From Slackia exigua ATCC 700122 (lineage in GTDB: Bacteria; Actinomycetota; Coriobacteriia; Coriobacteriales; Eggerthellaceae), in contig NZ_GG700630.1 of the NCBI RefSeq assembly GCF_000162875.1, forward strand, positions 946,015-1,010,014: 64,000 bases of DNA, written 5' to 3'. Below the pieces are notes generated by a model, which saw only the letters and a list, made by a program, of their open reading frames with translations, did not search any database and was not told the DNA's origin. This document shows, one piece after another, positions 1-64,000 of the stretch (positions within the stretch are counted from its first letter, which is position 1; every line of letters begins with the position of its first letter). Made by a program: the position numbers and the translations under genes.

Positions 1-1737
1 GTCGCTTCCCTCGAGGCCGAGGGCGTCGACGTGATCTTCGGGTATCCCGGCGGCACCGTCATCAAAATCTACGACGCGCTCTACGATTCGCCCATCCGCC
101 ACATCCTCGCGCGCCACGAGCAGGGCGCGGCCCATATGGCCGACGGCTACGCGCGCGTGACCGGGCGACCCGGCGTCTGCCTCGTGACGAGCGGGCCGGG
201 CGCCACGAACGTCGTCACCGCCATCGCCACCGCCTATATGGACAGCGTGCCCATGGTCGTGATCACCGGCCAGGTGCAGCGCGCCGTCATCGGCACCGAC
301 GCATTCCAGGAAGCCGACATCGTGGGCATCACGATGCCCGTCGTCAAGCACAGCTTCCTGCTGCAATCCACCGATGACTTGACCGCCACCGTGCGCGAGG
401 CGTTCTACATCGCCTCTACCGGACGCCCCGGCCCCGTCCTCATCGACGTGCCGGCCGACATCTCCGGCTCCGAGATGGCCTTCCATTACCCAGGCGGCGT
501 GAACCTGCCCAGCTACCGGCCGACCTACAAGGGCAACGCCAAGCAGATCCGCCAGGCCGTGAACGCGTTGAAGCGTTCCCGACGGCCGCTGCTCTACGTC
601 GGCGGCGGCGCCGTGCGCTCGCTTGCGGAGGCCGAAGTGCTCACGCTGGCCCATACCCAGCAGATCCCCGTGGTCACCACGCTCATGGGAAAGGGCGTCA
701 TAGAGGCCGACGACCCGCTGAACCTCGGCAACGTCGGCATGCACGGATCGAAGTACGCCAACAAGGCCATGAGCGAATGCGACCTGCTCATCTGCGTGGG
801 CGCGCGCTTCTCCGACCGCGTGACCGGCAACCTGGCCACCTTCGCGCCCGACGCGACCGTCATCCATATCGACGTGGACCCGGCCGAGATCGGCAAGATC
901 CGCGACCCGCAGATCCCCATCGTCGGCGATGCGCAGATCGTGCTCGCCGGCATCAACGAGCAGGCGGCGAAGGCGAAGCTCTGCGACATCGGCAGCGCCT
1001 GGGCCGCGACGTGCGCCGCATGGCGCGATCGCTGGCCCCTGTACGGCGCGGGCATCGAGGCGCAGGAACAGCCCGGCACCATCGTTCCGGAAATCGCGAT
1101 GAAGCACCTGTCCGACCGCCTCGACCAGGATGCGTCCGTCGTCGCCACCGACGTGGGGCAGCACCAGATGTGGGCGCTGCAGCACATCGACCGCAGCCAT
1201 CCCGGTTCGTTTCTCACCTCAGGCGGCCTGGGCACGATGGGCTTCGGCCTGCCCGCCGCCATCGGCGCGCAGATCGCGGCCCCCGATTGCAAGGTCGTGC
1301 TCGTCACGGGCGACGGAAGCTTCCAGATGTGCAGCCAGGAAATGGCCACCGCGGCCATCCAGAAGGCGCCGGTCAAGGTCATGATCTTCGACAACCGCGC
1401 GCTCGGCATGGTGCACCAGTGGCAGAAGCTCTTCTACGACGGCCGCTTCAGCGAGACCGTGCTCGATCCGGTGCCCGATTTCGTGAAGCTTGCGGACGCC
1501 TACGGCTGGCAGGCCGCGCGCGTGTCCGATCCATCGAAGATCGACGGCGCCATCGACGAGATGCTCGCCGCTGACGGCCCGTTTTTGCTGGACGTGGCCA
1601 TCTCCGAAAACCAGAACGTCTTCCCGATGGTCCCTGCCGGCGGAAACCTCGCTCGCCCGATCGGCGTCATCGATATGACGCGCGGAGGCGTGCGCGTCGA
1701 CGATGCCGGCGCAGACGAGGAAGGAGGCCGGGAATGA
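1..1737 (+). CDS. ilvB: Acetolactate synthase large subunit (5' partial)
   Basis: Thiamine-diphosphate enzyme that condenses two pyruvates, or pyruvate and 2-oxobutyrate, in the first common step of branched-chain amino acid synthesis. The frame is open from base 1, so the true start lies before the window; the first in-window ATG is at 31, but the residues before it (EAEGVDVIFGYPGG) already belong to the conserved N-terminus. Visible landmarks are the catalytic glutamate in RHEQGAAHMADGYAR, the central FAD-type domain, and the ThDP/Mg motif GDGSFQMCSQE ending near MIFDN. Its stop overlaps the ilvN start by 4 bp (ATGA), which indicates translational coupling of the two subunits. Confidence 0.96.
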   Translation, partial: VASLEAEGVDVIFGYPGGTVIKIYDALYDSPIRHILARHEQGAAHMADGYARVTGRPGVCLVTSGPGATNVVTAIATAYMDSVPMVVITGQVQRAVIGTDAFQEADIVGITMPVVKHSFLLQSTDDLTATVREAFYIASTGRPGPVLIDVPADISGSEMAFHYPGGVNLPSYRPTYKGNAKQIRQAVNALKRSRRPLLYVGGGAVRSLAEAEVLTLAHTQQIPVVTTLMGKGVIEADDPLNLGNVGMHGSKYANKAMSECDLLICVGARFSDRVTGNLATFAPDATVIHIDVDPAEIGKIRDPQIPIVGDAQIVLAGINEQAAKAKLCDIGSAWAATCAAWRDRWPLYGAGIEAQEQPGTIVPEIAMKHLSDRLDQDASVVATDVGQHQMWALQHIDRSHPGSFLTSGGLGTMGFGLPAAIGAQIAAPDCKVVLVTGDGSFQMCSQEMATAAIQKAPVKVMIFDNRALGMVHQWQKLFYDGRFSETVLDPVPDFVKLADAYGWQAARVSDPSKIDGAIDEMLAADGPFLLDVAISENQNVFPMVPAGGNLARPIGVIDMTRGGVRVDDAGADEEGGRE

Positions 1738-2216
1738 ACCACATCCTCTCGGTTCTCGTAGAGAACAAGCCCAGCGTGCTTTCGCGCGTGACCGGGCTCA
1801 TCTCGCGCCGCGGCTTCAACATCGAGTCGCTGACCGTCGCCCCGACCGAAGACGCGACGATGTCGCGCATGACCATCATCGTCAAGGCCGATGCCGTGGC
1901 GTTCGAGCAGCTGACCAAGCAGCTTCACAAGCTCATCAGCGTGTATAAGATCGCCGATCTCACCGAGGGCGATGCCATCCAACGCGAGCTCGCGCTGTTC
2001 AAGGTATCGGTCGCGCCGGAGAAGCGCCACGAGATCATCGAGATCGCCAACGTCTTCCGCGCCAACATCCTGGATGTCGGACGCGCGTCGATGACGGTCG
2101 AGGCGACGGGCGACGAAAGCAAGCTCTCGGCGATGGAGGACCTGTTCCGCGCCTACGGGATCAAGCAGCTGACGCGCACCGGCAAGATCGCCATCAACCG
2201 CGGCACCCACGATTGA
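1734..2216 (+). CDS. ilvN: Acetolactate synthase small (regulatory) subunit
   Basis: Regulatory subunit that binds IlvB and confers valine feedback control. At 160 residues it has the usual length. The N-terminal ACT domain is clear (HILSVLVENKPSVLSRVTGL at residues 3-22, followed by RRGFNIESL), and a second C-terminal regulatory half follows (ELALFKVSV onward). The ATG overlaps the ilvB stop, with AGGAGG about 8 bp upstream inside ilvB. A 196-bp gap separates it from ilvC; I see no convincing terminator or T-box in that gap, so ilvBNC may be one transcript. Confidence 0.96.
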   Translation: MNHILSVLVENKPSVLSRVTGLISRRGFNIESLTVAPTEDATMSRMTIIVKADAVAFEQLTKQLHKLISVYKIADLTEGDAIQRELALFKVSVAPEKRHEIIEIANVFRANILDVGRASMTVEATGDESKLSAMEDLFRAYGIKQLTRTGKIAINRGTHD

Positions 2217-2412
2217 TCAACCCGGTGCCGGCCGCCCCGCGCTCCGCGCCGTCGACGAACGTCGATGCGCGCTGAAGCGCGATGCCGGGCATCCGGAGCA
2301 TGAGAGAACCTTACGGCCAGGTAAAGGCCCTGCATACGAAAGCGATTCCCGCCGCCGTTCGCGGCCTGCGGTTTGAGCATAGGACGTGTCGGTCAAGACT
2401 AAGGAGAAAGAA

Positions 2413-3414
2413 ATGGCTGTCACCATCTTGTACGAACAGGACGTCGATCCCAAAGTCATACAGGGCCTCAAGGTCGGCATCATCGGCTACGGCTCCCAGG
2501 GCCATGCCCATGCGCTGAACCTCATGGATTCCGGCGTCGACGTGCGCGTCGGCCTGCGCGAAGGATCCTCTTCCTGGAAGACCGCCGAAGAGGCCGGCCT
2601 GAAGGTCACCGACATGGACACCGCGGCCGAAGAAGCCGACGTCATCATGGTCCTCGTCCCCGACGAGATCCAGCCGAAGGTCTACCAGGAGCACATCGCC
2701 GCGCACCTGAAGGCAGGCAACACGCTCGCCTTCGCCCATGGCTTCAACATCCACTACGGCTACATCGTGCCGCCCGAGGACGTCAACGTCATCATGTGCG
2801 CTCCCAAGGGCCCGGGGCACATCGTCCGCCGTCAGTTCACCGAAGGTTCCGGCGTGCCCGACCTGGCCTGCGTCCAGCAGGATGCCACCGGCAACGCCTG
2901 GGATATCGTCCTGTCCTACTGCTGGGGCGTCGGCGGGGCCCGTTCCGGCATCATCAAGGCGACCTTCGCCGAGGAGACCGAGGAAGACCTCTTCGGCGAG
3001 CAGGCCGTGCTCTGCGGAGGCCTGGTGGAGCTGGTCAAGGCCGGCTTCGAGACCCTGACCGAGGCAGGGTATCCGCCCGAGCTGGCATACTTCGAGTGCT
3101 ATCACGAGATGAAGATGATCGTCGACCTCATGTACGAGAGCGGCATCCACTTCATGAACTACTCGATCTCCAACACCGCCGAATACGGCGAGTACTACGC
3201 CGGCCCGAAGGTCATCAACGAGCAGTCCCGCGAGGCCATGAAGGAGATCCTGAAGCGCATTCAGGACGGCTCCTTCGCCCAGGAATTCGTCGACGACTGC
3301 AACAACGGCCATAAGCGCCTGCTCGAGCAGCGCGAAGCGATCAATACGCACCCCATCGAGACCACCGGCGCCCAGATCCGCAGCATGTTCTCCTGGATCA
3401 AGAAGGAAGACTAG
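2413..3414 (+). CDS. ilvC: Ketol-acid reductoisomerase
   Basis: NADPH-dependent isomerisation and reduction of acetolactate to dihydroxyisovalerate, the step after IlvBN. The 333-residue protein is a class I (short) KARI: Rossmann motif [16 protein letters not shown], a cofactor loop [14 protein letters not shown] with serines as in NADPH-preferring enzymes, and the metal-binding C-terminal knotted domain ([20 protein letters not shown]). An upstream in-frame ATG at 2386 exists, but the start at 2413 has AAGGAG 6-7 bp before it and gives the normal N-terminus [13 protein letters not shown] strong terminator follows at 3472. Confidence 0.97.
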
Positions 3415-3471
3415 CCTCTCGGCATCCATGCGTGCGCATGCCCGGCTCCAGCCGGTGCATCGCCGACCCCG

Positions 3472-3496
3472 AACGGCCCGCCTCGCGCGGGCCGTT
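3472..3496 (+). terminator. Rho-independent terminator after ilvC
   Basis: Perfect 10-bp stem AACGGCCCGC / GCGGGCCGTT with a 5-base loop and a TTTT run at 3495-3498. It closes the ilvBNC cluster. The rest of the 265-bp gap to the end of the oppositely oriented ABC permease shows nothing else I can name. Confidence 0.85.
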
Positions 3497-3679
3497 TTCG
3501 TACGTAAGGACCTCGGATGCCGGTACGACTCGGCGAAGAAGGAGAACCCGCGCGCCGGCGCAGCTCGGCGCGCAAAAGGGACGAACGCCCGGCGTCGATG
3601 CGGCATGCGCATGCCATGCGTCCGACGGCGGCGGTGGATACGGGAGCGGGACGCGATCGAAACGATGCCGCGCTCCACG

Positions 3680-6427
3680 TCACTCGACGCTCTTGAGGCT
3701 TTCGACCATGTCGATCCCATCGAGCTTGCGTTTCATGAAGGCGCTCACGATGCCGGCGAACGCCATCGTGAGCACGAAGGCGAGCACGAAGCTTGCAGCA
3801 TGGATGTCGCGCCCGAACATGACCGCATCCACCTCGGCCGTCGCGACGACGAACCCTTCGAGCCAGATGCCCAGCGCAAGGCCTACGGCCGACCCGATCG
3901 CGGCGATGATGAGCGTTTCGCGATAGATATAGGCGTTGACCTCGTGCGGCGTGAACCCGAGCACCTTGAGCGTCGCCACCTCGCGCATGCGCTCTTCGAT
4001 GTTGATATTCGTCAGGTTGTAGATCACGACGAACGCCAGGAGCGCCGCCGCCACGATGAGCACGACGACCACGGCGTTCACCGATTGGAGCGCCGTCTCG
4101 TAGTATTCGATCGTGTCGTCGATCGAACCGACGGTGTTCACGCCGTCGATGGCTTGGATGGCTGCGCTTGCCTCCCTGAGCGCCTCGCCCGACGCATCGG
4201 CCTCCTGCGCGTAGATCGTCGTGAACGCAGGATCCTTGCCGAATACCTCCCGGTAATACGCAGGGCTCATGTACGCCGGCAGCCACACGTATCCCTCGGA
4301 TGCGCCGCCTACCGTGACGTCGAAGCCGTCGCCCACGGCGTTGCCGGTCTCGTCCTCTTCGAAGAGCCGGACCGTATCCCCTGCGCGCACGCCCAGGATG
4401 GACGCGAGCTTCTCGCCGAGTATGGCCGAGCCATCCCCCAAAGGCAGAGGACGGGCGCCCACGCGCTCGCGCAGCGTCAGGTATTCCAATTCGAATTCGT
4501 CCACGTCCTGCGGAACGACGAGGGAGACGCGATGGTCGGCGCCGTCTGAGGTCTTCGCGATCAGGGTTTCCGTGTGCGCAGCGGTATGCGACGTGAAGAC
4601 GTCGGCGTCGTCGAGCAGCGCCTCGAGCCGCTCCGACGATTCGTCCGAGATATCCTCGTCCACCGTGATGGTCGTCTGGTAGTGCGAGATGGGGCCGAAT
4701 TCCTTCGCGATGATGTCGTTGATCGAATCGTGCAGGCCGAAGCCCGTGAGCAGCAGCGCCGTGCATCCCGCGATGCCCGCGCATGCCATGAGGAAGCGTC
4801 GCTTGTACCTGAAGATATTGCGCGCCGTCACCTTCCAGAGAAACGACATCCGCCGCCACAAAGGCGGGATGCGCTCGATCAGGATGCGCTTGCCGGCCCG
4901 AGGCGCGCGCGGCAGCATAAGCGCGGCCGGAGTCTCGACAAGCGTCGAGCGGACGACGAGCCCCGTGGCCGCAAGCGTGATGCCGACGCAGAGCACGCCC
5001 GATAGAAGCGCGATGCCGGGATCGATCGGGGTCGGCATGACCGGCATGTCGTAGACGACCGCGTACGCCTTCATGATGAACCACGGGAGGAAGCGTCCGA
5101 GCGCCGCGATGCCGACGGCGCTGCCCACGCCTGCCGCAAGCACGGCATAGACCAGGTATTTCGACGCTATCGCGCTCTGAGCGTATCCGAGCGCCTTGAG
5201 CGTGCCGACGTATCCGCGCTCGTCTTCGACCATGCGCGTCATGGTGGTGAGAGACACCAGCGCAGCCACCAGGAAGAACATCAGAGGGAAGACCTGCGCG
5301 ATATGATCGACGCGGTCGGCATCGGATGTGAAGCTTGCGGCACCCGTGTTCTTCGAGCGGTCGAGCACGTAGACATCGGGCGCGGCCATCGCGTCCAGAT
5401 CCGCCTGGGACCGATCGATCGCCTCGCGCGCCTCGGCAAGCTCCCGCTCGCCTTCCGCCCGCCGATCCTCGAGGCCGGCGGCTCCCTCATCGCGGTTCTC
5501 CAGCATGAAGGCGAGGGTGTTCGCCAAACTCTTGGACCGGTATTCCTCGTCTTCGAGCGTATCGCGCGCCGCATCGATATCGGCCTGCGCCTTCGCGCGA
5601 AAGCGCTCCAGGCGCGCCTCGGCGATGCCGCCCGCATCCTCTTCGATGCGGTGCGCGACCTCATCGACCGTCCGGTCGTACGTATCGGAACAGGCGTCGA
5701 GATCGCGCGCGCCTTCGACGGAAACGCGCACGTCGGCATAGGGAAGCCCTTCGACGAAGGCTCCGTCGGGAACGTAGAGGTATTCATCGACCAGGCCGCG
5801 CCCGAGCGACGACGAGCCGAACGCGCCCGTATACACATAGGTTGGCGAGCGCACGAACCCGGTCACGGTGTATTCCGTCTCCGAGAACACGTCGTCGACG
5901 TCCTTGGCGGCGCCGGTCACGCGTATCGTGTCGCCGATGCGCGGCTCGGAATCGAGCGTCGCGCTTTCCGCCAGCACGCATTCGTTCGGCGACGCAGGCC
6001 ATGAGCCCTCGACGAGGATAGGACGGTCGAGATAGGACGCATCGTCCGACAGCGCCCGGGCCCCGCCCGTCGTGTCCGACGCTTCGGCCGCATCGACATC
6101 GAGGCCCGTCACACGTGCGACGTAGGGGCGTTCGTCCACATCGATCACCGCATCGGCCTCATGCACGGGCATGACCGCCTCCACGCCCTCGATATCGGCG
6201 ATCCGATCCACGGCTTCGTCGTCCCAGCCGATCGAGCTCACGACGCGCAGATCGTGCATGTTCGTCGCATCGAAATAGATATCCACGGCCTGCTTCATGT
6301 CAGGCGCGGTCATGCGGAGCCCGGCATAGAAGCCCGCACCGAGCGCGGCGATCACGGCGATGGCGACGAACCTGCCCGCGCCATGCGAGATCGATCGAAT
6401 GAATTCCGTGAGAAACGCGCGGGACAT
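3680..6427 (-). CDS. FtsX/MacB-type ABC transporter permease
   Basis: Membrane component of an exporter that works with the ATPase encoded directly upstream. At 915 residues it is the large two-FtsX-domain form: one N-terminal membrane segment (about residues 18-38), a long extracytoplasmic region with a charged coiled coil (about 300-390), a first FtsX domain with three helices, a reverse-oriented linker, then a second extracytoplasmic domain and a C-terminal FtsX domain (EERMREVATLKVLGFTPHEV). The start at 6427 (MSRAFLTEFIRSI) is chosen because it lies 10 bp after the ATPase stop; the longer open frame runs back through the ATPase gene in another frame. The substrate is unknown; such proteins often export peptides or lipids, or act in membrane mechanotransmission. 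Confidence 0.88.
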   Translation of the reverse strand: MSRAFLTEFIRSISHGAGRFVAIAVIAALGAGFYAGLRMTAPDMKQAVDIYFDATNMHDLRVVSSIGWDDEAVDRIADIEGVEAVMPVHEADAVIDVDERPYVARVTGLDVDAAEASDTTGGARALSDDASYLDRPILVEGSWPASPNECVLAESATLDSEPRIGDTIRVTGAAKDVDDVFSETEYTVTGFVRSPTYVYTGAFGSSSLGRGLVDEYLYVPDGAFVEGLPYADVRVSVEGARDLDACSDTYDRTVDEVAHRIEEDAGGIAEARLERFRAKAQADIDAARDTLEDEEYRSKSLANTLAFMLENRDEGAAGLEDRRAEGERELAEAREAIDRSQADLDAMAAPDVYVLDRSKNTGAASFTSDADRVDHIAQVFPLMFFLVAALVSLTTMTRMVEDERGYVGTLKALGYAQSAIASKYLVYAVLAAGVGSAVGIAALGRFLPWFIMKAYAVVYDMPVMPTPIDPGIALLSGVLCVGITLAATGLVVRSTLVETPAALMLPRAPRAGKRILIERIPPLWRRMSFLWKVTARNIFRYKRRFLMACAGIAGCTALLLTGFGLHDSINDIIAKEFGPISHYQTTITVDEDISDESSERLEALLDDADVFTSHTAAHTETLIAKTSDGADHRVSLVVPQDVDEFELEYLTLRERVGARPLPLGDGSAILGEKLASILGVRAGDTVRLFEEDETGNAVGDGFDVTVGGASEGYVWLPAYMSPAYYREVFGKDPAFTTIYAQEADASGEALREASAAIQAIDGVNTVGSIDDTIEYYETALQSVNAVVVVLIVAAALLAFVVIYNLTNINIEERMREVATLKVLGFTPHEVNAYIYRETLIIAAIGSAVGLALGIWLEGFVVATAEVDAVMFGRDIHAASFVLAFVLTMAFAGIVSAFMKRKLDGIDMVESLKSVE

Positions 6428-6437
6428 GGCGTTGCCG

Positions 6438-7139
<702 letters not shown>

Positions 7140-7303
7140 GGCGCGCTCCGATTCTTGAAGAGGGACCGCCATTATACCGTGCGCCGCGCTTCCATCCCGT
7201 CCGCCGGGGCGGAAGGACGGCTTGGCAAGGAACTGCGAATCACGGGCCCGCACAACCGCCGTGCGCGCTCCGAAGCCCTGCATGCGGCCGGCTTACGCGC
7301 CGC

Positions 7304-8200
7304 TTACCAGAGCCCCATCTGCTGCGGCTCGTATTCGACGAGCATTTCCCCCACGGTGATCTCGGTCTCGAAGGATTCCCACGACTTCACCGGCGCGACG
7401 AACGCGCTGCCGTTCTGCTCGAAGACGATGGCGCCGCCGACCAGACCGATGCAGCGGCCGCCGATGACGTCGTCGGGTTCGCCGTCGGGCACCTGCACGA
7501 GCGCCGGGCATGCCACGCCCTCGCCGAAATAGTAGGGTGTCAGGTCAAGGTAGCCGCCTTCAGGCTCGATGCCCAGAAGCGCACAGCGCCGCTTGAGCGA
7601 TTCGATGGCCTCATGCGGATTGAAATACTCGGATAGAAGCTTCACCTTGGCGGACAGGCGCATCGACTCGAACGTGTCGGCACGGGCGCAGAGGTCGGCT
7701 TCCAGGCTGCGCGCATCGTCGGCGTTCTCGAAGCGCTTGAGAATCGCGCAGACGCGTGCGCCCTGCTCGAGCAAACGGTCGATGCCGCGCGTCTCGGACG
7801 AGATGCCGACCTTCAGATGCTGGGGCGAGAAGTAGGCCATATACACGAAATGCGGCGTCTTGTTATAGGCGCGCTGCTGCGGCGATATGGTGCTTGCATT
7901 GTAGAACGCCGGGTCGAACCCGGTGAGCTCCTGGCAATGCGGGCACATGTTCATGTCCTTCTGATCGGGGTTAAGCAGCAGCTCGGCGGACAGCTCGCAG
8001 GCGGCGGACCTATACGAGATCAAGTCGAACGACCCGGTGCAGTACCGGTGCGGCAGACGGCGCAGCGAAAACGTGCGGCCGAGGATGGGCATGCGGTGCT
8101 GGGTCTTTCCGAATACGTCGTTGAATTCCAGATACGGCCCGCGCGCGTCGAAGCCGAGGTTGGACAGAATCAGCGTGCGGTCGGCTGCGATACGCGGCAT
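7304..8200 (-). CDS. DUF2797 domain protein
   Basis: Uncharacterised 298-residue cytoplasmic protein. I assign it to the DUF2797 family from its central block, with FVYMAYFSPQHLKVGIS, an arginine-rich RGIDRLLEQGAR and a preceding CPHC pair near residues 84-87. The VYMAY...KVGIS block resembles a GIY-YIG-like fold, but I cannot show catalytic residues. The C-terminal third is acidic and not recognised. It starts with ATG after a GGAGGCGG site. It is separated from the upstream ferritin gene by a terminator, so it is probably transcribed alone. Function unknown. Confidence 0.7.
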   Translation of the reverse strand: MPRIAADRTLILSNLGFDARGPYLEFNDVFGKTQHRMPILGRTFSLRRLPHRYCTGSFDLISYRSAACELSAELLLNPDQKDMNMCPHCQELTGFDPAFYNASTISPQQRAYNKTPHFVYMAYFSPQHLKVGISSETRGIDRLLEQGARVCAILKRFENADDARSLEADLCARADTFESMRLSAKVKLLSEYFNPHEAIESLKRRCALLGIEPEGGYLDLTPYYFGEGVACPALVQVPDGEPDDVIGGRCIGLVGGAIVFEQNGSAFVAPVKSWESFETEITVGEMLVEYEPQQMGLW

Positions 8201-8239
8201 TCCGCCTCCTTCGTGCGAAAATCATGTGCAGAAACATGC

Positions 8240-8271
8240 GGGGGCGACGCCTGAGCGCAGGCATCACCCCC
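8240..8271 (-). terminator. Terminator between ferritin and DUF2797 genes
   Basis: Read on the minus strand this is a 14-bp stem GGGGGTGATGCCTG / CAGGCGTCGCCCCC (one G-U pair) with a CGCT loop, followed by GCATGTTT. It lies just after the ferritin stop codon. The T run is short, so termination strength is uncertain. Confidence 0.65.
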
Positions 8272-8315
8272 CCCTCTTCGAAACGAATCCGGAGCCCGCG
8301 GCTCCGACCGTGCGG

Positions 8316-8831
8316 TTACGCGACGACCAGCGGCGCCGGCGTCGCATAGGTGCGCGACGCGTATTCCTGGTCGAGATCGTAGAGCGCCTTGGCATCGCCG
8401 CCGAAGAGCTTCATGCGGGTGATCATGTCGTCGGCATTCGCCTCCTCTTCGAGCTGCTCGTCGACGAACCACTTGAGGAAGTTGATCGTACGGTAATCCT
8501 TGACGTCTTCGGCGGCGGCATAGATGCCGTTGATGAGCGCGGTGACATACTTCTCATGCGTGAGCGCGGCGGTAAGCGGCGCGAGATAATCTTCGAAGGC
8601 GCATTCGGGCTCGGCAATGGCGGTCAGCGTGATCTTCTCGCCGTTGTCGTGCATGTAGTTGCGGAAGATAAGAGCATGGTCGCGCTCTTCCTTCGCTTGG
8701 ATCATGTAGTAGTTGGCGTAGCCCTTAAGACCGGCCTCCTCGTAATAATCGGCAAACGAAAGGTACAGGTAAGCGCTGTAGAATTCTGCGTTTATCTGCT
8801 CGTTTATCAGCTTTGCGACCTTCGCGTCCAT
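8316..8831 (-). CDS. ftnA: Ferritin (iron storage, bacterial non-haem type)
   Basis: 171-residue ferritin that oxidises and stores iron in a 24-subunit shell. Ferroxidase-type residues are visible: NAEFYSAYLYLSFADYYEE in helix A, KEERDHA in helix B, and FLKWFVDEQLEEE in helix D. I chose the ATG at 8831 (MDAKVAKLINEQ) because AAGGA lies 7-8 bp before it; the open frame upstream has no ferritin similarity. A TATAAT hexamer on the minus strand at 8886-8891 is a likely -10 element. Oxygen and iron stress protection fits an anaerobe rich in Fe-S enzymes. Confidence 0.95.
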   Translation of the reverse strand: MDAKVAKLINEQINAEFYSAYLYLSFADYYEEAGLKGYANYYMIQAKEERDHALIFRNYMHDNGEKITLTAIAEPECAFEDYLAPLTAALTHEKYVTALINGIYAAAEDVKDYRTINFLKWFVDEQLEEEANADDMITRMKLFGGDAKALYDLDQEYASRTYATPAPLVVA

Positions 8832-9002
8832 GATGCGTCCTTCCCCGGCCCCCACGGCCGACGCTCGAAGCCTTTCATCGCTCGGATTATATCGCGCACG
8901 CACGAAGGCGACGGTTTTCCGAGGTGAAAGACACGCGACCGATACATCGGATTCTCCATGGATACCTCGTGGACGAACCCGAAGCTCAGGTATGCTTGAC
9001 CG

Positions 9003-9461
9003 ATGAAGAAAACGCGTGACAAAGCCGCGGCTTCGGCAGGCGCGGCCGACCTCCTCTACGAACGCTTCGAAGGCCGCATCCGCGCGCGCTTCGCCGATCC
9101 CGACGTTGCACGCGACGTGGTCACGCTCGGCGGCATGACCGAAATCTACTGCGCCGACCATCATCCTGAAAGCATGCGCGTGCCGTACCGAGGCCTTTCG
9201 ACGGACATGGGGCTCTATCCTGCACGCAGGATTCCTCGGCTCTGCCCCGCATGCGCGGCCCACCTACGCTATGGCGAGGCGCGACGTGCGCTCTGCACGA
9301 GAGAGCCCCGGCCTTCATGCAAGACCTGCGCCGTCCACTGCTACACGCCCGAAGAGCGCGCCTGGCAGCAAGAGTCGATGGCCTACGCGGGACCGCGCGC
9401 CATCTTTCGCGGCCAGGCACGAAACGCGATTCGCCACCTTCTTCAGACGCGCCTTTCGTAA
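9003..9461 (+). CDS. YgbA-like nitrous-oxide-stimulated promoter family protein
   Basis: 152-residue cytoplasmic protein with the conserved cysteine/histidine pattern of the YgbA_NO family (E. coli ygbA lies in the NsrR nitric-oxide regulon). Visible: IYCADHH, LCPACAAHLRYGEAR, then SCKTCAVHCYTPE and MAYAGPRA, ending IRHLLQTRL. The six cysteines suggest metal or Fe-S binding, but the biochemical role of the family is unknown. The N-terminal 45 residues are less conserved. The ATG at 9003 has only a weak ribosome site, so the start may be off by a few codons. It diverges from ferritin, and a shared nitrosative or iron stress response is an inference. Confidence 0.82.
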   Translation: MKKTRDKAAASAGAADLLYERFEGRIRARFADPDVARDVVTLGGMTEIYCADHHPESMRVPYRGLSTDMGLYPARRIPRLCPACAAHLRYGEARRALCTREPRPSCKTCAVHCYTPEERAWQQESMAYAGPRAIFRGQARNAIRHLLQTRLS

Positions 9462-9612
9462 GGACCTTGCGCGATGCCCGGTGCGCACGCACCGTTCGGC
9501 GCATGCTCCATGCACGCCCCGCGCGCGTCCCGCCGCATGCGGTGCACGCGCGCGGTATCCATGCACATCGGCGTTCGAAACGCCTTGGATGGGAGGCCTC
9601 GCGTGCGACGCG

Positions 9613-10827
9613 CTAGTCGTGGATACGCTCCCCCCGGTACCGGGCGATGGCCGCCACGTCCTTGTCTCCGCGGCCGGAAACCGTCACGATGACGATCTGA
9701 TCCTTCCTCATCGTCGGCACAAGCGTGCGCGCGTAGGCGATCGCATGCGAGCTTTCGATCGCCGGAATGATGCCCTCGGTGCGCGACAGATACTCGAACG
9801 CATCGACCGCCTCGTCGTCGGTGACGGGCACATAGCGCGCTCGTCCCGCATCGTGCAACGCCGCATGCTCGGGGCCGACGCCCGGATAGTCGAGTCCGGC
9901 CGATATCGAGTAGACCGGCGCGATGCCTCCCTGATCGTCCTGGCAGAAATAGGTTCTCATGCCATGATAGACGGCAGGAGCGCCCGCCGTGAGCGTGGCT
10001 GCCGTATCGGGCGTATCCGCTCCGTGGCCCGCCCCCTCGCACCCGATAAGCTCCACACCCTCGTCCTCGATGAAGTGGTAGAACGAGCCGATCGCGTTCG
10101 ATCCACCGCCGATGCAGGCGATGACCGCATCGGGAAGGCGGCCTTCGCGCAAGAGGATCTGCTCCCTGCTCTCGGCGGAGATCACGGCCTGGAAATCCCT
10201 TACCATCTCAGGGAACGGGTGAGGCCCCACGCACGAGCCGACGACGTAGTGAGTGTCGTCAAGGCAGGAAGCCCATGCGGCGAAGGCCTCGGAAACCGCA
10301 TCCTGCAGCGTCCCCGTACCGCTTGTCACGCCGCAAACCTCGGCACCGAGCAGGCGCATGCGGTACACGTTGAGCGCCTGGCGATCCATGTCCTTGACGC
10401 CCATATAGACGGTGCATGCGAGACCGAGCAGCGCGGCGCAGGTCGCCGTCGCCACGCCATGCTGGCCGGCGCCGGTCTCGGCGATGACACGCGTCTTGCC
10501 CATGCGCTTGGCGAGCAGGCACTGGCCGAGCGCGTTGTTGATTTTGTGCGCACCGGTATGGTTCAGATCCTCGCGCTTGAGATAGACCTTCGCCCCGCCC
10601 AGATCCTCGGTCATGCGCCGAGCATAGAAAAGACGCGAGGGACGCCCCGCGTACTCATCGAGCAGCGCCGAGAGCTCCGCACGGAATGTCGGGTCGTTTT
10701 TTGCCCGACCGTATGCTTCTTCAAGCTCGCGCAGCGCATCCATCAGCGTCTCAGGGACGTACTGTCCGCCGTATGCGCCGAAGAATCCCCGTTCGTCGAT
10801 CGCCGCGTTCGTCATCGCACCCATCAT
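9613..10827 (-). CDS. trpB: Tryptophan synthase beta chain
   Basis: PLP enzyme that joins indole and serine to tryptophan. The 404-residue protein is TrpB1-like: PLP lysine K95 in [11 protein letters not shown], substrate loop [11 protein letters not shown], phosphate-binding GGGSNAIG, and the C-terminal SGRGDKDV. The start at 10827 ([17 protein letters not shown]) has AGGAGG 7 bp before it. No trpA or other trp gene is next to it; both flanking genes face it or diverge. The transcript begins with a T-box leader (10885-11155), so expression should rise when tRNA-Trp is uncharged. Without TrpA in the window it may salvage free indole, or pair with a TrpA encoded elsewhere. Confidence 0.95.
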
Positions 10828-10884
10828 GGTCGTTCCTCCTTGTCCCCGTCTGGAAAACCCAAACGGCTCGTCTTCGTCAAGGAA

Positions 10885-11155
10885 CGAAAAAGCCCGTCCT
10901 TGACTGCCGTATGCGTCAAGGACGGGCTCGAAGACCCGCGGTGCCACCTTGATTCACGACCCGACCGGGCCGTGCCCTTTGCGGAATGCCGTCACATCCC
11001 CGGCAACTGACGTATGCCTTCACGTCGCAGCCTACTCGATCGCTCTTTCGGTGCGCCCTCCGCGGCCCATTCGATGAACAGCATCTCGACCCGGATCCCA
11101 CCGCCCCGGATTCTCTTCGCGCGCTTGGACATCTACTTTCCGCGTCACAGGTTTC
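10885..11155 (-). promoter_or_regulatory. T-box riboswitch leader of trpB
   Basis: On the minus strand the leader holds a stem I segment with the AGTAGA element (11132-11137), the canonical T-box AGGTGGCACCGCGGGT (about 10934-10949), and an intrinsic terminator with a perfect 14-bp stem AGCCCGTCCTTGAC / GTCAAGGACGGGCT at 10891-10928 followed by TTTTT. The T-box can pair to form the competing antiterminator. The specifier codon is not certain; a UGG (Trp) at 11067-11069, in AATGGG, is a fitting candidate given the gene controlled. This region fills most of the 475-bp gap upstream of trpB. Confidence 0.92.
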
Positions 11156-11302
11156 GGTATTTCATTGGCGAGCATGATGCATCCGGCGTATGCGAAATGC
11201 AAGCGGTTTTTCTCCATCCATCCGAAATTTCCGCGGGGCGGCGCCGCGACGCATTAGACTTGACGTTCATACGCAGCGAAACGCGCGATAAGGCGGTGAT
11301 CC

Positions 11303-12487
11303 ATGTACAACCAGCGGATGCATGCGCTCGGAAACGAGCCGAGCGCCATTCGAGAGCTTTTCGCCTACGGCCTTGCCCGCAAAGCCGAGATCGGATCCGA
11401 CAAGGTATTCGACTTCAGCTTGGGCAACCCGTCGATCCCCGCGCCGGCCGCCGTGGGCAGAGCCATCGCCGACATCGCGGAGCTGCCCCCTCAGGACGTG
11501 CACGGGTACACGCCCGCCCAGGGGCTGCCCGCTGCGCGCGATGCGATCGCCCGCGTGCTCAACCGTCGCCATGCGACCTCCTACGGCCCCGACGATCTGT
11601 ATCTCACCTGCGGAGCCGCGGCTTCGCTCAGCATCTGCATCGCCGCGCTTGCGAACCCGGGCGACGAATTCATCGTGATATCCCCGTACTTCCCCGAATA
11701 CCGCGTATGGATCGAGCACGCGGGATGCTCCTGCATCGAGGTGCCGGCGCGTGCGGACGACTTCCAGCTCGACGTGCCCGCCATCGCGGGCGCGATCACC
11801 GGGCGCACGGCGGGCGTCATCGTCAATTCGCCCAACAACCCGGTCGGGTCGGTCTACCCGAAAGGCGACCTTGAGGCTCTGGCCGATGAACTGCGCATGG
11901 CCCAGAAACGCACAGGACGGGACGTCTACCTGCTTGCCGACGAGCCGTACCGCGAAATCGTCTACGACGGGCTCGAAGTCCCCTGGGTGCCGAGCATCTA
12001 TGAGAACACGCTGGTCTGCTATTCGTATTCCAAATCGCTCAGCTTGCCGGGCGAGCGCATCGGCTACATCCTGGTGCCGCCGGCCGTCGCCTGCGCGCGC
12101 GACGTCTATGCCGCCATTGCAGGCGCCGGACGCGCGCTCGGATTCGTCTGCGCCCCGGCGCTGCTCCAGCGCGTGATCGAGCGCTGCGCCGACGAGCCGA
12201 GCGACGTCGAGGCGTACCGGAAGAATCGCAATGCCCTCTATGCGGGACTGACCGCCCTCGGCTACGAATGCGTCGAACCCCAAGGCGCCTTCTACCTATG
12301 GGTGCGCGCGCTCGAGGACGACGCCGAAGCCTTCGCGCTGCGGGCCCGCGCGCACGAGCTGCTCATCGTGCCGTCCGACAGCTTCGGGGCGAAGGGCTGG
12401 GTGCGCATCGGCTACTGCGTCGCGCCCGAGGTCATCGCAGGTTCCATGTCCGCCTTCGCGGAGCTCATGGCGGAGTATCGGGGCTAG
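11303..12487 (+). CDS. PLP-dependent aminotransferase, class I/II
   Basis: 394-residue fold-type I aminotransferase of the aspartate aminotransferase superfamily. Seen: the glycine-rich FSLGNPSIPAP, HGYTPAQGLPAARDAIA, the SPNNPVGSVYP segment, ADEPYREI, and the PLP lysine K244 in SYSKSLSLPGERIGY. A conserved arginine near the C-terminus (WVRIGYC) should bind the substrate carboxylate. The substrate cannot be read from sequence; aspartate, alanine or aromatic amino acids are all possible. AAGGCGGTGAT precedes the ATG. It diverges from the T-box-trpB unit, but nothing ties it to tryptophan metabolism. Confidence 0.85.
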   Translation: MYNQRMHALGNEPSAIRELFAYGLARKAEIGSDKVFDFSLGNPSIPAPAAVGRAIADIAELPPQDVHGYTPAQGLPAARDAIARVLNRRHATSYGPDDLYLTCGAAASLSICIAALANPGDEFIVISPYFPEYRVWIEHAGCSCIEVPARADDFQLDVPAIAGAITGRTAGVIVNSPNNPVGSVYPKGDLEALADELRMAQKRTGRDVYLLADEPYREIVYDGLEVPWVPSIYENTLVCYSYSKSLSLPGERIGYILVPPAVACARDVYAAIAGAGRALGFVCAPALLQRVIERCADEPSDVEAYRKNRNALYAGLTALGYECVEPQGAFYLWVRALEDDAEAFALRARAHELLIVPSDSFGAKGWVRIGYCVAPEVIAGSMSAFAELMAEYRG

Positions 12488-12568
12488 AGGCCGTCTGCAG
12501 CGCGCCCGTCTGACGTGCCTTGCCGCCTCGACATCCCTTGATATCGGATGCGCGGCCGGAACTTTCGC

Positions 12569-13243
12569 CTACAACGTGCCCGCTTGACGCGCTTCCTCGA
12601 CCTCGGCGAGCGCCTCATCAGGCGAGAACGCACACGTGCCGTCCCCTGTCTTCACGATGTCGATCGCATCCCCGGCCTTCACCGTGCCGCCGCGCAGCAC
12701 CATGCCGAAGATACCTTCGCGCGGGAAGATGCAATCGCCGGCCATGTAGTAGATGGCGCAGCGCGTGTGACACACCTTGCCGATCTGACTGATTTCCACC
12801 AGGACCTCGTCGCCGATGGCAAGCTGTGTGCCTATGGGAAGGTCCATGCAGTTCAAGTTGTCCGTGGTGAAATTCTCGGCGAAGTCGCCGATGGTCACAT
12901 CGAGACCCGCAGCCTGGGCGCGCTCGATGGATTCATGCGCGAGAAACGATACCTGGCGATGCCAGTCGCCCGCATGTGCGTCACCCGCGACGCCGAACTG
13001 CTCACGCACTTCGACCTGCGCATTCGAATCGAGCGGCGTTTTGCGTTGCCCTTTGCGCTTCGATATGTTGATGGAGCGCACGCGCGCCTGCGCTCCTTGC
13101 GCCGCCGCAACAGCTTCGGCACGCTCGAACGGCATGCCCCCGAATATCCGCTGCGCATCGCGGGTAACGGCCTCGTCGAGCGCGTCGTCCGTCTTCGTGT
13201 CAACGGCGCCGTCGGACACGACGACGCATTCATTATTCGCCAC
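12569..13243 (-). CDS. MOSC domain protein, molybdenum-cofactor related
   Basis: 224-residue MOSC protein; the family binds molybdenum cofactor or carries sulfur for it. The MOSC core starts near residue 53 (VRSINISKRKG) and shows GVAGDAHAGDWHRQVS, GDFAENF, a cysteine in QIGKVCHTRCAIYY and a final GMVLRGGTVKAGD. About 50 N-terminal residues are an extra segment I do not recognise. The start is GTG at 13243 with a GGGGGA site upstream; no good internal start stands before the core. It lies about 6 kb from the Moco genes, so a cofactor role fits but is inference. Confidence 0.8.
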   Translation of the reverse strand: MANNECVVVSDGAVDTKTDDALDEAVTRDAQRIFGGMPFERAEAVAAAQGAQARVRSINISKRKGQRKTPLDSNAQVEVREQFGVAGDAHAGDWHRQVSFLAHESIERAQAAGLDVTIGDFAENFTTDNLNCMDLPIGTQLAIGDEVLVEISQIGKVCHTRCAIYYMAGDCIFPREGIFGMVLRGGTVKAGDAIDIVKTGDGTCAFSPDEALAEVEEARQAGTL

Positions 13244-13281
13244 GATTTCCCCCTTTGATATCGCGCCCCACGCGGTTAGAG

Positions 13282-13401
13282 CGCGCTTCGATGCGGCATC
13301 GGGCCGCGCACCGTCCGAACCGCGCTTCGATGCGGCGCCGAATCGCGCGACCGCCGCGCATTCCGGCGCATTGCCGCCCGCATTCCCGGCGCATTACCGC
13401 C
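13282..13401. repeat. Short direct repeats in the MOSC-ABC spacer
   Basis: The 193-bp gap holds two copies of CGCGCTTCGATGCGGC (13282-13297 and 13321-13336) and a near-tandem duplication of 22-23 bp, CGCATTCCGGCGCATTGCCG and its variant (13357-13378 and 13379-13401). They look like local slippage duplications in GC-rich spacer DNA. I see no gene in them. Confidence 0.6.
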
Positions 13402-13436
13402 GCCCAATGCTAGCATAACGAAGGCGCGGTGAATCG

Positions 13437-15872
13437 TTACTCCTGCACCTTCATTGCAAGCGAGAGCGGCACGCGACGGATGCGGCGTACATGCAGGAAT
13501 GCCACCACCGTATAGACCGCGATTCCGAGCGCTATCTCCCCGAGGAAGCTCGAAAGCGGAACGTACGCCTGCATATAGCCTCCGTACGATGACATGGCCA
13601 CGCTCAGAATGCCTCCGAGCGACGCGATGATCAGCGGCAACGCTAAGATTATCGAGACGACCACGGTGACCGAAATGGAGCGCACGTAGAGACGGTCGAT
13701 TTCCCGGTCTTCGTACCCGAACACCTTCATGTACGAGATGGCCCGCGCGCTTCGGTCGATCACGGTCTTGGTCAGCAGATACATCAAAACGAGATAGATG
13801 GGAACGGCGACGAAGCCGATCACGCGCGCGATCGAACCCATCGAATTCTGCATCTGGTCGGCTATGGCGTCCATGGATTCAGGCGTGACCTCGGTCGCAA
13901 GATACCGCGGGTTCAAATCGAGCGCCGCATCGGATGCGTAGGCATTGAAGTAGTCGGCATCCTCCCCGAACAGCTCGTTGCACGCATCGATAGACATATA
14001 CATCGACGTATCGGTAATCGAATCGTTCACCTCGTCGACATGGAGCGTATGGGTCTTGCCGCTGTACTTGTCCGTGAAATCATGGTCCTCCCCGGCAGCG
14101 ACGCCGCATTTGCGCGCCAATCCGCCGCCTACGACCACGCGGCCATCCGACACATCCACGCCGGTCCAATACCTCGAATGCTCGGGAATACCGTAGACCG
14201 AGACGTCTTCATTGGAATCAGAGAAGTTCCTCGGCGTTTGAAGAGACTCGATCGTCACCTTCTCGGCCTGAGCTACGGCATCCGAATCGTTTTCGCGCGT
14301 ACTCACGGCATGCGCATCCCGGTCGACTGTCTGGGCTTGAAGCATCATAGAGAGCAGCCGCTCAGGCGCGATGCTCGTCAGGTCTTTGGTAGTGGCTAGG
14401 GTCTCGGCCGCCTCGTACGCTTCGCGCTGCGAAGCCGTTCCATCGAGTTCGAGCGGAGCTTTCAGGCCGTAGATATGATTCGCGGGAATGTCCGCCGCGC
14501 GCGATTCGGCGTAATGCGTCATCGTCGGTATCAGACAGAACGCAAAGACCAGGAGCAGGCTTCCGAAGCATATGCCGAAGAACAGCGTCAGGAAATGCGA
14601 CCAGTTGCGCACGAAGACGCGCAGACGGAATCGGGTGACGAATCCCAGCGCATCAGGCAGGCGCAGACCTCCTCCATGAGCCGCATGCCCAAGCTCGTGG
14701 CGAAGGAACTGCAGAGGCGTGAGGCGAAGGCGCGCGAGCAGGCCGATAATCGTAATGCCCACAAGCACCGCGAAGGGAACGACGGTCGTCATGACGAACA
14801 CGCGCGTGCTCCACGATGCTACGTAGGGCGGAAGATTGTAGCTGTTGTAGTACAGGCCCTTCATCGGATCGGAGAGCAGAACGCGTCCGATCAGGTTGCC
14901 CATCGCGCAGCCGAGCAGGCCCACCGCAACGGGAAGCACGAGGTAGTGGCGGAGAATCTCGCGTTTGCGATACCCGCTCGCCAGCAGCGTGCCGATAATC
15001 GCGCTCTCCGATTCGATCGTCGCGTTCGTGAGCACCACGAAGACGAACCCCATGATCACGATAAGCATGACCAGCAAGACCTGCCACATGACCTGGTCGC
15101 CTTTGACGTCGTCGGCCGCGTAGGTGATACCCTGGTTCGCATCCTTGTCCACAAGGTCCGTCACGACGGCCCCATGGTCGGCGAGGGTCTCTGCGACATC
15201 CTCCTCGAAGTTCACGCGGTCGGGAAGCGACATGTCGCGGTCGTCGAGCACGAACGAATAGGTGAAGATGGAGCCTCCGGCGGCCAAATCGTCATATGCT
15301 TCAGGCGTGACCTGGGCGTACGCAAGCGTAAGCTCGTTGAATACCAGGTCGCTGTTGTTCATGAACGACGCGACGTCGTCGGGCAGCGTCATGATGCCCG
15401 AGATTACGAGGCTCTTTCCCGCCACCTTCACCTCGTCTCCGACGGACAGGCCGTTGTTGGCACAGAACGCCCGGTCAAGCGCAATTTCGTCGCTCGACGC
15501 AGGAGCCTCGCCTTCGGCATAGACGGCAAGGTTCACATCGGTTCGATTCTTGATCAGACGCACGGTCAGCTCGTCGTCGGAAGTCGGAACGAAAAGCGGA
15601 AGGTCGCACGAGAAATTCGGATACACGGTGCAGCCGAGCTCCTCTACCGCGGCAAGCGTCGCGTCGTCGGCCTCGAAGTTCGTGGTGATGCGTCCGTCCT
15701 CCACATGGTATTTCTCGGGCATCTCCTCGGCGATCCTCTGGATGCTCGATGCGGCGACAAGGAATCCCGAGGTCATCGCGATGGCGATGCCCATGAGCAG
15801 GAAGATGCCGAGGTATTTTCCCAGATTGTTCCGCAGTTCGCGCGGAAGGCGCTTATTCAGGGGCGATCGCAT
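13437..15872 (-). CDS. FtsX/MacB-type ABC transporter permease (second system)
   Basis: 811-residue permease paired with the ATPase just upstream. It begins with a membrane helix (about residues 14-36, GKYLGIFLLMGIAIAMTSGF), then a large extracytoplasmic domain, a first FtsX domain with three helices near residues 250-400, another membrane and extracytoplasmic block, and a final FtsX domain with KVFGYEDREIDRLYV. It is related in design to the permease at 3680-6427 but shorter and without the long coiled coil. ATG at 15872 follows AGGAGGGG, 10 bp after the ATPase stop; the longer open frame overlaps the ATPase gene and is rejected. The substrate is unknown. Confidence 0.88.
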   Translation of the reverse strand: MRSPLNKRLPRELRNNLGKYLGIFLLMGIAIAMTSGFLVAASSIQRIAEEMPEKYHVEDGRITTNFEADDATLAAVEELGCTVYPNFSCDLPLFVPTSDDELTVRLIKNRTDVNLAVYAEGEAPASSDEIALDRAFCANNGLSVGDEVKVAGKSLVISGIMTLPDDVASFMNNSDLVFNELTLAYAQVTPEAYDDLAAGGSIFTYSFVLDDRDMSLPDRVNFEEDVAETLADHGAVVTDLVDKDANQGITYAADDVKGDQVMWQVLLVMLIVIMGFVFVVLTNATIESESAIIGTLLASGYRKREILRHYLVLPVAVGLLGCAMGNLIGRVLLSDPMKGLYYNSYNLPPYVASWSTRVFVMTTVVPFAVLVGITIIGLLARLRLTPLQFLRHELGHAAHGGGLRLPDALGFVTRFRLRVFVRNWSHFLTLFFGICFGSLLLVFAFCLIPTMTHYAESRAADIPANHIYGLKAPLELDGTASQREAYEAAETLATTKDLTSIAPERLLSMMLQAQTVDRDAHAVSTRENDSDAVAQAEKVTIESLQTPRNFSDSNEDVSVYGIPEHSRYWTGVDVSDGRVVVGGGLARKCGVAAGEDHDFTDKYSGKTHTLHVDEVNDSITDTSMYMSIDACNELFGEDADYFNAYASDAALDLNPRYLATEVTPESMDAIADQMQNSMGSIARVIGFVAVPIYLVLMYLLTKTVIDRSARAISYMKVFGYEDREIDRLYVRSISVTVVVSIILALPLIIASLGGILSVAMSSYGGYMQAYVPLSSFLGEIALGIAVYTVVAFLHVRRIRRVPLSLAMKVQE

Positions 15873-15882
15873 GCGGCCCCTC

Positions 15883-16593
15883 CTACCAGACGAGATCGGA
15901 TGCGGGGATCGGCATATCGTTGATCTCGTTTTCAACCAGCTCGCCATCGCGCAGGCGCAGGATCCGATGCGCCATGCGCTTGATGGCATCGTTATGCGTG
16001 ACGATGACGATCGTGCATCCGTACTCACGATTCACCTGTTCGAAGAGGGCGAGGATCTCTTTGGAGGTCTTATAGTCGAGCGCGCCGGTCGGCTCGTCGC
16101 AGAGCAGCAGGCCGGGCGCCTTGACGAGCGCGCGCCCGATGGCGCAGCGCTGCTGCTGGCCGCCCGAAATCTGGTTCGGGAACTTATGCCGATGCTCCCA
16201 CAACCCGAGCGACTTCAGCAAATCGCCCATCGGGAGAGGATGGTCGCTCAGGAACTGGCAGACCTCGATGTTCTCCTGCACCGTCAAATCGGGCACGAGA
16301 TTGTAGAACTGGAAGACGAAGCCAAGCTCTCGTCTGCGGTATTCCACGAGATCGCGATCCGAAAGATCCGTAAGTTCGGTCCCGCCCACGCGAATCGATC
16401 CGCCGTCGGCCGGCTCGAGCCCGCCGATCAGATTCAGAAACGTCGATTTGCCCGAACCCGAAGGCCCGAGCAGCACGCAGGTCTCGCCCTGCATGACGTC
16501 GGCAGTGATGCCTTTCAAGACCTGAGTCAGCGTATCGCCTGACCCGTAATGTTTCCGGAGTCCTTTGACGGACAGATACGGCTGCGCGGCCAT
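15883..16593 (-). CDS. ABC transporter ATP-binding protein (second FtsX-type system)
   Basis: 236-residue ATPase for the 811-residue permease. Walker [11 protein letters not shown]-loop [12 protein letters not shown], signature [15 protein letters not shown], Walker [15 protein letters not shown] and H-loop VTHN are all present. The gene order ATPase-permease with a 10-bp gap matches the first exporter at 3.7-7.1 kb, so the two systems are likely paralogues. An AGAAGG site precedes the ATG. Confidence 0.93.
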
Positions 16594-16723
16594 CGGCGCC
16601 TTCTTTCCGAAAAGGGCGCTTCATGGAAATAGAACGCGCCCGGGATGCATGCATATGTTCGCAAGGAACTTTAGCACACATCCCGAGCGCGTTAGTCTCA
16701 GGTAACGGTGGCGCTCGAACAGC

Positions 16724-18445
16724 CTACATGCGCTGCGGAGCGGAGATGCCCATGATGCCGAGCGCAATCTCGAGCACGATGCGCGTCGCGTCGGCCAGCG
16801 CGAGGCGCGCCTGCTTGAGCGATTCGTCCTCGGCCTTGAGCACCGGGCAGTTCGTATAGAACTGATGGAACATGCCGGCGAGCTCCTGAGCGTAATGCGT
16901 CAGGCGGAACGGGGCGCGATCGCGGGCGGCCAGCGCCACCAGGTCGCCGAATTCGCTCATCTTGCGCATGAGCGCGAGCTCGGATTCTTCGGTGAGCAGC
17001 GACAGATCGACGTCGGCCGGAATGCATTCGGAGGCGACGGCGGACATGTCCAGGTTGTCTTCGCCCGAATGGCCGGCGGCGTTGCGCAGGAGCGAGCAGA
17101 TGCGCGCATGCGCGTACTGCACGTAGTAGACCGGGTTGGACGCGTCTTGCTTCTTGGCCTCTTCGATGTCGAAGTCGATCGGCTGGTCGGTCGAGCGCTC
17201 GAGCATCTTCCAACGCGTGGCGTCGACGCCCACCTCTTCGATGAGCTCTTCGAAGGTGATCATCTCGCCCGTGCGCTTGGACATGCGGACCGGCTTGCCG
17301 CCGCGGAACAGGTTGACGAGCTGGCCCAGAGGAACCTCGAGGGCCCCCGGATAGCCCATGGCGGCCAGAACGGCGGCGACGCGGGGGATGTAGCCGTGAT
17401 GGTCGGCGCCCCAGATATCGATGAGCTTGTCGTAGCCGCGAAGCTTCTTGATGTAGTGGTATCCCACATCGGATGCGAAATAGGTGTATTCGCCGTCGCT
17501 CTTGATGACGACGCGGTCCTTCTCGTCGCCGTATTTGGAGGAGCGGAACCACACCGCGCCGTCCTTGTCGTAGACATCGCCGTTCTCGCGCAGCTTGGAC
17601 AGGCAGTAGTCGACCGGCGACATGCCGTCCCATTTCTCATTCGGCACGTAGAGCTCGCGCTCGGACTGCCAGTACTGGAACACGGTGCCGAATTCGTCGC
17701 AGACCTTGCGGATGTTCTCGAGAAGGGCGGCATAGCCGAACTCGCGGAACTCGACCATGCGCTCGTGCTCGTCGGCATTCACCCAGCGATCGCCGTCGCG
17801 CTCGATGAGCGCGCGGGCGATGTCGTTGACGTAGCCGCCGTTGTAGCCGCCCTCGGGGACCTCGGTCTCATGCCCGAGCTGCGTCAGGTAGCGTGCGACG
17901 ATGGACTGGCCGAACTTGTCCATCTGAACGCCATGGTCGTTGATGTAGAACTCTTCATCGACCTCGTAGCCGGCATGCTGCATGAGCTTGGCCATGGCGG
18001 AGCCGAGCGCGGCCCAGCGGCCGTGGCCCACGTGCATGGGGCCCGTCGGGTTGGACGAGATGTATTCGATCAGCACCTTGCGCATGCCTTCGGGAATCTC
18101 GCCCTTGCCGTAGTCGGCGCCTTGGGCGCGCACGTCGGCGATGACGTTCTGGAGCGCCCCGTCCTTCAGATAGAAGTTGATGAAGCCGGGCCCCGCGATC
18201 TCGACCTGCTCGACGAAATCGGCCTCGGGCAGCGCATCGACGATCGTCTGGGCGATCTCGCGCGGGTTCTTATGGGCGGCTTTGGCGCAGCGCAGCGCGA
18301 CAGGCGTGGACCAATCGCCGTGCCCGACATCGCGAGGGCGTTCGAGGAGGATCTCAGGAACCTCTTCGAGCTGGATGGCGCCCGAGGCAATGGATGCACT
18401 CAGGGCAGACTGGACGAGCTTACCCAAATCCTCACGTGGTTGCAT
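16724..18445 (-). CDS. argS: Arginyl-tRNA synthetase
   Basis: Class I synthetase that charges tRNA-Arg. The 573-residue product has the usual length. The HIGH-type motif is in SNPTGPMHVGHGRWA, the KMSKS-type motif is VRMSKRTGEMITFEEL, and the C-terminal anticodon-binding DALR domain ends with the typical LGIMGISAPQRM. The start at 18445 (MQPREDLGKLVQ) is preceded by AAAGGGA; the longer frame adds 52 unrelated residues. TACAAT on the minus strand at 18528-18533 is a possible -10 element. Confidence 0.96.
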   Translation of the reverse strand: MQPREDLGKLVQSALSASIASGAIQLEEVPEILLERPRDVGHGDWSTPVALRCAKAAHKNPREIAQTIVDALPEADFVEQVEIAGPGFINFYLKDGALQNVIADVRAQGADYGKGEIPEGMRKVLIEYISSNPTGPMHVGHGRWAALGSAMAKLMQHAGYEVDEEFYINDHGVQMDKFGQSIVARYLTQLGHETEVPEGGYNGGYVNDIARALIERDGDRWVNADEHERMVEFREFGYAALLENIRKVCDEFGTVFQYWQSERELYVPNEKWDGMSPVDYCLSKLRENGDVYDKDGAVWFRSSKYGDEKDRVVIKSDGEYTYFASDVGYHYIKKLRGYDKLIDIWGADHHGYIPRVAAVLAAMGYPGALEVPLGQLVNLFRGGKPVRMSKRTGEMITFEELIEEVGVDATRWKMLERSTDQPIDFDIEEAKKQDASNPVYYVQYAHARICSLLRNAAGHSGEDNLDMSAVASECIPADVDLSLLTEESELALMRKMSEFGDLVALAARDRAPFRLTHYAQELAGMFHQFYTNCPVLKAEDESLKQARLALADATRIVLEIALGIMGISAPQRM

Positions 18446-18657
18446 GGTCGATCCCTTTCGCAGATAGGTGGAAGGAGAGGCACCGCCGAGGTTGCGGAAT
18501 GCGGCATCCTTCCTCGTAAACCGTTGCATTGTAGCATACGGAATTCGCCTATCCGCAGCTCCAAGCCCCTTACACAAAGTACGCCCCACGCACGCCCGCA
18601 CAGGCTATTATGGGTTGAGGATAATTCATGCGCCACGCGGCGCAGGAAGGGGGACGC

Positions 18658-19620
18658 ATGATCGACTTCGGCGAGGAATGGCGCCGCGGGCAGAAGCTGC
18701 GAAACGCCACGGACAGCGCCGACGCATGGTCGGCCCGCGCGAAGCGCTTCGACAACACCGACGAGAAGAGCGCCTATGCGGATGCCTTCCTCGAACGTGC
18801 GTGCATCGACCCCGGGGCGGCGGTGCTCGACATGGGCTGCGGCACCGGCGCCGTGTCGCTGCCGCTCGCAAGGCTCGGCCATCGGGTATGCGCGGCCGAC
18901 TTCAGCGAAGGCATGCTGGAGGTGCTGAACGCGAAGGCTGCATCCATCGATGCTCCTCTTCGTCCCCGGACCATGCGCATGGCATGGGAAGACGACTGGG
19001 ACGATTTCGGCATGGGCGAAGATGCCGTGGATGTCGCCGTGGCGTCGCGATCGCTCAGCACGCCCGATCTGGAAGCCGCGCTGCGCAAGCTCGACCGCGT
19101 CGCCCGCACCCGCTGCTGCATCACCGTCGCCACAGGCGCGTCGCCCAAGCTCGATGAGAAACTGCTCGCGGAAATCGGCGTGAGGCCCCGAAGCATGCAC
19201 ACGCATGCATTCGCCGTCGGAATACTTTCCGCGGCCGGGCGCGAACCCGTCCTGTCCTACATCCATTCGCAGCGCCGCGACACCTTCGCCACGCGCGACG
19301 AGGCGTTCGCGAAGTTCTCGGGCATGATCGACGGCAGCGGGGCCTGTTTCGCCGAAGGCGAGCGCGAAGCCGCCGAACGCAGGCTCGACGCTTGGATCGA
19401 ACGGCACCTGGTCGCCAACGAGACCGCGGGATGCCCCGATAGCAAGGGCATGCCCCAGAAAGCCTTCCGCCTTGACGCGCCACGCGATGTGGCATGGGCA
19501 TTCATCTCATGGAGCACGCACGGCCCCTGGCTTCTCGACGCGCATCGGGAACGAGAGGCCTTGCGCTCGACGGAAAGGCCGGCAGCCAAAGCGGCCGCAC
19601 AGGATCGCCTCGGCGATTGA
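18658..19620 (+). CDS. Class I SAM-dependent methyltransferase
   Basis: 320-residue methyltransferase with a Rossmann SAM site: motif I VLDMGCGTGAVSLPLA, a following acidic strand end (CAADFSEGML), and ASRSLSTPDLEAAL near motif IV. The substrate is not evident. The internal ATG at 18658 is chosen over 18628 because AGGAAGGGGG lies 6-7 bp before it. It is 82 bp upstream of moeA and in the same direction, so it may share the transcript with the Moco genes, but its link to molybdenum is only positional. Confidence 0.8.
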   Translation: MIDFGEEWRRGQKLRNATDSADAWSARAKRFDNTDEKSAYADAFLERACIDPGAAVLDMGCGTGAVSLPLARLGHRVCAADFSEGMLEVLNAKAASIDAPLRPRTMRMAWEDDWDDFGMGEDAVDVAVASRSLSTPDLEAALRKLDRVARTRCCITVATGASPKLDEKLLAEIGVRPRSMHTHAFAVGILSAAGREPVLSYIHSQRRDTFATRDEAFAKFSGMIDGSGACFAEGEREAAERRLDAWIERHLVANETAGCPDSKGMPQKAFRLDAPRDVAWAFISWSTHGPWLLDAHREREALRSTERPAAKAAAQDRLGD

Positions 19621-19702
19621 AATCCGCATATGCGGTCGTCGCGCCATCGAGTCGCAGGCGGCGATCGCGCGCAGCATACGATTCGCACAAGGAAGGAACC
19701 CC

Positions 19703-20971
19703 ATGGCACGAAACATACCCTCGATGATCTCCCTCGAAGACGCGCGCGCCCTCGCCTGCGCACATGCGCGCAGGCTCGACTCCGAGCAGGTCGATCTGCT
19801 CGATGCCGTCGGACGCGTCGCAGCCGAGCGGATCGCAAGCGATATCGACGTCAGCCCATTCGCGCATGCCGCGATGGACGGCTTCGCCATGCGCCGGGAA
19901 GACGTGGCCTCGGCATGCGCCGAAGCGCCCGTCGAGCTCGACGTGATCGCCGACGTGCCGGCCGGCGCCACCTACGAAGGCCCCATCGCGCACGGCCAGT
20001 GCGTGCGCATCATGACCGGCGCAGCGCTTCCCCGGGATGCGGATGCCGTGGTCAAGTATGAAATCGTGGAAACCGTCGAAGGCGACGGCAAGGCAGGCAG
20101 CCGCGTGCGCTTCACGCACGTCCCCAAGCTGCGTGACAATATCCGCGAGGCCGGCGAAGAAGCGCGGGCGGGCGAGGCGATCATCGAGGCCGGCGAAGTC
20201 ATCTCCGCGGCGGGCGTCGGCTTCCTCGCCGGATGCGGGGCGCTTCGGATCGCCGTGCACCGCCGTCCGCGCGTCGCGATCGTCCCTATCGGCAGCGAAC
20301 TCGTGGAACCGCCCACCATCCCCGGTCCGGGCCGCATCCGCAACTCCAACGGCTACGCCATAGCCGCCTGCGTGCGCGAGACCGGCGGCATCGCCGACAT
20401 GCAGCCCATCATGCCCGACGACTTCGATGCACTCGCCGATGCCATCGAGGCGTTGTCCGCCACGCATGACTTCGTGATCACGACCGGCGGGGCCTCGAAC
20501 GGCGACTACGACTTCATCAAGCCCGCCGTCGAAAAGCTTGGCGACCTCCTCATGACCACCGTGAACATGCGTCCGGGAAAGGCCCAGACCTTCGGCCTGG
20601 TGAACGGCACGCCGGTATTCGGCCTGCCCGGCAATCCGGCCGCGGCGTACATGGGCTTCCAGCTCATCATCCGTCCGGCACTGCGCACGATGCAGGGATA
20701 CGCCGCGCTCGAGCATCCGCACGTGTTCGCCGCCATCGCATCCGATCGTAAGAAGAAGGATCCGCGTCGCATCTTCCTGCGCGCGACCCTCACGCGCACG
20801 CCCGACGGCGCGCGTGTCGTGACGCCCGCGAAGAACCAGAGCTCCGGGCTTTTCGGCGTCATTCAGAAATCAAACTGCGTCGCCGTCATGCCCGAAGGAA
20901 CGGATCCCATCCATGCCGGCGACCTGGTTGAATGCATCCTGCTCGATGTCCCCGAGGAGGTCGCGCTGTAA
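19703..20971 (+). CDS. moeA: Molybdopterin molybdotransferase MoeA
   Basis: Inserts molybdate into adenylylated molybdopterin in the last step of Moco synthesis. The 422-residue protein shows MoeA landmarks: SPFAHAAMDGFAMR, IMTGAALPRDADAVVKYE, the MPT-binding-like core TGGASNGDYDFIK, the NMRPGKAQTFG segment and VFGLPGNPAAAYMGF. AGGAAGGA precedes the ATG at 19703; the longer frame overlaps the methyltransferase gene. It is followed after about 200 bp by mogA/moaB. No recognisable signal is visible in that spacer. Confidence 0.95.
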   Translation: MARNIPSMISLEDARALACAHARRLDSEQVDLLDAVGRVAAERIASDIDVSPFAHAAMDGFAMRREDVASACAEAPVELDVIADVPAGATYEGPIAHGQCVRIMTGAALPRDADAVVKYEIVETVEGDGKAGSRVRFTHVPKLRDNIREAGEEARAGEAIIEAGEVISAAGVGFLAGCGALRIAVHRRPRVAIVPIGSELVEPPTIPGPGRIRNSNGYAIAACVRETGGIADMQPIMPDDFDALADAIEALSATHDFVITTGGASNGDYDFIKPAVEKLGDLLMTTVNMRPGKAQTFGLVNGTPVFGLPGNPAAAYMGFQLIIRPALRTMQGYAALEHPHVFAAIASDRKKKDPRRIFLRATLTRTPDGARVVTPAKNQSSGLFGVIQKSNCVAVMPEGTDPIHAGDLVECILLDVPEEVAL

Positions 20972-21173
20972 CATATCCGTACCGGCGGCCCCGCAGCGCA
21001 GGATTCCGCGCGATCGACCGAGACGCGATTCCGCGACGCGGAGCTCTACGCAGAACCGCCGGGCCCCCTGATTCCGCACCGCGAAGCCTCGCCGGTCGAG
21101 ACGAAGGTCGCCCGAACCCGCTCCGCCCTTGAGACCGGCCTGCCCTTCCGAACCCGACTTGAAAGGAACTCCC

Positions 21174-21782
21174 TTGACCGAACGATCCGCCGCAACCGGA
21201 CTAGGCCGCGAAAGCCGCCCTGTCCACGACCATCGCCATCACGAAGAACCGAACCCCGTATTCGCGATTCTGACCTGCTCGGACACGCGCTCCAAAAAGG
21301 AAGACAGCGCCGGTGCGGCGCTCGAGGAGCTCATAGCCGAACGCGGATGGACCTGCGTCGAGCGCGTCGTCGTCGTTGACGACCGTGCGGCCATCTCCGC
21401 CCAGATCGCGCGACTCGCCGATATGGATGGAATCGACATCGTTTTGACCTGCGGAGGAAGCGGCCTCTCGCCGCGCGACGTAACCCCCGAGGCCACGCTC
21501 GACGTCTGCGACCGCACGGTTCCCGGCATCGCCGAAGGCATGCGCGCTTGCAGCATGGCCGTCACGCCGCGCGCGATGCTCTCGCGCGCCGTCTGCGCCC
21601 AGCGCGGCTCGACGCTCGTCATCAACCTCCCCGGCAGCGAGAAGGCCGCGCGCGAGAATTGGGACGCCGTCGCCTCCGTGCTTCCCCATGCCGTCTCGAT
21701 GATGGCGGGCGGAAAGCATCCTGAGAACGAAGCCGTCGCTTTACCGCCGCGCTATACTGCCGAACATGGATATTTCAATTGA
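21174..21782 (+). CDS. Molybdopterin adenylyltransferase family (MogA/MoaB)
   Basis: Adenylylates molybdopterin before MoeA acts. The protein (202 residues from this start) has the MoCF fold: AILTCSDTRSKKEDSAG, VLTCGGSGLSPRDVTPEAT, and INLPGSEKAARENW. Its C-terminus carries an extra tail past the usual end. There is no ATG before the domain; TTG at 21174 with AAAGGA 7 bp upstream is the best start, and a TTG at 21129 is the alternative. Its last 17 bases overlap the start of the MocR gene. I leave the symbol blank because MogA and MoaB cannot be separated by eye. Confidence 0.9.
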   Translation: MTERSAATGLGRESRPVHDHRHHEEPNPVFAILTCSDTRSKKEDSAGAALEELIAERGWTCVERVVVVDDRAAISAQIARLADMDGIDIVLTCGGSGLSPRDVTPEATLDVCDRTVPGIAEGMRACSMAVTPRAMLSRAVCAQRGSTLVINLPGSEKAARENWDAVASVLPHAVSMMAGGKHPENEAVALPPRYTAEHGYFN

Positions 21783-23199
21783 CCGCAGCGGCAAGACGCC
21801 TGCGTATCGGCAGGTCTACTTGCAGATACGCAAAGACATAGAATCCGGCTCCCTCAAGGCGGGCGACAAGCTCCCCAAGATACGAGACCTCGCACATGAT
21901 CTGGGCATAGCGCGCAACACAGTCGAGGCAGCCTATAAGCAGCTATCGATCGAGGGGTATGCGTTCGGCAAACGTGGCACGGGCTACATAGTCGAGGAGC
22001 TGAACCTTTCGATTCTCGACGCATGCAGGGCATCCGAAAACGCCGACGACGACCCCCGCTCGTCCCGCGATGCGAGGCCGCGCCGCGAGCCGCTGGGCAA
22101 CTCCTTTGGCTGCACCTACGTTTTCTCCTATGGAAACCGCACATCGGACAAGCTGCCCATATCCACGCTCAAAACCTTGATCGACCGAACGCTCTCGCAG
22201 GAAGATCTCACCGAAGCCGCTTCCTACATCGATCCCTACGGGCTACCCGATCTGCGCCGACAGTTTTCATCCCACCTGCATAAGACGCGAGACATCGTCT
22301 GCTCCTACGAACAGGTGATCCTTCAGCCCGGCACCCAGGCGGCGCTTCACAAGATCGTTTCCGTATTCAGGCACGACAAACGCCCGATCGCCTTGGAAAA
22401 CCCCGGCTACAATGCAGCGCGGAAGGTTTTCGAGGAGCGCGCGGAAGCCATCACGCCAATCCCCGTAAGCAAGGGGCAGGATGCGTTCATCGACGCGCTT
22501 CGCGCAAGCAACGCCAAGCTTGTATTCCTTACGCCTTCAAAGCAATTCCCCCTTGGTTTCATCATGCCGCTCTCGACGCGTCTGAAAGTCATCGAGTGGG
22601 CGAGAGAAACCGATGCCTATATCATCGAAGACGATTACTGCTACGAGTTTCGCTACAACTCGCAGCCCGTTCCAAGCCTTCGTTCGCTCGACCCTGATCA
22701 CGTGATCTATCTTGGAACTATGTCGAAGGTGTTCACGCCGGCGATTCGCATCTCTTTCATAGTGCTGCCGAAGAAGCTCCAGCGACACTGGGACGCAAGC
22801 AGCCGTTTCGATTTCTGCTCCCTTCCTTGGCTCAGCCAGAAGACGCTCGCCCTGTTCATGGCATCAGACGCCTGGAGGCGCTATGTCCGCACGACGGTGG
22901 CCATGTACAAGAAGCGCCATGATCTTCTCGTCAAATCCATCGAGAGAGAAATGGGGGACAAGGTCACCGTCATGGGCGTCGATGCAGGATTGCATCTCTT
23001 GCTCGGCGACAACGAGGGACGCGACCAGAACGAGCTCATAAACCTCGCACGCGAAAACGATGTCCGCGTATACGGCACAAGCGGCTTTTGGGCCGAGGAA
23101 AGCCATCCGATGAGGAACTTCGTCCTTATAGGCTATTCCGGCATACAAGACGAGCTCATACCCGCAGGGATCAGCAAGCTTGCACATGCATGGTATTAG
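21766..23199 (+). CDS. MocR/GabR-type regulator (GntR HTH fused to aminotransferase)
   Basis: 477-residue transcription factor: an N-terminal GntR winged helix (residues 1-75, KAGDKLPKIRDLAHDLGIAR), a linker rich in D and R (90-110), and an aminotransferase-like effector domain with the PLP lysine K321 in GTMSKVFTPAIR. It should sense a PLP adduct and control nearby genes. The ATG overlaps the mogA/moaB end by 17 bp. TATACT at 21753-21758 sits only 7 bp before the ATG, so a leaderless transcript is possible. The stop interlocks with the stop of the convergent torD. Its base composition is less GC-rich than the neighbours. The best target guess is the molybdoenzyme operon. Confidence 0.88.
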   Translation: MDISIDRSGKTPAYRQVYLQIRKDIESGSLKAGDKLPKIRDLAHDLGIARNTVEAAYKQLSIEGYAFGKRGTGYIVEELNLSILDACRASENADDDPRSSRDARPRREPLGNSFGCTYVFSYGNRTSDKLPISTLKTLIDRTLSQEDLTEAASYIDPYGLPDLRRQFSSHLHKTRDIVCSYEQVILQPGTQAALHKIVSVFRHDKRPIALENPGYNAARKVFEERAEAITPIPVSKGQDAFIDALRASNAKLVFLTPSKQFPLGFIMPLSTRLKVIEWARETDAYIIEDDYCYEFRYNSQPVPSLRSLDPDHVIYLGTMSKVFTPAIRISFIVLPKKLQRHWDASSRFDFCSLPWLSQKTLALFMASDAWRRYVRTTVAMYKKRHDLLVKSIEREMGDKVTVMGVDAGLHLLLGDNEGRDQNELINLARENDVRVYGTSGFWAEESHPMRNFVLIGYSGIQDELIPAGISKLAHAWY

Positions 23200-23900
23200 G
23201 CGGCGATCGACGCGCTATGGTCCTGAAGGGCGCCGTCGACATACTCGAGCAGCGCTGAATAATACCCGTCGGGACGCTCCGCATCGACGTTCTTGCGAAG
23301 ATTGCCGATCCAAGCCTGCGGGTGCGCCTGTATGAACCAGACGACTTTGCCTGCCACCTCTTTTGCCGCTTCGGACCCCGGTTGATCCGCCCCTGCAAGA
23401 CGCGATGCCGCTTTCTCGCACAGCGCCGCAAGATACAGCAGCTCAACGCCCATATGGTCTTCGTACTGGTTGCTCCGTCCTGAAAGCTCGAGGCCTTCCT
23501 CGGAAAGCAGCCGCTGCATGGCGACGGTGGCGCGGCCATACCCGACCTTACCGCCGTTCAAGGGATCGTTGCCCGTTTCCCAAGGGTTAGCCGCCGGGCT
23601 AGGCGGCCCGATGAATAGGCGAACGTATTCGACCGAGGCAGCGAGCTCGCCCGGAACGCTTGCATCGACATCGCCCGCATGCAGTGCGGCCTTGGCGGCA
23701 TATGCCTCCAGGCGTGCAAGCCCATCGATGCCGTCGGCAGTTTCCGGCCGAGGCATCGTCGCCCAGAAACCAGGATCGAGCCCTTGAAGATTATGAGAGC
23801 GATTCATAGGTGTAAGCAGCTCGTTTCCCGCAAACCCGTACACCATGCCGTAGGCATGCCAAGATGCGGGATCGAGCACGTCGAGCACTTCAATAGACAT
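23196..23900 (-). CDS. TorD/DmsD-family molybdoenzyme maturation chaperone
   Basis: 234-residue cytoplasmic, mostly helical chaperone that would bind the Tat signal and apo-form of the catalytic subunit before cofactor loading and export. Family signs are EYVRLFIGPPSPAANPWE in the middle and YEDHMGVELLYLAAL further on. It is the last gene of the four-gene molybdoenzyme operon, after the NrfD-like anchor. AAAGGTGAC precedes the ATG. Identification rests on these motifs plus context; the family is divergent. Confidence 0.85.
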   Translation of the reverse strand: MSIEVLDVLDPASWHAYGMVYGFAGNELLTPMNRSHNLQGLDPGFWATMPRPETADGIDGLARLEAYAAKAALHAGDVDASVPGELAASVEYVRLFIGPPSPAANPWETGNDPLNGGKVGYGRATVAMQRLLSEEGLELSGRSNQYEDHMGVELLYLAALCEKAASRLAGADQPGSEAAKEVAGKVVWFIQAHPQAWIGNLRKNVDAERPDGYYSALLEYVDGALQDHSASIAA

Positions 23901-23982
23901 GAGCGGTCACCTTTCTGCCGAACCATATAGGCAGGGAGCCGCTGAACGCGCATCATCGGCTCCCCTCCCGCCTTGCACGCGG

Positions 23983-25215
23983 CTACGCTTCGGCAGCGAC
24001 TTCCCCATCAAGCGATGCGGCTGCGGCAGGATGCGCCTCGCGCCACTTCGGAACCAGAACATGCGTCAGAACGATGAAGAGGAATCCACCGAACGACACA
24101 ACGGCCAATGCAACGAAAATCTCGGGAATGGTCGGCATATAGGTGCTGGCCGTAGCCCAGATGGCGTCTCCCGCAGATTGGCGCGCGCTCAGGGAGCCGC
24201 TGGAAATGCCCGGCCCGTAGGCGATGTTGGGATGGATGAAGCTCGTGAAGAGCAGCCAGATGCGCTTGCAGAGAACGCTGAGTACGACGAGCGCCGACGC
24301 ACAGCCGACGATCCTCATGTTCGCGCGACGCTTTCTGGATGCAAGCATGACGAACGCGACGAGCAGGCAGACGACCTCGATCCAAAACGCCGGAGCGGTT
24401 GCGCCCGCAAGCATTTCATGAAGGGTCATAAGGACATGCTCCTCTTGCGGGAATGCGGACGAGAGCAGCTCGCACCCAACGAAATACGCATCGAGGGCGA
24501 TGGTCGTCGCCAGGAGCACGGCAAGCTTGGAAACGATGCGTCGAGGGGTCTTGAAGATGCCGTTCTTCTTGAGGGCGAACAGACCGAGGAGAAGCAGCGC
24601 CAGACCGGAGTCCATGGCCGACACGACGAAGAGCGGAGCCATGATGGAACTGTACCAATCGCGGCCGATCTGCAGACCAAGAATCCAAGCGGTCACCGAA
24701 TGCACGAGGAAGGCGACAGGCAGCGCGACGCAGCTTGCGATCCATTGCTTGCGACGGGCATCAGGCTTCTTCGAAACCAGGAACGCCAGCTCGATGACGT
24801 TCATCGCGATATAGAGCGAAATCACGCTCATGTCCCACACCAGCGGCGACATGAAGTTCGGCCCGGTGAACATGCGCCATATACGGTATGCCCCGCCAAG
24901 ATCGACCAGAACAAGCGCGCCTGCTGCAAGGATGCAGGAAATCGAAGTCACGACAGCCGGCAACGCAACCTTCTCGTAATCCTCGACATGAAAGACGCTG
25001 CCCGCGGCGGCAACGATCAGGCCGCCGGCGGAAAGGCCGACGAACAGCAGGAACAGGCAGATGTAAAGTCCCCACGAGGTACCGTTGCTCATGCCCGTGA
25101 TTCCGAGGCCGTATACCTGCTGGGCAATCCAGCAGCCGAAGCCGATGACCATCAGAACGACGAGGGCGCAGAGGATGGCCTTGACGCCCTTGCTCGTTTC
25201 CTTGAACGATCTCAT
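23983..25215 (-). CDS. NrfD/PsrC-type integral membrane subunit
   Basis: 410-residue membrane anchor that would pass electrons between menaquinol and the ferredoxin subunit. I count about nine to ten hydrophobic segments, starting with AILCALVVLMVIGFGCWIA (residues 13-31) and including YICLFLLFVGLSAGGLIVAA, typical of NrfD. A conserved HSVTAWILGLQIGRDWYSS block is also family-like. It lies 12 bp after the Fe-S subunit gene and has a GGAGGAG site. No haem-ligand pattern stands out, consistent with the haem-free NrfD type. Confidence 0.9.
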   Translation of the reverse strand: MRSFKETSKGVKAILCALVVLMVIGFGCWIAQQVYGLGITGMSNGTSWGLYICLFLLFVGLSAGGLIVAAAGSVFHVEDYEKVALPAVVTSISCILAAGALVLVDLGGAYRIWRMFTGPNFMSPLVWDMSVISLYIAMNVIELAFLVSKKPDARRKQWIASCVALPVAFLVHSVTAWILGLQIGRDWYSSIMAPLFVVSAMDSGLALLLLGLFALKKNGIFKTPRRIVSKLAVLLATTIALDAYFVGCELLSSAFPQEEHVLMTLHEMLAGATAPAFWIEVVCLLVAFVMLASRKRRANMRIVGCASALVVLSVLCKRIWLLFTSFIHPNIAYGPGISSGSLSARQSAGDAIWATASTYMPTIPEIFVALAVVSFGGFLFIVLTHVLVPKWREAHPAAAASLDGEVAAEA

Positions 25216-25227
25216 CTCTGCTCCTCC

Positions 25228-25845
25228 CTATTCCCAGTACTTTACCTGCGGACGCGTACCCTTGCCTTCGAGCAGGACGGTCACGTCCTGCTTCGCGACG
25301 ATCTTGGAAATCTCGGAATCGGGATCGTCCAGATCACCGTAAACGCGCGCGCTGGCGGGACAGCACACGACGCACATCGGCTCTTCGCCGTCGTCGCAGC
25401 GCTCCTTGCACAGCGAGCATTTCTCCATGACGCCCTTGAGGCGTACCGGGACCTTGCTGTAGCCCGTTTGAAAATCGGGATCATGATCGGGCTCGGACCA
25501 ATTGAAGACTCGTGCGTTATACGGGCAGGCCGCCATGCAGAAGCGGCAGCCGATGCACTTGTCGTAGTCGATCTCCACGCGACCCTTCTCGTCCTTGTAG
25601 GTAGCGCCCGTAGGACATACTTTCTGACATGCGGGGTTCTCGCAGTGCTGGCATGCAAGCGGCACCCACTTGCGCGTCACGTTGGGATACGCTCCCTGGA
25701 CGCCGTCGAGCACGTCGGATCCCTCGGTCAAAACGCGGTTCCACAGCATGCCCATCGGCACGTTGTTGGACATCTTGCACGCGTTGGCGCAGGTTTGGCA
25801 GCCAACGCAGCGGGACAGGTTTATCGCCATTCCCAGTTTGGTCAT
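25228..25845 (-). CDS. Four-cluster [4Fe-4S] ferredoxin subunit (DmsB/NrfC type)
   Basis: 205-residue electron-transfer subunit linking the membrane anchor to the molybdenum protein. It has four cysteine groups for four [4Fe-4S] clusters: CVGCQTCANAC, CQHCENPACQKVC, CIGCRFCMAAC and CSLCKERC followed by CVVCCP. It has no signal peptide, as expected if it is carried through Tat with the catalytic subunit. The gene sits 14 bp after the catalytic gene, with GGAGG before its ATG. Confidence 0.94.
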   Translation of the reverse strand: MTKLGMAINLSRCVGCQTCANACKMSNNVPMGMLWNRVLTEGSDVLDGVQGAYPNVTRKWVPLACQHCENPACQKVCPTGATYKDEKGRVEIDYDKCIGCRFCMAACPYNARVFNWSEPDHDPDFQTGYSKVPVRLKGVMEKCSLCKERCDDGEEPMCVVCCPASARVYGDLDDPDSEISKIVAKQDVTVLLEGKGTRPQVKYWE

Positions 25846-25859
25846 GATGCTGCCTCCTT

Positions 25860-28244
25860 CTATGCCTTCTCCACCTGGATCAGCGTGTCGTTGAACGGTG
25901 TGACGGGCGCCGCGTTGAGCCAGATCGAACGTTCATTGCGGCTATCGTTGGTGACGTTTTGCACGGGGCCGGAGCCAGATGCCATGAACTTGGGCCACTG
26001 GCCTTCCATGGTGCGCACCGTGCCGGGACGGATCGCATTGTTGATGCGAACCTTGCACTTGAATTCACCGCGATCGTTGAAGCCGCGCACGATATCGTCG
26101 TTGGCAAGCCCGCGCGCCTTCGCGTCTTCTTCGTTCATCTCGAGCGTGGTCATGTAGAACTGCTGAATCCACGCGGCATCGACGAACTGCTCATGGACGA
26201 AGAACTTGGAGCGGGTCTGGGAGAGCTGCAGCGGATACTTCTCCATAAGAGGATTGCCTTCGTAGGCTTCGTTCGGATCCTCATAGAGAGGAAGCGTCTG
26301 CCCGTCATCGACCATCCAGTCGTAGAAGACCTCGACGCGACCGGTCTGGGAAGGAAGGCCGTCCTCGATCCTGTCGAACGAGAACTCTTTGGGCACATTG
26401 AGCCTCATCAGCCCATTGTTGGCGATGAGCGCGTCGACCGTGATGCCCGCAAGCGCCTCGTCGTCGGAATCGAGCATGGCCTCGACGAGCTCGCGACGGG
26501 TCTTAGGCAGGTACTGATCGCAACCTAACGCTTTAGCCAGGCCGAGCTCGATCTCATAGTCGGGCTTGGATTCGAAGAGCGGGTCGATGACCTTCTGCTG
26601 GAGCTCGACGTAGTCGCGAGCATTCCTGACAGAGCCGATCTCCTCGTTGAGCTCGAACTTCGAACAGGCGGGCAAGACGATGTCGGCCCAGTCGACGGAC
26701 ATGTTGTGATAGATATCGACGACCATGACGAAGTCGAGGGATTTGAGCCACTCCTCGGTCTTCTTGGTATTGGCGTAATGCATGAGGAAGGCATCCCCCA
26801 ATGCGACGCAGGCATGCACGCCGGCTTCGTCGTCGCGACGCTCGTAATTCCCTTCGACGCCCTCGGAAATACCCCAATCCTCGGGGGTCTCCCACGTGCC
26901 GTATTCGCAGCCATACGTACGTATCCACTGGCTGAAGCCGCCGGCGCCGGAGCCGCGGTGGGTACCGAAGATTCCGCACAGCGCCGAGAGAACCGCGGCG
27001 CAGTGGCCAAGCACATCGGCGTTGTACCACTTATCGCCGCCGCCCCAGCCCATGGAGAGCACGGCCGGCTGATTGTTGGCGAACTCGTCGGTCATCTGCG
27101 TTATGCGGTCGGCATCGAGATGGGTCTTCTCGGCCGCCCACTCGAGCGGATAGTTCCGAGCGTTCTTCTTAAGCTGCGAAAATACGGTGATGTACTGCTC
27201 GTTTTCGAACTCCAGTTGCGGAGTTGCGGATGCGTCATGGTCTTTGACGCCGCCATCCCAGACCTTGAACTTGTTCGTGAGGCCCGACCCTTCCTCAGGA
27301 GCGCCCTTGCTCTGCCGATCGCGCTCGAGCATTCCCGTTTTCTTGTCGATCAAAAACGGGAAGCTCGTGTATTTGAGGCAGTAGTTTTCGTTGTACCATT
27401 TGTTGTCGAGCACGAGCGTGATCATGCCGAGAAGCAGCGCCGAGTCCGTGCCGGGCTGGATGGGCATCCATTCATCGCACTTGGTGGCCGTCGAGGTGTG
27501 ATTGGGATCGACGCACCACATCTTCGCGCCGGCTTCCTTGGCATCCATGAACCACCGGTTGTAGACCAGGTTGGTCTCGATGATGTTGGTGCCTAGATGG
27601 ATGATGGTCTTTGATTTATCCCAGTCGCCGACGCTGTTAGTGGAAAGCATCTCTTGGTTATCGTAGCGGCCCAGCGCCGGATCGAAACCATTGCCGATGC
27701 CGACGTCGACGCCCTCGATATCCTCATCCTGGATCTGGCCTTTCAAAAAATCGGCGATGAAGGTGAAGCCTGTGCGCGGCTCGAGGCAGGTATCGAACAG
27801 AAGCGCCTGATTGCCGTACTTCTCCTGCACGGCCTTGATCTGCGTGGCGCACTCTTCAAAAGCCTCGTCCCAGCTGATGGAAACGAATTCTCCCGAGCCA
27901 CGCTCGCCGATGCGCTTGAGCGGCGTCTGGATGCGGGTATCTCCATAGATATGCTGGACTTCGGAAATGCCCTTCAGACATACCGTGTTGAAGCGCTTCT
28001 CGCCCGGCCAGTCGTTTGGCTCGACCTGCACCAAGCGGCCATCGCGCACCGTGCATTTGAGCGAGCAGTTTCCACCGCAGTGCCACTGGTGGAACGTGTA
28101 TGCGGTTTTTTCCTGCGCCGAACCGGCGTAGGCTGCGTCGGTTGACTTGAGCCAAGTGGCGTACGATGCAGCGCCTCCTGCCCCTGCAGCGATGGCCGTG
28201 GCGGCACCTGCCGTCCCCAGGAAACCACGACGTGTGAGACTCAT
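25860..28244 (-). CDS. Tat-exported molybdopterin oxidoreductase, catalytic subunit (DMSO reductase family)
   Basis: 794-residue bis-MGD enzyme. The N-terminus is a Tat signal (LTRRGFLGTAGAATAIAAGA). Four cysteines for a [4Fe-4S] cluster follow at C56, C60, C64 and C89. Molybdopterin domains include HLGTNIIETN, DWADIVLPACSKFE and the C-terminal cap (NDIVRGFNDRGEF). The residue binding molybdenum is not clear; the stretch GIGNGFDPALGRYDNQEM lies where a Ser, Cys or Asp ligand is often found. The substrate is unknown: S- or N-oxides are possible, and Eggerthellaceae use related enzymes for catechol dehydroxylation. It heads the operon with Fe-S, NrfD and TorD genes; AAGGGGGAT precedes the ATG. 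Confidence 0.93.
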   Translation of the reverse strand: MSLTRRGFLGTAGAATAIAAGAGGAASYATWLKSTDAAYAGSAQEKTAYTFHQWHCGGNCSLKCTVRDGRLVQVEPNDWPGEKRFNTVCLKGISEVQHIYGDTRIQTPLKRIGERGSGEFVSISWDEAFEECATQIKAVQEKYGNQALLFDTCLEPRTGFTFIADFLKGQIQDEDIEGVDVGIGNGFDPALGRYDNQEMLSTNSVGDWDKSKTIIHLGTNIIETNLVYNRWFMDAKEAGAKMWCVDPNHTSTATKCDEWMPIQPGTDSALLLGMITLVLDNKWYNENYCLKYTSFPFLIDKKTGMLERDRQSKGAPEEGSGLTNKFKVWDGGVKDHDASATPQLEFENEQYITVFSQLKKNARNYPLEWAAEKTHLDADRITQMTDEFANNQPAVLSMGWGGGDKWYNADVLGHCAAVLSALCGIFGTHRGSGAGGFSQWIRTYGCEYGTWETPEDWGISEGVEGNYERRDDEAGVHACVALGDAFLMHYANTKKTEEWLKSLDFVMVVDIYHNMSVDWADIVLPACSKFELNEEIGSVRNARDYVELQQKVIDPLFESKPDYEIELGLAKALGCDQYLPKTRRELVEAMLDSDDEALAGITVDALIANNGLMRLNVPKEFSFDRIEDGLPSQTGRVEVFYDWMVDDGQTLPLYEDPNEAYEGNPLMEKYPLQLSQTRSKFFVHEQFVDAAWIQQFYMTTLEMNEEDAKARGLANDDIVRGFNDRGEFKCKVRINNAIRPGTVRTMEGQWPKFMASGSGPVQNVTNDSRNERSIWLNAAPVTPFNDTLIQVEKA

Positions 28245-28274
28245 GACTATCCCCCTTTAACGTCTTTCGCCTCA

Positions 28275-28326
28275 TATTAATCCCTACATCTCTTATATAT
28301 TTTGATAGCAGAGTTAGGGATTAATA
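28275..28326 (-). promoter_or_regulatory. Promoter/operator region of the molybdoenzyme operon
   Basis: A perfect 12-bp inverted repeat, TATTAATCCCTA (28275-28286) and TAGGGATTAATA (28315-28326), has centres 40 bp apart, about four helical turns. Between the arms the minus strand reads AAAATATATAAGAG, giving a -10 candidate TATAAG (28292-28297). The position of the -35 would fall on TCCCTA inside the upstream arm, a poor match to TTGACA, so activation by a bound regulator is plausible. The wider 28261-28400 segment is strikingly AT-rich for this genome. The nearby MocR protein is the obvious candidate ligand. Confidence 0.6.
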
Positions 28327-28458
28327 ATCTTAAGCCATAGTTTGATAACGTTTTCAGACAATATCAATGGGGATTGTTAAGTGATTCAAGAAAATATGGG
28401 GATAGCGAAAGCCGACAGCTAAGACTGCGCGAAGGCGGCATGCCCTCGGCTCTGAAAA

Positions 28459-28577
28459 GCCGCCGATGTGACAGCGCCTGCAATGCGCGCGGTTCTGCAT
28501 GGGCCGGACGTGCCGCCAGCACGTCCGCGCGAGCTCAAGATCGTTCGAGCACGCATATGTCCTGCCGCATCGCCGAC
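28459..28577 (-). ncRNA. Structured RNA copy 1, candidate Moco-sensing leader
   Basis: On the minus strand a closing helix GTCGGCGATG / CATCGGCGGC (28568-28577 with 28459-28468; one mismatch) encloses a second helix ATGCGTGC / GCGCGCAT and an inner hairpin GGACGTGC-TGGCG-GCACGTCC (28506-28526). The sequence is homologous to copy 2 (29189-29305). It lies after moaC and before the molybdoenzyme promoter region. Its closing helix is followed directly by TTTTC, and a GGCGGC/GCCGCC alternative pairing exists downstream, so it could end transcription. Assignment to the Moco riboswitch class is inference from context and architecture. Confidence 0.6.
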
Positions 28578-28599
28578 ATGTGCGCAACAAACCCCAAGC

Positions 28600-29100
28600 T
28601 TAGCCCCTCAGCCACAGACCCGTCTTGCCGCCGTCCTTCTTGAGCAGACGGACATCCATGATCTCCATGCCGCGGTCGACGGCCTTGCACATGTCGTAGA
28701 CCGTCAGGCATGCGACGCTCGCCGCGGTGAGCGCTTCCATCTCGATGCCGGTCTTGCCCGTGACGCCGCAGGTCGTCGTCACATGGATGCCGACGCGTCC
28801 GTCCTCGCGCTCGCCCGGACCCACCGGAAGGCATTCGACCTTGGCTTTCGTGATCATGAGCGGATGGCACATCGGGATGAGCTCGCTCGTCTTCTTCGCA
28901 GCCATCACGCCCGCGACGCGCGCGCATGCAAGCACATCGCCCTTCGCCGCCGAGCCGCTCGTGATCATCTCCAACGTTTCCGCGTGCATGGCGATGAACC
29001 CCTCGGCAACCGCGACGCGCTTCGTGTCGTCCTTCTCCGATACGTCGACCATGCGCACATCGCCCTTCTCGTCGATATGCGTAAGCTTCTGATCGGCCAT
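28600..29100 (-). CDS. moaC: Cyclic pyranopterin monophosphate synthase MoaC
   Basis: With MoaA it converts GTP to cyclic pyranopterin monophosphate, the first Moco intermediate. The 166-residue protein has [45 protein letters not shown] and the final [11 protein letters not shown], all MoaC signatures including the active-site lysine and histidine regions. Two ATGs lie together (29103 and 29100); the second is preferred because AGGAG is 5 bp before it. It stands between the two structured RNA copies and downstream of moaA. Confidence 0.95.
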
Positions 29101-29188
29101 CATGACTCCTATCCTTCAGCTGCTGCGTTCGAAAGCCTCGTATCGAACGTCTTCAGAGGCAATGCGGGTTTCCTATCATACCGCGTGC

Positions 29189-29305
29189 GCCGGTCGGCGA
29201 TGGCGCATGCAGCGCGCGCAGTTCCGCACGAGCCGAACGTGCCGGCGGCACGTTCGTGCGAGCCCAGGACTGTTTGAGCACGCGCATGCCCCATCGCCGA
29301 CCGGC
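29189..29305 (-). ncRNA. Structured RNA copy 2, candidate Moco-sensing leader of moaC
   Basis: The element lies between the moaA stop and moaC. It is closed by a perfect 15-bp helix, GCCGGTCGGCGATGG / CCATCGCCGACCGGC (29291-29305 with 29189-29203). Inside are a GCATGC-containing helix, a CAGTCC / GGAACTG pairing, and a hairpin GAACGTGC-CGCCG-GCACGTTC (29235-29255). Compared with copy 1 the second pair of this hairpin changes from G-C to A-U, a compensatory change that supports real RNA structure. TGCGTGCTC-like and GCTCGC-like single-strand segments are conserved in both copies. About 88 nt separate it from the moaC start. Confidence 0.65.
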
Positions 29306-29331
29306 CCGGGGATGCGTCGCATCGCATATCG

Positions 29332-30333
29332 CTATCCGCCGATCTGCGACATCGTGCGTTCGGTGCCGACGCGGTCGTGATGATCGTCGGGCTTCATGCC
29401 CAGCGCGTTCAGGAACACGCGCCGGATGTCGTCGTCGGTCCCTTCGCGCACGGCCGCGCGCATATCGAACTCCACGTCGCTGAACAGGCAGGGACGGATC
29501 TTGCCGTCGGCCGTCATGCGCAGGCGGTTGCACGTGCTGCAGAAATGCTTCGACAGCGGCGAGATGACGCCCACGGTGCCGAGCGCGCCCGGAAACTCAT
29601 AGTAACGCGCCGGGCCCCAGCCCGTAGGCGCATGGGCGCAGGCCGCAACCAGCTCTTCCACGCCTTCCTCGCGCGCGCGGGCGTTGATGAGCCCGATGAC
29701 CTCCTCGCTCGGAACCACGTCATCCCGGCCCCAGCCCGTGCCGTCCGACCCGGCGCTTTCCCCCACCGGCATGTATTCGATGAAGCGCATGTGCAGCGGG
29801 CGATCGAAGGACATCCGCGCGAAGCCGTACAGATCCTGATCCAGGCTGCGCACGACGACCGAATTGATCTTCACCGGATCGAGCCCTGCCGCAAGGGCCG
29901 CGTCGATCCCCTCGAGCACGTCTTCCACGTTGCCGCGCCTCGTGATCGTGCGGAATTGCACCGGGTCGAGCGTATCGAGCGAGATGTTCACGCGGGAAAG
30001 GCCCGCGCGCGCGAGATCGTCCGCCATGAGCGGCAGCAACGCGCCGTTCGTCGTGAGCGCGATGCTTTCGATGCCTTCGGTCTTCTTCATGGCCGCGATC
30101 AGGTCGACGACGCCCTTGCGAACCAAAGGCTCGCCGCCTGTCAAACGGACATGGGATATGCCCATGCCGGCCGCGACGCTTACGATGCGCTCGATTTCCT
30201 CGAGCCTCAAGATGGCGTCATGCCCCAGCGAGCACACGCCTTCTTCGGGCATGCAGTAGATGCACCGGAAATTGCATCGATCCGTCAGCGATATCCGCAG
30301 GTAATCGATGACTCTGCCATGAGAGTCGACCAT
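29332..30333 (-). CDS. moaA: GTP 3',8-cyclase MoaA (radical SAM)
   Basis: Radical SAM enzyme that cyclises GTP to start Moco synthesis. The radical SAM cluster is CNFRCIYC and the C-terminal second cluster is CSTCNRLRMTADGKIRPCLF; a SAM-binding TGGEPLVR is present. The C-terminal GG (SQIGG) matches the catalytic di-glycine tail of MoaA. I place the start at ATG 30333 (MVDSHGRVIDYLRIS), as in homologues, rather than TTG at 30345. The protein has 333 residues. It follows modC by 22 bp, so uptake and synthesis genes are co-transcribed. Confidence 0.96.
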   Translation of the reverse strand: MVDSHGRVIDYLRISLTDRCNFRCIYCMPEEGVCSLGHDAILRLEEIERIVSVAAGMGISHVRLTGGEPLVRKGVVDLIAAMKKTEGIESIALTTNGALLPLMADDLARAGLSRVNISLDTLDPVQFRTITRRGNVEDVLEGIDAALAAGLDPVKINSVVVRSLDQDLYGFARMSFDRPLHMRFIEYMPVGESAGSDGTGWGRDDVVPSEEVIGLINARAREEGVEELVAACAHAPTGWGPARYYEFPGALGTVGVISPLSKHFCSTCNRLRMTADGKIRPCLFSDVEFDMRAAVREGTDDDIRRVFLNALGMKPDDHHDRVGTERTMSQIGG

Positions 30334-30355
30334 ATGCGCCCCCAACCCGCCGCCA

Positions 30356-31459
30356 TCATCGCGTGACGACGTATACGAACTCTTCAGGTATTTCTATCAG
30401 CAGCTCGTCGCCCTTGCAAGGCACATCGGCCTCGCATGTCGCCAATTTGTCTACCTTCCACTGGAGATGGGTCTGGGCGAACCGCTCGCTCTCGTCCGCC
30501 GCACCTGATGAGATCGGTGCGCCGTCCAGGAACGAGACCATGACCGTACGTTCGAAACGCGAATCGCTCGCACGGTCCACGCGTACGCGGAAGACATTGC
30601 GCCCCTCGTGCCGCGCGCGTCGGATGCGGAATGCGCGGACACCGAAAAATCGCACGTCATCAGGTACGTTCTGCGCGCAGCGGACCGTCACGCCGAACGA
30701 GGGGAGGAACACTTCGTGATCGCCTGCCTTTTGCGCCTCGGTCGTGTTCTTGCACCCCGAAAGGCGAATGGTCGCAAGGGTCTGCGGGTCGCTCACGATA
30801 TCGCGCTTCGGAGCGATTTCGCGAATATGCCCTTCCTCTACCACCGCGATGCGGTCGCAGAAGCGGAACGCCTCGTCGATATCGTGGCTCACGTACAGGA
30901 TGCTTCCCTCGAAAGATTCGAAGAGAGCAAGAAGATCCTGCTCGAGCTCGCTTTTCAGATGCGCGTCGAGCGCGGAGAACGGCTCGTCGAGCATCAGGAT
31001 GCCCGGCTGCGCGGCGATCATGCGCGCGAGGGCCACACGCTGCTGCTGGCCGCCCGACAGGCGGTAAGGAAAACGCTTCTCGAGCCCCTCGAGCGAAAAC
31101 CGCCTGATCTGCCGCGCAACTGCGGCGGCGCGGTCGGCTTCGCCCGCGTCGCGGCCGATGCCCGCCGCGATGTTGTCGGCCACCGTCAAGTGCGGGAACA
31201 GCTGGAAGCTCTGGAAGAGCAGCGCCGTCTTGCGCTTCTGCGGCGACAGGTCGATCCCTGCCGCGGAATCGAAGTAGGTCGTGCCGTTCACTTCGATGAT
31301 GCCCTCGTCAGGCTCCTCGACGCCGGCGATGCAGCGCAGCGTCATGGACTTGCCGCAGCCGCTCGCGCCGAGGAATCCGAGCGTCTCCGACTCGACCTCG
31401 AAAGCGACCTCGAGGTCGAACGAAGCGAGCTTCTTGCGGATATCGATCCTAAGACTCAC
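30356..31459 (-). CDS. modC: Molybdate ABC transporter ATP-binding protein
   Basis: ATPase of molybdate (or tungstate) import. The 367-residue protein has Walker A GASGCGKSM, signature RLSGGQQQRVALARM, Walker B LMLDEPFSALD and H-loop VSHD. The Walker A serine is followed by methionine in place of the usual T, a small oddity. The C-terminal third (from about residue 220) takes the place of the TOBE/Mop-like domain but is divergent. The start is GTG at 31459 with AAAGGGGCGG before it, overlapping the modB end by 11 bp. Confidence 0.9.
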   Translation of the reverse strand: MSLRIDIRKKLASFDLEVAFEVESETLGFLGASGCGKSMTLRCIAGVEEPDEGIIEVNGTTYFDSAAGIDLSPQKRKTALLFQSFQLFPHLTVADNIAAGIGRDAGEADRAAAVARQIRRFSLEGLEKRFPYRLSGGQQQRVALARMIAAQPGILMLDEPFSALDAHLKSELEQDLLALFESFEGSILYVSHDIDEAFRFCDRIAVVEEGHIREIAPKRDIVSDPQTLATIRLSGCKNTTEAQKAGDHEVFLPSFGVTVRCAQNVPDDVRFFGVRAFRIRRARHEGRNVFRVRVDRASDSRFERTVMVSFLDGAPISSGAADESERFAQTHLQWKVDKLATCEADVPCKGDELLIEIPEEFVYVVTR

Positions 31460-32975
31460 GTCCCGCCCCTTTCCGACGGTACGTCTGCGTATGCGACGAA
31501 TAGACATTGATGAAGAGGATAACCAGGAACGATATCAGGATCACGACGATGACCCAGAAAATCGCGACGTCGTTTCTGCCCGCCATCCAGTCGTAGTAGA
31601 TCGCGATCGGGATGGTCTGCGTGATGCCGACGTAGTTGCCGGCGAAGAAGAGCGTCGCGCCGAACTCGCCCATCGCGCGCGCGAATGCGAGCACGGTTCC
31701 TGCCGCAATGGAGGGCCAGGCCAAAGGAAGCATAAGGCGCAGGAAGATCTTCCCCTCGCCCCATCCGAGCGTTCGGGCCGCGTCCAGCATGTCGCCGTCC
31801 AGGTTCTCGAACGCGCCGCGCGCGGTGCGATACATCAGGGGGAAACCGACGACGATGCACGCGATGACGGCGGCCGGCCAGGTGAAGACCAGATCGATGC
31901 CGTGCGCGATGAACCAGCGGCCCACTGCGGTCGACGTGCCGAAGAAGAGCATGAGCAGAAAGCCGCAGACCGTCGGCGGAAGCACCATGGGAATCGTGAA
32001 CACCGTGTCGAAGATGCCCTTGAAACGGTCGGATACGCGCAGCGTCGCCCATGCGGCGAGCAGGCCTAGGAAGAAGATCACGATGACGGCCACGCCGGTC
32101 GTCTTAAGGGAAACCCAGAGCGGCGACCAGTCCAGATCGGCAAGGAATTGCTTGAGCGCGGCGAAGCCTTCGGCCTTCTGGGTCACGGCCACGTCGTTCG
32201 CATCGGTCAGGAACCCCGATTCCGCATACACGGCACCGGCGCTGCCATCCTGGGACCCCTCGAGGGTGCACGTCGCGTAGAAGCGCCCCTCCTCGCCTTC
32301 CACGGCGAAGCGATACGTGTAGTCGCCTGCGGACACGGACTCGCTCGACGTGAAGTAGAAGCGTCGGTCCGCACCGGCGAGCGTGGGACCGCCTTTCGAT
32401 GCCGCGTCGTCGAGCGCACGCAGCGTGACGAGGAATTCTTCCTGGAATACCGGATCGTTCACGTCGATGCCTAGATCGGATGCGACGTTTGCGGGAATGT
32501 AGACGATCGCGGACGTATCGGTCACGATGACGGAGAACGCGTCGGAACCGGCCATCGCATAGCGATACCCGAGGTAACGCCCATCGATATCGCGGTTCGT
32601 CCCCTTGTTCTGCCGCGAGAACGACGCTATGCCTTCGCGTGCGACGCTCATCACCGCTGCATCGGCCTCGGCGGAAACCGTGACCTGGCTGTCCCGTTCG
32701 AGGTTGGCCGCCGACGGACTCAGAAGGGCGCCCGACGCATCGCGCGGGGCGGCGGCGTCCGATGCCGGCGCCGCGCTCGCGTCCTCGTCCGCATAGGCAT
32801 GCGTCGGCACGCAGAGAAAGCCTGCCGCGAGGACCGACGCAAGCACGATCAGGATGGAGACGAAAAGGGGCGTGAGGATGCGCGGCCGCCCTACGCCGCA
32901 TACGGCGTCGCGGCATGGCGAGGCCGCCGGGCATCGCTTCGGCCCGGCTTCGATCCCTCTCCGCATGCGCGTCAT
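31449..32975 (-). CDS. modB: Molybdate ABC transporter permease with large extracytoplasmic domain
   Basis: 508-residue permease, about twice the normal ModB length. After a cytoplasmic N-terminus and a membrane helix (about residues 33-60, LTPLFVSILIVLASVLAAGF) comes a domain of about 220 residues with no membrane segment (about 60-280), then a standard ModB core with five helices and the EAA loop LDAARTLGWGEGKIFLRLML. The core motif ARAMGEFGATLFFAGN is typical of ModB. The inserted domain is not recognised. ATG at 32975 with AAGGGGGT just upstream is preferred to longer starts. Confidence 0.88.
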   Translation of the reverse strand: MTRMRRGIEAGPKRCPAASPCRDAVCGVGRPRILTPLFVSILIVLASVLAAGFLCVPTHAYADEDASAAPASDAAAPRDASGALLSPSAANLERDSQVTVSAEADAAVMSVAREGIASFSRQNKGTNRDIDGRYLGYRYAMAGSDAFSVIVTDTSAIVYIPANVASDLGIDVNDPVFQEEFLVTLRALDDAASKGGPTLAGADRRFYFTSSESVSAGDYTYRFAVEGEEGRFYATCTLEGSQDGSAGAVYAESGFLTDANDVAVTQKAEGFAALKQFLADLDWSPLWVSLKTTGVAVIVIFFLGLLAAWATLRVSDRFKGIFDTVFTIPMVLPPTVCGFLLMLFFGTSTAVGRWFIAHGIDLVFTWPAAVIACIVVGFPLMYRTARGAFENLDGDMLDAARTLGWGEGKIFLRLMLPLAWPSIAAGTVLAFARAMGEFGATLFFAGNYVGITQTIPIAIYYDWMAGRNDVAIFWVIVVILISFLVILFINVYSSHTQTYRRKGAGRES

Positions 32976-33095
32976 AGTACCCCCTTGAGAATAATCGGCC
33001 TTCATCTTAACGGACATAAGGCCTTCCCTGCTTGAAAAGAACGATTCGACCCATATTCCGGAAGGCAGGCTGCGCGCGATATGCTCCCGCGCATG

Positions 33096-33129
33096 AAAAG
33101 AGCCCCGCTCCGCGAAGGAGGCAGGGCTC
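33096..33129 (-). terminator. Terminator/attenuator between modA and modB
   Basis: On the minus strand a hairpin GAGCCCTGC / GCGGGGCTC (33121-33129 with 33100-33108, one mismatch) is followed by TTTTC. It sits just after the modA stop codon. Such a signal would allow more binding protein than permease to be made from one promoter. Confidence 0.7.
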
Positions 33130-33162
33130 GATCGAATCGGCATGCGCCGGCCGCAGGGCAGC

Positions 33163-34080
33163 CTACGCGGCCGCCAGCTCGAAGCCGTACTTCTGGAAGA
33201 CGGCCTGAGCGTCCGGATCGGTCATGCAGAAGTTCAGGAAATCCTGCGCGACCTGCGCGTTGGCAGAGTCTGACGTCACAGCTCCCGGATAGACGATGGC
33301 CTTGTGCATATCGGCCGGAACGGTGTAGATGGCTTTGATCCCGTCATAACGGTAGATATCGGAGGAGTACACGAAACCGAGCTGCACGTTGCCCGAGCTC
33401 ACGTATTCAGCCACGTCGCCGACCTTCTGCGCACCGGCGTTCACCTTGTCGGCGACCGATGCGTCCCACTCGTAGGACACCGTGCCGTCATCCGCCTGAG
33501 AAGACGTTGCCAGGCCGGCGGAGACGAGGGACTGCAGCGCGTACTTGCCGGCCGGAACCGCATTGGGCTCGCCGATGGCGAAGGAATCAACGGCATCGGT
33601 TCCGAGGTCCGCCAAATCGGCGACCTTGAGGTCGCTGTTCGTGGCGGCGGCGAGGACCAGATCGTTATTGAACATGTTCAGGCGCGTGGACGCGTCGATG
33701 GAGCCGTTCTTGTCCGCCTTGTCCATGGAGCTCGTCGATGCTGCGATGAAGATATCGGCATGGGCCTGCGTCTGCCCGTCGGTGCCGGCGAGCTTGCTCA
33801 CGAGCGTGCCCGAAGCTTCGAACTGAGTATCCGCGAAGGAAACCTCAGGATGCGCCTTGGTATAGAGCTCCTGAACTTCCGGCAGGGCCTTCTGCAGAGA
33901 ATTGGCTGCGAAGACATGCAGCTCGACGGGATCGGCCTTCGCAGCCATGTCCGCCGCCGAACCCTCGTCTGACGAGGACATCTGATCGCCATCGTTCGAT
34001 GATGAACACCCGACAAGCACGAACGATGCGATGAGCGCGCCTGCGAACGCTCCTGCGAGCAACGCCTTCCATTTCTTCAT
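33163..34080 (-). CDS. modA: Molybdate-binding lipoprotein ModA
   Basis: Extracytoplasmic substrate-binding protein of the importer. The 305-residue precursor has a lipoprotein signal with lipobox LVGC (C25), then a serine- and aspartate-rich spacer, then a ModA domain: ELHVFAANSLQKALPEV, FEASGTLVSKL, ADIFIAAS, and the closing YTVPADMHKAIVYPGAV and FLNFCMTDPDAQAVFQKYGF. It starts at ATG 34080 after AAAGGGGT. It is the first gene of mod-moa, with its own promoter at 34139-34167. Confidence 0.94.
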   Translation of the reverse strand: MKKWKALLAGAFAGALIASFVLVGCSSSNDGDQMSSSDEGSAADMAAKADPVELHVFAANSLQKALPEVQELYTKAHPEVSFADTQFEASGTLVSKLAGTDGQTQAHADIFIAASTSSMDKADKNGSIDASTRLNMFNNDLVLAAATNSDLKVADLADLGTDAVDSFAIGEPNAVPAGKYALQSLVSAGLATSSQADDGTVSYEWDASVADKVNAGAQKVGDVAEYVSSGNVQLGFVYSSDIYRYDGIKAIYTVPADMHKAIVYPGAVTSDSANAQVAQDFLNFCMTDPDAQAVFQKYGFELAAA

Positions 34081-34138
34081 GGCATACCCCTTTGCTTCCC
34101 TTCTTGCATGGAACGGCCATATCGGCCGCGTGACGGTA

Positions 34139-34167
34139 ATAATATTCTCATGCATGCATATTATCAA
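34139..34167 (-). promoter_or_regulatory. modA promoter with ModE-type operator
   Basis: On the minus strand TTGATA (34162-34167), a 17-bp spacer and TATTAT (34139-34144) form a near-consensus sigma-70-type promoter. An inverted repeat ATAATA (34139-34144) and TATTAT (34159-34164) covers the -10 and reaches the -35, so a protein bound here would block RNA polymerase. The AT-rich half-sites resemble ModE operators. The region lies between divergent modA and modE; a further GAATATTC palindrome follows at 34172-34179. Confidence 0.65.
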
Positions 34168-34360
34168 TCAAGAATATTCTTCTGGCTTCACAGGCGGACA
34201 TACGGACGTGCCCGCGTCCCGTATTCCAGACAGCCGTGCGGTCGCGCTCTCGTCCGACACGGCCGACGCCGCATGCTCTATACTTATCCATTATTGGAGA
34301 ATACCGGTTCAGCGTCCGCGCGACGACCTGATGCGCACGGTCGCAAAGGAGGGCCTTTCC

Positions 34361-34702
34361 ATGAACGAACTTTCGAATCTCAAGCCGGTCATCAGGCTCA
34401 GCATCGGCACCGAAGCCGAACCGCTGGCATTCGGCCAGGGCGTCGCCGCCCTCTGTCGCGGCGTCAGGGAATCCGGCTCGCTCAATAAAGCCGCCAAATC
34501 GATGGGCATGGCATACAGCAAGGCGTGGCGCATCATGAAATCAGCCGAAACGAACCTCGGCTTCGACCTGCTTTTCCGTGCCGGAGCCCATGGCTCGACG
34601 CTCACGCGCGAAGGCGAGAACCTCCTCGCGGCCTATGACGGCCTGCTCGAGCAGACCCGAGATTTCGCACGGAAGGCCCTGGAAGAAACCGTTCGGGACT
34701 AG
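34361..34702 (+). CDS. modE: ModE-type DNA-binding regulator without molybdate-binding domain
   Basis: 113-residue LysR-like winged helix protein of the ModE N-terminal family: ESGSLNKAAKSMGMAYSKAW is the recognition region and LFRAGAHGSTLTREGE the wing. The C-terminal molybdate-binding (Mop/TOBE) domains of classical ModE are missing, so it should sense molybdate by another route, or not at all. AAAGGAGG lies 8 bp before the ATG at 34361. TATACT at 34279-34284 may be its -10. It diverges from modA across the operator region. Confidence 0.88.
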   Translation: MNELSNLKPVIRLSIGTEAEPLAFGQGVAALCRGVRESGSLNKAAKSMGMAYSKAWRIMKSAETNLGFDLLFRAGAHGSTLTREGENLLAAYDGLLEQTRDFARKALEETVRD

Positions 34703-34777
34703 CTCCGATCGCAAGGCCGGATCTCGGCTTCCAGCCTTGCGGATTCCGATCTCCATACCGAGCCTTGGCCTCCGGCC

Positions 34778-35962
34778 CTAGCCCCTGTCCCCATCGCCCA
34801 AGATGGACGATTCGATATGCGCGAGCTCGTCCGGCGTGTTCACATTGATGAAGCAGCCGCCGTCCGGCGCGGCCGCACGCGTTTCCTCGCGGCTGTAGAA
34901 CCGCGCGTCGAGACGGTCGAACACATCCACCATGCGCACGCTTCCATGCTCGACGATCTCGCGCGTCGCATCGAGGCATGCATCCTTTCGATAGACGGCA
35001 TGGAACGGCTCGAGCCCGAAACGCGTCACGGGAACCACCGCATCCTTGCGTTCGGCGTGAAGCGTCGCCGCCTCGGCGATGATGAGCGACGGCGATGCGT
35101 AGACCATGTCGCACGCTACCAAGGCGACGAGCGGCGTTCGCGCCGCAGCGATAGCCGTGCAGAATCCGCGCAGCGCACCGCGTTCCTTATAGACGTCGCT
35201 CGCGAGACGGAGCGGCCGTCCGAAATCGATATCATGCAGGAACGCGAGCCGGTCGGGTTCATTCGTCGTCACGACGATCTCGTCCGCAGCAGGCGCGATG
35301 CGATGGAGGATGCGCGTGATCATGGGTTCGCCCAAAAAGCCCACGAGCGCCTTGCTCTGCCCCATGCGGCGCGATTCGCCGCCCGCCTGCACCACCACGG
35401 TGAGCTTCGGACGGGCATACACGTTCTCGAGGTACGTCGCGATGGCGTCGATATCTTCGAACCCGAACGACGGAATGCCGTGCGCCGCCGAGACCGCCGA
35501 GACGTCAGGCATGTCGGTGACGACGGCTTGGGGCGCGACGCCGCCGATCGTTGCATCGATGCAGAACTCGCGGGCCGCCGCGACGTCCCGATCGCTCGCG
35601 GCGCGGAACAGCTCGATGACGTCCAGGCCGCTCTTGCGGTAGCCCTCCACGATGATCAGATCGTGATCGGGCATGCACCTGACGATCTCGGAGCATTCGA
35701 GATCGCGATCGAGGCTGGTCACGCGTGCGATCTTACCTGAGGACACGATGACGGAGTCCACGGATCCGGCGGCACGGTGCCGAAACGAATCCTTGCCGGG
35801 GATGTCGATGTCGAAATCGGGGTGCCCATGATGCTTGATCGTGCCGATGTTCAGCCCGCGCGAGACGAGTTCGGCGATGACCTTCTCGAGCAGCGTCGTC
35901 TTGCCTGAATTATGCCGTCCGACGAACGAAACCGCCGGTGACGGCCGATGCAGCTCCCGCAT
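34778..35962 (-). CDS. MobB-MobA fusion, Moco guanylyltransferase
   Basis: 394 residues combining two Moco proteins. Residues 1-170 are MobB, a GTPase-like partner with Walker A GRHNSGKTT (15-23), TIKHHGH and a DLIIVEGYRKSG segment. Residues from about 186 are MobA, which attaches GMP to Moco to make the guanine dinucleotide form: VVQAGGESRRMGQSKALV, ACDMVYASPSL and FINVNTPDE. It supplies the bis-MGD cofactor used by the DMSO-reductase-family enzyme at 25860. The start at 35962 has AAAGGGGGA upstream. Confidence 0.93.
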   Translation of the reverse strand: MRELHRPSPAVSFVGRHNSGKTTLLEKVIAELVSRGLNIGTIKHHGHPDFDIDIPGKDSFRHRAAGSVDSVIVSSGKIARVTSLDRDLECSEIVRCMPDHDLIIVEGYRKSGLDVIELFRAASDRDVAAAREFCIDATIGGVAPQAVVTDMPDVSAVSAAHGIPSFGFEDIDAIATYLENVYARPKLTVVVQAGGESRRMGQSKALVGFLGEPMITRILHRIAPAADEIVVTTNEPDRLAFLHDIDFGRPLRLASDVYKERGALRGFCTAIAAARTPLVALVACDMVYASPSLIIAEAATLHAERKDAVVPVTRFGLEPFHAVYRKDACLDATREIVEHGSVRMVDVFDRLDARFYSREETRAAAPDGGCFINVNTPDELAHIESSILGDGDRG

Positions 35963-36087
35963 GAATCCCCCTTTGGATATGCCGAACGCAGCGCGCATCC
36001 GAATGCGTCGACGCGACGCGGGCGCTGGATGCCACGCATGCAGGGAATCGCATCATACTCGAAGAATCCGTGCCTGCGAAGCGCGGC

Positions 36088-36420
36088 CTACGAAGCAGGG
36101 GGCTCCATGCGTGCGCCATCGACGGGTGCGCCGTCCTCCGATGCGAGGATGTCGAGCGCGCGCGCGTATCCGCCCGTCCCGTAGTTCAGCGCCTTGGACA
36201 CGCGGGCGATGGTCGTGGCCGATGCCCCCGTCTCCTGAGCGATGGTGGTGTAAGGGCGCCCGTCCGCGAGCAGGCGCGCGACGGAAAGGCGCTGGGAGGT
36301 TTCCTTGATTTCCCTGATGGTCAGCAAATCTTCCAGAAGCGCGTAGACCTGGTCCGGATCATCAAGCGTGACAAGGACCTTGAGCAGGGATTCAACCTCG
36401 GGGGTGCGCAAATCGCTCAT
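36088..36420 (-). CDS. TrpR/YerC-family small DNA-binding protein
   Basis: 110-residue protein of the YerC/YecD group of TrpR-like helix-turn-helix proteins. The core has LLTIREIKETSQRLSVARLL and YTTIAQETGASATTIARVSK, the latter the recognition helix. ATG at 36420 with AAGGACG before it is preferred over an upstream in-frame ATG. The last 20 residues are variable. Its targets are unknown; being a TrpR relative does not prove a link to trpB. Confidence 0.88.
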   Translation of the reverse strand: MSDLRTPEVESLLKVLVTLDDPDQVYALLEDLLTIREIKETSQRLSVARLLADGRPYTTIAQETGASATTIARVSKALNYGTGGYARALDILASEDGAPVDGARMEPPAS

Positions 36421-36504
36421 CTTCGTCCTTCGCATGCGTCGAATGGATGTCGATGCGCTATTGTACTCCACTTCGCTAAAGCGCGAAAGCGCCGGTGCGA
36501 AACG

Positions 36505-36705
36505 CTACAGTTTCCCACCGCCCATCGCCGCGATGGCGATCGTGGGAATGCCGAGCGCAAGCACGAGGATCACGCACACGACGATCGTGAAGATCTTCCT
36601 GGTACGTTCGGCGGCTTCCTTCTTGGCCTGCGCCGCCTCGGCGCGCCGCTGGGCGGCCTCCACCTTGGCCGCGCGCTGCTTTGCCGTGAGTTTCTGGTTT
36701 GACAC
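36505..36705 (-). CDS. Small single-pass membrane protein
   Basis: 66-residue protein: a strongly charged helix rich in K, R, A and E (residues 1-37, with repeats like AAQRRAEAAQAKKEAAE) followed by one membrane segment (about 38-60) and a short GGGKL tail. GTG at 36705 follows the amidohydrolase stop by 2 bp, with AAGGG upstream, so the two genes are co-transcribed. I do not recognise the family. The coiled-coil plus anchor design suggests a membrane-linked scaffold, but that is only a description. Confidence 0.65.
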   Translation of the reverse strand: MSNQKLTAKQRAAKVEAAQRRAEAAQAKKEAAERTRKIFTIVVCVILVLALGIPTIAIAAMGGGKL

Positions 36706-36707
36706 GA

Positions 36708-38090
36708 TTAACCCTTCAGCCTCGTACGAATCTTCGCGCATCGACGCGCCGCGTCGATGACGTTGGCGCCGCCTGCCCACCGTTTCCTCAGGTCGAACAG
36801 CGGCATGCCGCCGACCATCGTATAGATGACGTCGGATGCCGACGCGCCGGTGACCACTGCCGTGACCGGATCGACGAGCGGCGTCTGACGGGACGCGGAA
36901 AGGTCCACGACGATCAGGTCGGCGCGCTTTCCCTCGTCAAGACTGCCGATCTCGTCTTCCATGCGGAGCGCGCGCGCACCGCCGATCGTGGCGAGTTCGA
37001 GCATCGTTTGGGCGCTCAGGAAGCTTTCGCGATCGACCGCGCGATGGATGAGCATGCCCAAGCGCATCTCGATGAACATATCGGCCGTGTCGGTGGCTGC
37101 AGGCGAATCGGTGCCGAGCCCGACGCGCAGGCCGGAGCTCAGGAAGTCCTGCAGCGGCGCAAGGCCCATGCCCAGCTGGGCGTTGCAGCGCGTGCTGACG
37201 GCGACCGCCACGTCGTACTGCTTGAGCTTCTTGACGTCGTCCTCGTCCACATGCACGCAGTGGACGGCCAAAACGTTGGTCGGGCTGGAGAAGGCATCCC
37301 AGTTCAGTGCGTAGTTCACCGGCGTCACGCCTGTCGGAAGCCAGGTCGGGCGATCGGTCAGCGTGTCTTCGCCGCGCGTGATGCCGCGCACGGAAAGCGG
37401 CGTGGAACCGTACTTGATGTACTTGTATTCCTCGTAGCTGCCGGCGATATGCATGGCGATGGGCAGGTTCTCCCGAGCGGCGAGCTCGTTCACCTTGCGG
37501 AAGAGCGTCGGATGGCAGGCATGGAGCGCCTTGGGGGCGATGCCGACGGCGATGCGGTCGGCATCGACGCCGCCCCTCCAACGATTCACGTCGGCAAGGG
37601 CTTCGTCCAAAGCGATGTCCACCGCGTTCTTGTCGGTGGCGCCGACGCTGCGATAAACGTGCGCGCGCAGGCCCAGGTCGTGCAGCGCTTCGCATGACGC
37701 GCCGGAGCTCGTGAACTCGGCGAGCGTGGTGACGCCTCCGGCGATCATCTCGAGGCAGCCGAGGTATGCGGAATCGTAGCGCTCGTCGCGCGTCATCTGG
37801 TCGGCCTTCTTATGCTCGATGGCGAGCCACTCGGCGTACGGGACGTCGTGCACGATTCCGCGCAGCGCCGTGTATTCGAGATGGGTGTGGAGGTCGACGA
37901 GGCCGGGCATGATGACCGCCTGACCGAAATCGCGCACTTCTTCGGATGGATGGCGGCTTTTCAGCCGCTGGGCACTGCCGATTTCGACAATGCGGCCGTC
38001 CACGACGAGAACGGCGCCATCTTCGATGGGCTCCGCCGTGACCGGGATGATGTGTTGGGCGCAGAGTAACATGTGGATATGATAGCGCAT
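36708..38090 (-). CDS. Amidohydrolase-superfamily deaminase (TrzA/SsnA type)
   Basis: 460-residue metal-dependent hydrolase. Metal ligands are visible in DLHTHLEYT (HxH), AMHIAGSYEE, CVHVDED and GTDSPAATDT, the normal order for a chlorohydrolase/deaminase. The substrate is unknown. It diverges from ubiE/menG, and an aminofutalosine deaminase of the MqnX type in menaquinone synthesis would fit both family and place. No good ribosome site is seen; ATG 38090 is one choice and ATG 38072 (MLLCAQHIIPV) the other, possibly leaderless. Confidence 0.8.
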   Translation of the reverse strand: MRYHIHMLLCAQHIIPVTAEPIEDGAVLVVDGRIVEIGSAQRLKSRHPSEEVRDFGQAVIMPGLVDLHTHLEYTALRGIVHDVPYAEWLAIEHKKADQMTRDERYDSAYLGCLEMIAGGVTTLAEFTSSGASCEALHDLGLRAHVYRSVGATDKNAVDIALDEALADVNRWRGGVDADRIAVGIAPKALHACHPTLFRKVNELAARENLPIAMHIAGSYEEYKYIKYGSTPLSVRGITRGEDTLTDRPTWLPTGVTPVNYALNWDAFSSPTNVLAVHCVHVDEDDVKKLKQYDVAVAVSTRCNAQLGMGLAPLQDFLSSGLRVGLGTDSPAATDTADMFIEMRLGMLIHRAVDRESFLSAQTMLELATIGGARALRMEDEIGSLDEGKRADLIVVDLSASRQTPLVDPVTAVVTGASASDVIYTMVGGMPLFDLRKRWAGGANVIDAARRCAKIRTRLKG

Positions 38091-38183
38091 CAGGACATGG
38101 GCTATACTTTGCGGCTGGGCCAATGGCTCCCATCCGAGCATCTTTTTTCGCCCTCGAAACAATCCCGATGAACAGGCACGCGC

Positions 38184-38936
38184 ATGACCGAAGAATCGCA
38201 CAGCATCGACACGGCGACCGGCACCGAAGCGCCCGCCGAGCTTTCCCAAGAACGCGTGCGGCGCATCTTCGGAGCCATCGCGCGGCAGTACCGGCGCTTC
38301 AACGCGTTTTCGAGCTTCGGGCTGTACCGATCATGGATGCGCCGTACCGTCGACGCGGCCGGCCTGACGCCCGCTTCCCGCATGATCGACCTGGCAGGAG
38401 GCACAGGCGATATATCGTTCGCGGCCGCGCGCCGCAATCCTCCGGCCCATATCCAGCTTACCGACTACACCGCCGAGATGCTCGAAGTCGCCCAAGAACG
38501 CTTCGAGGCGGGCGAAAGCATGGGCGTGCCCATGGATTTCGAAGTCGTGGACGCGCAGGACATCCCCTATTCCGACGAGAGCTTCGATGCGGCCACGATG
38601 GCCTACGGCATCCGCAACATGCCCGACCGCATGCGCGCGCTGCGCGAGGTCAACCGTATTCTCAAACCCGGCGCGACGTTCGCCTGCCTCGAATTCTCGA
38701 CGCCGCCTAACCCCGTCTGGCGGGCGCTCTACCACGTATACCTGAAGGTGATGATCCCCTTCTGGGGGCAGCTGTTCACGCACGAGCGCGCGGACTTCGT
38801 CTACCTTGCGCAATCCATCAGGGCGTTTCCTGATCAGGCAACGTATGCCCAGATGATGCGCGACGCCGGATTCAAAGATGTGCTCTGGAGAAACTACGCC
38901 GGAGGCATCGTCGCCATACATACGGGACGGAAATAG
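38184..38936 (+). CDS. menG: Demethylmenaquinone methyltransferase UbiE/MenG
   Basis: SAM-dependent methyltransferase that completes menaquinone. The 250-residue product shows VRRIFGAIARQYRRFNAFSS at the N-terminus, SAM motif MIDLAGGTGDISFA, the FDAATMAYGIRNMPDR block and ILKPGATFACLEFSTP, all typical of UbiE. Menaquinone would serve the quinol-dependent reductases in this window. TATACT at 38103-38108 is a possible -10. A hairpin terminator follows. Confidence 0.93.
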   Translation: MTEESHSIDTATGTEAPAELSQERVRRIFGAIARQYRRFNAFSSFGLYRSWMRRTVDAAGLTPASRMIDLAGGTGDISFAAARRNPPAHIQLTDYTAEMLEVAQERFEAGESMGVPMDFEVVDAQDIPYSDESFDAATMAYGIRNMPDRMRALREVNRILKPGATFACLEFSTPPNPVWRALYHVYLKVMIPFWGQLFTHERADFVYLAQSIRAFPDQATYAQMMRDAGFKDVLWRNYAGGIVAIHTGRK

Positions 38937-38998
38937 GCCCCGCAGACGGAACGACGTCTTCGCGCCTCGTCCGAACGCCGGCCGTTCGCAGGAAGAAA

Positions 38999-39020
38999 GA
39001 AGCGGCTCCGAAGCCGCTTC
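38999..39020. terminator. Bidirectional terminator between menG and coiled-coil gene
   Basis: A perfect 9-bp stem GAAGCGGCT / AGCCGCTTC with loop CCGA lies between two convergent genes. On the minus strand it is followed by TTTCTTCC; on the plus strand by CTAATAG, a weaker tail. It most likely serves the minus-strand gene and perhaps both. Confidence 0.65.
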
Positions 39021-39047
39021 CTAATAGATCCGTAGGCCCCGCGCCCG

Positions 39048-39584
39048 TTATTCGGTTCGCCCGGATTCCTCCTCGTCGAGCGCGACCTGGCAGGCCTCGA
39101 GCGTCGTGCGATAGTCCTCCTGGAAGGCATCGGTCTCGCGCACGAGCGCGTCGCGTTCCTCGTCGGGAAGGATGCGGGCTTCGGCCGCCTCGATGCCGTC
39201 GAAGCCGCCTTCCACAAGACGATCCTCCTCGGCCTGCCGCGCCGATGCGACGGCACCGTTCTTGATGCCGATCTGATTCCCGAAGCGTAGCGTGGCGTAG
39301 CGTTCACGTTCCTCGGCCTCCGCGTCGCCCGCGGCGATCGCGGCCTCAAGCGCCTTCGAATGCTCCTCGAACAGCCCCCGTACATAGGCGAGCTCGCGTT
39401 CCTGCCCCTCGCGGTACCGCATCGCCTCGCATGCGCGACGCGCCGCTGCGTCGGCAAGGAGCCGTCGGCCCTTCTCCTCCATCGAGGGAAGCAGATCGAC
39501 GAGCTCCTTCATGCGATCGAAAAGCGCATCGACGGATTCTTCGTCCGCCGCATCGCCGGTATGGGTGTTGGCGCCGGCCTTCAT
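39048..39584 (-). CDS. Hypothetical charged coiled-coil protein
   Basis: 178-residue soluble protein, very rich in E, A and R, predicted by eye to be mostly helical (for example MEEKGRRLLADAAARRACEA and AYVRGLFEEHSKALEAAIAA). No signal peptide, membrane segment or known motif. The start at 39584 (MKAGANTHTG) is chosen because GAGGTGAT lies 5-6 bp before it; the longer frame runs toward the flavoprotein gene without a site. It is 134 bp downstream of the flavoprotein, in the same direction. Function unknown. Confidence 0.6.
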   Translation of the reverse strand: MKAGANTHTGDAADEESVDALFDRMKELVDLLPSMEEKGRRLLADAAARRACEAMRYREGQERELAYVRGLFEEHSKALEAAIAAGDAEAEERERYATLRFGNQIGIKNGAVASARQAEEDRLVEGGFDGIEAAEARILPDEERDALVRETDAFQEDYRTTLEACQVALDEEESGRTE

Positions 39585-39718
39585 CGGCATCACCTCATGC
39601 ATAGCGCGGGGAACGGCCCTTTCCAGGGAAGCCGTCCCCTTCGTTCTCGTCTGCACGGCGCGCAGTGCGCCTTTCGCCCCAAGACTCGCGCGGATCCCGC
39701 CGGATTCGCGCGGATCCT

Positions 39719-41395
39719 CTAGGCCTTCACCTTGTCGTACACGCCGGCGAGCTGCTCGCCGAGGCACTTGCCTTCCACGAGGCAACGGCCATGGCTGTTG
39801 CCTTGGACGTTGATCGGGTAGTCGTAGGCGTAGATGTCGCCCGCGCAGTTGCCGATCGCATAGAGTCCCTGGATCGGCTTGTTGTCAGAGGTAAGGACCT
39901 CGAAGTTGTCGGAGATATGGATGCCGCCGCACACGCCCAGCAAGCCCGGAGCGACCTTGCATGCATAGAAGGGGCCCTGCTTGATCGGGAAGAGGAAGTG
40001 CGATTCCTTGAAGAAGTCGGTATCGGCGCCTGCCTCGCAGATCTCGTTGTAACGGTCGATGGTCTTCTTCGCCTCGGCCTGATCGACGTCGAGCTGCTTG
40101 AGGAGCTCTTCGATGGTGTCGGCCTTCTTGTAGTTGTCGGGGGTATCGGTCACGCCCTTCTCGACCGTCGCCGCATTGGCGGCAGAGGCGTCCGCATAGG
40201 TGGATCCGACCGGACGGAAGGAATCCCAGAACATGCCGCCGCCGTATTCCAGCGAAGCGGTGTTGTCGTCCTCGAAGTTGGCGTCGAAGATCGACCATGC
40301 ATGGTCGTGGCCGCCGTTGACCATGATGCCCACGCATTTGCCCTGGACCCAGGTGGCTTCGTTCATGAAGCGCTTGCCGTCGGGGTTCACGAACAGGAAG
40401 GGGCCGTGATAGAACGCGGCGGCCTGGGGATGCATCATCGTCGGCCAGGGCGCCGCCTGGAAGGAGCCTCCCACCCAGGCAGCCATGTTATGGCCGTCGC
40501 CGACATTGCCCTTGTCGGCGCACAGGCGCGCCATGACCTTCTTGGCGATGGGAGCGAACTCGTCGAGATACTCGTCGTTATACGAAACGTCGCCCGTCGC
40601 AAGCACGACGCCCTTCGTGGCGTTGTACTGGACGTATCCGTCCTTGGCCTTGCAGACGGCTCCCGTGACCTTGCCGGAGGCATCCTGCACGAGCTGGACC
40701 GCAGGCGACTCGTAGACGAATTCCACGTTGCCCGTGGCCTTCGCCTCGGCTTCGAACATATACTCGACGAAGTCGGCGACGGTGTGCTGCTCGAACAGGG
40801 GGCCGCCGGACACCATGTGGTAGCAGTCGATCTCGGGATGGACGATAGAGCGGGATCCTACGGTGACCATGCAGGTGGCGCCGTTCTTCTCGGCCAGGTC
40901 GAGCAGCCAGTTCATGCAACGCTCGGATTCGCGGAACCACTTGGCCACGAGGGATTCACGGCAGCGGTTGCCGCAGGTGGACACCCAGCGCTCCATTTCG
41001 ACGGGAAGATCGAAGGAGATGCCGAGCTCGTCGAGCGCGCGCGAACCGACCGCACCCGTGCCGCCGACGCCGTGGCCGTTCAGGACCGCATCCTTCTCGA
41101 CGAGAATGACCTTGGCGCCGTTCTCTCCGGCGGACAGGGCGCAGCAGGTGCCCGAATAGCCGCCGCCGATGACGAGCACTTCGGTGTCGACGTCCTTGAC
41201 GATGTCGGTGATCGGATCGGGAGCCTGTTCCCATGTATGCTTCTTATCGGACGATTTGGCAGGCGAAGGAGACTCCTCGCCTTCCTCGGCCGTCTTGGGC
41301 GCGCAGCCGCCGAGGCCCGCGCCCGCCGCGGCGATGCCCGCCATGGCGGCGCCCGCGAGGAAGTTGCGGCGCGACATTCCCTTGATCTCGTTCAT
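39719..41395 (-). CDS. Tat-exported FAD-dependent reductase (fumarate reductase flavoprotein family)
   Basis: 558-residue flavoprotein. The signal has the Tat motif SRRNFLAG and a possible lipobox LGGC (C31). The FAD site is VLVIGGGYSGTCCALSAGEN (residues 73-92) and the C-terminal FAD segment GLYAIGNCAGDIYAYDYP. It lacks the FMN-binding and haem domains of soluble fumarate reductases. Gut Coriobacteriia carry many such enzymes, which reduce unsaturated acids or other acceptors outside the cell. The substrate is unknown. GGAGGGAAAG precedes the ATG. No cytochrome partner is adjacent. Confidence 0.9.
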   Translation of the reverse strand: MNEIKGMSRRNFLAGAAMAGIAAAGAGLGGCAPKTAEEGEESPSPAKSSDKKHTWEQAPDPITDIVKDVDTEVLVIGGGYSGTCCALSAGENGAKVILVEKDAVLNGHGVGGTGAVGSRALDELGISFDLPVEMERWVSTCGNRCRESLVAKWFRESERCMNWLLDLAEKNGATCMVTVGSRSIVHPEIDCYHMVSGGPLFEQHTVADFVEYMFEAEAKATGNVEFVYESPAVQLVQDASGKVTGAVCKAKDGYVQYNATKGVVLATGDVSYNDEYLDEFAPIAKKVMARLCADKGNVGDGHNMAAWVGGSFQAAPWPTMMHPQAAAFYHGPFLFVNPDGKRFMNEATWVQGKCVGIMVNGGHDHAWSIFDANFEDDNTASLEYGGGMFWDSFRPVGSTYADASAANAATVEKGVTDTPDNYKKADTIEELLKQLDVDQAEAKKTIDRYNEICEAGADTDFFKESHFLFPIKQGPFYACKVAPGLLGVCGGIHISDNFEVLTSDNKPIQGLYAIGNCAGDIYAYDYPINVQGNSHGRCLVEGKCLGEQLAGVYDKVKA

Positions 41396-41603
41396 TTCTT
41401 TCCCTCCAATGATCGACGCGCCGCTCGCAGGGAGCGACGGGCGCATGCCGCTTGGACATGGCGATCCGCAAGCATACTATCAACCGCCCAGCGCCACAAG
41501 CACGCATGCCGCATGCGCGTCTGCCGAGAGCTTCGGCATCGCCCCGCATCCGAAAAAAACCGCCTTGCCCGACCCCGCCGATCGACGGCAGGATCGATCG
41601 CGC

Positions 41604-43187
41604 CTAGTGGCGGAAATGGCGGCGGCCGGTGAAGACCATCGCGATGCCGAGCTCGTCGCACGCTTGGATGCATTCATCATCCCTGATGGAACCGCCGGGC
41701 TGGATGATGGCCGTCACGCCGTAGCCGGCGAGCATGTCGATGTTGTCGCGGAACGGGAAGAAGGCATCCGACGCGGCGACCAGGCCTTCGGGCGCAACTC
41801 CGATGCGCGCGCATGCTTCATGCGCGCGTTCGCACGCGAGCTTCGCGGAATCGACGCGGTTGGGCTGCCCCGGCCCCATGCCGATGCCCGCATGGTCCTT
41901 CGCGACCAGGATGGCGTTCGATTTCACACCCTTGACGACCTTCCACGCGAACAGCAGGTCGTCCATCTCCTTGGCGGTCGGCATGCGTTTCGTCGGCACG
42001 GCGAAGGAATCGGCGGCTTCGGACACGACGTCGACGTCTTGAACGAGCACGCCGCCGTCGACGGTGCGGAATTCCATCTCCTGCCCAAGCGCATCCACGC
42101 CGCCGGTCGCAAGCACGCGCAGGTTCTTCTTCTGCTGGAGCAGCTCGAGCGCCGCAGGTTCGTAATCGGGCGCGATCAGCACCTCGACGAAGAGCTTATG
42201 GGCGTTGACGGCTTCGACCATGGCGAGCGAGACCGTCTTGTTGGCCGCGACGATGCCGCCGTACGCGCTCTTGGTATCGCACGCGAACGCACGCTCGAAG
42301 GCTTCGGCGACGGTGGCGCCGTCGGCCGATCCGCAGGGGTTCTGATGCTTGAGGATCACGACGGCCGGATCGTCGAATTCGCGCACGATGGTCCAGCAGG
42401 CGTCCGTGTCGAGGATATTGTTGTAGCTGAGCGGCTTGCCGTTGAGCTGCCGCGCATTGACCAGCGCGTGCGGCGTCGCCGTCACGCGGCGGTAGAAGGC
42501 CGCGGACTGATGGGGATTCTCGCCGTAGCGCAGGTCCTGCTGCTTGACCAGGCCGATAGACAGGCGCTCGGGAAATTCCCCGGCACCTTCGACCTGGCCC
42601 GCAAGCCAGCCGGCGATGGCGCCGTCGTAGGCGTTCGTCGTCTGGAACACGTGCAGCGCGAGACGGGCGCGCGTCTCGCGCGTGGTGGCGCCGCCGTGCG
42701 CGCGCATCTCGTCGAGGATGGCGCCGTAGCTTTCGGGGTCGATGACCACGGCGACGCTCTCGAAGTTCTTCGCGGCGGAGCGCAGCATGCTCGGACCGCC
42801 GATATCGATGTTCTCGATGCAGGCGGTGGCATCGGCGCCGGAGGCGACGGTCTTCTCGAACGCATACAGGTTCACGACGACCATGTCGATCATGCCGATG
42901 CCATGCTCCGCGGCCTGGGCCATGTGCGCGGGATTGGAGCGCTTGGCCAGAAGGCCGCCGTGCACCTTCGGATGCAGGGTTTTCACGCGACCGTCCATCA
43001 TCTCGGGAAAGCCCGTCACGTCGTCGATCGGACGCACGGGCACGCCGCCCTCCTCGAGGACGCGCGCGGTGCCGCCCGTCGATACGATTTCAGCCCCGAA
43101 CTCGTCATGCAGCGCGCGGGCGAAGTCCACGACGCCGGTCTTGTCCGTCACCGAGATGAGAACCCGCTTCACGCAAGGATCGTTCAT
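41604..43187 (-). CDS. purH: AICAR transformylase / IMP cyclohydrolase
   Basis: Bifunctional enzyme for the last two steps of IMP synthesis. The 527-residue protein has the N-terminal cyclohydrolase ([34 protein letters not shown]) and the C-terminal transformylase ([34 protein letters not shown] and the ending [14 protein letters not shown]). It is the last gene of purF-purM-purN-xdhC-purH, 4 bp after xdhC. AAGGTGA precedes the ATG at 43187. Confidence 0.97.
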
Positions 43188-43191
43188 GCCG

Positions 43192-44172
43192 TCACCTTCC
43201 CAGACTCTGTTCATGCCGCGCACGCGCCTGCGCGTCGTACCGCTGCCTATACCGTACGTCCACGAGCTCGGCCACGATGGCGATAGCCAGCTCGGCAGGC
43301 GATTTCGCTCCGAATTTCAACCCGATCGGTCGCTTGACGGCCGCCCATTGCCCCTCGGTCATACCCGATGCGATGCAGAGGTCGTGGATGCGTTCGTTCT
43401 TGCCTTTGCACCCCATCATGCCGACGTAGCGCATGCCCTGGGCCGATGCCCAGACGCAGGACTCGTGGTCGTGCATATGGCCGCGTGTGAGCACGCAGGC
43501 GTAATCGGCCGACGAGCCCTTCAAATCGCCCAGCTCGGAGAAATCGCCGATGAGATGGCGTTTCGCGGACGGGAAGCGCTCCTCGTTCACGTAGGCCGGA
43601 TCGTCATCGACGACTTCGACCGCGAAACCGACGTGATGCGCCAGACGCGCAACCTCCGAGGCCGCGTCGCTCGCACCGAGCAGCCAGACGCGAACCGGAT
43701 CGAAGAGAGGAACGGAGACCCAGGTCAATCCATTGAATTGATCGTTATGCATGGAAGGCCCGCGCGTGACGTCCTTCATCTGGAAGGCGTCGCGGGCCGA
43801 ATACGGGCGCGACGCGACGATCTCCTTCGCTTCGCTTACGAAGAAGACCAGATCGGACCCATCGGCGCTCCCCACCTCGCCGTATTTCTTGGTGACCTGG
43901 TTATCCACGTTCGCTTGGGCGGCCTCGGCGTCGAACACGACCTTGAACCCGATCCAGGCGAGCTCGCCTTCGTCGATCGCGCGCACGGCACGTTCGAACG
44001 TCGGGATGTCCACGCGTCCGAGGCCTTCCGCGATGCGCGTCGCGACATCGGGCGTGATATGCGGGTTGTCCGAGACGCACGCGTCCAGGCAGGGAAAATC
44101 CTCGGGGAGCAGATCGGGCGTGACGCCATGCCCCACGTCATCGATGATCTCAAGCAGAGCGGACCTACGCAA
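43192..44172 (-). CDS. XdhC/CoxI-family protein inside the purine operon
   Basis: 326-residue protein of the XdhC family, which binds Moco and helps sulfurate it for xanthine-dehydrogenase-type enzymes. The C-terminal Rossmann domain is clear: VRVWLLGASDAASEVARLA, SADYACVLTRGHMHDHE, and GMRYVGMMGCKGKNERIH with PIGLKFGAKSPAELAIAI. The classic N-terminal XdhC CXGG-type motif is not seen; residues 1-140 are divergent. It starts at TTG 44172, with AGGAAGGTG upstream, overlapping the purN stop by 8 bp. No xanthine dehydrogenase gene is in the window. Its role in a purine synthesis operon is unexplained. Confidence 0.83.
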   Translation of the reverse strand: MRRSALLEIIDDVGHGVTPDLLPEDFPCLDACVSDNPHITPDVATRIAEGLGRVDIPTFERAVRAIDEGELAWIGFKVVFDAEAAQANVDNQVTKKYGEVGSADGSDLVFFVSEAKEIVASRPYSARDAFQMKDVTRGPSMHNDQFNGLTWVSVPLFDPVRVWLLGASDAASEVARLAHHVGFAVEVVDDDPAYVNEERFPSAKRHLIGDFSELGDLKGSSADYACVLTRGHMHDHESCVWASAQGMRYVGMMGCKGKNERIHDLCIASGMTEGQWAAVKRPIGLKFGAKSPAELAIAIVAELVDVRYRQRYDAQARARHEQSLGR

Positions 44173-44770
44173 CGTGCACCTTCCTATCCTCCCCCACGCT
44201 CACGCGGCCGCTGGCGATGAGCGCAAGCGTTTCGGGGTAGAGCTCGTGTTCCACGGCATGGATCTTCGCCTCGAGCGCATCGACCGTGTCGCCTTCCGCG
44301 ACGACGACCGCACGCTGCGCGATGATCGGGCCCTTATCGTATTCGGCGTTGGCGAAATGCACGGTGACGCCCGTCACCTTCACGCCGGCGTCGAAGGCGT
44401 CCTGGATGGCGTGCGCGCCCTTGAAGGCGGGAAGCAGCGCCGGATGCAGGTTGACCACGCGGTCGGGAAACGCATCCAGGATGGCATCGGTCACCTTGCG
44501 CATGTAGCCGGCCATGACCACGTAGTCGCAGCCGGCACGCTGCAGCGCCTCCACGATGCGCGCGTCGGCTGCGCGCGGATCGGCGTACGTCTCGCGCGAG
44601 AGCACCAGCGTTTCGATGCCGGCGGCGCGGGCGCGTTCGATGCCGTAGGCGTCAGGCCGGCTCGAAACGACGATCGGAACCTGGGCGTCGAGCATGCCGG
44701 CCGCGATTGCGTCGATGACGGCCTGGAGGTTGGTGCCGCTCCCTGAGATCAGAACCCCGAAGCGAACCAT
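44165..44770 (-). CDS. purN: Phosphoribosylglycinamide formyltransferase
   Basis: Transfers a formyl group from 10-formyl-THF to GAR. The 201-residue protein has VLISGSGTNLQAVIDA at the N-terminus, MAGYMRKVTDAIL, NLHPALLPAFKGAHAI with the catalytic histidine region, and VTGVTVHFANAEYDKGPII. It starts 3 bp after the purM stop. The following xdhC gene overlaps its end. Confidence 0.97.
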   Translation of the reverse strand: MVRFGVLISGSGTNLQAVIDAIAAGMLDAQVPIVVSSRPDAYGIERARAAGIETLVLSRETYADPRAADARIVEALQRAGCDYVVMAGYMRKVTDAILDAFPDRVVNLHPALLPAFKGAHAIQDAFDAGVKVTGVTVHFANAEYDKGPIIAQRAVVVAEGDTVDALEAKIHAVEHELYPETLALIASGRVSVGEDRKVHVA

Positions 44771-44773
44771 GGT

Positions 44774-45829
44774 CTACTCCTCGTCCAGATAGCGTACGAT
44801 GCCGGCGCCGGAAACGACGGATCCGATACGAACGGGGGCCTCGCCGGCCTCGGCAAGCGCGGCCTCGACGGCTTCCGCCCGGTCGGACGCGACGATGAGC
44901 GCCATGCCGATGCCCATGTTGAACGTCTTGAACGCCTCGGCACGCGTAAGGCCCGCCTCGGCCACCGCGAGCGCCGTGACGGCGGGTACGGCCCACGCAT
45001 CGCGATCGACCAGGGCGTCGAGGTCGGACGGAAGGGCGCGATCGAGGTTCTCGGTCATGCCGCCGCCGGTGATATGCGCAAGCGCGTGAACGGCGCCCGG
45101 CAGACCGCGCAGAAGCGACAGGACGGGCTTCACGTAGATGCGCGTCGGCGCCATCAGGGCTTCGCCGAGCGTGCGGCCGCCCAGGTCTTCGCGCGCGACA
45201 TTCAAGCCGTCTGCGCCGCGCCCCTCGACGAGCACCTTGCGGACCAGGGAATATCCGTTGGAATGAAAGCCGCTCGATGCAAGGCCGATGATGACGTCGC
45301 CCGCCTTCACGCGTTCAGGGCCGATCATGCGCGGACGGTCGACGACGCCTACCGTGAAGCCGGAGAGGTCGTAGTCGTCCGGATCCATGACGCCGGGGTG
45401 TTCGGCCATCTCGCCGCCGATGAGGGCGCAGCCCGCCTGGCGGCAACCGTCGGCGATCCCGCCCACGATCTGGGCGATATGCGCGCGCTCGATCTTGCCC
45501 GAAGCAATGTAGTCGAGAAAGAACAGGGGTTCGGCGCCGCAGGCCAGGATATCGTTCACGCACATGGCGACCAGGTCGATGCCGACCGTGCCATGCGTGC
45601 CCAGAAGCTGCGCCACCTTGAGCTTCGTTCCCACGCCGTCGGTGCCGGACACGAGGACGGGATCTTCCATGCCCTTGAACGCGGCGGCGGAGAACATGCC
45701 TCCGAATCCGCCGATATCGCCGATGACCTCGGGCCGATAGGTGGAATGCACGGCGTCCTTGATGGCGTCGACCGCAGCCGCGCCCTCTACGATATCGACG
45801 CCGGCGTCGGCGTACGTGACTTGCGACAT
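44774..45829 (-). CDS. purM: Phosphoribosylformylglycinamidine cyclo-ligase
   Basis: ATP-dependent ring closure to AIR. The 351-residue protein has the PurM signature TYADAGVDIVEGAAAVDAIK, VSGTDGVGTKLKVA, CVNDILACGAEPLFFLDYIA and IGGEMAEHPG. It begins 6 bp after purF, with its ribosome site GGAG inside the purF end. Order and spacing show one operon. Confidence 0.97.
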   Translation of the reverse strand: MSQVTYADAGVDIVEGAAAVDAIKDAVHSTYRPEVIGDIGGFGGMFSAAAFKGMEDPVLVSGTDGVGTKLKVAQLLGTHGTVGIDLVAMCVNDILACGAEPLFFLDYIASGKIERAHIAQIVGGIADGCRQAGCALIGGEMAEHPGVMDPDDYDLSGFTVGVVDRPRMIGPERVKAGDVIIGLASSGFHSNGYSLVRKVLVEGRGADGLNVAREDLGGRTLGEALMAPTRIYVKPVLSLLRGLPGAVHALAHITGGGMTENLDRALPSDLDALVDRDAWAVPAVTALAVAEAGLTRAEAFKTFNMGIGMALIVASDRAEAVEAALAEAGEAPVRIGSVVSGAGIVRYLDEE

Positions 45830-45835
45830 GCGCGA

Positions 45836-47281
45836 TCACTGCTCCTTCGCGAGAAACGAGGTCTTTTTCAGATAGTCCGGCAATTCGACCACGTAGCGGC
45901 CGGTGAAGCATGCTTCGCAGAACGTGCGGTGCTCGGATCGGACCGACGCGCGCAGGCCCTCGACCGAAATGAACGCGAGCGAATCGCAGCCGATGAATTC
46001 ACGCATCTGCTCGTTGGACATCGTGGCTGCCATCAGCTCGTCCTGCGACGGCGTGTCGATGCCGTAGAAGCACGGCCACGTGACCTCGGGCGCCGAGATA
46101 CGCAGATGCACCTCGGTGGCGCCGGCGGCGCGCAGCATGCTGACAAGCTGCTTGGACGTGTTGCCGCGCACGATGCTGTCGTCGACGACGACCAGGCGCT
46201 TGCCGGCAATGACCGACGGCAGCGGATTGAGCTTGATGCGGATGCCCATCTGCCGCATTTCCTGGGTGGGCTGGATGAACGTGCGTCCGACGTAGCGGTT
46301 TTTGACGATGCCGTCCGCGAACGGGACGCCGCTTTCCTCGGCATAGCCCAGGGCCGCGGGAACGCCCGAGTCGGGCACGCCCATGACCAGATCCGCGTCA
46401 ACGGCCGATTCCCGTGCGAGCTCGCGGCCCATGGAGCGGCGCGATTCGTAGACGCTCTGGCCGTCGATCGTGGAGTCGGGCCGGGCGAAGTAGACGTATT
46501 CGAAGATGCAGCCGCGATGCTCGCCGGCGGGAAGCCCATGCGACGAGGACAGGCCGTCTTCGCCGATGCGCAGAATCTCGCCGGGCTCGACGTCGCGCAC
46601 GAACCGTGCGCCGACGATATCGAGGCCGCAGGTCTCGGACGAGACGACCCAGCCGCGCCCGTCGGGCAGCTCGCCCAGGCAAAGCGGTCGGATGCCGTTC
46701 GGGTCGCGGAACGCGTAGAGCGCATGGGGCGACGCGAGCACCATGGCGTAGGCGCCGCGGATGGCTTCCATCGTCGCCTTGATCCCCTCGCGCAGATGAT
46801 GCGTCTGCCGCGTGAAATGCCCGATGGCCTGGCAGGCGATCTCGCTGTCGGTGGATGAGCGGAACTGGACGCCCTCGGAGACGAGGAACGCCTTGAGGGC
46901 GCGCGTGTCGACGAGGGTGCCGTTGTGCGCAAGCGCGACGAGCTCGTCGTCGATCGCGGAGATGTGCGGCTGGGAAGAGGCCCACGGATTCGCATTGTTG
47001 CTGGTGGAATACCGGCAATGGCCGACTGCGAGGTTGCCCTTGAGCGCAGAGAGCACGCCTTCGTCGAAAACCTGCGTGACCAGGCCGAGATCCTTGGTGA
47101 CCGTGACCGTGTCGCCGTCGCCCACGGCGATGCCCGCGGATTCCTGGCCGCGGTGCTGCAGGGCCTGCAGACCGAAGCAGGTCAGACGCGCCACGTCGTC
47201 GGTCTGGGAATACACGCCGAAGACCGCGCACTCCTCCTGCGGGCGGTCAGGCGCTTCGCCTGGAAAAATCGATGTTGCCAT
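45836..47281 (-). CDS. purF: Amidophosphoribosyltransferase
   Basis: Commits PRPP to purine synthesis. The 481-residue protein has a short propeptide before C18 in EECAVFGVYS, which becomes the N-terminal glutaminase nucleophile. The PRPP site is VVDDSIVRGNTSKQLV. Cysteines that may hold the Fe-S cluster of this class appear in the C-terminal third (TFCEACFTG and elsewhere), but I cannot prove the set. It is the first gene of the cluster. AGGGGAAG precedes the ATG at 47281; an in-frame GTG 21 bp upstream is possible. Confidence 0.96.
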   Translation of the reverse strand: MATSIFPGEAPDRPQEECAVFGVYSQTDDVARLTCFGLQALQHRGQESAGIAVGDGDTVTVTKDLGLVTQVFDEGVLSALKGNLAVGHCRYSTSNNANPWASSQPHISAIDDELVALAHNGTLVDTRALKAFLVSEGVQFRSSTDSEIACQAIGHFTRQTHHLREGIKATMEAIRGAYAMVLASPHALYAFRDPNGIRPLCLGELPDGRGWVVSSETCGLDIVGARFVRDVEPGEILRIGEDGLSSSHGLPAGEHRGCIFEYVYFARPDSTIDGQSVYESRRSMGRELARESAVDADLVMGVPDSGVPAALGYAEESGVPFADGIVKNRYVGRTFIQPTQEMRQMGIRIKLNPLPSVIAGKRLVVVDDSIVRGNTSKQLVSMLRAAGATEVHLRISAPEVTWPCFYGIDTPSQDELMAATMSNEQMREFIGCDSLAFISVEGLRASVRSEHRTFCEACFTGRYVVELPDYLKKTSFLAKEQ

Positions 47282-47339
47282 GGCATCTTCCCCTTTTTGC
47301 ACCGGCCGACGAGAGCGACATCGGGCCGGGAAACCGAAC

Positions 47340-47364
47340 GGCCCCGGCCGCCCGGGCCGGAGCC
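47340..47364 (-). terminator. Probable terminator after the sortase gene
   Basis: On the minus strand a 10-bp GC stem GGCTCCGGCC / GGCCGGGGCC (one G-U pair) with a 5-base loop lies between the sortase stop and purF, followed by GTTCGGTTT. The T tract is broken, so strength is uncertain. Confidence 0.5.
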
Positions 47365-47377
47365 GCGCTCCGCTCCG

Positions 47378-48421
47378 TTACTGCGCCGCGACGTCCGCCT
47401 CCACGTCTTCCGCCACGTTGTCGACCGATTCGGCGCCCCCTGCATCGGACGGTTCCTGCGCGTTCGCGGGCGCCGCCGCATCCACGACGCCGCCGTAGAG
47501 GATCACGCGCGTGCCGTCGTTATGCACCGCGCACGACACCAGCGCGAACGACTTGGAGATGCCGGAAAGGTCCACATCGCCAGGCAGAGACACGAGGGAT
47601 TCCGAAACGCGGTCGTTCAGATAGGCCTGGAATTCGTCGGCCGAGGAGAACGTCGGCTGGATGAGCTCCACCTTGGTCTCGTCCACGCGGTCGAGGGCGA
47701 AGGTCGAGCAGCGGTAGTTCTTGGTGGGGGTGAGCACGTAGAACGTGCGCGACCCATCGAAGAGCTTCGTGTCGTTCACCATCTTCTCGAGCAGCGAGAA
47801 CATCGTGCCGTCATGCATATTGTGACCATAGAAGAAGCTCAGGTCGTCGGACATATCGCGAGAGTTGACGCCGGAGAGGAATATGGAGCCTTTCTTGACG
47901 ATGGCGCCTTCGCCTCCATCGAAGTTCTTCCAGAGGTATTCGTCGTCGTCGGCACCTTTGACGATCGGGTAGTTGATTTCGGTGCCGGGCATATAGACCC
48001 AGGCCACGACATCCTTGTTGACCGACTTGAGGTAATCCCAGTCGATCGTGATATTCGCCAGGTCGGACGTTTCCTCGCTGATGACGGCGTGGCTGGCGAC
48101 GTCATCGTACATCTTCGTGCTGCTGTGATAGCCGTACCAGATGACGCCGAGCGCGACGATCGACGCGATGAACACCGCAGCCGCGACCACGATGACGAAC
48201 GAAAGGAAGTGGTCGCCCCGGCGGTTGCGGCGGTTCACGGCGGCCTGCTGGCCGTAGCGCGCCCGGGCATACTGGGATGCCTCGGGGGATGCGGCGGCGT
48301 ACGCGCGCGCCGATTGCGGGCGCGCGGAAGGCATGCCGAACTTCGCGGGCTCGTATCCCCTGCTCCTCCGTCCGTGCGTGCGGCTTTCCTGATGCGAATG
48401 GGTTCTCTTGATCTCTTTCAT
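47378..48421 (-). CDS. Class B sortase
   Basis: Membrane-bound transpeptidase that anchors surface proteins to peptidoglycan. The 347-residue protein has a basic cytoplasmic N-terminal tail (about 65 residues), one membrane helix (about 71-95, FLSFVIVVAAAVFIASIVAL), and a sortase B domain: VAWVYMPGTEINYPIV, the histidine in FFYGHNMHDG, the cysteine in ALVSCAV and arginine in GTRVILYG. A further acidic tail follows. ATG 48421 is the likely start although no strong ribosome site is visible. No substrate protein with a sorting signal is in the window. Confidence 0.9.
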   Translation of the reverse strand: MKEIKRTHSHQESRTHGRRSRGYEPAKFGMPSARPQSARAYAAASPEASQYARARYGQQAAVNRRNRRGDHFLSFVIVVAAAVFIASIVALGVIWYGYHSSTKMYDDVASHAVISEETSDLANITIDWDYLKSVNKDVVAWVYMPGTEINYPIVKGADDDEYLWKNFDGGEGAIVKKGSIFLSGVNSRDMSDDLSFFYGHNMHDGTMFSLLEKMVNDTKLFDGSRTFYVLTPTKNYRCSTFALDRVDETKVELIQPTFSSADEFQAYLNDRVSESLVSLPGDVDLSGISKSFALVSCAVHNDGTRVILYGGVVDAAAPANAQEPSDAGGAESVDNVAEDVEADVAAQ

Positions 48422-48436
48422 AGCGTCATGATAACG

Positions 48437-48476
48437 AAAAAAGGACGGGGATGCGCCCGAAGCGGCATCTCCGTCC
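48437..48476 (-). terminator. Strong terminator after the 38-residue peptide gene
   Basis: On the minus strand GGACGGAGATGC and GCATCCCCGTCC form a 12-bp stem (one G-U pair) with a 10-base loop, followed by TTTTTT (48437-48442). It lies between the small membrane peptide gene and the sortase gene, so the peptide gene is probably a separate unit. Confidence 0.88.
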
Positions 48477-48511
48477 AAAACGCTCCTGCAAGCGCGTCTG
48501 ACATATCAGGC

Positions 48512-48628
48512 CTAGTGCTTCATCTCGTCGATGAAGCCCTTCACGATGAACGCGATGACGAGCACGACGACGATGGCTGCGATGACCCAGATGAGCGTCA
48601 TCGGAACCGTCAGGCCGAATAACGTCAT
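48512..48628 (-). CDS. 38-residue membrane peptide
   Basis: A short open frame of 38 codons starting with ATG at 48628. The product begins MTLFGLTVPMTLIW, continues with a membrane helix of about 24 residues (LIWVIAAIVVVLVIAFIV), and ends KGFIDEMKH. A strong ribosome site AGGAAGGGGG lies 7 bp upstream and a strong terminator follows. Together these make a real gene likely. I do not recognise the family; a type of small single-pass protein or a toxin-like peptide are both possible. Confidence 0.7.
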   Translation of the reverse strand: MTLFGLTVPMTLIWVIAAIVVVLVIAFIVKGFIDEMKH

Positions 48629-48773
48629 GGCGACCCCCTTCCTGCTTTCCGTACATCATTTTCACATGTTTCCTTCATATGGTACTGCAATGCTCGATGA
48701 TTATGCAAACGGAAGCATGGCGTTACCGCCCTGAAATATTGGGAGTCGAGGACCCGATCCTCAGATACCCGAC

Positions 48774-50423
48774 CTACCCCAGACGGTCCTCGAGCGCCTT
48801 GTTGATGGTGCGCAGCGCCTTCACACGCGCATGGAGCTTATCGGTCGATTCAAGGATGCGCCACGGCGCCGCCGGCGTCGACGTGAGGCGGAACATATCG
48901 TCGACCGCGGCGGCGTACTGCGGGTGCTTGTCGCGGTTGCGCCAGTCCTCGGGCGTGATCTTCCATTGCTTGGCAGGGTTGGCCTCGCGTTCCTCGAAGC
49001 GTCGCAGCTGCTCGTCGGGGTCGACGGCCACCCAGAACTTCAGCAGGATGGCACCCCATTCCACCAGCTCGCGCTCGAATTCGTTAATTTCGTCGTAAGC
49101 GTGGAACACCTCTTCGGGCGACGCGAACCCTTCGACGCGCTCCACCAGGATGCGGCCGTACCAGCTGCGATCGTAGATACCGACGTGCCCGGCCTTGGGA
49201 AGGCGCGTCCAGTAACGCCATAGGAAAGGATGCATGAGCTCGGGCTTCGTCGGCGCGGCGGAAGGAAACACCGTGTAGCCGCGCGCGTCGATGGCCTGGG
49301 CCACGCGCTTGATGTTGCCGCCCTTGCCGGCCGCATCGTCGCCTTCGTAGACGATCATGAGCGGCACACGGGCCCGATACATCTTGAGCTCGAGCTCGCC
49401 GAGGCGTTTCTGCTCCTCCTTGAGCGCCTTTGAGTAGTCCGCGCGTGCGAGGGAGAGGGTGTTGTCGACATCGGCCAGGCGCACCGGACGGTCGACCATC
49501 TTGAAACGCGAGTGACGAGGCGCGAAGGTCGCCTGCTCGGCCGCCTGGGCGCGCGCCGCCTCCAGCACGAGCGCGGATTCCTCGGCGCTGCGCGTGCGCG
49601 GGTCGGTCGCCTGGGCCAGGGCGCCTGCGCTGTTCTCGGCCGCCTTCCTCGCCGCGGCCGCGGCGGCGGGGTCCTCCTTGCGCGACAGGGCGCGCTCGAG
49701 CTCGGTCACGAGCGTGCGGGCGATGGTCAGGTTCGCCGTGCGCTTGTCCTCGCCGTTGACAAGCACCCAGTGCGCATGGTCCGCGTCGGTGAGCGAAAGC
49801 GTCTTGTCGAATTCCTCGTAGCGCGCGGCGTACTCGTCCTTGCCGGGAATCCCGCCGCCCTTGAGACGCCAGGAAGTGTCGGGGTTGTCGGCCAGCTTGC
49901 GCAGGCGGCGTTCCTGCTCCTTCTGGGAGATATGTACGAAGAACTTGACCACGACGTAGCCGTTGTCGGCGAGGATGCGTTCGAAGTCGCCGATCGATTC
50001 GACGGTTTCGCGCGCACGGGCCTGCGGGTCGTCGCCCTTGGCCATGAGCCGGCGCGCCGCAGCGTACCAGCCCTGCTCGTAGATCGTCATGCGGCCGCGC
50101 TCGCCCAGCGCGCCCCAGAACTCCTGCATGAACGGATAGAATCCGGTGACGCCGGGATGCTTCTCGCAGAATTCCCTATGGGCATGCACGTCGAAATCCG
50201 ACAGCGTATGCACGTTCATGTAGCGCGCATCCAGGTTGTACGCCAGATCGCTGATACGGCTCCCCTTGCCCGCGCCCTTCCAGCCATCGAACATCACGAC
50301 GGTGCCGATGCCGGCCTGCATCGCCTTCACCTGCAGGACGATGAGGCGGGCCATCAGGGCGTCGTGTTCGGCCTTGTAATCTTCCTTGGCCGTCTTATGA
50401 TCGAGATCCACCTGTTCGAGCAC
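48774..50423 (-). CDS. Polyphosphate kinase 2, two-domain form
   Basis: 549-residue PPK2 family protein with two tandem domains. Each has its own Walker A: FDGWKGAGKGSRI (residues 45-57) and YEGDDAAGKGGNI (about 348-360), and the second has the lid-type YDRSWYGRILVERVEGF. Two-domain PPK2 enzymes usually make ADP from AMP using polyphosphate (polyphosphate:AMP phosphotransferase), which is the likely role. A low-complexity AR-rich linker joins the domains. GTG start at 50423 with AAGGGAG upstream. It diverges from ppk1, linking polyphosphate building and use. Confidence 0.93.
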   Translation of the reverse strand: MLEQVDLDHKTAKEDYKAEHDALMARLIVLQVKAMQAGIGTVVMFDGWKGAGKGSRISDLAYNLDARYMNVHTLSDFDVHAHREFCEKHPGVTGFYPFMQEFWGALGERGRMTIYEQGWYAAARRLMAKGDDPQARARETVESIGDFERILADNGYVVVKFFVHISQKEQERRLRKLADNPDTSWRLKGGGIPGKDEYAARYEEFDKTLSLTDADHAHWVLVNGEDKRTANLTIARTLVTELERALSRKEDPAAAAAARKAAENSAGALAQATDPRTRSAEESALVLEAARAQAAEQATFAPRHSRFKMVDRPVRLADVDNTLSLARADYSKALKEEQKRLGELELKMYRARVPLMIVYEGDDAAGKGGNIKRVAQAIDARGYTVFPSAAPTKPELMHPFLWRYWTRLPKAGHVGIYDRSWYGRILVERVEGFASPEEVFHAYDEINEFERELVEWGAILLKFWVAVDPDEQLRRFEEREANPAKQWKITPEDWRNRDKHPQYAAAVDDMFRLTSTPAAPWRILESTDKLHARVKALRTINKALEDRLG

Positions 50424-50555
50424 GGATACGCTCCCTTCGCCGCGGGGCTGCGCGGGTTGCTGCCCTCCCCGGAGCCGAAGCGCCCCGGTACGGTTACTAT
50501 AATACCCGTAACCAGAGCATCAGAGCTTTCCGCACCTCACGGAAGGAGATCACCC

Positions 50556-53291
50556 ATGACCGGATCAACTCCTACGGACATGGACGAGAACCAGGTCGAA
50601 ACCGACCCCGAAGCCCGTCCGAAGCGCAAGGCGAAGAAGGGTCCGCAGCGCCCTGTCCCGACGACCTATATGCAGAACCGAGAGCTTTCCTGGCTCGCGT
50701 TCAACCAGCGCGTGCTCGACCAGTCCGTCGATCCGAGCGTGCCGCTGCTCGAACGGCTGAAATTCCTCGCCATCTGGCGATCGAACCTCGAAGAGTTCTT
50801 CATGGTGCGCGTCGGCAGCCTGCTCGACCTGGCGCTTGCCAAGACCGACGTCTACGACAGCAAGACGGGCATGACGCCGAACGAGCAGCTCGACGCCGTC
50901 TACGCCCGCGTGCGCGACCTGACGCCGCAGGCATCCAAGGATTTCCATGCCGTGCGTGCGCGCCTGGCGAACGCCGGCATCCGCCAGCTCTATCCCGACG
51001 AACTTTCGGCCGAACAGGCCGAGCAGGTGAAGGCGTATCTGGATGCCAACGTGCTGCCGCTCATATCGCCGCAGATCATAAACGCGACGCATCCCTTCCC
51101 CCATCTGGAGAACGGCGCGCTCTACATAGCCGTGCGCCTCGACGACGAGGCCGAGCTCGAGAAGACGAAGAAAGCCAGCAAGGCCGAACGCAAGGCGGCG
51201 CGGGCGAAGGCGGCCGAGAACGTGATCATGGGCATCATCCCCATGCCGAAGAACACCCAGCGCATCATCCCCATCAAGAGCAGCGATGGCGCATTCACGT
51301 TCATCCTGCTCGAACATGCGCTCGAGCTGGTGGTGGAGGGCCTGTTCGGCATGTATCCCGTCAAGCACGCCAATGTGATCCAGGTCACGCGCAACGCCGA
51401 CCTGGACGCGTACGAGGAAGCCGACGAGAACGACGAGGACTTCCGCACGCACATGAAGCGCATCATCAAGAAGCGCGCCCGCCTGGCCCCCGTGCGGCTG
51501 GAAAGCGAATACCCGCTCTCCGACATGACGCAGCGCGTGCTGGCCAAGCGCCTGAAGCTCAAGCGCAATCAGATCTACAGCATCGGGATGCCGCTCGACA
51601 TGGGCTATGCGTTCGCGCTGCCGTCCCTGGTGCCGGCCGACGTGCGCGAAGACCTGGTGGACGAGCCGGCATCGCCGCAGTGGCCCGCATCGGTGGTGCG
51701 CAACCGCTCCATCATCAACCAGGTGCAGCAGAAGGATATCCTGCTGTCGTATCCGTACGAGACGATGGACGCCTTCGTGCACCTGCTGCAGGAAGCCTCC
51801 GTCGACCCGGACGTCATCTCGATCAAGATCACGCTGTACCGCCTGGCCAGCCAATCGCGCCTGGCCGATGCGCTCATCACAGCCGCGGAGAACGGCAAGG
51901 ACGTGACAGCGCTGTTCGAGCTGCGCGCACGCTTCGACGAAAACAACAACATCGAATGGTCGCATCGCTTCGAGCAGGCTGGATGCACGATCATCTACGG
52001 CTTCCACGACTTCAAGGTGCATAGCAAGATCTGCTCCATCACGCGCCGCACGCCCGAGGGGCTGCAATTCATCACGCAGCTCGGCACCGGCAACTACAAC
52101 GAGAAGACCGCGAAGCTCTACACCGACTTCTCGCTCATCACCGCCGACCCCGTGTTCGGCCGCGATGCCGCGCTGTTCTTCCGCAGCATGCAGCTCGAAT
52201 CGGTGTCGAAGGACTACCAGAAGCTCAGCGTGGCGCCGATCATGATCAAGCAGCGCCTTTGCGACCTGCTGGACGAGCAGATCGCCCTTGCGCGCGCCGG
52301 CAGGCCCGCGTGCGCGTATCTAAAGACGAATTCCGTGACCGACCGCGACATCATCGAGAAGATCGCCGAAGCCAGCCGCGCGGGCGTCGAGGTGACGATG
52401 CTCGTGCGCGGCATCTCATGCCTTGTGCCCGGCATTCCGGGCGAAACCGAGAACGTGCGCGTGGTCAGCGTGGTCGGACGCCTGCTCGAACATTCGCGCA
52501 TTTACGTGTTCGGCGAGGGGGAAGAGCGCAAGGTGTTCCTCTCAAGCGCGGACCTCATGACTCGCAACCTGGACAAACGCGTCGAAATCATGTGGCCGGT
52601 GGAAGATCCTCAGGCTCGGAAAAGCGTCGTCACGTACTTCCAGACGATGCTGTCCGACACGGCGAAGCTGCGCGAGCTTCTGCCCGATGGAACCTACACG
52701 CGCCTGGGGCACTTCCTGGGAACTGCCGAGGACGGCATGCCGAAGCGCCCGTTCGATGCTCAGGATCGCCTGATCAGAGACGCATATGTGGCCGCCGAGC
52801 ATACGCTGCCGTCGGCAGCCTACGACTTCGCCCAGCGTCAGAAGCTGTCCACCCAGATCGAAGCCATGGCAGAAGAGGCGATGGACGACATGGTGACGAG
52901 AGACGAGCTCGATGCCGTGGCGCCTGTCGCGCATGAAGATGCGCGTGCAGCCGATGAGGATGCCGGAACTGCGGCAGCTCCTGATCATCCGGGTATTCCC
53001 GCTTGCTCGGCGAAGGCTGGGGCCGGAGCGACGGCCGAGGCGGCAGCGGCCAGCGATCCGACGGATGCTCCTATTCATTCCGCAGCATCTGTTCAGGAAG
53101 CTCCCGCTCAACCGGAAGATCCCGCCCACGCACACCCTGCAGATCCTGACCGGGGCCTCTCGGAACCCGTGCCCGACGAACCCGTCGCGGCGACGCACGT
53201 GGAGATCGTTCCCGTGCCTACCGGCTCCGGAGCGCATGAGCGCAAGCGCGGAGGCATCCTCGGATTCTTCTCTCGCCTGTTCAGGAAATAG
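50556..53291 (+). CDS. ppk1: Polyphosphate kinase 1 with C-terminal extension
   Basis: Makes polyphosphate from ATP. Residues about 35-735 are a complete PPK1: MQNRELSWLAFNQRVLDQS, the KVHSKICSITRR segment (about 487-498, with the histidine that is phosphorylated), LGTGNYNEKTAKLYTDFSL and SADLMTRNLDKRVEIMWPV. The last about 170 residues are extra: an Ala/Pro/Glu/Asp-rich low-complexity tail ending in a basic amphipathic stretch KRGGILGFFSRLFRK. PPK1 is normally about 690-730 residues, so this protein (911) is unusual. The start at 50556 follows GGAAGGAGAT. A perfect TATAAT at 50498-50503 is its likely -10. Confidence 0.95.
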   Translation: MTGSTPTDMDENQVETDPEARPKRKAKKGPQRPVPTTYMQNRELSWLAFNQRVLDQSVDPSVPLLERLKFLAIWRSNLEEFFMVRVGSLLDLALAKTDVYDSKTGMTPNEQLDAVYARVRDLTPQASKDFHAVRARLANAGIRQLYPDELSAEQAEQVKAYLDANVLPLISPQIINATHPFPHLENGALYIAVRLDDEAELEKTKKASKAERKAARAKAAENVIMGIIPMPKNTQRIIPIKSSDGAFTFILLEHALELVVEGLFGMYPVKHANVIQVTRNADLDAYEEADENDEDFRTHMKRIIKKRARLAPVRLESEYPLSDMTQRVLAKRLKLKRNQIYSIGMPLDMGYAFALPSLVPADVREDLVDEPASPQWPASVVRNRSIINQVQQKDILLSYPYETMDAFVHLLQEASVDPDVISIKITLYRLASQSRLADALITAAENGKDVTALFELRARFDENNNIEWSHRFEQAGCTIIYGFHDFKVHSKICSITRRTPEGLQFITQLGTGNYNEKTAKLYTDFSLITADPVFGRDAALFFRSMQLESVSKDYQKLSVAPIMIKQRLCDLLDEQIALARAGRPACAYLKTNSVTDRDIIEKIAEASRAGVEVTMLVRGISCLVPGIPGETENVRVVSVVGRLLEHSRIYVFGEGEERKVFLSSADLMTRNLDKRVEIMWPVEDPQARKSVVTYFQTMLSDTAKLRELLPDGTYTRLGHFLGTAEDGMPKRPFDAQDRLIRDAYVAAEHTLPSAAYDFAQRQKLSTQIEAMAEEAMDDMVTRDELDAVAPVAHEDARAADEDAGTAAAPDHPGIPACSAKAGAGATAEAAAASDPTDAPIHSAASVQEAPAQPEDPAHAHPADPDRGLSEPVPDEPVAATHVEIVPVPTGSGAHERKRGGILGFFSRLFRK

Positions 53292-53330
53292 GAATCGGTC
53301 GCACTCGATACGATTGCACCCGATGCGCAA

Positions 53331-53367
53331 GCAAGGCCCGAGGCGGATTATCCGCCTCGGGCCTTGC
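53331..53367 (+). terminator. Terminator after ppk1
   Basis: A perfect 17-bp stem GCAAGGCCCGAGGCGGA / TCCGCCTCGGGCCTTGC with a TTA loop, followed by TTTC. It closes the ppk1 transcript. Length and perfection make it one of the strongest hairpins in the window. Confidence 0.9.
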
Positions 53368-53431
53368 TTTCAACCTCGACAGAACACCTCGATCCGATAA
53401 TCTGCATACAGAAAGCAGCCTCGGAAAGAAC

Positions 53432-53510
53432 GTCGCTCCTCGAAGAATCCGAGGAGCGACTAGCGCACGAAGGGCCGCGCACCAGCGCGGCCCTTCGGTT
53501 CAATGCGCTA
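53432..53510 (-). terminator. Two hairpins downstream of groEL
   Basis: First, GTCGCTCCTCG / CGAGGAGCGAC (11 bp, 53432-53442 with 53450-53460), followed on the minus strand by GTTCTTTCC. Second, GAAGGGCCGCGC / GCGCGGCCCTTC (12 bp, 53469-53496) inside an outer TAGCGCA / TGCGCTA pairing. They lie just after the groEL stop on the minus strand and probably end or stabilise that transcript. Confidence 0.6.
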
Positions 53511-53531
53511 TACGTGCGAGATGCGCGAGGC

Positions 53532-55199
<1,668 letters not shown>

Positions 55200-55312
55200 T
55201 CAAAAGATGAACCGCTGCGCCAGGCTCGAGGAAAGAGGATCTGCCTTATCCCCTTCAACCTGGCGGCTGCATGGCCGCGTGCCACGAGTGACGCGACCGG
55301 CAGGATGCACGA

Positions 55313-55603
55313 TTAGGCGGTGTAGACGGCCAGGATGTCGTCGGCGCGCAGGATCAGGACCTCTTCGCCATCAAGCGTGATGTCGGTTCCGCCGTACTTG
55401 CCGTACAGGACGCGATCGCCGGCCTTGACGGGAACGGGCACGAGCTTGCCGTCCTTGTCCAGCTTGCCCTCGCCCACGGCGACGACGATGCCGGTCTGCG
55501 GCTTCTCTTTGGAGGTGGATGCGATGAGCAGGCCCGCGGAAGTTGCGGATTCGGCTTCGTCGCGCTTCACGATGACGCGATCGCCCAGAGGCTTCAAATT
55601 CAT
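55313..55603 (-). CDS. groES: Co-chaperonin GroES
   Basis: 96-residue co-chaperonin, start MNLKPLGDRVIVKRDE. The mobile loop region follows (AESATSAGLLIASTSKEKPQ) and the C-terminal LYGKYGGTDITLDGEEVLIL is conserved. ATG at 55603 is chosen over longer starts because it matches the family; AAAGGA lies about 10 bp upstream. A CIRCE element covers the leader. Confidence 0.97.
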   Translation of the reverse strand: MNLKPLGDRVIVKRDEAESATSAGLLIASTSKEKPQTGIVVAVGEGKLDKDGKLVPVPVKAGDRVLYGKYGGTDITLDGEEVLILRADDILAVYTA

Positions 55604-55650
55604 GATCGATTGTCCTTTCTCCATGACTTGATACCCGAGTTGAATGAGTG

Positions 55651-55677
55651 CTAGCACTCGGCATGCCCGACTGCTAA
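55651..55677 (-). promoter_or_regulatory. CIRCE element of groESL (HrcA operator)
   Basis: On the minus strand TTAGCAGTC-N9-GAGTGCTAG matches the CIRCE consensus TTAGCACTC-N9-GAGTGCTAA with two changes. It lies between the candidate promoter and groES. HrcA would bind it and repress the operon; hrcA itself is not in the window. Confidence 0.85.
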
Positions 55678-55686
55678 CGGTTCCCT

Positions 55687-55714
55687 ATACTAGCAGCCAA
55701 GCCGTAACACGCAA
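55687..55714 (-). promoter_or_regulatory. Candidate groES promoter
   Basis: On the minus strand -35 TTGCGT (55709-55714), a 16-bp spacer, and -10 TAGTAT (55687-55692) lie directly before the CIRCE element. The match to the vegetative consensus is moderate, and the position is right for HrcA repression. Confidence 0.6.
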
Positions 55715-55801
55715 TGCCCAATTGAGAAAATCTAAGCGTGCGTCACTAAACGTTGACGGAGCGTCATCTTGGCGGAGCGGACGGCGCGCATATCGTCAGA
55801 T

Positions 55802-56038
55802 TCACGGGGGAACGACGGTGAAACGCGGGAGACCTTTAAGCGTGGGCCTAGATACCTTCACGCTTCTCCCGAGAAGCCCCGACAGTTCTCCGCCAGTGAT
55901 TCGACCCTTTGCATACACGTACTGCATGGCAGCAAGCTCATACTCATTGAACGACTCGAAAGCTGCCTGTCCGATATTGCCTGTAAGAGCATCCTGACTT
56001 CTCAATACCCGTGATGTAATGCTATTTTCAAGCGTCAT
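55802..56038 (-). pseudogene. Possible remnant of a winged-helix regulator
   Basis: A 78-codon open frame starting at ATG 56038 downstream of the XRE gene. The segment FNEYELAAMQYVYAKGRITG and the following GELSGLLGRSVKVSRPTLKG look like the C-terminal winged helix of a larger AAA-type or AlbA-type regulator, but the rest of such a protein is missing and the end runs out in PRFTVVPP. It may be a decayed gene end. Evidence is by eye only. Confidence 0.3.
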
Positions 56039-56057
56039 CTGCACTGATGCGTCATTT

Positions 56058-56654
56058 TTACGACATGACCGCCTGTGCGAACAGATATCCGACGGCACAT
56101 CCCAGCATCGCGCAGACCAAGACTCGAAGCGCGGTATTGCGCAGGCGGTTCTCACGAGCACGCACGCTTGTGGGATTGTCGCGGTCAACGGGGTCGCCTT
56201 TGATGAAGGAGACGATTTCTCGATAGGTCACGAGATCCTGGTCTCTTTTGATCCGATCGATCCGCCAAAAGAACGAGCATCCGATTCCAAAGGATAGAAG
56301 CCAGATGATGGTGGATGGGATCATGCCCCATTCCCAAAACATGGTTCCTCCTGCAAGCAGGACCACGGAAGCGATGAGGAACACCGCGCCCGTCCATGAC
56401 AGGATCGTGAGCTTCTTCGCAAGATCCTTATTCCCAATGATTTCTTCCATGGCCGTCACGTCTCCTTTGATCAAGCTATCCACCGATACGTCGAAGGTCG
56501 CCGACAACAGCAGCAGGCTCTGCACGTCTGGGTAGGTCTTGTCGTTCTCCCAATTGGAAATGGTCTGGCGCGAGACGTATATCCTCGACGCCAAATCGTC
56601 TTGAGACAAATCGTTCTCGGACCTTAGGCGCTTTATCTGTCCTGCAAGTTCCAT
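56058..56654 (-). CDS. XRE-family regulator with membrane anchor
   Basis: 198-residue protein. Residues 1-66 are a clear XRE helix-turn-helix (LRSENDLSQDDLASRIYVSR then QTISNWENDKTYPDVQSLLLLS). After a linker come two adjacent membrane helices (about 84-128, LTILSWTGAVFLIASVVLLA) and a third near the C-terminus (about 174-195). Such membrane-tethered XRE proteins are common in Gram-positives; the target is unknown. AGGGAGCC precedes the ATG. It is divergent from the lipoprotein gene next to it. Confidence 0.88.
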   Translation of the reverse strand: MELAGQIKRLRSENDLSQDDLASRIYVSRQTISNWENDKTYPDVQSLLLLSATFDVSVDSLIKGDVTAMEEIIGNKDLAKKLTILSWTGAVFLIASVVLLAGGTMFWEWGMIPSTIIWLLSFGIGCSFFWRIDRIKRDQDLVTYREIVSFIKGDPVDRDNPTSVRARENRLRNTALRVLVCAMLGCAVGYLFAQAVMS

Positions 56655-56780
56655 GTGGCTCCCTTCGACGCCTCGAAGGATGAGACGTTTCGTGGGATGC
56701 TACCATCAAAAGGTATTGGCAAGACCGCACCTGGCCTTATCGCATAGCGTCAACGGTCTTTGACAGGTAAGAAGTTCCCT

Positions 56781-57779
56781 ATGATTCATGCTCTGCACCT
56801 CAACGACGGCCGCCGCGGCTCCAAACGCGACTCCCTCGGGCGCACCGTCGTCCTCCTCGTGTTCCTTGCCCTCCTCGCAAGCATGGCGGCCTCCGGCTGC
56901 GCGCAGGGCGGTGCGACGTCGATGGATTCCGGATCCTTGGAGACCATGACCTGGGATGAAATCGAGGCAGCCGCGCACGATATAGAATCTGCGTCCGATG
57001 AGGAAGACGCCTTAGCACGCGCAGCCTCATACGGCTTCGTCAATGAAGATGGATCTATCGCTGAGGGCACGAAATCCATCGCGCTCGATTCCGGGGAGAC
57101 GATCGCGGTCCGCGTCGCCGACATCTATCGCGACGATAAATCCGATGGATCGGGGAAAGCCGGCATCACCTTCCTTGCGACAACGGCCGTGGGACCGCAC
57201 GGTATGAATTCCGGACCGTCGAATGCAGGCGGCTGGGAGAAGAGCGAGGCGCGCGCATGGCTGGCAAACGAGGTGCTTCCCTCGTTTCCTGATGACCTGG
57301 AAAAAGCCATCACGCCCATCAAGAAGACGACGAACAACCTCGGCAACGCCGATGCCGAAAACCCAAGCGCGTCCTTGAGCGTGACGGACGATGCACTCTG
57401 GATTCCCTCCGCCGCTGAGATCTGGGGGCAGGACATCGCATGGTTCACCGATGACCAGGCTTGGTGCAACGATGTGCTCGCCGAGGAAGGCAGCCAGTAT
57501 CGGCTCTTCACGCAAGCGGGCATCAACGCAGGCGGCATCGTCGTGGACACCGACGATGCGCAGGCGTTCAGCCACGAGACCGGCCGCGACGCCTCGGCGC
57601 CGACCGAGCTGCTCGCACGCACGTTTCCCGACGGCGAGAAGCCCTGCGATTGGTGGACGCGCAGCTCACGTGCGAGCGACGACGTGTACTACGTCGGCGT
57701 TTACAAAGATGGGTCGGCGAACCCCTATGGCTTCCTCGGCAACTACGATGCCGGCATCGTGATCGGATTCTGCATCTGA
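56781..57779 (+). CDS. Lipoprotein with DUF6273-like domain
   Basis: 332-residue secreted lipoprotein with lipobox ASGC (C40) after a basic N-terminus and hydrophobic core. The C-terminal half, with WEKSEARAWLANEVL, WIPSAAEIWG, and CDWWTRSSRASDDVYYVGVY, resembles the DUF6273 family of bacterial surface proteins. Function unknown. The ATG at 56781 is preferred; TTG at 56760 also opens the frame. It stands alone before a long non-coding stretch. Confidence 0.8.
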   Translation: MIHALHLNDGRRGSKRDSLGRTVVLLVFLALLASMAASGCAQGGATSMDSGSLETMTWDEIEAAAHDIESASDEEDALARAASYGFVNEDGSIAEGTKSIALDSGETIAVRVADIYRDDKSDGSGKAGITFLATTAVGPHGMNSGPSNAGGWEKSEARAWLANEVLPSFPDDLEKAITPIKKTTNNLGNADAENPSASLSVTDDALWIPSAAEIWGQDIAWFTDDQAWCNDVLAEEGSQYRLFTQAGINAGGIVVDTDDAQAFSHETGRDASAPTELLARTFPDGEKPCDWWTRSSRASDDVYYVGVYKDGSANPYGFLGNYDAGIVIGFCI

Positions 57780-58484
57780 GAACCTACGATGACATGCGCC
57801 TGTATGGCTATCGCGATGTTGAACGACTGGATCAGCCGCTTTGACCGAACGTTTTGCAAGACTTCGACCAGACAATATGGAAACGCTAGCCTGCGGAGAC
57901 GAACTGCTTGACCTGCGCTCGGGGCGATCCTGTGCCACACGGTTCGTGCGGACAGCCATGGCGTAAGCCCAATCCGCCCGCATTGCCGATTTTGCAGAGC
58001 TTAGTGGGATTTTGAAAGTCGTTTTTCGAGATCGAGAGCCATTTTCGTTGCGAGAACAACAAAATACCCCTTCAAAAGACTTCGTCGCGGGATCGAATAC
58101 CCCCTAACCTAGGAAAAACTGTCAGTTGGGCGAGGATCGGCTTCTATTTTTCGTAAAGCACTGATTTTTTGACAACGCATGCACGTTTTTCGATAGCACG
58201 TGCGCATTTTCGATAACGCATGCGCGGTGTCCACGCATGCGGCACCGGTGTCGCGCATGAAAACATTCAACGGATCGCGCGACGGCAACCAAACTCTCAT
58301 CACATTGATAAGCCTTTCTCACGACGGTTTCGCGTCGTGAGAGCACCCATTGACGCTCTAACAACTTTTTAGCATCGCAAGATGCCGCTAAACGCATGCG
58401 AATCGTCCTCGCCGCACAGAAGGAAGCGCCCGGCGCGCGCGTGGGGCGGCGCAGGCGCGAGCATGATGCGCACGCGATCCATTC
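57780..58484. other. Long non-coding stretch with repeats
   Basis: About 700 bp between the lipoprotein and the CLC channel without a convincing gene. The open frames here have no ribosome site or family signs. It is AT-richer than its surroundings and holds two AATACCCC copies (58063-58070 and 58096-58103), and a 21-base tandem array (58146-58226). On the minus strand one frame reads GYFVVLATKMALDLEKRLSK, so it may be decayed coding DNA or an intergenic repeat family. Confidence 0.5.
58146..58226. repeat. 21-base tandem repeat array
   Basis: Four units on the plus strand: 18 bases at 58146-58163, then 21 bases each at 58164-58184, 58185-58205 and 58206-58226. The consensus is about RTTTTYCGAYARCGCATGCGC. 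Each full unit is seven codons, and in one minus-strand frame they read NAHVLSKN, VHALSKN and QCFTKN, so a coding origin for the periodicity is possible. No start or ribosome site supports a gene. Confidence 0.65.
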
Positions 58485-60086
58485 CTACTTCGTCCGACGC
58501 ACAAACGCAAGCGCCTTGCGCATCGCCGTCCCGATCTCGCGATACGAAAACACGTTCCCGTACAGGCTTAAAGGAAGCGTGCAGAGAAACGAGATCGCCG
58601 CCGCCGCGGCGAACCAGCCCGCACCGACGGGACCGAGCGCCTCGAGGCCGAGCAAGCACGCCGCAATCGGGCAGTTCGCCGCAGCAGTCATTCCCGCGAC
58701 AAGCCCCACGACGGCACCGAATCCCGGATCGATGCCGAAAACGTCCCCGAGAAAGCATCCGCAGGTCGCGCCGATGCACATGGTCGGCATGATTTCCCCG
58801 CCTTTGAAGCCGAATGCGAGCAGGAACGCCGTGAACGCGAGCTTTCCCAAGAAGTACGGATCGGTCACACCGCCTGCGAACGCGGCGGTCACGTAATCCA
58901 TGCCCGTACCCGAAAATACCCGCATGCCAGGCAGCGACAGCACCATCACGGCCGCGATCGTCCCGCCGATCACGAGGGGAAGCCACATGGGAACCGGCAA
59001 CGCCGCCACAGCCGCACGCCCCCGCACCACGATGAAGCAGAAGAACGCCCCCGCTGCAGTGCTGCCGAGCACGACCAGCAAGAATGCCGGAGTCTGCGCA
59101 AGCGCCGGCAGCGATCCTGCAACGACGGCCGATCCAAGGCCGGAAAATCCCACGAGCTTCGCGCATCCGTCGCCGGCGAACGCCGATGCGACGACGACGC
59201 CGAGCCCTCTGATGCCGCACGAATGGTTGCGCATGAGCTCGATCGAAAGCAGAGCCGAAGCGAGCGGCATGCCCAAAAGGACGCCGAGCGCACCGGCCAT
59301 GCCGCACGACGCAAGCGTGACCAGCTGCTTCTTATCGACCCTGAACAGGCGACGCATGATGGACGCCACCGCGGAGCTCATCTGCAGCGCGCCCGCCTCC
59401 TTGCCGACCGAACCGCCGCAGAGGATGGTCATGCAGGTGCCGAGGAAGATGGCGGGCATGAGCGTCACGGGAAGCTCGTCGGGGACCGCCGTGTCGCTCA
59501 ATCTGCGCATACCCCCGAAGAATCCCCGGTCAACGTCGGATGCGTCCGATCGCTTCCCGGATGCGGCATGATAGCCCCAGAGGCGGGATTCCGAAGAAGG
59601 CACGCCCGGCACTGCGGGATTCGGCGCGGATGCCTCGCCTGCCGACGTGCGCGCCTCCCCTGCCGGAGCGAACGCGACCGACGCTCTGCCGGACACCACG
59701 TCGTCAGACATCGATTCGCTCACGCCATGCCTGACACCCGGTTCTCCTGCGGCGACCGATCGATCGCCCGCATTCCCGTCAACCGCCATCTCGCACGCGT
59801 CGCGATCGGCGTTCGCCTCCCCTGCGCCGATCTCTCCCGCTCCCGCGGATTCACGCCTCAGCGATTCGATGGCCACGCCCGTCGCCATGCCGAACGGCAC
59901 GTGCATGAGGCGATAGAACAGATAGGTTTCGAGCCCGACCAGGGGAAGCAGAACGGCAACGTGCTCCGTCTCAGAGAAAACCCAGCTCGATGCATCGACG
60001 GCGAAGGAAAACGCAAGCGCAAGGGCGGTGGAGGCGGCGACCGTCGCCGCAACGGCGCCGACGAATGCGGACGTCCTCCCCTTCAT
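58485..60086 (-). CDS. CLC-family anion channel/transporter
   Basis: 533-residue membrane protein of the CLC family. Two family blocks are visible: GGSVGKEAGALQMSSAV (helix F region) and FGFKGGEIMPTMCIGATCG (helix N region). The GFKGGE-type second block resembles the fluoride-exporting CLC-F branch more than classic EriC, but the first block differs from both. A hydrophilic insertion of about 130 residues, rich in A, G, E, S and D, lies after the second membrane helix (about residues 65-195), an odd feature. ATG at 60086 has GGAGGGAAG before it. Fluoride or chloride cannot be decided here. Confidence 0.85.
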   Translation of the reverse strand: MKGRTSAFVGAVAATVAASTALALAFSFAVDASSWVFSETEHVAVLLPLVGLETYLFYRLMHVPFGMATGVAIESLRRESAGAGEIGAGEANADRDACEMAVDGNAGDRSVAAGEPGVRHGVSESMSDDVVSGRASVAFAPAGEARTSAGEASAPNPAVPGVPSSESRLWGYHAASGKRSDASDVDRGFFGGMRRLSDTAVPDELPVTLMPAIFLGTCMTILCGGSVGKEAGALQMSSAVASIMRRLFRVDKKQLVTLASCGMAGALGVLLGMPLASALLSIELMRNHSCGIRGLGVVVASAFAGDGCAKLVGFSGLGSAVVAGSLPALAQTPAFLLVVLGSTAAGAFFCFIVVRGRAAVAALPVPMWLPLVIGGTIAAVMVLSLPGMRVFSGTGMDYVTAAFAGGVTDPYFLGKLAFTAFLLAFGFKGGEIMPTMCIGATCGCFLGDVFGIDPGFGAVVGLVAGMTAAANCPIAACLLGLEALGPVGAGWFAAAAAISFLCTLPLSLYGNVFSYREIGTAMRKALAFVRRTK

Positions 60087-60188
60087 GCGTCTTCCCTCCT
60101 TCCCGCCCGCAGCCGCCGAAGGCACGCAGCAGGCTCGTCCGTCCGAACAGCCGGCAGCGCGAACGCGGCCAGCGACCGCAAAAGGCAA

Positions 60189-60218
60189 GCGGGCTCCGTC
60201 CCGTGAGACGAAGCCCGC
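60189..60218 (-). terminator. Terminator after the cysteine desulfurase gene
   Basis: On the minus strand GCGGGCTTCGTC / GACGGAGCCCGC (12 bp, one U-G pair) with a 6-base loop, followed by TTGCCTTTT. It separates the desulfurase from the CLC gene, which then needs its own promoter. Confidence 0.7.
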
Positions 60219-60271
60219 CCAACGAACGCTCCCCATGCTTTTCGAGAACCGCCGCTTCGCCGTCGAGACGC

Positions 60272-61510
60272 CTAGCCGGCGCGCTTCCCCAACGACTTCT
60301 CCGCCGCAACCGTGAATGCGTCCAAAAACGTACGGACTTCGTCCTCGGTCGTATCCCGGCATAGGCTCACACGGTAGGTATAGCGCCAATGCGTCACGGG
60401 GAACCCCGCGAGCCGCAACGTCAACGGATGCTTCACACGCCAGGTGCCTTCGGGCACGTCGGCGCGGGACGTCGAGCAGGCCGTGCTCGCGGAGATGCAG
60501 ATGCCCTGCTCGTCAAGCATTCTGATGACCTGGCTGTTGCTCGTGCCGGGAATCGAGAAGCTGACGATGTAGGGGCTGCCGTCGTCGCGCGCATTCACGC
60601 AGAGCCCGTCGAAGCGCTCGGCCAGCCCCTCGAGGATCATGCGCTTCAGAGCGGATATGCGCTTGAAGGACGCCTCCCGATCCGCGCAGGTGATTCGCGC
60701 CGCTTCGGCGAACCCGACGATCAGAGGGACGGCCTGCGTCCCCGAGCGGAGCCCGGATTCCTGGCCGCCGCCGGCAGCCGTGGTGAACAGCGTCGTGCCC
60801 CGCCGCACGTACAGCGCGCCGATTCCCTTGGGACCTCCGATCTTATGGCTGCAAAACGACATCAAGTCGACCCCGAGGTCGTCCACCTGCACATCAAGCT
60901 TGCCGAACGCCTGAACCGCATCCGTGTGCACGAGCGGATACGAGGCGCTCGCTGCGTCGGAATCGGTCCTGCGACGCGCCATGGCATGTTCGTGGCACAA
61001 AGCGGCGACCTCCTTGATAGGGAACCGATACCCGAGCTCGCTCTGCACGCTCATGACGGTGACCAGGGCGACGTCGTCACGCTCCGAGAGCAGCCGTCCG
61101 AGCGTATCCAGATCGAGATCGCCCTTGACGGCATCAAGATGCTCCGTCCGCCAGCCGTCGCGGCGCAGGTTGCGCACCGTCTTCGTGACCGACGGGTGCT
61201 CCAAGGCCGACGTGATGACCGACCCTTTCCCTTCCATGCGCTCGAAAGCCAGGCACGACCCCGTGATGGCGAGGTTGTTCGATTCCGTGCCGCCGGACGT
61301 GAAATACATCTCGTCGGGATGGGCGCCGATCAGCTCGGCCAACGTCTCGCGGCTTTCCTCCATGAGTCGCTTGGCCTGCCGACCGACGCCGTGAATCGAG
61401 GACGGATTGCCGAACGTGCGCTCCATAGCATCGGCCATGACGGCGCACACGCGTGGGTAGGGCCTGGTCGTCGCTGCGTTATCAAGATATATGACGCGTT
61501 GGTCGCTCAC
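60272..61510 (-). CDS. Cysteine desulfurase (NifS/IscS family)
   Basis: PLP enzyme that releases sulfur from cysteine for Fe-S clusters or thio-cofactors. The 412-residue protein has IYLDNAATTRPYP, TSGGTESNNLAI, the PLP lysine K223 in CSHKIGGPKG and the catalytic C345 in ASTACSTSR. It is GTG-started at 61510 with AAGGGGGC upstream. No iscU-like scaffold gene follows. Its position after the formate transporter may link it to hydrogenase cluster supply; Moco sulfuration is also possible. Confidence 0.92.
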   Translation of the reverse strand: MSDQRVIYLDNAATTRPYPRVCAVMADAMERTFGNPSSIHGVGRQAKRLMEESRETLAELIGAHPDEMYFTSGGTESNNLAITGSCLAFERMEGKGSVITSALEHPSVTKTVRNLRRDGWRTEHLDAVKGDLDLDTLGRLLSERDDVALVTVMSVQSELGYRFPIKEVAALCHEHAMARRRTDSDAASASYPLVHTDAVQAFGKLDVQVDDLGVDLMSFCSHKIGGPKGIGALYVRRGTTLFTTAAGGGQESGLRSGTQAVPLIVGFAEAARITCADREASFKRISALKRMILEGLAERFDGLCVNARDDGSPYIVSFSIPGTSNSQVIRMLDEQGICISASTACSTSRADVPEGTWRVKHPLTLRLAGFPVTHWRYTYRVSLCRDTTEDEVRTFLDAFTVAAEKSLGKRAG

Positions 61511-61537
61511 GGCGCCCCCTTGCTGCCGCCCCTCCGC

Positions 61538-62365
61538 TTATTTGTCGCTCTTGACCGCGCGGTTGATCGCCCAGAAGGCGAGGCCCACGAGCGCGCCGCC
61601 GACGATATTGCCGAGCGTGGCGAAGCAGAGGTTGGTCATGACGCCGCCCAGAGTGACGAGGCCGGCGTCGCCGATGCCCGTGGTGTTCAGGAGCAGGCCC
61701 ATGGGCAGGAAGGACATGTTGGCGACGCAGTGCTCGAAGCCTGCGGCGACGAAGGCGGAGATGGGCAGAAGGACGCCGAGCACCTTGTCAGCGACCGTGC
61801 GCGCGGAAAACGCGACCCAGACGGCCAGGCACACGAACACGTTGCACATGATGCCCTTGAAGAAGATGGTCGCCGGAGCGAGCGCGACCTTGCCCGCAGC
61901 CACGTTCACCATGGCCTCTCCGACTCCACCGCCGCCGAGCGCAGGCGTGGCGGCGAGATAGATGAGCGCCACCGCGATCAGGGAACCGACCAGATTGCCG
62001 ATCCAGACGATGATCCAGTTCTTGAGCAGCGGTCCGATGCCGATCTTCTTGTCGACGAGCGCGCAGACCATGAGCGAATTGCCGGTGAACAGCTCGACGC
62101 CGGTGCAGACAACGAGCACGAGGCCCAAGCAGAAGCAGATGCCGCCTACGATGCGCTGCGCGGCGAAGGGCATGGCCGGATCGCCGAGGAAGACGCAGAA
62201 GTACAGGCCGCCGAACGCGATGAAGGCGCCGGCGAGCATGGCCGAGATGAACATGCGGCCCGGCAGCATCTTCGTTTTTCCGACTCCGATTCCCACGGCT
62301 TTCGCAAGCGTGGCGACCGGCGAAAGAGCATCGGGCTTCAACGCGTCGAGTTCTTTGTTCTCCAT
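61538..62365 (-). CDS. Formate/nitrite transporter FocA family
   Basis: 275-residue membrane channel of the FNT family with about six membrane helices. Typical segments: PGRMFISAMLAGAFIAFGGL near the N-terminus, TGVELFTGNSLMV and the pore region GFEHCVANMSFLP with a conserved histidine. It lies 29 bp after hycI in the same direction, so formate is its likely cargo, feeding the formate hydrogenlyase. GGGGAGT precedes the ATG. Confidence 0.93.
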   Translation of the reverse strand: MENKELDALKPDALSPVATLAKAVGIGVGKTKMLPGRMFISAMLAGAFIAFGGLYFCVFLGDPAMPFAAQRIVGGICFCLGLVLVVCTGVELFTGNSLMVCALVDKKIGIGPLLKNWIIVWIGNLVGSLIAVALIYLAATPALGGGGVGEAMVNVAAGKVALAPATIFFKGIMCNVFVCLAVWVAFSARTVADKVLGVLLPISAFVAAGFEHCVANMSFLPMGLLLNTTGIGDAGLVTLGGVMTNLCFATLGNIVGGALVGLAFWAINRAVKSDK

Positions 62366-62394
62366 GATTACTCCCCTAGAATCGAATGGATCGC

Positions 62395-62871
62395 TTACCT
62401 AGACTCACGAGCTCCCGCGAACATCGCGAAGTCGGCTCCGGCCGCAACCCAGTCGTATACGAACCGGACGGCCTTCATGACCTCGGGCGTCAGCGGGTTG
62501 AAGAACGAGGTGTCCTGCGGCTGGATCCCGACGAACAGAATCTCGTCGCAACACTCCTCGAGCTGCCCCAAAAGGAACGTGATGGGAAGGGAATGCGTGG
62601 TGATGAGGGCTTGCGTCGCAACCTCCTCGGGCGTGATGGCGCGCACCGACCCGGGCTCGAGCCCCATGTCGGCCGCATCCACGAGCACGAGGCGCTTCGG
62701 ATGCGCCCGACGGATCAGGACGAGGTCGTCCTCGGGCGTCTGCCCGCCGTCGATGACGCTCCACCCCTCGATGGGATCCTCCTCGCACAGCTGCGTGAGC
62801 ATCGGGCCTGCGGCGTCGTCGCCGCGCAGGACGCTTCCGACGGTGAACAGGATCTGATTCCCCACGTTCAC
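62395..62871 (-). CDS. hycI: Hydrogenase maturation protease HycI
   Basis: 158-residue endopeptidase that trims the C-terminus of the hydrogenase large subunit after nickel insertion. VGSVLRGDDAAGPML at the N-terminus holds the first conserved aspartate; LVDAADMGLEPG and ITTHSLP carry the other conserved acidic and histidine residues. GTG start at 62871 overlaps the hycH stop (GTGA). Identity is firm by motif and position. Confidence 0.92.
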   Translation of the reverse strand: MNVGNQILFTVGSVLRGDDAAGPMLTQLCEEDPIEGWSVIDGGQTPEDDLVLIRRAHPKRLVLVDAADMGLEPGSVRAITPEEVATQALITTHSLPITFLLGQLEECCDEILFVGIQPQDTSFFNPLTPEVMKAVRFVYDWVAAGADFAMFAGARESR

Positions 62872-63323
62872 GAGACCACCTCCCTGACCATCACATAGAC
62901 CGACGGCTCCTCGCGCACGATGCGAAGCTGCTCGAGGAAGAGCCCGACGTAGCGGGCGACCTCCTCATCCGCAGCCGATGCAAGCGGCTCGAGCGCATCG
63001 ATCACGATGTCGACCTGCGCCTTGCCGAGCTCTATCTCGGAATGGCGCATGACCCCCTCGAGTTTGTAGCGCGCCTCTCCCTCCGGAAGCGTAGCGCAGA
63101 TGCGCTCGAATACCTCGACCGGCATGCTCAGCACGCACTCGAAGCAATCGATGACACCGGTATGATGCCCGACCGAAAGCGTGTAGTACAGAACGTCCTT
63201 CGCGTCGTCGGGCACCGATTGCGCACTGTCCACGAACTTCCTCACCAGGCGATGGACGCGCACCGTCCGCGCCTGAGCATGCTCAGGCGCAAGGTCGGTC
63301 CCGTTGTTGCGCGCAAGGCTCAT
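62868..63323 (-). CDS. hycH: Formate hydrogenlyase maturation protein HycH
   Basis: 151-residue accessory protein found only with group 4 formate-hydrogenlyase hydrogenases. The family block VLYYTLSVGHHTGVIDCFEC is clear. The role is maturation of the hydrogenase, mechanism unknown. It overlaps the hycG stop by 4 bp (ATGA) and hycI by another 4 bp. Confidence 0.9.
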   Translation of the reverse strand: MSLARNNGTDLAPEHAQARTVRVHRLVRKFVDSAQSVPDDAKDVLYYTLSVGHHTGVIDCFECVLSMPVEVFERICATLPEGEARYKLEGVMRHSEIELGKAQVDIVIDALEPLASAADEEVARYVGLFLEQLRIVREEPSVYVMVREVVS

Positions 63324-64000
63324 CCGATCACCTTTTTAAGCAGAAGCTCTTTGAGGTCGGCGTAGACTTCGGCGCGACGCGGGTCGTCGGTGCCGGCAAT
63401 GAGGTCGTCGACCGAGGCGATCACGCTGCCGTTCGAAGACGAAAGCGCTTTCAGGAAATCATCGGCGAGGTCGTGACCCTGCAGATACCCGCTCATAAGA
63501 CGTGCCTCGTGCTCGATTTCCGTACGAAGGGCGTACGGGATGTCCGCATAGGCCAGGCGCGCAAGCTCGCCGGGAGCCTCGATGGTCTCCTTATGATGCA
63601 GTTTCTGGCCCAGCATGCCGAGCGTCATCGCGAAGCCGTAGATGGTCTGGGCCGGCGACGGCGGACACCCGGGGATGTAGACATCGACCGGAAGGATCTG
63701 GTCGGTGCCGCCCCACACGCAGTAGTTGTCGTGGAAGATACCGCCGGTGCAGCCGCAGGCGCCGTAGGACACGACGAGCTTCGGATCGGGAGCCCCTTCG
63801 TAGGCGCGCATGGCCGGCAGGCGCATGGCGCGCGTGACGGCGCCGGTGAATACCAGGATGTCCGCATGACGGGGACTCGGGGTGTTCTTGATGCCGAAGC
63901 GTTCGGCGTCGAAGACCGGCGTGATGGTCGCGAAGATCTCGATCTCGCACGCGTTGCATCCGCCGCAGTCGACGCGGTAGATGTAGACGGAGCGCTTGAT
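63320..64000 (-). CDS. hycG: Formate hydrogenlyase small subunit HycG/NuoB-like (5' partial)
   Basis: Small [NiFe]-hydrogenase subunit of the NuoB family; the gene runs off the window end, so its 5' end is missing. The visible part begins IKRSVYIYRVDCGGCNACEI with two cluster cysteines, then FDAERFGIKNTPSPRHADIL, YGACGCTGGIF and IPGCPPSP, completing the [4Fe-4S] ligand set. An internal methionine near 63826 is not the start, since conserved residues precede it. It passes electrons from formate oxidation to the hydrogenase. Confidence 0.94.
   Translation of the reverse strand: MKRSVYIYRVDCGGCNACEIEIFATITPVFDAERFGIKNTPSPRHADILVFTGAVTRAMRLPAMRAYEGAPDPKLVVSYGACGCTGGIFHDNYCVWGGTDQILPVDVYIPGCPPSPAQTIYGFAMTLGMLGQKLHHKETIEAPGELARLAYADIPYALRTEIEHEARLMSGYLQGHDLADDFLKALSSSNGSVIASVDDLIAGTDDPRRAEVYADLKELLLKKVIG

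Follow-up and report, generated by a model that had tools for sequence, protein, structure and literature searches.

The window analyzed here, a 64-kb stretch of the Slackia exigua ATCC 700122 genome, contains an operon that begins with a molybdoenzyme gene (25860-28244) and continues through genes of FeS, NrfD, and TorD-like proteins to position 23196. The gene of a MocR-subfamily regulator converges on the far end of this operon and overlaps it by 4 bp, which agrees with its placement in the initial annotation. The genes are as follows:

25860-28244, minus strand: molybdopterin oxidoreductase, DmsA/PhsA-like, 794 aa (Pfam PF00384, PF01568, and PF04879; NCBIfam)
25228-25845, minus strand: 4Fe-4S electron-transfer subunit
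23983-25215, minus strand: NrfD-type membrane subunit
23196-23900, minus strand: TorD/DmsD-type (nitrate reductase delta family) chaperone
21766-23199, plus strand: mocR, MocR-subfamily regulator (GntR wHTH plus fold-type-I aminotransferase domain)

The start of mocR is overlapped by 17 bp by a MoCF_biosynth (molybdopterin-binding-domain) gene at 21129-21782, located downstream of moeA. Because of this overlap, mocR is probably expressed together with the molybdenum cofactor genes rather than from a promoter of its own. The encoded protein combines an N-terminal GntR winged helix (PF00392, 55.8 bits, residues 14-76) with a C-terminal fold-type-I aminotransferase domain (PF00155, residues 130-417). 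Its best match among solved structures, over the full length, is GabR of Bacillus subtilis (PDB 4N0B and 4MGR; E 9e-62), with which it aligns end to end; the PLP-binding lysine motif is conserved, TMSK of the window protein being aligned with TFSK of GabR. GabR controls GABA genes, and the letters of its boxes differ from those described below.

By NCBIfam score, the window MocR is also similar to PdxR: it reaches 395 bits with the PdxR model NF052282, the cutoff of which is 320. It differs from PdxR in having a molybdoenzyme operon as its neighbor, and it is not linked to pdxS or pdxT. In our reading of the sequence, the window MocR is probably not the B6 regulator, despite passing the PdxR cutoff. 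The pdxS gene lies on another contig (C1:111052), divergent from a MocR paralogue (C1:109623) that is likely the true PdxR of this genome. GGGAT boxes were sought in the spacer between pdxS and this paralogue and none were present; the spacer (G000:C1:109623-111666, L166) has other repeats, which are ATTCAATG/CATTGAAT-like. The automatic name PdxR is misleading for proteins such as the window MocR.

Upstream of the molybdoenzyme gene, the sequence TATTAATCCCTA occupies positions 28275-28286, about 30 bp from the gene start, and its exact reverse complement occupies positions 28315-28326. The gap between the arms is 28 bp and their centers are 40 bp apart, exactly as in the perfect 12-bp inverted repeat of the initial annotation. 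That annotation also placed a -10 candidate between the arms and considered the -35 poor. Both statements hold: the AT-rich stretch between the arms (28287-28314, minus strand) contains the -10 candidates TATCAA, TATATA, and TATAAG, of which TATATA/TATAAG are taken here as the presumed -10 of the molybdoenzyme promoter, and a promoter scan of 28200-28700 returned no sigma-70 promoter with both hexamers at 16-18 bp and a fair -35. No intrinsic terminator was found in the same interval.

Could the repeat be accidental, or a relic without function? By chance alone, a random 64-kb window should hold about 0.57 (~0.6) perfect 12-bp inverted repeats whose arms are separated by no more than 60 bp, and the window contains three longer inverted repeats, all GC-rich. 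Within the 355-bp intergenic region, however, such a repeat appears in only ~0.1% of first-order Markov shuffles (P ~0.001), and no other inverted repeat of at least 12 bp in the window is AT-rich. The pattern searches, by which uniqueness was judged genome-wide, point in the same direction. The 12-mer with up to one mismatch occurs in the whole 2.1-Mb genome only as these two arms (control, 0), so that the genome search proposed in the initial annotation revealed no unrelated sites; AATCCCYN{15,45}RGGGATT has a single genome location, the molybdoenzyme promoter (control, 0); and the shorter TRGGGATTRWT has five matches, three of them at the molybdoenzyme promoter and two inside open reading frames. 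Against a chance or functionless origin stand also the boxes and spacing preserved in a diverged promoter and the recovery of the boxes by an independently trained matrix, both described below. The comparative tests have largely refuted this origin, which we regard as very unlikely. It should be noted that, among 12 genomes of the genus, the exact 12-mer pair is present only in the genome of the window, and thus conservation does not extend to the exact letters of the arms.

The window MocR forms one clade (support 100/100) with its two closest homologues, those of Hugonella massiliensis and of genome G143 (~55% identity), and in both genomes a molybdoenzyme promoter bears the box of the window, (A/T)RGGGATT. 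The gene order in Hugonella is that of the window, with a convergent mocR (54-55% identity) and a molybdoenzyme of 75% identity; when the molybdoenzyme protein served as the query against the genome collection, Hugonella was the only relative with a close copy. The Hugonella molybdoenzyme promoter contains AATCCC-N32-GGGATT twice, each time exactly 44 bp long, which is the length of the window pair; the probability of such a pair in shuffles is ~1e-4. The two promoters are identical in 31 of 42 box columns and in 58 of 139 columns elsewhere. Hugonella and the window share promoter ancestry, so this conservation is partly a matter of descent, which counts against its use as evidence of a MocR operator. 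In G143, the MocR gene (55%) is divergent from a different molybdoenzyme, only 24% identical to that of the window. The spacer between the two has the (A/G)ATGGGGATTG box twice, and AATGGGGATTG and GATGGGGATTG are 41 bp apart there in direct orientation. The pair is absent from molybdoenzyme homologues of 46-48% identity in those fetched loci in which no full-length MocR was detected.

A 13-column matrix, for which the seven GGGATT boxes in the promoters of Hugonella and G143 were the sole input, was used to scan both strands of the 64-kb window. Among ~128,000 positions, the matches ranked 1, 2, 5, and 12 all lie in the molybdoenzyme promoter, at 28366 (AATGGGGATTGTT), 28313 (GTTAGGGATTAAT), 28276 on the minus strand (TGTAGGGATTAAT), and 28395 (TATGGGGATAGCG), from which it follows that the putative operator has at least four boxes:

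28275-28286, minus strand: box 1, the proximal arm, TAGGGATTAATA on the minus strand and TATTAATCCCTA on the plus strand (exact match); about -40 from the molybdoenzyme ATG, in the opposite orientation to the other boxes; rank 5
28315-28326, plus strand: box 2, the distal arm, TAGGGATTAATA (exact match); about -77 from the ATG, over the weak -35 region; rank 2
28366-28378, plus strand: box 3, AATGGGGATTGTT; about -130 from the ATG, oriented like box 2; rank 1
28395-28407, plus strand: box 4, TATGGGGATAGCG, weaker; about -159 from the ATG; rank 12

Boxes 1 and 2 together constitute the 44-bp AATCCC-N32-GGGATT pair. Box 3 contains CAATCCCCATTG, also present in the spacer between mocR and the molybdoenzyme gene of G143 and, in nearly identical form, in Hugonella; box 4 fits the direct repeats of the family in their TATGGGGAY form. 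The spacings are 37, 53, and 29 bp, with one box flipped. The inverted repeat thus very probably belongs to a cluster of putative MocR binding sites, and the candidate operator, at 28275-28407, is larger than the 28275-28326 element described initially.

The window and Hugonella promoters have arms with symmetrical differences, TTAATCCC/GGGATTAA in the former and TTGCAATCCC/GGGATTGCAA in the latter. Such symmetry would also be required by a stem, and the arms might instead act at the RNA level, as a hairpin that forms in the 5′ leader of the molybdoenzyme transcript and controls its translation or stability. The window arms indeed fold to a 12-bp stem (-19.3 kcal/mol, z -2.1), and Hugonella folds similarly through TTGCAATCCC/GGGATTGCAA (-27.2, z -2.0). 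However, the boxes of G143 and of most relatives are direct repeats, unable to pair together, and no Rfam family was matched in the window. Moreover, transcription would have to start upstream of the distal arm for a hairpin to form, yet the -10 candidates sit between the arms, and the hairpin leaves boxes 3 and 4 and the co-variation with the MocR helix unexplained. In our opinion, the hairpin is improbable. A tight palindrome, AATTAGGGATTG-N6-CAATCCCTAATT, is present at 7902-7931 of the Hugonella locus (L034), where it coincides with a weak terminator-like match; its pairing could compete with that of the 44-bp pair, as DNA or RNA.

The wider clade was sampled by MocR similarity alone. In 25 of its 52 loci, GGGAY is repeated at exactly 24 bp within 250 bp upstream of mocR, compared with 0.12 loci expected from shuffles. 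These boxes resemble RGGGACGGTT and ATGGGGACGGTT, and a TATA-like sequence often separates them. The box letters follow the recognition helix of the MocR protein. Thus, 24-bp GGGAY repeats are found with 24 of 37 RNT-type helices, the other 13 being without a recognizable repeat of this kind, while HTT-type helices are accompanied by (C/T)GG(A/G)CAG 24-bp repeats in 7 of 10 cases and by GGGAY repeats in none (Fisher p 2e-4 and 2e-5, with phylogeny not corrected). Such co-variation is what would be expected if the neighboring MocR binds the boxes. It follows two large clades and so represents few independent events, which counts against the MocR reading. A respiratory reductase is divergent from mocR in 42 of the 50 loci with enough sequence. 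Ten of these reductases are NrfA-like cytochromes c552 and 32 are molybdoenzymes, most of which are NapA-like with a NapG-like FeS protein and the others DmsA/PhsA-like.

The initial annotation proposed the inverted repeat as a candidate MocR operator. This part of the proposal is strengthened, since the GGGAT core recurs upstream of MocR relatives and the closest homologues carry GGGATT boxes; the two-box inverted layout is not, given at least four boxes in the promoter and the direct repeat as the usual geometry of the clade. In the form that we favor, and consider highly probable on sequence grounds, the 21766-23199 MocR would control the molybdoenzyme operon through a putative operator of four boxes, with the inverted repeat as its promoter-proximal pair. 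The box letters at 28275-28407 are common to the orthologous MocR loci of Hugonella and G143, and, with respect to the reductase gene, boxes 2, 3, and 4 are oriented as is usual in the clade, box 1 being the one that is flipped. Further features argue against this assignment: the window boxes depart from the usual 24-bp direct repeat, which is absent from 28275-28407; the window mocR is not divergent from its target operon; and 13 of the 37 relatives with RNT helices are without a recognizable 24-bp GGGAY repeat.

Another regulator, encoded elsewhere, such as a LuxR-type activator or an FNR/ModE-like factor, might also bind the boxes. This suggestion draws on the 12-TM LuxR regulators that activate the catechol dehydroxylases of E. 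lenta (PMC9734109), which likewise control molybdenum enzymes in the same bacterial class; these are membrane proteins of a different family, and the report describing them does not mention MocR or GntR (PMC9734109). However, the box family tracks MocR genes over many genomes, with letters that differ according to the MocR recognition helix, and in G143 the box is kept next to a molybdoenzyme just 24% identical to that of the window, MocR being the common element. We therefore hold a regulator other than MocR to be quite unlikely.

If the window MocR is the regulator, each box, with its RGGGAT core, would be read by one GntR winged helix. One or more PLP-bearing MocR dimers would contact the boxes that flank the molybdoenzyme -10 and, probably, those farther upstream, perhaps with bending or looping of the DNA. 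Upon sensing of a ligand by the aminotransferase-like domain, the molybdoenzyme/FeS/NrfD/TorD operon would be switched. With TATATA/TATAAG placed as the -10, the weak -35 region would lie under the distal arm and the start region under the proximal one. For the upstream boxes we lean slightly, as a guess, toward activation via the box over the weak -35, while the downstream arm (box 1) could repress.

MocR operators are already known, and the putative one at 28275-28407 would add a new member. Those of GabR, PdxR, and TauR consist of two to four boxes, direct and inverted, with whole-helix-turn spacing and a conserved GG core (Suvorova and Rodionov 2016, PMC5320631). The arrangement met most frequently is a pair of direct boxes with a third inverted; spacing and orientation differ from group to group, and PLP is reported to make PdxR switch between the direct and inverted types of repeat (PMC5320631). 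The putative window operator resembles these in its multi-box direct/inverted layout with a GG core, but differs in having respiratory reductases as the targets of its clade and a box that reads RGGGAT or GGGAC. Most functions assigned in that survey concern the metabolism of PLP, GABA, taurine, and ectoine, the others being given only in general terms (reduction/oxidation, transporters), and the main text of the survey mentions neither molybdenum nor Coriobacteria (PMC5320631). Our literature search did not find MocR together with DMSO reductase, and titles and abstracts contained nothing on MocR regulation of nitrate reductase. Nor did we find, in the literature searched, any MocR clade linked to respiratory reductases, those of nitrate and nitrite included, which is no proof of novelty.

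In the literature that we found, control of molybdenum reductases in gut Coriobacteriia has so far been described via membrane LuxR proteins; the present results point to a second, soluble, PLP-dependent route. More broadly, we think it fairly probable that, as a whole, this Coriobacteriia MocR clade is devoted to anaerobic respiration (nap, nrf, and several operons of the DMSO reductase family), with a box code that follows the recognition helix at a fixed 24 bp, and that the window/Hugonella branch rewired its boxes to a long-spaced inverted pair, at a promoter that is not adjacent to the mocR start. The co-variation of box and helix at fixed spacing is a natural data set on DNA reading by MocR proteins. 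About half of the mocR upstream regions (L036-L054, L109-L140) hold 24-bp direct repeats, and some mocR/nap spacers (L049, L117, L121, L129, L130, and L137) have five to seven GGGAY boxes with alternating 18-19/24-bp spacing, which suggests cooperative arrays.

Follow-up and report, generated by a model that had tools for sequence, protein, structure and literature searches.

A short ModE-type protein and a palindromic candidate operator at the modA promoter of Slackia exigua and its relatives

In Escherichia coli, modABC is under ModE control (PMC11980592, accessible part). The mod locus of Slackia exigua, a member of the gut and oral family Eggerthellaceae, raises the question of how a ModE-type protein of only 113 residues might act on the modA promoter and from where a metal signal would reach it. 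We analyzed the locus in a 64-kb stretch of the 2.1-Mb genome, here called the window, and compared it with related genomes.

The short ModE protein and its gene neighborhood

In the window, modA is followed by modB, modC, and moaA, while modE lies opposite modA and is convergent with a mobB-mobA fusion gene (Table 1). ModB has about 340 residues ahead of its permease domain, including a signal-like stretch seen by eye, and the modB products of relatives share 44 to 68% identity in the alignment.

To the 113-residue ModE, Pfam assigned HTH_1 as the sole domain, and the best NCBIfam model was the ModE domain TIGR00637 at 35.5 bits, under its cut-off of 98.5. Tandem C-terminal Mop/TOBE domains were absent, the TOBE matches of the same genome being located elsewhere. 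An AlphaFold2 model built from 37 sequences (pLDDT 94.3) revealed a winged helix with a 30-residue helix at the end, and the best four of 1000 PDB chains aligned to it were all ModE (1b9n, 1b9m, 1o7l, and 2ijl; Z 13.3–14.4), with the next at 10.2. By sequence, the profile scored a LysR chain (2.1e-9) about as well as the ModE 2ijl (3.2e-9). The protein thus corresponds to the DNA-binding part of ModE, not to a complete ModE, as the first-pass annotation had recognized in stating that it ends after the DNA-binding domain, and its own Mop domains are therefore ruled out as a sensing route. Both features of a stand-alone ModE domain, a ModE fold by itself and a palindrome at mod promoters, were found.

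The short ModE is not peculiar to this genome. A profile search gave a ModE match at E 0.001 in 103 of 120 genomes; 92 of these were at E 1e-15 or better, six were at 1e-9 to 1e-12 or fragmentary, and five were weak LysR-like matches. Among 80 named modE loci (L236–L315), a same-strand gene of one family precedes modE in 71, within 200 bp in 68, and the one representative of this gene that was identified is a threonine synthase (TIGR00260, 248.2 bits). Only eight of the 80 loci have modA within the fetched flanks. Because modE seldom adjoins modA outside Slackia while the palindrome described below stays at modA, the pairing of ModE with this operator there rests on co-occurrence.

Table 1. 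Features of the mod locus, predicted target sites, and related loci. Plain positions refer to the window; positions with a prefix refer to the named contig or locus.
Feature	Position	Strand	Evidence
moaA, molybdenum cofactor biosynthesis	29332-30345	-	TIGR02666, 354.6 bits
modC, ATPase; C-terminal domain without Pfam TOBE match	30356-31507	-	Pfam, NCBIfam, structure model
modB, molybdate permease with long N-terminal extension	31449-33143	-	TIGR02141 at residues 343-549 of 564
modA, molybdate-binding protein	33163-34080	-	TIGR01256, 120.8 bits (cut-off 62.5)
modA -10, TATTAT	34139-34144	-	promoter scan; offset +20 in operator
Primary operator-like palindrome, ATAATATTCTCATGCATGCATATTAT	34139-34164	strand-neutral	25.0 bits by family motif; best place in 64 kb
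Second palindrome, overlapping the primary	34155-34180	strand-neutral	18.5 bits; 16 bp from primary
modA -35, TTGATA	34162-34167	-	promoter scan; 25/74 sites of relatives have TTGACA (at most 1 mismatch) at this offset, -3
modE, stand-alone ModE-type DNA-binding protein	34361-34702	+	113-codon ORF, 113 aa
mobB-mobA fusion	34778-35998	-	PF03205 and PF12804
Two-Mop molbindin, 140 aa	G000:C2:332649-333050		TIGR00638, 142.3 bits
Molbindin/TaoR-like intergenic site			23.5 bits
TaoR-like gene (HTH_17 and PBP_like)	L037:7280-8242		divergent from molbindin
Site at second modA-modB set			22.3 bits; TIGR01256, 88.9 bits
Site between MolA-like binding protein and FecCD permease			23.6 bits; 3psa (HI_1472), E 1.5e-21
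Site upstream of another FecCD permease			19.3 bits
Site upstream of ahpC, about 275 bp away	L098:1497-1522		30.2 bits, strongest copy scored in the S. exigua genome
Site in L099			20.6 bits; no evident Mo link
Site in L103			19.4 bits; no evident Mo link
ModE-type domain fused to MobA/MocA-like nucleotidyltransferase, family f4	L333:531-1511, L334:611-1813, L335:546-1496, L336:496-1455, L337:500-1510		

A palindrome in register with the modA promoter

A promoter scan of positions 34060 to 34380 returned one sigma-70-like site (0.3 on average in shuffles), which lies on the minus strand, matches at 10 of 12 positions, and has a 17-nt spacer between TTGATA and TATTAT (34167 to 34139). It bears out the near-consensus modA promoter of the first-pass annotation. 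The inverted repeat that it had placed over the -10 and -35 elements is also present and above chance, with arms at 34138 to 34148 and 34171 to 34181 that are 91% complementary and an overlapping palindrome in 34170 to 34181. On closer definition it is not a single symmetric repeat: two 26-bp sites overlap there, offset from each other by 16 bp.

These sites were defined with a motif derived from 92 modA upstream sequences of 91 genomes, of which 64, from the family, served for training and 28, from other families, were held out. On the training sequences, an EM search constrained to palindromes and started from 60 random seeds converged in its best four runs on one palindrome, a.aTTATTCTcatatgAGAATAAt.t, of about 21 bits, the next two runs giving a shifted variant; we write the family motif as aTTATTCT-N6-AGAATAAt. 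At the 1% shuffle threshold of 12.56 bits (the 99% quantile of shuffled maxima), 55 of the 64 training and 22 of the 28 held-out modA upstream sequences scored above it. Two sites of at least 19 bits occurred in 72 named loci lacking modA (0.83 Mb) against 13 in eight loci with modA, and a control matrix read backward gave no site of at least 19 bits in the same 72 loci. A literature search, conducted mostly outside subscription journals, found neither this palindrome nor any ModE of the Coriobacteriia described.

Within the window, the best place unrelated to the modA promoter scored 9.5 bits. The only window sites of at least 15 bits are the two at modA, and autoregulation of modE was accordingly dismissed; moaA in the window likewise has no site of at least 15 bits upstream, while the moaA genes of relatives have a motif site in four of eight Slackia loci. 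One Slackia genome carries an extra unannotated stretch of about 1 kb between modA and modE (L041:1133-2399) with three motif sites of 32.3, 29.0, and 24.9 bits.

The placement of the palindrome relative to promoter elements was compared over 74 sites. TTGACA, with at most one mismatch, starts 3 bp before the 26-mer in 25 of them, the next commonest offset accounting for 9 sites, and the window promoter shares this position with its relatives. TATAAT, with at most one mismatch, lies at offset +20 in 10 of the 74 sites and at +18 in 44, where it falls inside the motif's own AATAAT. Promoters with at least 9 of 12 matches were found at 56 of the 74 sites, 27 such matches being at offset -3, in a scan of a 96-bp stretch that had no shuffled control. 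Secondary places of at least 10 bits recurred 27 times at 16 bp, in part through self-overlap of the motif, and half of the secondary sites more than 26 bp away (21 of 42) lie at 32 to 33 bp. The register with the -35 and -10 elements, here as in many relatives, suggests repression, and the tandem sites suggest that more than one dimer may bind.

The palindrome co-occurs with the short ModE. A site of at least 15 bits was present at modA in 74 of 85 genomes with the short ModE and in none of five without it (Fisher 1e-4), at a threshold picked after the scores were known and with ModE-less genomes (G072, G079, G081, G086, and G119) that all lie outside the family. At 12.56 bits the counts were 76 of 85 and two of five (G079, 12.7 bits; G119, 14.9 bits; p 0.016), and at 18 bits they were 66 of 85 and none of five (p 0.001). 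The fairer comparison is within the held-out families, where 20 of 23 genomes with ModE and none of the five without it reached 15 bits (p 6e-4); at 12.56 bits the numbers were 20 of 23 and two of five (p 0.05). Since three of the five ModE-less genomes are only 78 to 85% complete, ModE is perhaps missing from some of these assemblies. Eleven of the 85 genomes with the short ModE scored below 15 bits at modA, and three further ModE-less genomes with a distant modA scored 0.1, 0.1, and 8.3 bits.

Taken together, the domain content, the palindrome, its promoter register, its conservation, and its co-occurrence with the short ModE are observed in these genomes. We propose that the short ModE probably binds the palindrome as a dimer and represses modA, a model to which, as a whole, we assign a probability of about 0.68. 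A ModE dimer would occupy aTTATTCT-N6-AGAATAAt where it overlaps the modA -35 and -10 elements, and the bound protein would block RNA polymerase and so shut off molybdate uptake. In S. exigua the second modAB set, the MolA-like transporter, and the molbindin would perhaps be shut off as well. Three elements of this model are inferences: ModE as the binding protein, repression as its effect, and delivery of the metal signal by a separate molecule, for which a stand-alone Mop protein could be an optional source at most.

Further predicted sites and other candidate binders

Genome-wide, places with at most two mismatches to TATTCT-N6-AGAATA were rescored, giving eight loci of at least 19 bits, modA among them (Table 1). 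The sites at ahpC, L099, and L103 have no evident link to molybdenum, and about five sites are expected by chance from the background of the 72 loci without modA; some of the eight loci may therefore be chance. The binding protein beside one FecCD permease resembles HI_1472, which we take to be MolA. MolA-like homologues were found in 10 of 72 genomes. Among those with ModE, the close orthologues of G078 (25.2 and 22.2 bits) and G087 (19.3 bits) have a site, that of G009 has a weak one (13.1 bits), and the distant homologues of G020, G029, and G030 (33–38% identity) have none, all scoring below 9 bits. The homologues of the ModE-less G072, G081, and G096, also distant, have no site either (at most 2.5 bits). 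A variant palindrome, TATCCT-N6-AGGATA, stands directly before a FecCD permease gene at L107:1497-1522.

For the molbindin, a site of at least 19 bits was found in one of 10 loci, L067, which has sites between the TaoR-like gene and the molbindin and before modA. In L080, a locus found through the motif itself, the site lies between the molbindin and a second-type modA, and the molbindin neighborhoods of G030 and G096 have no motif site.

These additional targets bear on whether another regulator, either a TaoR-like protein combining a helix-turn-helix with a PBP domain or a protein of the Fur/PerR type, binds the palindrome with ModE a bystander. The TaoR-like gene and the two-Mop molbindin point away from each other and share an intergenic motif site, and sites at FecCD-type transporters and at ahpC would speak for another regulator as well. 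The distribution argues against both: of 59 genomes lacking a strong PBP_like match, 52 carry the motif at modA, and it is absent at modA in G072 and G081 despite such a match. Strong PBP_like proteins have no positive link with a modA site of at least 15 bits (22 of 31 genomes with them, 52 of 59 without). A TaoR-like binder was judged unlikely from this co-occurrence. The ahpC site is gone in all six Slackia orthologues (maximum 8.4 bits), unlike the expectation for a PerR operator, and a Fur/PerR operator was likewise judged unlikely because the site is not conserved. Overall, we regard a different binder as very improbable.

Candidate routes for the metal signal and comparison with known systems

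If the short ModE is the binder, its signal would have to come from elsewhere, as the first-pass annotation held when it named RNA elements or a partner protein. The part of that claim resting on the missing Mop domains stands; the RNA part found no backing, as no Rfam family reached its gathering score anywhere in the window, and an RNA element as sensor was set aside. Two sub-threshold Rfam matches lie in 28 to 37 kb.

The suggested search for a separate Mop protein did bring one to light. About 0.65 Mb from modE, the S. exigua genome encodes a stand-alone molbindin with two Mop domains and no DNA-binding domain, matched by TIGR00638 in two stretches. It matches Azotobacter ModG (1h9j) over its full length (E 6e-27) and the C-terminal half of E. 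coli ModE (1h9r, E 1.2e-6). In a split version of E. coli ModE, the molybdate-loaded molbindin would dock on ModE and drive operator binding. The presence of such a ModG-like and ModE-C-terminus-like protein, the motif site in its upstream region, its place in one relative (G036, locus L303) between modC and moaA, where mobA and modE are nearby, and in another (G046) beside modA, and its occurrence in 49 of 98 genomes with ModE against five of 22 without (p 0.03) are all in keeping with this. On the other hand, 30 of the 74 genomes with the short ModE and the operator, six Slackia among them, lack any TOBE match that exceeds the family cut-off (one of the 30, G028, has a weak match, E 0.008), and a two-Mop molbindin is for this reason not a required partner. 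Seven of 12 genomes of the genus Slackia gave no TOBE match, and stand-alone TOBE proteins showed no positive link with a modA site of at least 15 bits (38 of 49 genomes with them, 36 of 41 without). A storage role, described for such TOBE proteins in the accessible part of PMC11980592, would also suffice. Of the refuting observation named in the first-pass annotation, a stand-alone molbindin that pairs with ModE, the molbindin thus exists and has a motif site upstream, and the pairing would be a supposition. We rejected an obligate molbindin partner as the general mechanism and kept it as an option for S. exigua, where we consider the docking scheme improbable.

A source of signal that needs no Mop domains is suggested by one family of the same order (f4), in which a ModE-like match occurs in five of 10 genomes, fused in every case to a MobA/MocA-like NTP transferase domain (Table 1); the three fusions scanned with NCBIfam were MocA-like, with TIGR00637 at 51 to 58 bits. 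These fusions make cofactor-assembly enzymes a possible signal source, and the short ModE might accordingly read the state of cofactor assembly, not molybdate, through a separate MobA/MocA-type nucleotidyltransferase. We count in favor of this that modE adjoins the mobB-mobA fusion gene in the window. Against it, the palindrome is absent at modA of two f4 genomes that have the ModE-MocA fusion (G083, -11.9 bits; G074, -8.5 bits), and the fusion protein, if it acts there, therefore uses another site. We hold this reading to be quite unlikely.

The short ModE could also be a constant repressor with no metal sensing, the feedback being exerted on the transporter through the C-terminal domain of ModC. 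Trans-inhibition of this kind is exemplified by Methanosarcina ModBC. The ligand domain is absent from ModE both in Pfam and in the structure model, and ModC has a C-terminal part that is shared across eight sequences as a conserved stretch and modeled with high confidence (blocks 240–370 mostly 81–94). Over its whole length, the ModC model aligns with ABC ATPases bearing a regulatory domain, such as Methanosarcina acetivorans ModC 3d31 (Z 12.1, rmsd 12.1, 242 aligned), with a poor fit between domains. Yet overall confidence in the ModC model is moderate (pLDDT 70.9), the inter-domain fit is poor, and an operator kept in promoter register across an order is hardly explained by a constant repressor. 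We view constant repression as unlikely, though deserving of consideration, and retain repression of modA by a short ModE that receives its metal signal from a separate molecule as the preferred reading.

The short-ModE situation recurs across an order of Actinobacteria, and the sharp candidate operator offers a ready reporter. With the palindrome recurring in related genomes, metal sensing by a ModE that lacks a molybdate domain is now testable. Genetic tools have been reported for Eggerthella lenta (PMC9734109, accessible part), and the sensing question can therefore be put to experiment. Members of the Eggerthellaceae produce metalloenzymes for dietary polyphenols, according to the accessible parts of PMC11585353 (Gordonibacter) and PMC12771579 (molybdenum-dependent enzymes).

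Compared with E. coli ModE (1b9m, 1b9n, and 1o7l), the Slackia protein has the same winged-helix fold with a long C-terminal helix (Z 14.3–14.4), while the E. coli protein is more than twice as long and has two Mop domains where the Slackia protein has none. The Slackia palindrome shares the 6-N6-6 half-site geometry of the E. coli ModE box (consensus in the accessible part of PMC545781), but its half-sites, TATTCT/AGAATA, differ from the TATATA of TATATA-N6-TATATA, so that the spacing is the same and the E. coli type of operator is not. ModE proteins bearing either a single TOBE domain or two, together with TaoR-like proteins, are described in gut microbes (PMC11980592, accessible part). The Slackia two-Mop protein matches molbindins of the ModG/Tub group (1h9j; 9beb) in that it aligns with ModG over its full length, and it differs in being a separately encoded protein.

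Closer parallels exist for the short ModE itself. In the accessible part of Rodionov et al. 2004 (PMC545781), a single-domain ModE is reported in two Desulfovibrio species and in D. psychrophila, its sensing mechanism is called not clear, and a new palindrome, CGGTCACG-N14-CGTGACCG, is predicted upstream of the Desulfovibrio mod operons. The Slackia protein is like these in consisting of the ModE DNA-binding domain alone, while the Desulfovibrio palindrome given there differs from that of Slackia, and the phage-integrase/MOP chimera of the Desulfovibrio cluster described in the same accessible part was not seen among the mod genes here. The putative ModE of Agrobacterium tumefaciens (2ijl) is likewise a stand-alone ModE domain, of 135 aa (Z 13.3; E 9.2e-6 by sequence), although from another phylum. 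A stand-alone ModE with unexplained sensing is thus already known from Desulfovibrio and Agrobacterium, and Eggerthellaceae are a further lineage with an operator of their own.
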